Part shown: in pieces, positions 1 through 6,072 of the stretch
Layout: each line of letters begins with the position of its first letter
Numbering within the stretch: position 1 is the stretch's first letter
Assembly (NCBI GenBank): GCA_934438035.1
Contig: CAKSBK010000069.1
Span: forward strand, 1 to 6,072
Reading direction: 5' to 3'
Source of the DNA: an uncultured Christensenellaceae bacterium
Lineage (GTDB): Bacteria; Bacillota; Clostridia; Christensenellales; Christensenellaceae
DNA length: 6,072 nt
Notes under the pieces: generated by a model
Told to the model about the DNA's origin: nothing
Databases searched by the model: none
What the model saw: only the letters and a program-made list of their open reading frames with translations
Position numbers and translations under genes: made by a program

Positions 1-57
1 TAATTAATCATTGGGAGAAAGAAATAAATACCGCTAATATGATTATCAAATCAGCAA
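1..57 (+). repeat. Intergenic repeat A, copy 1
   Basis: This segment matches 708-764 at 56 of 57 positions; the one difference is T at 40 against A at 747. In the second copy the repeat begins at the last base of a Leu codon and includes the final Asn codon and TAA stop of the 44-residue gene. By analogy, bases 2-7 (AATTAA) are probably the Asn-stop end of a related gene lying to the left of the window. That gene is inferred, not seen. A weak promoter-like pair (TTGGGA at 11-16, TAATAT at 35-40, 18-base spacer) lies inside it. The repeat leads directly into the ribosome site of the CPCC gene. Confidence 0.85.
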
Positions 58-78
58 ATATAAAGGAGTATAAATACC

Positions 79-273
79 ATGGCATATACGAAAATTTGTC
101 CCGTTTGCGGGAAGCATATATTCAAAGAACCTTTTGAAGAATGTCCTATTTGCAATTGGCAAAATGATGAATATCAAGAAGAAAGACCGGATAAAGGGGG
201 AACAGGCTGGTGTAATACTATGTCCTTAAATGAAGCAAGAGAAGCCTATAAAAACGGCAAAGAAATCAACTAA
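79..273 (+). CDS. Small cysteine-rich CPCC-family protein
   Basis: A 64-residue protein with two CPxC knuckles: CPVCG at residues 7-11 and CPIC at 22-25. A WQNDEYQ segment follows, then a GGTGW turn and an NEAREAYKNG tail. This order (CPxCG, CPxCxW, D-x-Q, GG, SL-x-EAR) is that of the Cys_rich_CPCC family, although the signature CPCC is CPVC here. Four cysteines probably bind one zinc ion. Members are soluble, small and of unknown biochemical role. Some occur in arrays of small accessory or immunity-like genes, which fits this setting but does not prove it. The start is fixed by AAAGGAG at 62-68, ten bases before ATG. The gene sits between repeat A and repeat B. Confidence 0.85.
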   Translation: MAYTKICPVCGKHIFKEPFEECPICNWQNDEYQEERPDKGGTGWCNTMSLNEAREAYKNGKEIN

Positions 274-329
274 AAATTCAATATAAATCAGACACAACTT
301 TTTAAAGAGTTAAAAGGAGTATCACTTTG
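271..329 (+). repeat. Intergenic repeat B, copy 1 (leader of the 66-residue gene)
   Basis: It runs from the TAA stop of the CPCC gene to the TTG start of the next gene. It aligns with 525-582 with few mismatches and one single-base indel, including an unbroken shared block covering ACAACTTTTTAAAGAGTT and the ribosome site AAAAGGAG (312-319). The similarity continues into the coding region to about base 405. A shorter relative of its first part occurs at 961-997. Confidence 0.85.
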
Positions 330-527
330 AAAGAAATGGAAAATAAAAAACCAGATTATTATGGTGATGAAGATAGTCCTATTCTTGGTTGTATTAACCA
401 ACCAGAAACAGGAAGTAAATACAGAATAAGAGATTTAGACAAGTATTGTAAGAGAGAAGAAGCAAAAGGCAGAACCTTTGCTGATATAAAAGCAAGTGGC
501 GAATTAGAACAGTTTAGAATTAAGTAA
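327..527 (+). CDS. Small PDYYG-motif protein, paralogue 1 (TTG start)
   Basis: A 66-residue protein of unknown function. Residues 9-27 (PDYYGDEDSPILGCINQPE) match the same positions of the 44-residue neighbour almost exactly. After that the two proteins diverge: this one continues with a basic segment and a DLDKYCKREEAKGRTFADIK helix-like tail. The TTG start is supported in two ways. It lies seven bases after AAAAGGAG, exactly as ATG does in the paralogue (TTTG against TATG in otherwise matching DNA), and it gives both proteins the same distance to the shared motif. An internal ATG at 336 is the alternative. No signal peptide or membrane segment is seen. It probably shares a transcript with its neighbours, as no terminator lies between them. 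Confidence 0.7.
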   Translation: MKEMENKKPDYYGDEDSPILGCINQPETGSKYRIRDLDKYCKREEAKGRTFADIKASGELEQFRIK

Positions 528-582
528 AAATCCAATATAATCAAACACAACTTTTTAAAGAGTTAAAAGGAGTATAACTATG
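525..582 (+). repeat. Intergenic repeat B, copy 2 (leader of the 44-residue gene)
   Basis: It begins at the TAA of the 66-residue gene and ends in the ATG of the next gene. It is nearly identical to 271-329, and AAAAGGAG sits at 565-572 with the same seven-base spacing to the start codon. Both stop-to-start spacers being the same suggests tandem duplication of a leader plus gene unit. Confidence 0.85.
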
Positions 583-714
583 AACGAAAAGGGGTTTGTA
601 AAACCAGATTATTATGGTGAAGAAGATAGTCCTATTCTTGCTTGTATCAATCACCCGGAAGAATTTGTTGCTAATTGGAATAACCTAACAGAACAACACC
701 AAAGGCTTAATTAA
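580..714 (+). CDS. Small PDYYG-motif protein, paralogue 2
   Basis: A 44-residue protein that starts MNEKGFVKPDYYGEEDSPIL and ends in QRLN before TAA. Residues 9-27 are nearly the same as in the 66-residue gene on its left, whereas the remaining 17 residues (EFVANWNNLTEQHQRLN from residue 28) are unrelated. The final codons lie inside repeat A. This shows that the unit's 3' boundary is the same as that of the gene inferred to end at base 7. The ATG is preceded at seven bases by AAAAGGAG. I do not recognise the family. It may be either the complete short form or a truncated version of a longer relative. The duplicated 5' end and the strong ribosome site argue that it is expressed. Confidence 0.65.
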   Translation: MNEKGFVKPDYYGEEDSPILACINHPEEFVANWNNLTEQHQRLN

Positions 715-764
715 TCATTGGGAGAAAGAAATAAATACCGCTAATAAGATTATCAAATCAGCAA
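708..764 (+). repeat. Intergenic repeat A, copy 2
   Basis: The second copy of the 57-base repeat found at 1-57, one mismatch apart. It spans the end of the 44-residue gene and runs towards the 56-residue gene. After base 764 the two copies differ, and each leads to a different gene with its own ribosome site. Confidence 0.85.
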
Positions 765-792
765 GACTTGAATTAGAAAGGAGAAATAATCA

Positions 793-963
793 ATGAGAAA
801 ATTAACGGATTTTGCTATAAATTCTATAATAGACGAACTTGAAGAAAGATATGAGGAAGCTAAAAAGGAGGTTGAAGCAGACCCGACTAATGAGTATAAG
901 CAATCTATGTATGTTGCTTTTTTACAAGTTCACGAAATTATAGAAGATAGAATAGACCTATAA
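793..963 (+). CDS. Small charged helical protein of unknown function
   Basis: A 56-residue protein, starting MRKLTDFAINSIIDELEERY and ending HEIIEDRIDL. The sequence is rich in Glu, Lys and Ile, and two amphipathic helices (about residues 6-29 and 33-54) separated by a DPTN turn (30-33) can be read from the pattern. The second helix contains QSMYVAFLQVHEIIEDR. GAAAGGAG (776-783) lies nine bases before ATG. No known domain is recognised; a helical-hairpin partner or antitoxin-like protein is possible but unproven. It is the last gene of the repeat-linked array and is followed by a degenerate repeat B and the array terminator. It occupies the same slot (A, cargo, B) as the CPCC gene. Confidence 0.7.
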   Translation: MRKLTDFAINSIIDELEERYEEAKKEVEADPTNEYKQSMYVAFLQVHEIIEDRIDL

Positions 964-997
964 AACCAAATATAAACACCAAAAACTTTAAGAGTTA
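961..997 (+). repeat. Degenerate repeat B, copy 3
   Basis: After the TAA of the 56-residue gene the DNA reads TAAAACCAAATATAAACACC, then AAAAACTTTAAGAGTTAA. This aligns with the first part of the spacers at 271 and 525 (TAAAAATCCAATATAATCA, then ACAACTTTTTAAAGAGTTAA) with small gaps. The copy has no ribosome site; instead its end forms the left arm of the terminator hairpin. Confidence 0.6.
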
Positions 998-1055
998 ATC
1001 AGAGAAGCTTACTTATTAGCAGAAGTAATAAAACTGATTAACTCTTTTTATTTTG
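990..1055 (+). terminator. Rho-independent terminator of the small-gene array
   Basis: A perfect 13-bp stem is formed by AAGAGTTAATCAG (990-1002) and CTGATTAACTCTT (1034-1046). Inside the 31-base loop a smaller TTACTT/AAGTAA stem can form. The right arm runs into TTTTTATTTTG. It closes the small-gene array on the plus strand. Confidence 0.8.
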
Positions 1056-1135
1056 TCTTTTTACGGAAGAGACGATAAATAACAACTGAATAAAGGAACG
1101 GCAAGCACGCCGTAACTTATAAAAGTGAAATATTT

Positions 1136-1222
1136 ATGGAAGAAAATAAAAATCAAGGTGTAACTGATAATTCTGCTAATGAACAAACCGAACGGCAGAG
1201 CGAACAAAGTCTATGGTGTTGA
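1136..1222 (+). pseudogene. 28-residue ORF, possible truncated gene start
   Basis: ATG is followed by 27 codons giving a hydrophilic, Asn/Gln/Glu-rich peptide (MEENKNQGVTDNSANEQTER, then QSEQSLWC), then TGA. A weak AAGTGA lies upstream. A short hairpin (ACGGC/GCCGT at about 1099-1114) sits before it. The composition resembles the disordered N-terminus of larger mobile-element proteins, so it may be the stump of a deleted gene. Its 3' end overlaps the -35 box of the next operon. No function can be assigned, and it could be non-coding. The rest of the 964-1279 stretch holds the terminator, this ORF and the promoter only. Confidence 0.3.
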
Positions 1223-1247
1223 TAATGTAACTACACGATGCTATATT
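1219..1247 (+). promoter_or_regulatory. Sigma-A type promoter for the DUF2442-RHH operon
   Basis: TTGATA (1219-1224) and TATATT (1242-1247) are separated by 17 bases, with an extended -10 TG at 1239-1240. Transcription would start near 1254, leaving a leader of about 26 bases before the ATG at 1280. This excludes the upstream in-frame ATG at 1238 as the translation start, since it would precede the -10 box. Confidence 0.7.
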
Positions 1248-1279
1248 ATATACAGAAGTTAAACAAAGGAGATAAATCA

Positions 1280-1579
1280 ATGCCAAATTGTGAAATGCCG
1301 CCGGAAGTAAAAGAATATTTTGATAACGGCTGTCGCACTATTACCAAAGTTGTAGCCAATGATGACTATACCTTAACGCTTACATTTGATAACGGCGAAG
1401 TAAAGCTTTATGATATGAAACCCTTTCTCTATACTAATGCTTACAGAAAATTAAATGATATATCCTTTTTTAATACAGCACATATAGTATTGGATTATAC
1501 TGTCGGCTGGAATGATGAAATTGATATTTGTCCTGATAGTGCCTATCAAGATAGTATACCCTATAATGAGGTAGTATAA
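1280..1579 (+). CDS. DUF2442 domain protein
   Basis: A 99-residue protein from the ATG chosen here, which lies eight bases after AAAGGAG (1265-1271) and downstream of the promoter. A longer frame from 1238 has no ribosome site. Residues about 19-80 show the DUF2442 pattern: ITKVVANDDYTLTLTFDNGE, then VKLYDMKPFL, a ...FFNTAHIV strand, and an acidic WNDEIDICPDSAY end. The family is a small mostly-beta fold of unknown biochemical role, usually encoded in short operons in accessory DNA. The stop codon overlaps the start of the ribbon-helix-helix gene, so the two are translated together. A regulatory or toxin-antitoxin-like partnership is inference. Confidence 0.8.
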   Translation: MPNCEMPPEVKEYFDNGCRTITKVVANDDYTLTLTFDNGEVKLYDMKPFLYTNAYRKLNDISFFNTAHIVLDYTVGWNDEIDICPDSAYQDSIPYNEVV

Positions 1580-1734
1580 TGGCAGCAAAGACGCAACTAC
1601 TTCAACTTAGGCTTAGTGTAGAAGAAAAGGAACTGATACAGCAGCAGGCGGACAAGCTCGGCTTATCAATGGCAAGATATTTAGTAATGCTTGCTTTAAA
1701 GGATAAGCAAAAAGAAGATAAAAATACAATCTAA
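1579..1734 (+). CDS. Ribbon-helix-helix DNA-binding protein
   Basis: A 51-residue protein. The layout fits the Arc/CopG/MobC ribbon-helix-helix fold: a beta-strand TQLLQLRLS (residues 5-13), helix 1 EEKELIQQQADKLG (15-28), the LS turn, helix 2 MARYLVMLALKD (31-42), and a short charged tail. Such proteins bind DNA as dimers and act as antitoxins, operon autorepressors or mobilisation accessory factors. The start shares one base with the stop of the DUF2442 gene (TAATG), indicating translational coupling. It probably represses its own promoter at 1219-1247, as many such proteins do, but no clear operator was identified. No relaxase or toxin gene of a known family is visible next to it. Confidence 0.75.
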   Translation: MAAKTQLLQLRLSVEEKELIQQQADKLGLSMARYLVMLALKDKQKEDKNTI

Positions 1735-1794
1735 TATTTTAGAAAAAATTCCGCCACAATGCTTAAAAAGGCGGTTATAATGGGAGAAATAAAT

Positions 1795-1819
1795 GTTCGA
1801 CTTCCCCTCGCCTCCGCCA
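1795..1819 (+). other. tRNA/tmRNA 3'-end-like segment, possible attachment-site remnant
   Basis: The segment starts GTTCGACTTCCCC and ends CGCCTCCGCCA. This is the shape of a T-loop (TTCGACT), T-stem 3' strand, seven-base acceptor strand, discriminator G and CCA. One extra T makes the loop fit imperfect. Nothing upstream supplies the rest of a tRNA or tmRNA, so it is not a functional RNA gene. Integrating elements commonly carry such a 3'-end fragment at one border. It sits where the AT-rich accessory stretch ends, which supports but does not prove that reading. Confidence 0.35.
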
Positions 1820-1827
1820 AAACGTAA

Positions 1828-1853
1828 AAACACCGCATTGTTATGCGGTGTTT
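1828..1853 (+). terminator. Perfect hairpin, probable terminator after the RHH gene
   Basis: AAACACCGCA (1828-1837) and TGCGGTGTTT (1844-1853) form a perfect 10-bp stem with a six-base TTGTTA loop. The plus-strand tail is TTTCTCTGTTTG. Read on the minus strand the stem is followed by five T residues, so it may work in both directions. A weaker CCGCC/GGCGG stem lies at 1751-1774. Confidence 0.65.
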
Positions 1854-1915
1854 CTCTGTTTGTACACGATTTTTTAAAAAGTATTTTATACCTAAACTTT
1901 TGAAAATCATTTCAT

Positions 1916-1967
1916 AAAAAACACTTTTAAGCATCTCGAATTTCGAAATCCATTAAAAGCGTTTTTT
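1916..1967 (-). terminator. Long AT-rich hairpin, candidate minus-strand terminator
   Basis: AAAAAACACTTTTAA (1916-1930) and TTAAAAGCGTTTTTT (1953-1967) are inverted repeats with one mismatch, which becomes a G-U pair in minus-strand RNA. That RNA would have a 15-bp stem ending in six U residues. It is the first terminator-like structure downstream of the Thg1-like gene, about 310 bases past its stop. The loop holds the palindrome ATTTCGAAAT. The right arm is followed directly by the palindrome GGGTACCC (1968-1975). It could equally be a small dispersed repeat. Confidence 0.4.
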
Positions 1968-1975
1968 GGGTACCC

Positions 1976-2275
1976 TACTCTCCTCCATACAATGCGGCCT
2001 TTTGACTTTCTCGTCATAGCCGTTCTCATATAATGACGCACAGTTCCGCAAATATTCGCTGTTATTAATAATAAGCAGGTATTACGCGCCAAAAAAAACA
2101 TCTTAACCGCATAATTCGGATAATCTTTAGACCACGGCGCTTCTTAAACGGTCATGCCCTCGCAAAAGCCATCGGCATATGCGCAGCCTGCAAAGTCTTT
2201 AAAAACATCTGCCTGCATAAAGCACGCTTATGGTGTTTTTTATTTAACTCAAGCTGAGCCTTTGATTGTTAGCTA
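1976..2275. other. Spacer without a convincing gene
   Basis: Only short frames without ribosome sites are present. A minus-strand frame from ATG at 2218 to a TAA at 2144 gives 24 residues, and it continues in frame past that stop with protein-like codons (EAPWSKDYPNYAVKMFF). This might be a decayed gene end, but the evidence is thin. A GCTAT-T-ATAGC palindrome overlaps the stop of the Thg1-like gene (2272-2282). Nothing else is seen. Confidence 0.4.
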
Positions 2276-3028
2276 TTATAGCATTTTCGAGATAAATTCG
2301 GCATACTCCTCCCTGAGCGGAATCTCGAAATCCGCCTTGAGCGCACGTCTTTGCGCAGTTTTCGTTTCACCCGTAACAGGATTATAACCCTGCTTGATAA
2401 ACTTATCCCAATAGACGCCAATTCCGTATTTCTGCCAGCTTGGCAGCTTATCGAAGTTAATCCCGTTCTGAAAAAGCAGCTCATTTTTGAAAGTGGCTGA
2501 CCTGCCTTCAAGCATCTTTGCAGCCTCGGTAACGCTCATGCCCTGCTTTCGCAGCGTCCAATAGCAATGTGAATTCAAAGAGTTGCGATGCGCGTCCTCC
2601 TGTCTCCACAGGAAGTAATCCTGCACACGCTCTATCGTCGGAAGCGGTACCATCCTGCAGTCAAATATTGCCTGCCGTCCCAGCTGCATTGAGAAGGCTG
2701 CGCTGGCTACGCCCGCCAACAGTGAGTTATACTTCCTGACTTTGCGTCCAAAATTTTTCTCTTCCGGATGGAACAGCAGGGATATTTCATCGCTTTCGGT
2801 ATAACCGTAAACGACGCGGAAACCGTAATTCATAAGCGCCTTTACGGTCTCTATCATCATGTCCCGGAAACGCTCGTCAAACGGAGCCTCGAAACGGCAT
2901 ATCTCCTTCGTCATACGGGTAAAGCAATTGCCGTCCAAACGAGCAACAAGATAAAGTTCCGGCAGAAGCACCTGGTCAAGAGATTCCTCGTATACTCGCA
3001 TTTTTGCGTCAAGCTCGTCGAAATTCAT
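2276..3028 (-). CDS. Thg1-like protein (tRNA 5'-end 3'-5' nucleotidyltransferase)
   Basis: A 250-residue soluble protein of the Thg1/TLP family, which adds nucleotides to RNA 5' ends in the 3'-5' direction. Eukaryotic Thg1 adds G-1 to tRNA-His; bacterial TLPs mainly repair 5'-truncated tRNAs. The metal-binding palm motifs are present: ARLDGNCFTR (D32) and GYTESDEISLLF (D80, E81). They are followed by the FGRKVRKYNS...AGVASAAF helix (93-112) and the family's RQEDAHRNSLNSHCYW segment (142-157), equivalent to the HINNLYN region of eukaryotic enzymes. The length is normal and no key residue is missing. GGAGGGA (3036-3042) lies seven bases before ATG, inside the kinase gene, whose TAA directly abuts this start. 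That linkage to a 5'-kinase suggests repair of cleaved RNA rather than tRNA-His maturation. Confidence 0.92.
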   Translation of the reverse strand: MNFDELDAKMRVYEESLDQVLLPELYLVARLDGNCFTRMTKEICRFEAPFDERFRDMMIETVKALMNYGFRVVYGYTESDEISLLFHPEEKNFGRKVRKYNSLLAGVASAAFSMQLGRQAIFDCRMVPLPTIERVQDYFLWRQEDAHRNSLNSHCYWTLRKQGMSVTEAAKMLEGRSATFKNELLFQNGINFDKLPSWQKYGIGVYWDKFIKQGYNPVTGETKTAQRRALKADFEIPLREEYAEFISKML

Positions 3029-3493
3029 TTATGCTTCCCTCCATTCCGATATTATCATATCCGTTCCGTCGTTTGCAACAAAATACAGCTCATCAAAGCC
3101 CTCGGAATAACTCGGAAGCTCCAAACGGTTTTGGGTAGCCGCAATTGCCTTTTCCGGTATCCTTTCCTTCCCTTCCCGAGTATTATTCCGTTTAATACAT
3201 TCCTTAAGGCGCGACTGCATGAAATATCCGATAATGCGGTAGCCGTTTTCTTTTGCAGGAAGAATGTAACGCGCCCTGTCTTCACGGGTTGGATTGGTAT
3301 TATCCGCCACATAGCTGCAGCCGGATTCATAGCACCGGTCAATCAACCGCTTTTCGTTATTTCTTGTTTTCAGCGTATCAAGATTGACGCGCTGAACGCC
3401 GGGCAAATAACGTGCGCAGAATAACGATTTGCCGCTTCCTTGGATTCCGATCATGATATAAACAGTTCCGGGCCCAATATCAATCATCTTCAT
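3029..3493 (-). CDS. Polynucleotide 5'-kinase-like P-loop protein
   Basis: A 154-residue single-domain protein (from ATG at 3493) like the kinase domain of PNKP and T4 polynucleotide kinase (AAA_33 type). It would transfer the ATP gamma-phosphate to a 5'-hydroxyl end of RNA or DNA. Walker A is GIQGSGKS (residues 16-23, K22). VNLDTLK holds the likely catalytic base D39, VADNTNPT (62-69) matches PNKP's IDNTNP, and a basic lid (CIKRNNTREGKERIP) and a LPSYSEGFDELYFV end follow. The usual Arg before the catalytic Asp (NRD) is Leu here. There is no phosphatase or ligase domain. Starts at TTG 3508 or ATG 3487 are also possible; none has a strong ribosome site, so translation is probably coupled to the upstream gene, which it overlaps by 14 bases. 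Confidence 0.85.
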   Translation of the reverse strand: MKMIDIGPGTVYIMIGIQGSGKSLFCARYLPGVQRVNLDTLKTRNNEKRLIDRCYESGCSYVADNTNPTREDRARYILPAKENGYRIIGYFMQSRLKECIKRNNTREGKERIPEKAIAATQNRLELPSYSEGFDELYFVANDGTDMIISEWREA

Positions 3494-3920
3494 AATACAA
3501 CAGTTCAATATCTCTGTAGTATTGCTCCATAGCCGTCCGGTCGCCCGCTTTCAGTCGGTTCAGTATCCGAGCATACTCTTCCACAGCTATCTTATCCTCC
3601 GCCTTGTAGCGAAACCATAAGCTTTGATACTCGCTTTCATAATCAAGCGATAATTCAATTACTCTTGGCTTAAATGTACGTGAAGGGCGAATGTTTTCTA
3701 TACAGTCAAGCGGCACCCATTCAAGCGAATAACTGCTTTTAAATCTGTTTAGACCCATTACGACAACCCTATTATTTTCAAGGTTCCTGCTTATATAAAC
3801 CTTCCTGCCTCCGGGGAAAACCGCCACACCGTATTTTGTTTCGCCATTTTCATCAATACGCTTCTTGACAATATTGCCGATAACGCAATACTTCATCATT
3901 CCTGTGTAATTAGACGCCAT
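3480..3920 (-). CDS. Conserved-looking protein of unknown function, first gene of the repair operon
   Basis: A 146-residue soluble protein that I do not recognise. The start at 3920 is set by AAAGGAGG (3927-3934) six bases upstream; a longer frame to 3965 would overlap the promoter region and lacks a ribosome site. Residues 8-90 read as a run of beta-strands (YCVIGNIVKKRI, YGVAVFPGGRKVYISRNL, RVVVMGLNRF, YSLEWVPLDCIE, FKPRVIELSL), suggesting a small beta-barrel. The C-terminal part is helical and acidic (AEDKIAVEEYARILNRLKAG, ending LLYYEDD). Many Arg and Lys residues in the barrel region would suit RNA binding, which is inference. As first gene of an operon with a 5'-kinase and a Thg1-like enzyme it may be a substrate-recognition or regulatory subunit. 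Confidence 0.75.
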   Translation of the reverse strand: MASNYTGMMKYCVIGNIVKKRIDENGETKYGVAVFPGGRKVYISRNLENNRVVVMGLNRFKSSYSLEWVPLDCIENIRPSRTFKPRVIELSLDYESEYQSLWFRYKAEDKIAVEEYARILNRLKAGDRTAMEQYYRDIELLYYEDD

Positions 3921-3946
3921 GAGAATCCTCCTTTCGGGTCTTTGAG

Positions 3947-3992
3947 TTATCCGTTTTTTCCACAAAATAATTATACCGCATCAATCGGATAA
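3947..3992. promoter_or_regulatory. Inverted repeat flanking the -10 box, possible operator
   Basis: TTATCCG (3947-3953) and CGGATAA (3986-3992) are exact inverted repeats 32 bases apart. Their centre (about 3969.5) falls at the edge of the TATAAT box of the operon promoter. A dimeric or looping regulator could use them. Seven-base arms can arise by chance, and another CGGATAA occurs at 2117-2123. Confidence 0.3.
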
Positions 3993-3998
3993 AAACCA
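3970..3998 (-). promoter_or_regulatory. Candidate promoter of the kinase/Thg1-like operon
   Basis: On the minus strand a consensus TATAAT lies at 3975-3970, giving a start near 3963 and a leader of about 43 bases. The -35 is poor (TGGTTT at 17-base spacing, or TTGTGG at 20), so an activator or weak expression is possible. Confidence 0.5.
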
Positions 3999-4041
3999 CA
4001 AAAACAGTACTCAAGCTGCGCTTGCAATAATACGTTATAAC

Positions 4042-4082
4042 AAAAAAGCCCGCCGAAAATCATCCTCCGAGCGGATTGCTTA
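4042..4082 (-). terminator. Rho-independent terminator, minus strand
   Basis: In minus-strand RNA, AAGC and CCGCT (split by a three-base bulge, 4082-4070) pair with GGCGG and GCTT (4054-4046), followed by six T residues (4047-4042). The stem begins at the TAA that ends the frame at 4080-4226. It is the first clear terminator downstream of the sensor kinase, separating that operon from the repair operon. Confidence 0.6.
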
Positions 4083-4226
4083 CACCATATAAATCGTCCT
4101 CTTTTCCTGCTGCTTTTGCGCCTGTTTTTCGTATACGCTTGCTTTCTGCGCGGCTGAAGCTCGTTTTTGCTCCTTTTAGGCTCCGTTTTCTCTTACTATT
4201 TCCTTATTCCCCCGCCGGTATTGCAT
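4080..4226 (-). pseudogene. Stop-interrupted small reading frame before the terminator
   Basis: One minus-strand frame runs from ATG 4226 to TAA 4080 with a single internal TAA after 16 codons. The first part reads MQYRRGNKEIVRENGA. The second part (KEQKRASAAQKASVYEKQ, ending QQEKRTIYMV) has a strongly protein-like, Gln/Lys/Ala-rich composition and stops exactly where the terminator begins. This suggests a decayed small gene, not recognised. An AAAGGAG follows the internal stop but no usable start codon is near it. The remaining bases up to 4385 show no ribosome site, RNA or repeat that I can support. Confidence 0.3.
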
Positions 4227-4385
4227 GAGATTTTAAAGCCGTATGCAAAATCCGCAAAAATATTTTAATCCGCGCGCAATTATCAAAAGGAATTTTAATT
4301 TCATACCGCAAAAGATACTTCGTTTAAGAAAAATCAACAACACGCTTGTTATAGTTAAAGCTCAAAATGCACGTCAATTTGGTTT

Positions 4386-5657
4386 TTAAATTATCACCCG
4401 CAATATAAACATGCCGTTTTCACAGCTAAACATGCAATTTCCGTTAAGCTTTTCTGCGGTATAGCATATGCTTTGCGTTCCGAAGCCGTGGTTTTCCGCG
4501 TCAGAAACAGGCATTCCGTCAATAAATTTAGGCGGCGTTTTATACGGGTTTTTAACGCATATCAATAGTTTTCCGCCTTTTTCGCCCATTTCAAGGCTTA
4601 TGCTTCGCTTGTTACTCTCAAGCTCGCACACGGCGTTTATCGCATTTTCAAGAGCGTTTGAAAGTATTTGAGTTATATCTACGTCGGTAATCAAAAGCTC
4701 CTTTGATATTCCGACATTAGCAAAAAAGCGGATATCTTTTTCCTCCATCATATTCTCGTAAAAGGATATTATTAGGTTTACCGTATCGTTTGAGGTATAT
4801 CTTTTTTTAACGGTTTTCGCCGCCGAATCTATAATTTCTTCAACATAGCTTTTTGCTTTTTCAACATCGCCGTCATTGAGAAGCGCCAAAATGCCGTTAA
4901 GAAAATGCCGCATGTCGTGCCGCATTATAGCTATTTTCTCCTCGCTTCTGCGTATAGTCTCAACTTCCTTTTGAGCTTGCTGCCACCTTATTATCATAAG
5001 CTTGTTTTTGGTTTCAATTTGCTCCGATTCCTCATGCTGCTTAAAATATACCACACAGAAAATAAGGTAAGACATGCAAAGCATAAAAGGCGCAAGCTCC
5101 GCAACCACACGATTTCCTGAATACAGTAAATCCGTATATACGGTAGCCGCATAATCAAATATATAATAAAAAACGGGAACAATCGAAAGGCAGATTATTA
5201 CTTTTCTCGGCTTAGACATAAGCTTGGAGACAGGCGGCGCAACAAAGCGCATAATAATCGGAAAAAACACCGCAATAGCCAAAATATACACTATATCCGA
5301 AACGTATTCCGGCAAATTCAAAAGCGCGGGGATTTCCGAAAGCCAGTTGCAGAGCTGACAGCATAAATATGCCGAGCTTACCGCCAAAACGGACTGAGAA
5401 AACGGTTTAGAATATATCAGCACTAAGATTAGCACGAGCGGAATATGCGTTAATAACGGATAAAGCACAAAAACTATCTCATAACCGTAAGCAAGGTCCA
5501 AAGCCAGCTGTAAAAACGCGTCCGCCGTAAAAAACAGCCCGAATATCGCGCAATTCTTTTTTCCGTAACGAATCCCCGAAAAGGAAGCGGAAACCAATAT
5601 TCCGAAAAGAAGCACAAGCGAATATCTTAATAAAGAGAGTATTTCAAAAAACATCAC
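4386..5657 (-). CDS. AgrC-like membrane sensor histidine kinase (GHKL, HPK10-type)
   Basis: A 423-residue kinase. The N-terminal half (about 1-205) is hydrophobic with six or so membrane segments, as in AgrC and related peptide sensors, and has no large external domain. A helical linker (206-240) follows. The phosphoacceptor box is AIMRHDMRHFLNGILALL with H247. The ATP-binding GHKL domain has the N-box ILSNALENAINA (331-342) and a short G-box HGFGTQSI (390-397), typical of the HATPase_c_5 group. It would phosphorylate the response regulator encoded just upstream. The start is GTG at 5657 (four-base GTGA overlap with the regulator's stop) or ATG at 5654; AAGGAG lies six or nine bases before them. 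The ligand is unknown, and no AgrB or AgrD-like gene is seen in the window. Confidence 0.88.
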   Translation of the reverse strand: MMFFEILSLLRYSLVLLFGILVSASFSGIRYGKKNCAIFGLFFTADAFLQLALDLAYGYEIVFVLYPLLTHIPLVLILVLIYSKPFSQSVLAVSSAYLCCQLCNWLSEIPALLNLPEYVSDIVYILAIAVFFPIIMRFVAPPVSKLMSKPRKVIICLSIVPVFYYIFDYAATVYTDLLYSGNRVVAELAPFMLCMSYLIFCVVYFKQHEESEQIETKNKLMIIRWQQAQKEVETIRRSEEKIAIMRHDMRHFLNGILALLNDGDVEKAKSYVEEIIDSAAKTVKKRYTSNDTVNLIISFYENMMEEKDIRFFANVGISKELLITDVDITQILSNALENAINAVCELESNKRSISLEMGEKGGKLLICVKNPYKTPPKFIDGMPVSDAENHGFGTQSICYTAEKLNGNCMFSCENGMFILRVII

Positions 5658-6072
5658 ACTTCGCTCTCCTTATTAAACATATTTGCAAAATATGCTTCCC
5701 TGAACGTCTTTCCGAGGCCGCGGGCAATCGGCACCCTGTCACCCATACGCATAATTATTTCCGCAGAGTTAAAATGATTCACCGCAGAAAAATTCACGAT
5801 ATAGCTTCTGTGACATTTAAAGAAGCAATCATAAACGCATAATTTTTCTTCAATATGCGTAAAAGTATCGAGCGCCTCTATGCATTTTCCGCCCTCAACC
5901 GTCAACCTTACTTTTCTGTTGCATGCTTCAACATATTCAATATCATTTACCGGCACGCTATGAAATCCGTATTGCGTACGAACGGTTATTTTAGGGGCGT
6001 TTTCGCTGAGAGCCTTGAAGCAATCATTTAAAACCCCGGCAAGCTTTTCATATTTAAGCGGCTTTAATATAT
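5654..6072 (-). CDS. LytTR-family response regulator, 5' end outside the window
   Basis: The frame is open to the right edge, so the protein is partial. The 138 visible residues begin ILKPLKYEKLAGVL, which is the conserved Lys-Pro end of a CheY-like receiver domain. The domain's earlier part, including the phosphorylated Asp, lies beyond the edge. The LytTR DNA-binding domain follows (about residues 27-131): KITVRTQYG, VNDIEYVEACNRKV, the hallmark FFKCHRSYIVNF (83-94) and VPIARGLGKTFREAY (113-127). An internal GTG at 5956 is not the real start, because receiver sequence continues upstream of it. It is an AgrA/VirR-type transcription factor acting with the kinase whose gene overlaps its stop. 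LytTR targets are usually direct repeats upstream of regulated promoters; none was identified here. Confidence 0.92.
   Translation of the reverse strand, partial: ILKPLKYEKLAGVLNDCFKALSENAPKITVRTQYGFHSVPVNDIEYVEACNRKVRLTVEGGKCIEALDTFTHIEEKLCVYDCFFKCHRSYIVNFSAVNHFNSAEIIMRMGDRVPIARGLGKTFREAYFANMFNKESEV

Follow-up and report, generated by a model that had tools for sequence, protein, structure and literature searches.

The window, as we call the whole stretch of 6,072 nucleotides analysed here from an uncultured Christensenellaceae bacterium, carries three abutting genes on its minus strand. From head to tail these are gene A, a kinase and a Thg1-like protein. They fill positions 2276-3920, exactly the range given in the initial annotation, and both the TAAATG abutment and the gene overlap described there were confirmed. 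If the kinase starts at ATG 3493, it overlaps gene A by 14 bases; it could also start at ATG 3487 or TTG 3508. The genes and the features discussed below are as follows.

3931-3927, minus strand: GGAGG ribosome-binding site of gene A, read from the sequence
3920-3480, minus strand: gene A, 146 aa, start ATG
3493-3029, minus strand: kinase, PNKP-like P-loop, 154 aa, assuming start ATG 3493
3425..3448, minus strand: Walker A motif of the kinase, residues 16-23, GIQGSGKS
3377..3379, minus strand: codon of kinase Asp39, invariant, the likely general base
3031-3026, minus strand: TAAATG junction, where the kinase TAA directly abuts the Thg1 ATG
3028-2276, minus strand: Thg1-like protein, 250 aa, PF04446 (3.4e-31) and PF14413 (3e-17)
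2933..2935, minus strand: codon of Thg1 Asp32, metal-binding carboxylate by alignment (human D29)
2885..2887, minus strand: codon of Thg1 Ala48, by alignment the position of the BtTLP K43 activation lysine
2786..2791, minus strand: codons of Thg1 Asp80-Glu81, metal-binding carboxylates by alignment (human D76, E77)

The two enzyme families named in the initial annotation hold. Both Thg1 domains exceed their Pfam cut-offs (PF04446 with 108.3 bits against 29.2, PF14413 with 63.4 bits against 26.3), and so does the match of the kinase to PF13671 (AAA_33; 3e-14). The kinase also matches the PNK-3' phosphatase model TIGR01663 at 4.8e-13, but with 48.3 bits it falls far under a cut-off of 502.8 bits that is set for the two-domain enzyme. 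Its best profile match is PNKP (2e-22), and its best fold matches are PNKP (19.0) and the Clostridium thermocellum PNK (18.1). Residues G16, G21, K22 and D39, which make up the Walker A motif and an Asp, are invariant, and we take Asp39 to be the general base by likeness to PNKP. We found no phosphatase or ligase domain in its 154 aa. The zeta toxin family was rejected as an assignment (PF06414, 15 bits against a curated cut-off of 22.3). Protein-database searches returned 76 relatives of gene A, 7,645 of the Thg1-like protein and 1,559 of the kinase; thus all three are real genes and not chance frames. Neither a MACRO gene nor an RNA ligase gene could be recognised in the window, in line with the ligase absence noted previously.

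The rest of the window holds further features. On the plus strand, positions 1-963 contain small genes whose leaders are repeated. One leader of 57 bases occurs at 1-57 and again at 708-764 (98% identical), and a unit of 135 bases occurs at 273-407 and again at 526-660 (83% identical). These precede or overlap short open frames, one of them of a CPCC cysteine-rich family. Positions 1280-1734, also on the plus strand, hold a DUF2442 gene and, behind it, a mobilization gene of NikA/MobA-like type, which suggests that the DNA beside the repair pair is or once was mobile. Upstream of gene A and on the same strand, positions 4386-6070 encode a GHKL-type histidine kinase and a LytTR regulator (PF14501, PF04397), resembling an agr-type sensing pair.

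Conservation of the kinase-Thg1 pair

The kinase and the Thg1-like gene form a conserved two-gene pair. A polynucleotide kinase (PNK) gene is adjacent to and co-oriented with Thg1, in either order, at 8 of the 9 cellular or plasmid loci. The same holds for only 4 of 94 viral loci, a set that includes near-duplicates and from which only L031, a copy of L018, was set aside; for the viral relatives the best 80 of 551 were taken. The PNK and RlaP HMMs drew in part on the very loci that they were then run on. With the window kinase itself as query, a homologue was found at 9/10 Thg1 loci (E 1.3e-20 or better), the exception being Thiodictyon L019. These ten loci come from the class and phylum genome draws, from plasmid matches (three of the 20 plasmid records with a match) and from one viral locus. 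The Thg1 gene is rare in the genomes drawn, with matches in 4/391 genomes of the class draw and 3/398 of the phylum draw, the seed genome (G006) counted in both. At two loci (L022, L023) Thg1 comes first and PNK follows, so the association survives rearrangement. For the closest relatives, taken from the matches listed (120 of 7,645 for Thg1 and 120 of 1,559 for the kinase), Thg1 and kinase share 17 longest-contig sizes of at least 1,500 bases, against a mean of 0.72 and a maximum of 3 in offset controls; an equal longest-contig size is not proof of one contig, but the contrast with gene A (see below) is clear. Both the PNK-Thg1 association and the same 5'-end-repair proposal appear in the passages of Anantharaman, Iyer and Aravind, published in 2010 (PMC2904730). 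The window pair, adjacent and co-oriented across the TAAATG junction, has the arrangement type of that prediction and is a newly seen case of an already published kind.

Further genes accompany Thg1 at some loci. WYL-domain genes flank the PNK-Thg1 pair in L015 and L026, in the latter on both sides (107-3628). WYL-domain proteins are ligand-sensing regulators and are often seen with defence systems. In Deinococcus L020, Hen1 and two RlaP genes follow the pair with two annotated genes between, and in Thiodictyon L019 the end of Thg1 is overlapped by an RlaP gene. With an HMM derived from these RlaP genes, 6/103 Thg1 loci show an RlaP-like gene no more than about 3.4 kb away. At 3/103 loci it is directly adjacent to Thg1, Pfam-confirmed only in L019; at all three (L019 8016-9774, L056 4243-5816, L090 4995-6637) the Thg1 gene and the RlaP-type nucleotidyltransferase gene have no PNK beside them. 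This adjacency hints at the rebuilding of both sides of an RNA break. We found no Thg1-RlaP link in the part of the RNA-repair literature covered by our search.

Thg1 catalytic residues and the missing activation lysine

The metal carboxylates of the window Thg1, D32, D80 and E81, align with human D29, D76 and E77 (numbering from PMC3701042) and are invariant in 17 alignment rows. The transfer-site residues R30, K99 and R125, counterparts of ScThg1 R27, K96 and R133 with roles taken from PMC3701042, are kept in 120/120 best relatives (of 7,645). The serine of SDE is kept in the window protein as well.

The activation site departs from this pattern. At the position where BtTLP, the human protein and 5AXK (presumably a Methanosarcina protein) all align a lysine, the window Thg1 has Ala48. 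Its closest relatives agree: among the best 120 of 7,645, 111 have A at this position, 6 have T and 3 have V, and lysine occurs in 0/120. Across the ten Thg1 loci the residue is A in five, S in one and K in four, and at most of 93 viral loci it is R (45) or K (31). FastTree places the window Thg1 in a clade of 26 leaves, 22 with neutral residues and 4 with K or R.

In BtTLP this lysine, K43, contacts ATP, and the K43A change cuts activation with ATP about ten-fold but does not alter activation with GTP; the passages of that work call the lysine highly conserved and expect its role to be universal, yet find it dispensable for activation with GTP (PMC3701042). The lysine is not domain-defining, so the window Thg1 belongs to the same family with a variant activation site. 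Because K43A keeps GTP activation and loses most of that with ATP, we predict that the window Thg1 begins repair with GTP; by this analogy it likely activates RNA ends with GTP instead of ATP. The natural loss of the lysine is new relative to the published passages. A more tentative extension, which we would put at clearly less than even, is that a kinase-coupled Thg1 clade without the ATP-holding lysine, a natural counterpart of K43A, carries out ligase-free, GTP-driven repair of 5'-OH-broken tRNA acceptor stems. Repair by such a clade would start by guanylylation, with GTP activating the end and possibly also serving as the nucleotide added.

Gene A and its neighbourhoods

Gene A is a predicted SH3-like barrel. 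Its AF2 model (pLDDT 81.4) has a five-strand barrel and three helices, including a helical tail, and weakly resembles SH3 domains; searches of Pfam, NCBIfam, PHROGs and PADLOC gave no match at E 0.1. DNA scans located homologues at 11 genome loci (L001-L011) and 2 viral loci (L012, L013), where they adjoin varied genes. One homologue (L007) is fused to ankyrin repeats. Ankyrin-like neighbours were recognised by reading in L005, L006, L008 and L009, and those of L005 and L008, when tested, had no Pfam match. A YpsA gene lies beside the homologue in L012, and a DUF2828 gene precedes the one in L008. On contig C34 of G006 a homologue (923-1324) lies about 1.3 kb from a profile-confirmed RtcB gene (2629-3675). 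In L006 (1-2765), the locus of this G006 homologue, and in L008 (1918-6402) the homologue is one gene downstream of RtcB, the L008 RtcB being identified by reading.

Gene A overlaps and leads the kinase gene, and its homologues near RtcB in G006 and L008 place it near an RNA-repair gene elsewhere. The three genes could then be one system, in which the SH3-like protein, as a subunit of the kinase and Thg1, would bind RNA or have a regulatory role. The distribution of gene A makes this improbable. Open frames near its homologues gave no PNK or Thg1 profile match at any of the 13 loci in the flanks covered, which extend about 5.4-6 kb to either side in 7/13 and less in the others (at the shortest, 58 bases downstream in L003 and 925 in L006). 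Conversely, the gene A profile matched at 0/103 other Thg1 loci (104 minus the duplicate L031), with about 1.5 kb per side scanned in L014-L017, L022 and L023. Thg1 was matched in only one of 11 gene A-bearing genomes (G006), on a different contig from gene A, and gene A in only one of six Thg1-bearing genomes (G006 once more, where the scored match contains one stop); as most of the genomes are drafts, a single absence carries little weight. Among the matches listed, gene A shares 1 longest-contig size with Thg1 (controls 0.47) and 1 with the kinase (controls 0.45), which is background level, and the varied neighbours and the ankyrin fusion likewise speak against a dedicated subunit. The initial annotation had taken all three genes as a one-pathway operon and proposed a neighbourhood survey for the trio. 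That survey bears out the conserved adjacency of kinase and Thg1; it does not link gene A to them, and the trio is not conserved outside the source strain at the loci surveyed. Gene A is probably on the kinase transcript and is most likely a passenger from the accessory-gene pool, outside the pair. This independence is new relative to the published passages.

Proposed 5' end healing and comparison with known systems

With gene A set aside as a passenger, we think it probable that the two-gene pair heals broken RNA 5' ends. An RNase would leave a shortened RNA that begins with a 5'-OH, the kinase would phosphorylate this end, and the Thg1-like enzyme would then activate the 5'-phosphate, likely with GTP, and restore the missing nucleotides in the 3'-to-5' direction against the paired strand. 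Our best guess for the substrate, from published TLP biochemistry, is 5'-truncated tRNA acceptor stems, and the product would be an end-repaired, not ligated, RNA. Sealing by RtcB had been suggested in the initial annotation, and RtcB matches occur in 4/6 Thg1 genomes. RtcB is a poor candidate because it joins 5'-OH ends (PMC7790460), which the kinase would remove. A 5'-phosphate end would be unsuited to RtcB; if sealing is needed, a classical ligase would fit better. In L030 a classical ligase gene (PF09414, 6.9e-11) lies 44 bases upstream of Thg1-PNK.

Two other functions can be weighed against 5' end healing. The kinase might act on a small molecule, as zeta-toxin or metabolite kinases do, with the Thg1 linkage reflecting another pathway; this seems unlikely, as its best profile and fold matches are polynucleotide kinases and the gene conserved beside it encodes an RNA polymerase known to act on a substrate that carries a 5'-phosphate (PMC2904730). 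The pair might instead mature tRNA-His by adding G-1, or edit normal tRNA 5' ends, and H147, N149 and KNE 181-183 of the window Thg1 do align with human HINN and KNE. The -1 position is, however, genome-encoded in bacteria (PMC2904730). A gene present in so few genomes of the class draw also fits poorly with such a role. RNase P products already bear a 5'-phosphate, so the kinase would be idle in tRNA-His maturation, and we regard this function as very unlikely.

As a stable kinase-Thg1 pair, the two genes offer a compact system for testing the 2010 proposal with two purified proteins. The naturally lost activation lysine leads to a clear-cut prediction, namely that GTP is preferred to ATP. 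Gene A and RtcB drop out of the model, so follow-up can skip both.

Compared with the PNK-Thg1 operons of the 2010 passages (PMC2904730), the window has no recognised gene for a MACRO protein or an RNA ligase, its pair is preceded by an unrelated gene A, and its Thg1 is without the activation lysine, a feature those passages do not mention. End-healing genes of the kind found in Hen1/RlaP/RNA-ligase repair clusters (PMC7824862) lie near some Thg1 genes, as in L019, L020 and L030, whereas the scan of the window proteins recognised none; that study, on jumbo phages, lists Thg1 among repair enzymes of sporadic occurrence. The solved structures closest to the window kinase by profile and fold are the mammalian PNKP kinase domain and the C. 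thermocellum PNK, and in contrast to both, the window kinase consists of a single domain of 154 aa. Among solved structures, the best relative of the window Thg1 family profile is BtTLP from Bacillus thuringiensis (4KGK, 1.1e-71), which repairs 5'-truncated tRNA in vitro (PMC3701042). Alignment gaps show BtTLP to be without the HRNSLN...W segment and part of the C-terminal stretch that are present in the window protein. The two have the metal carboxylates and transfer-site residues in common and differ in the activation site, where K43 of BtTLP is matched by Ala48.
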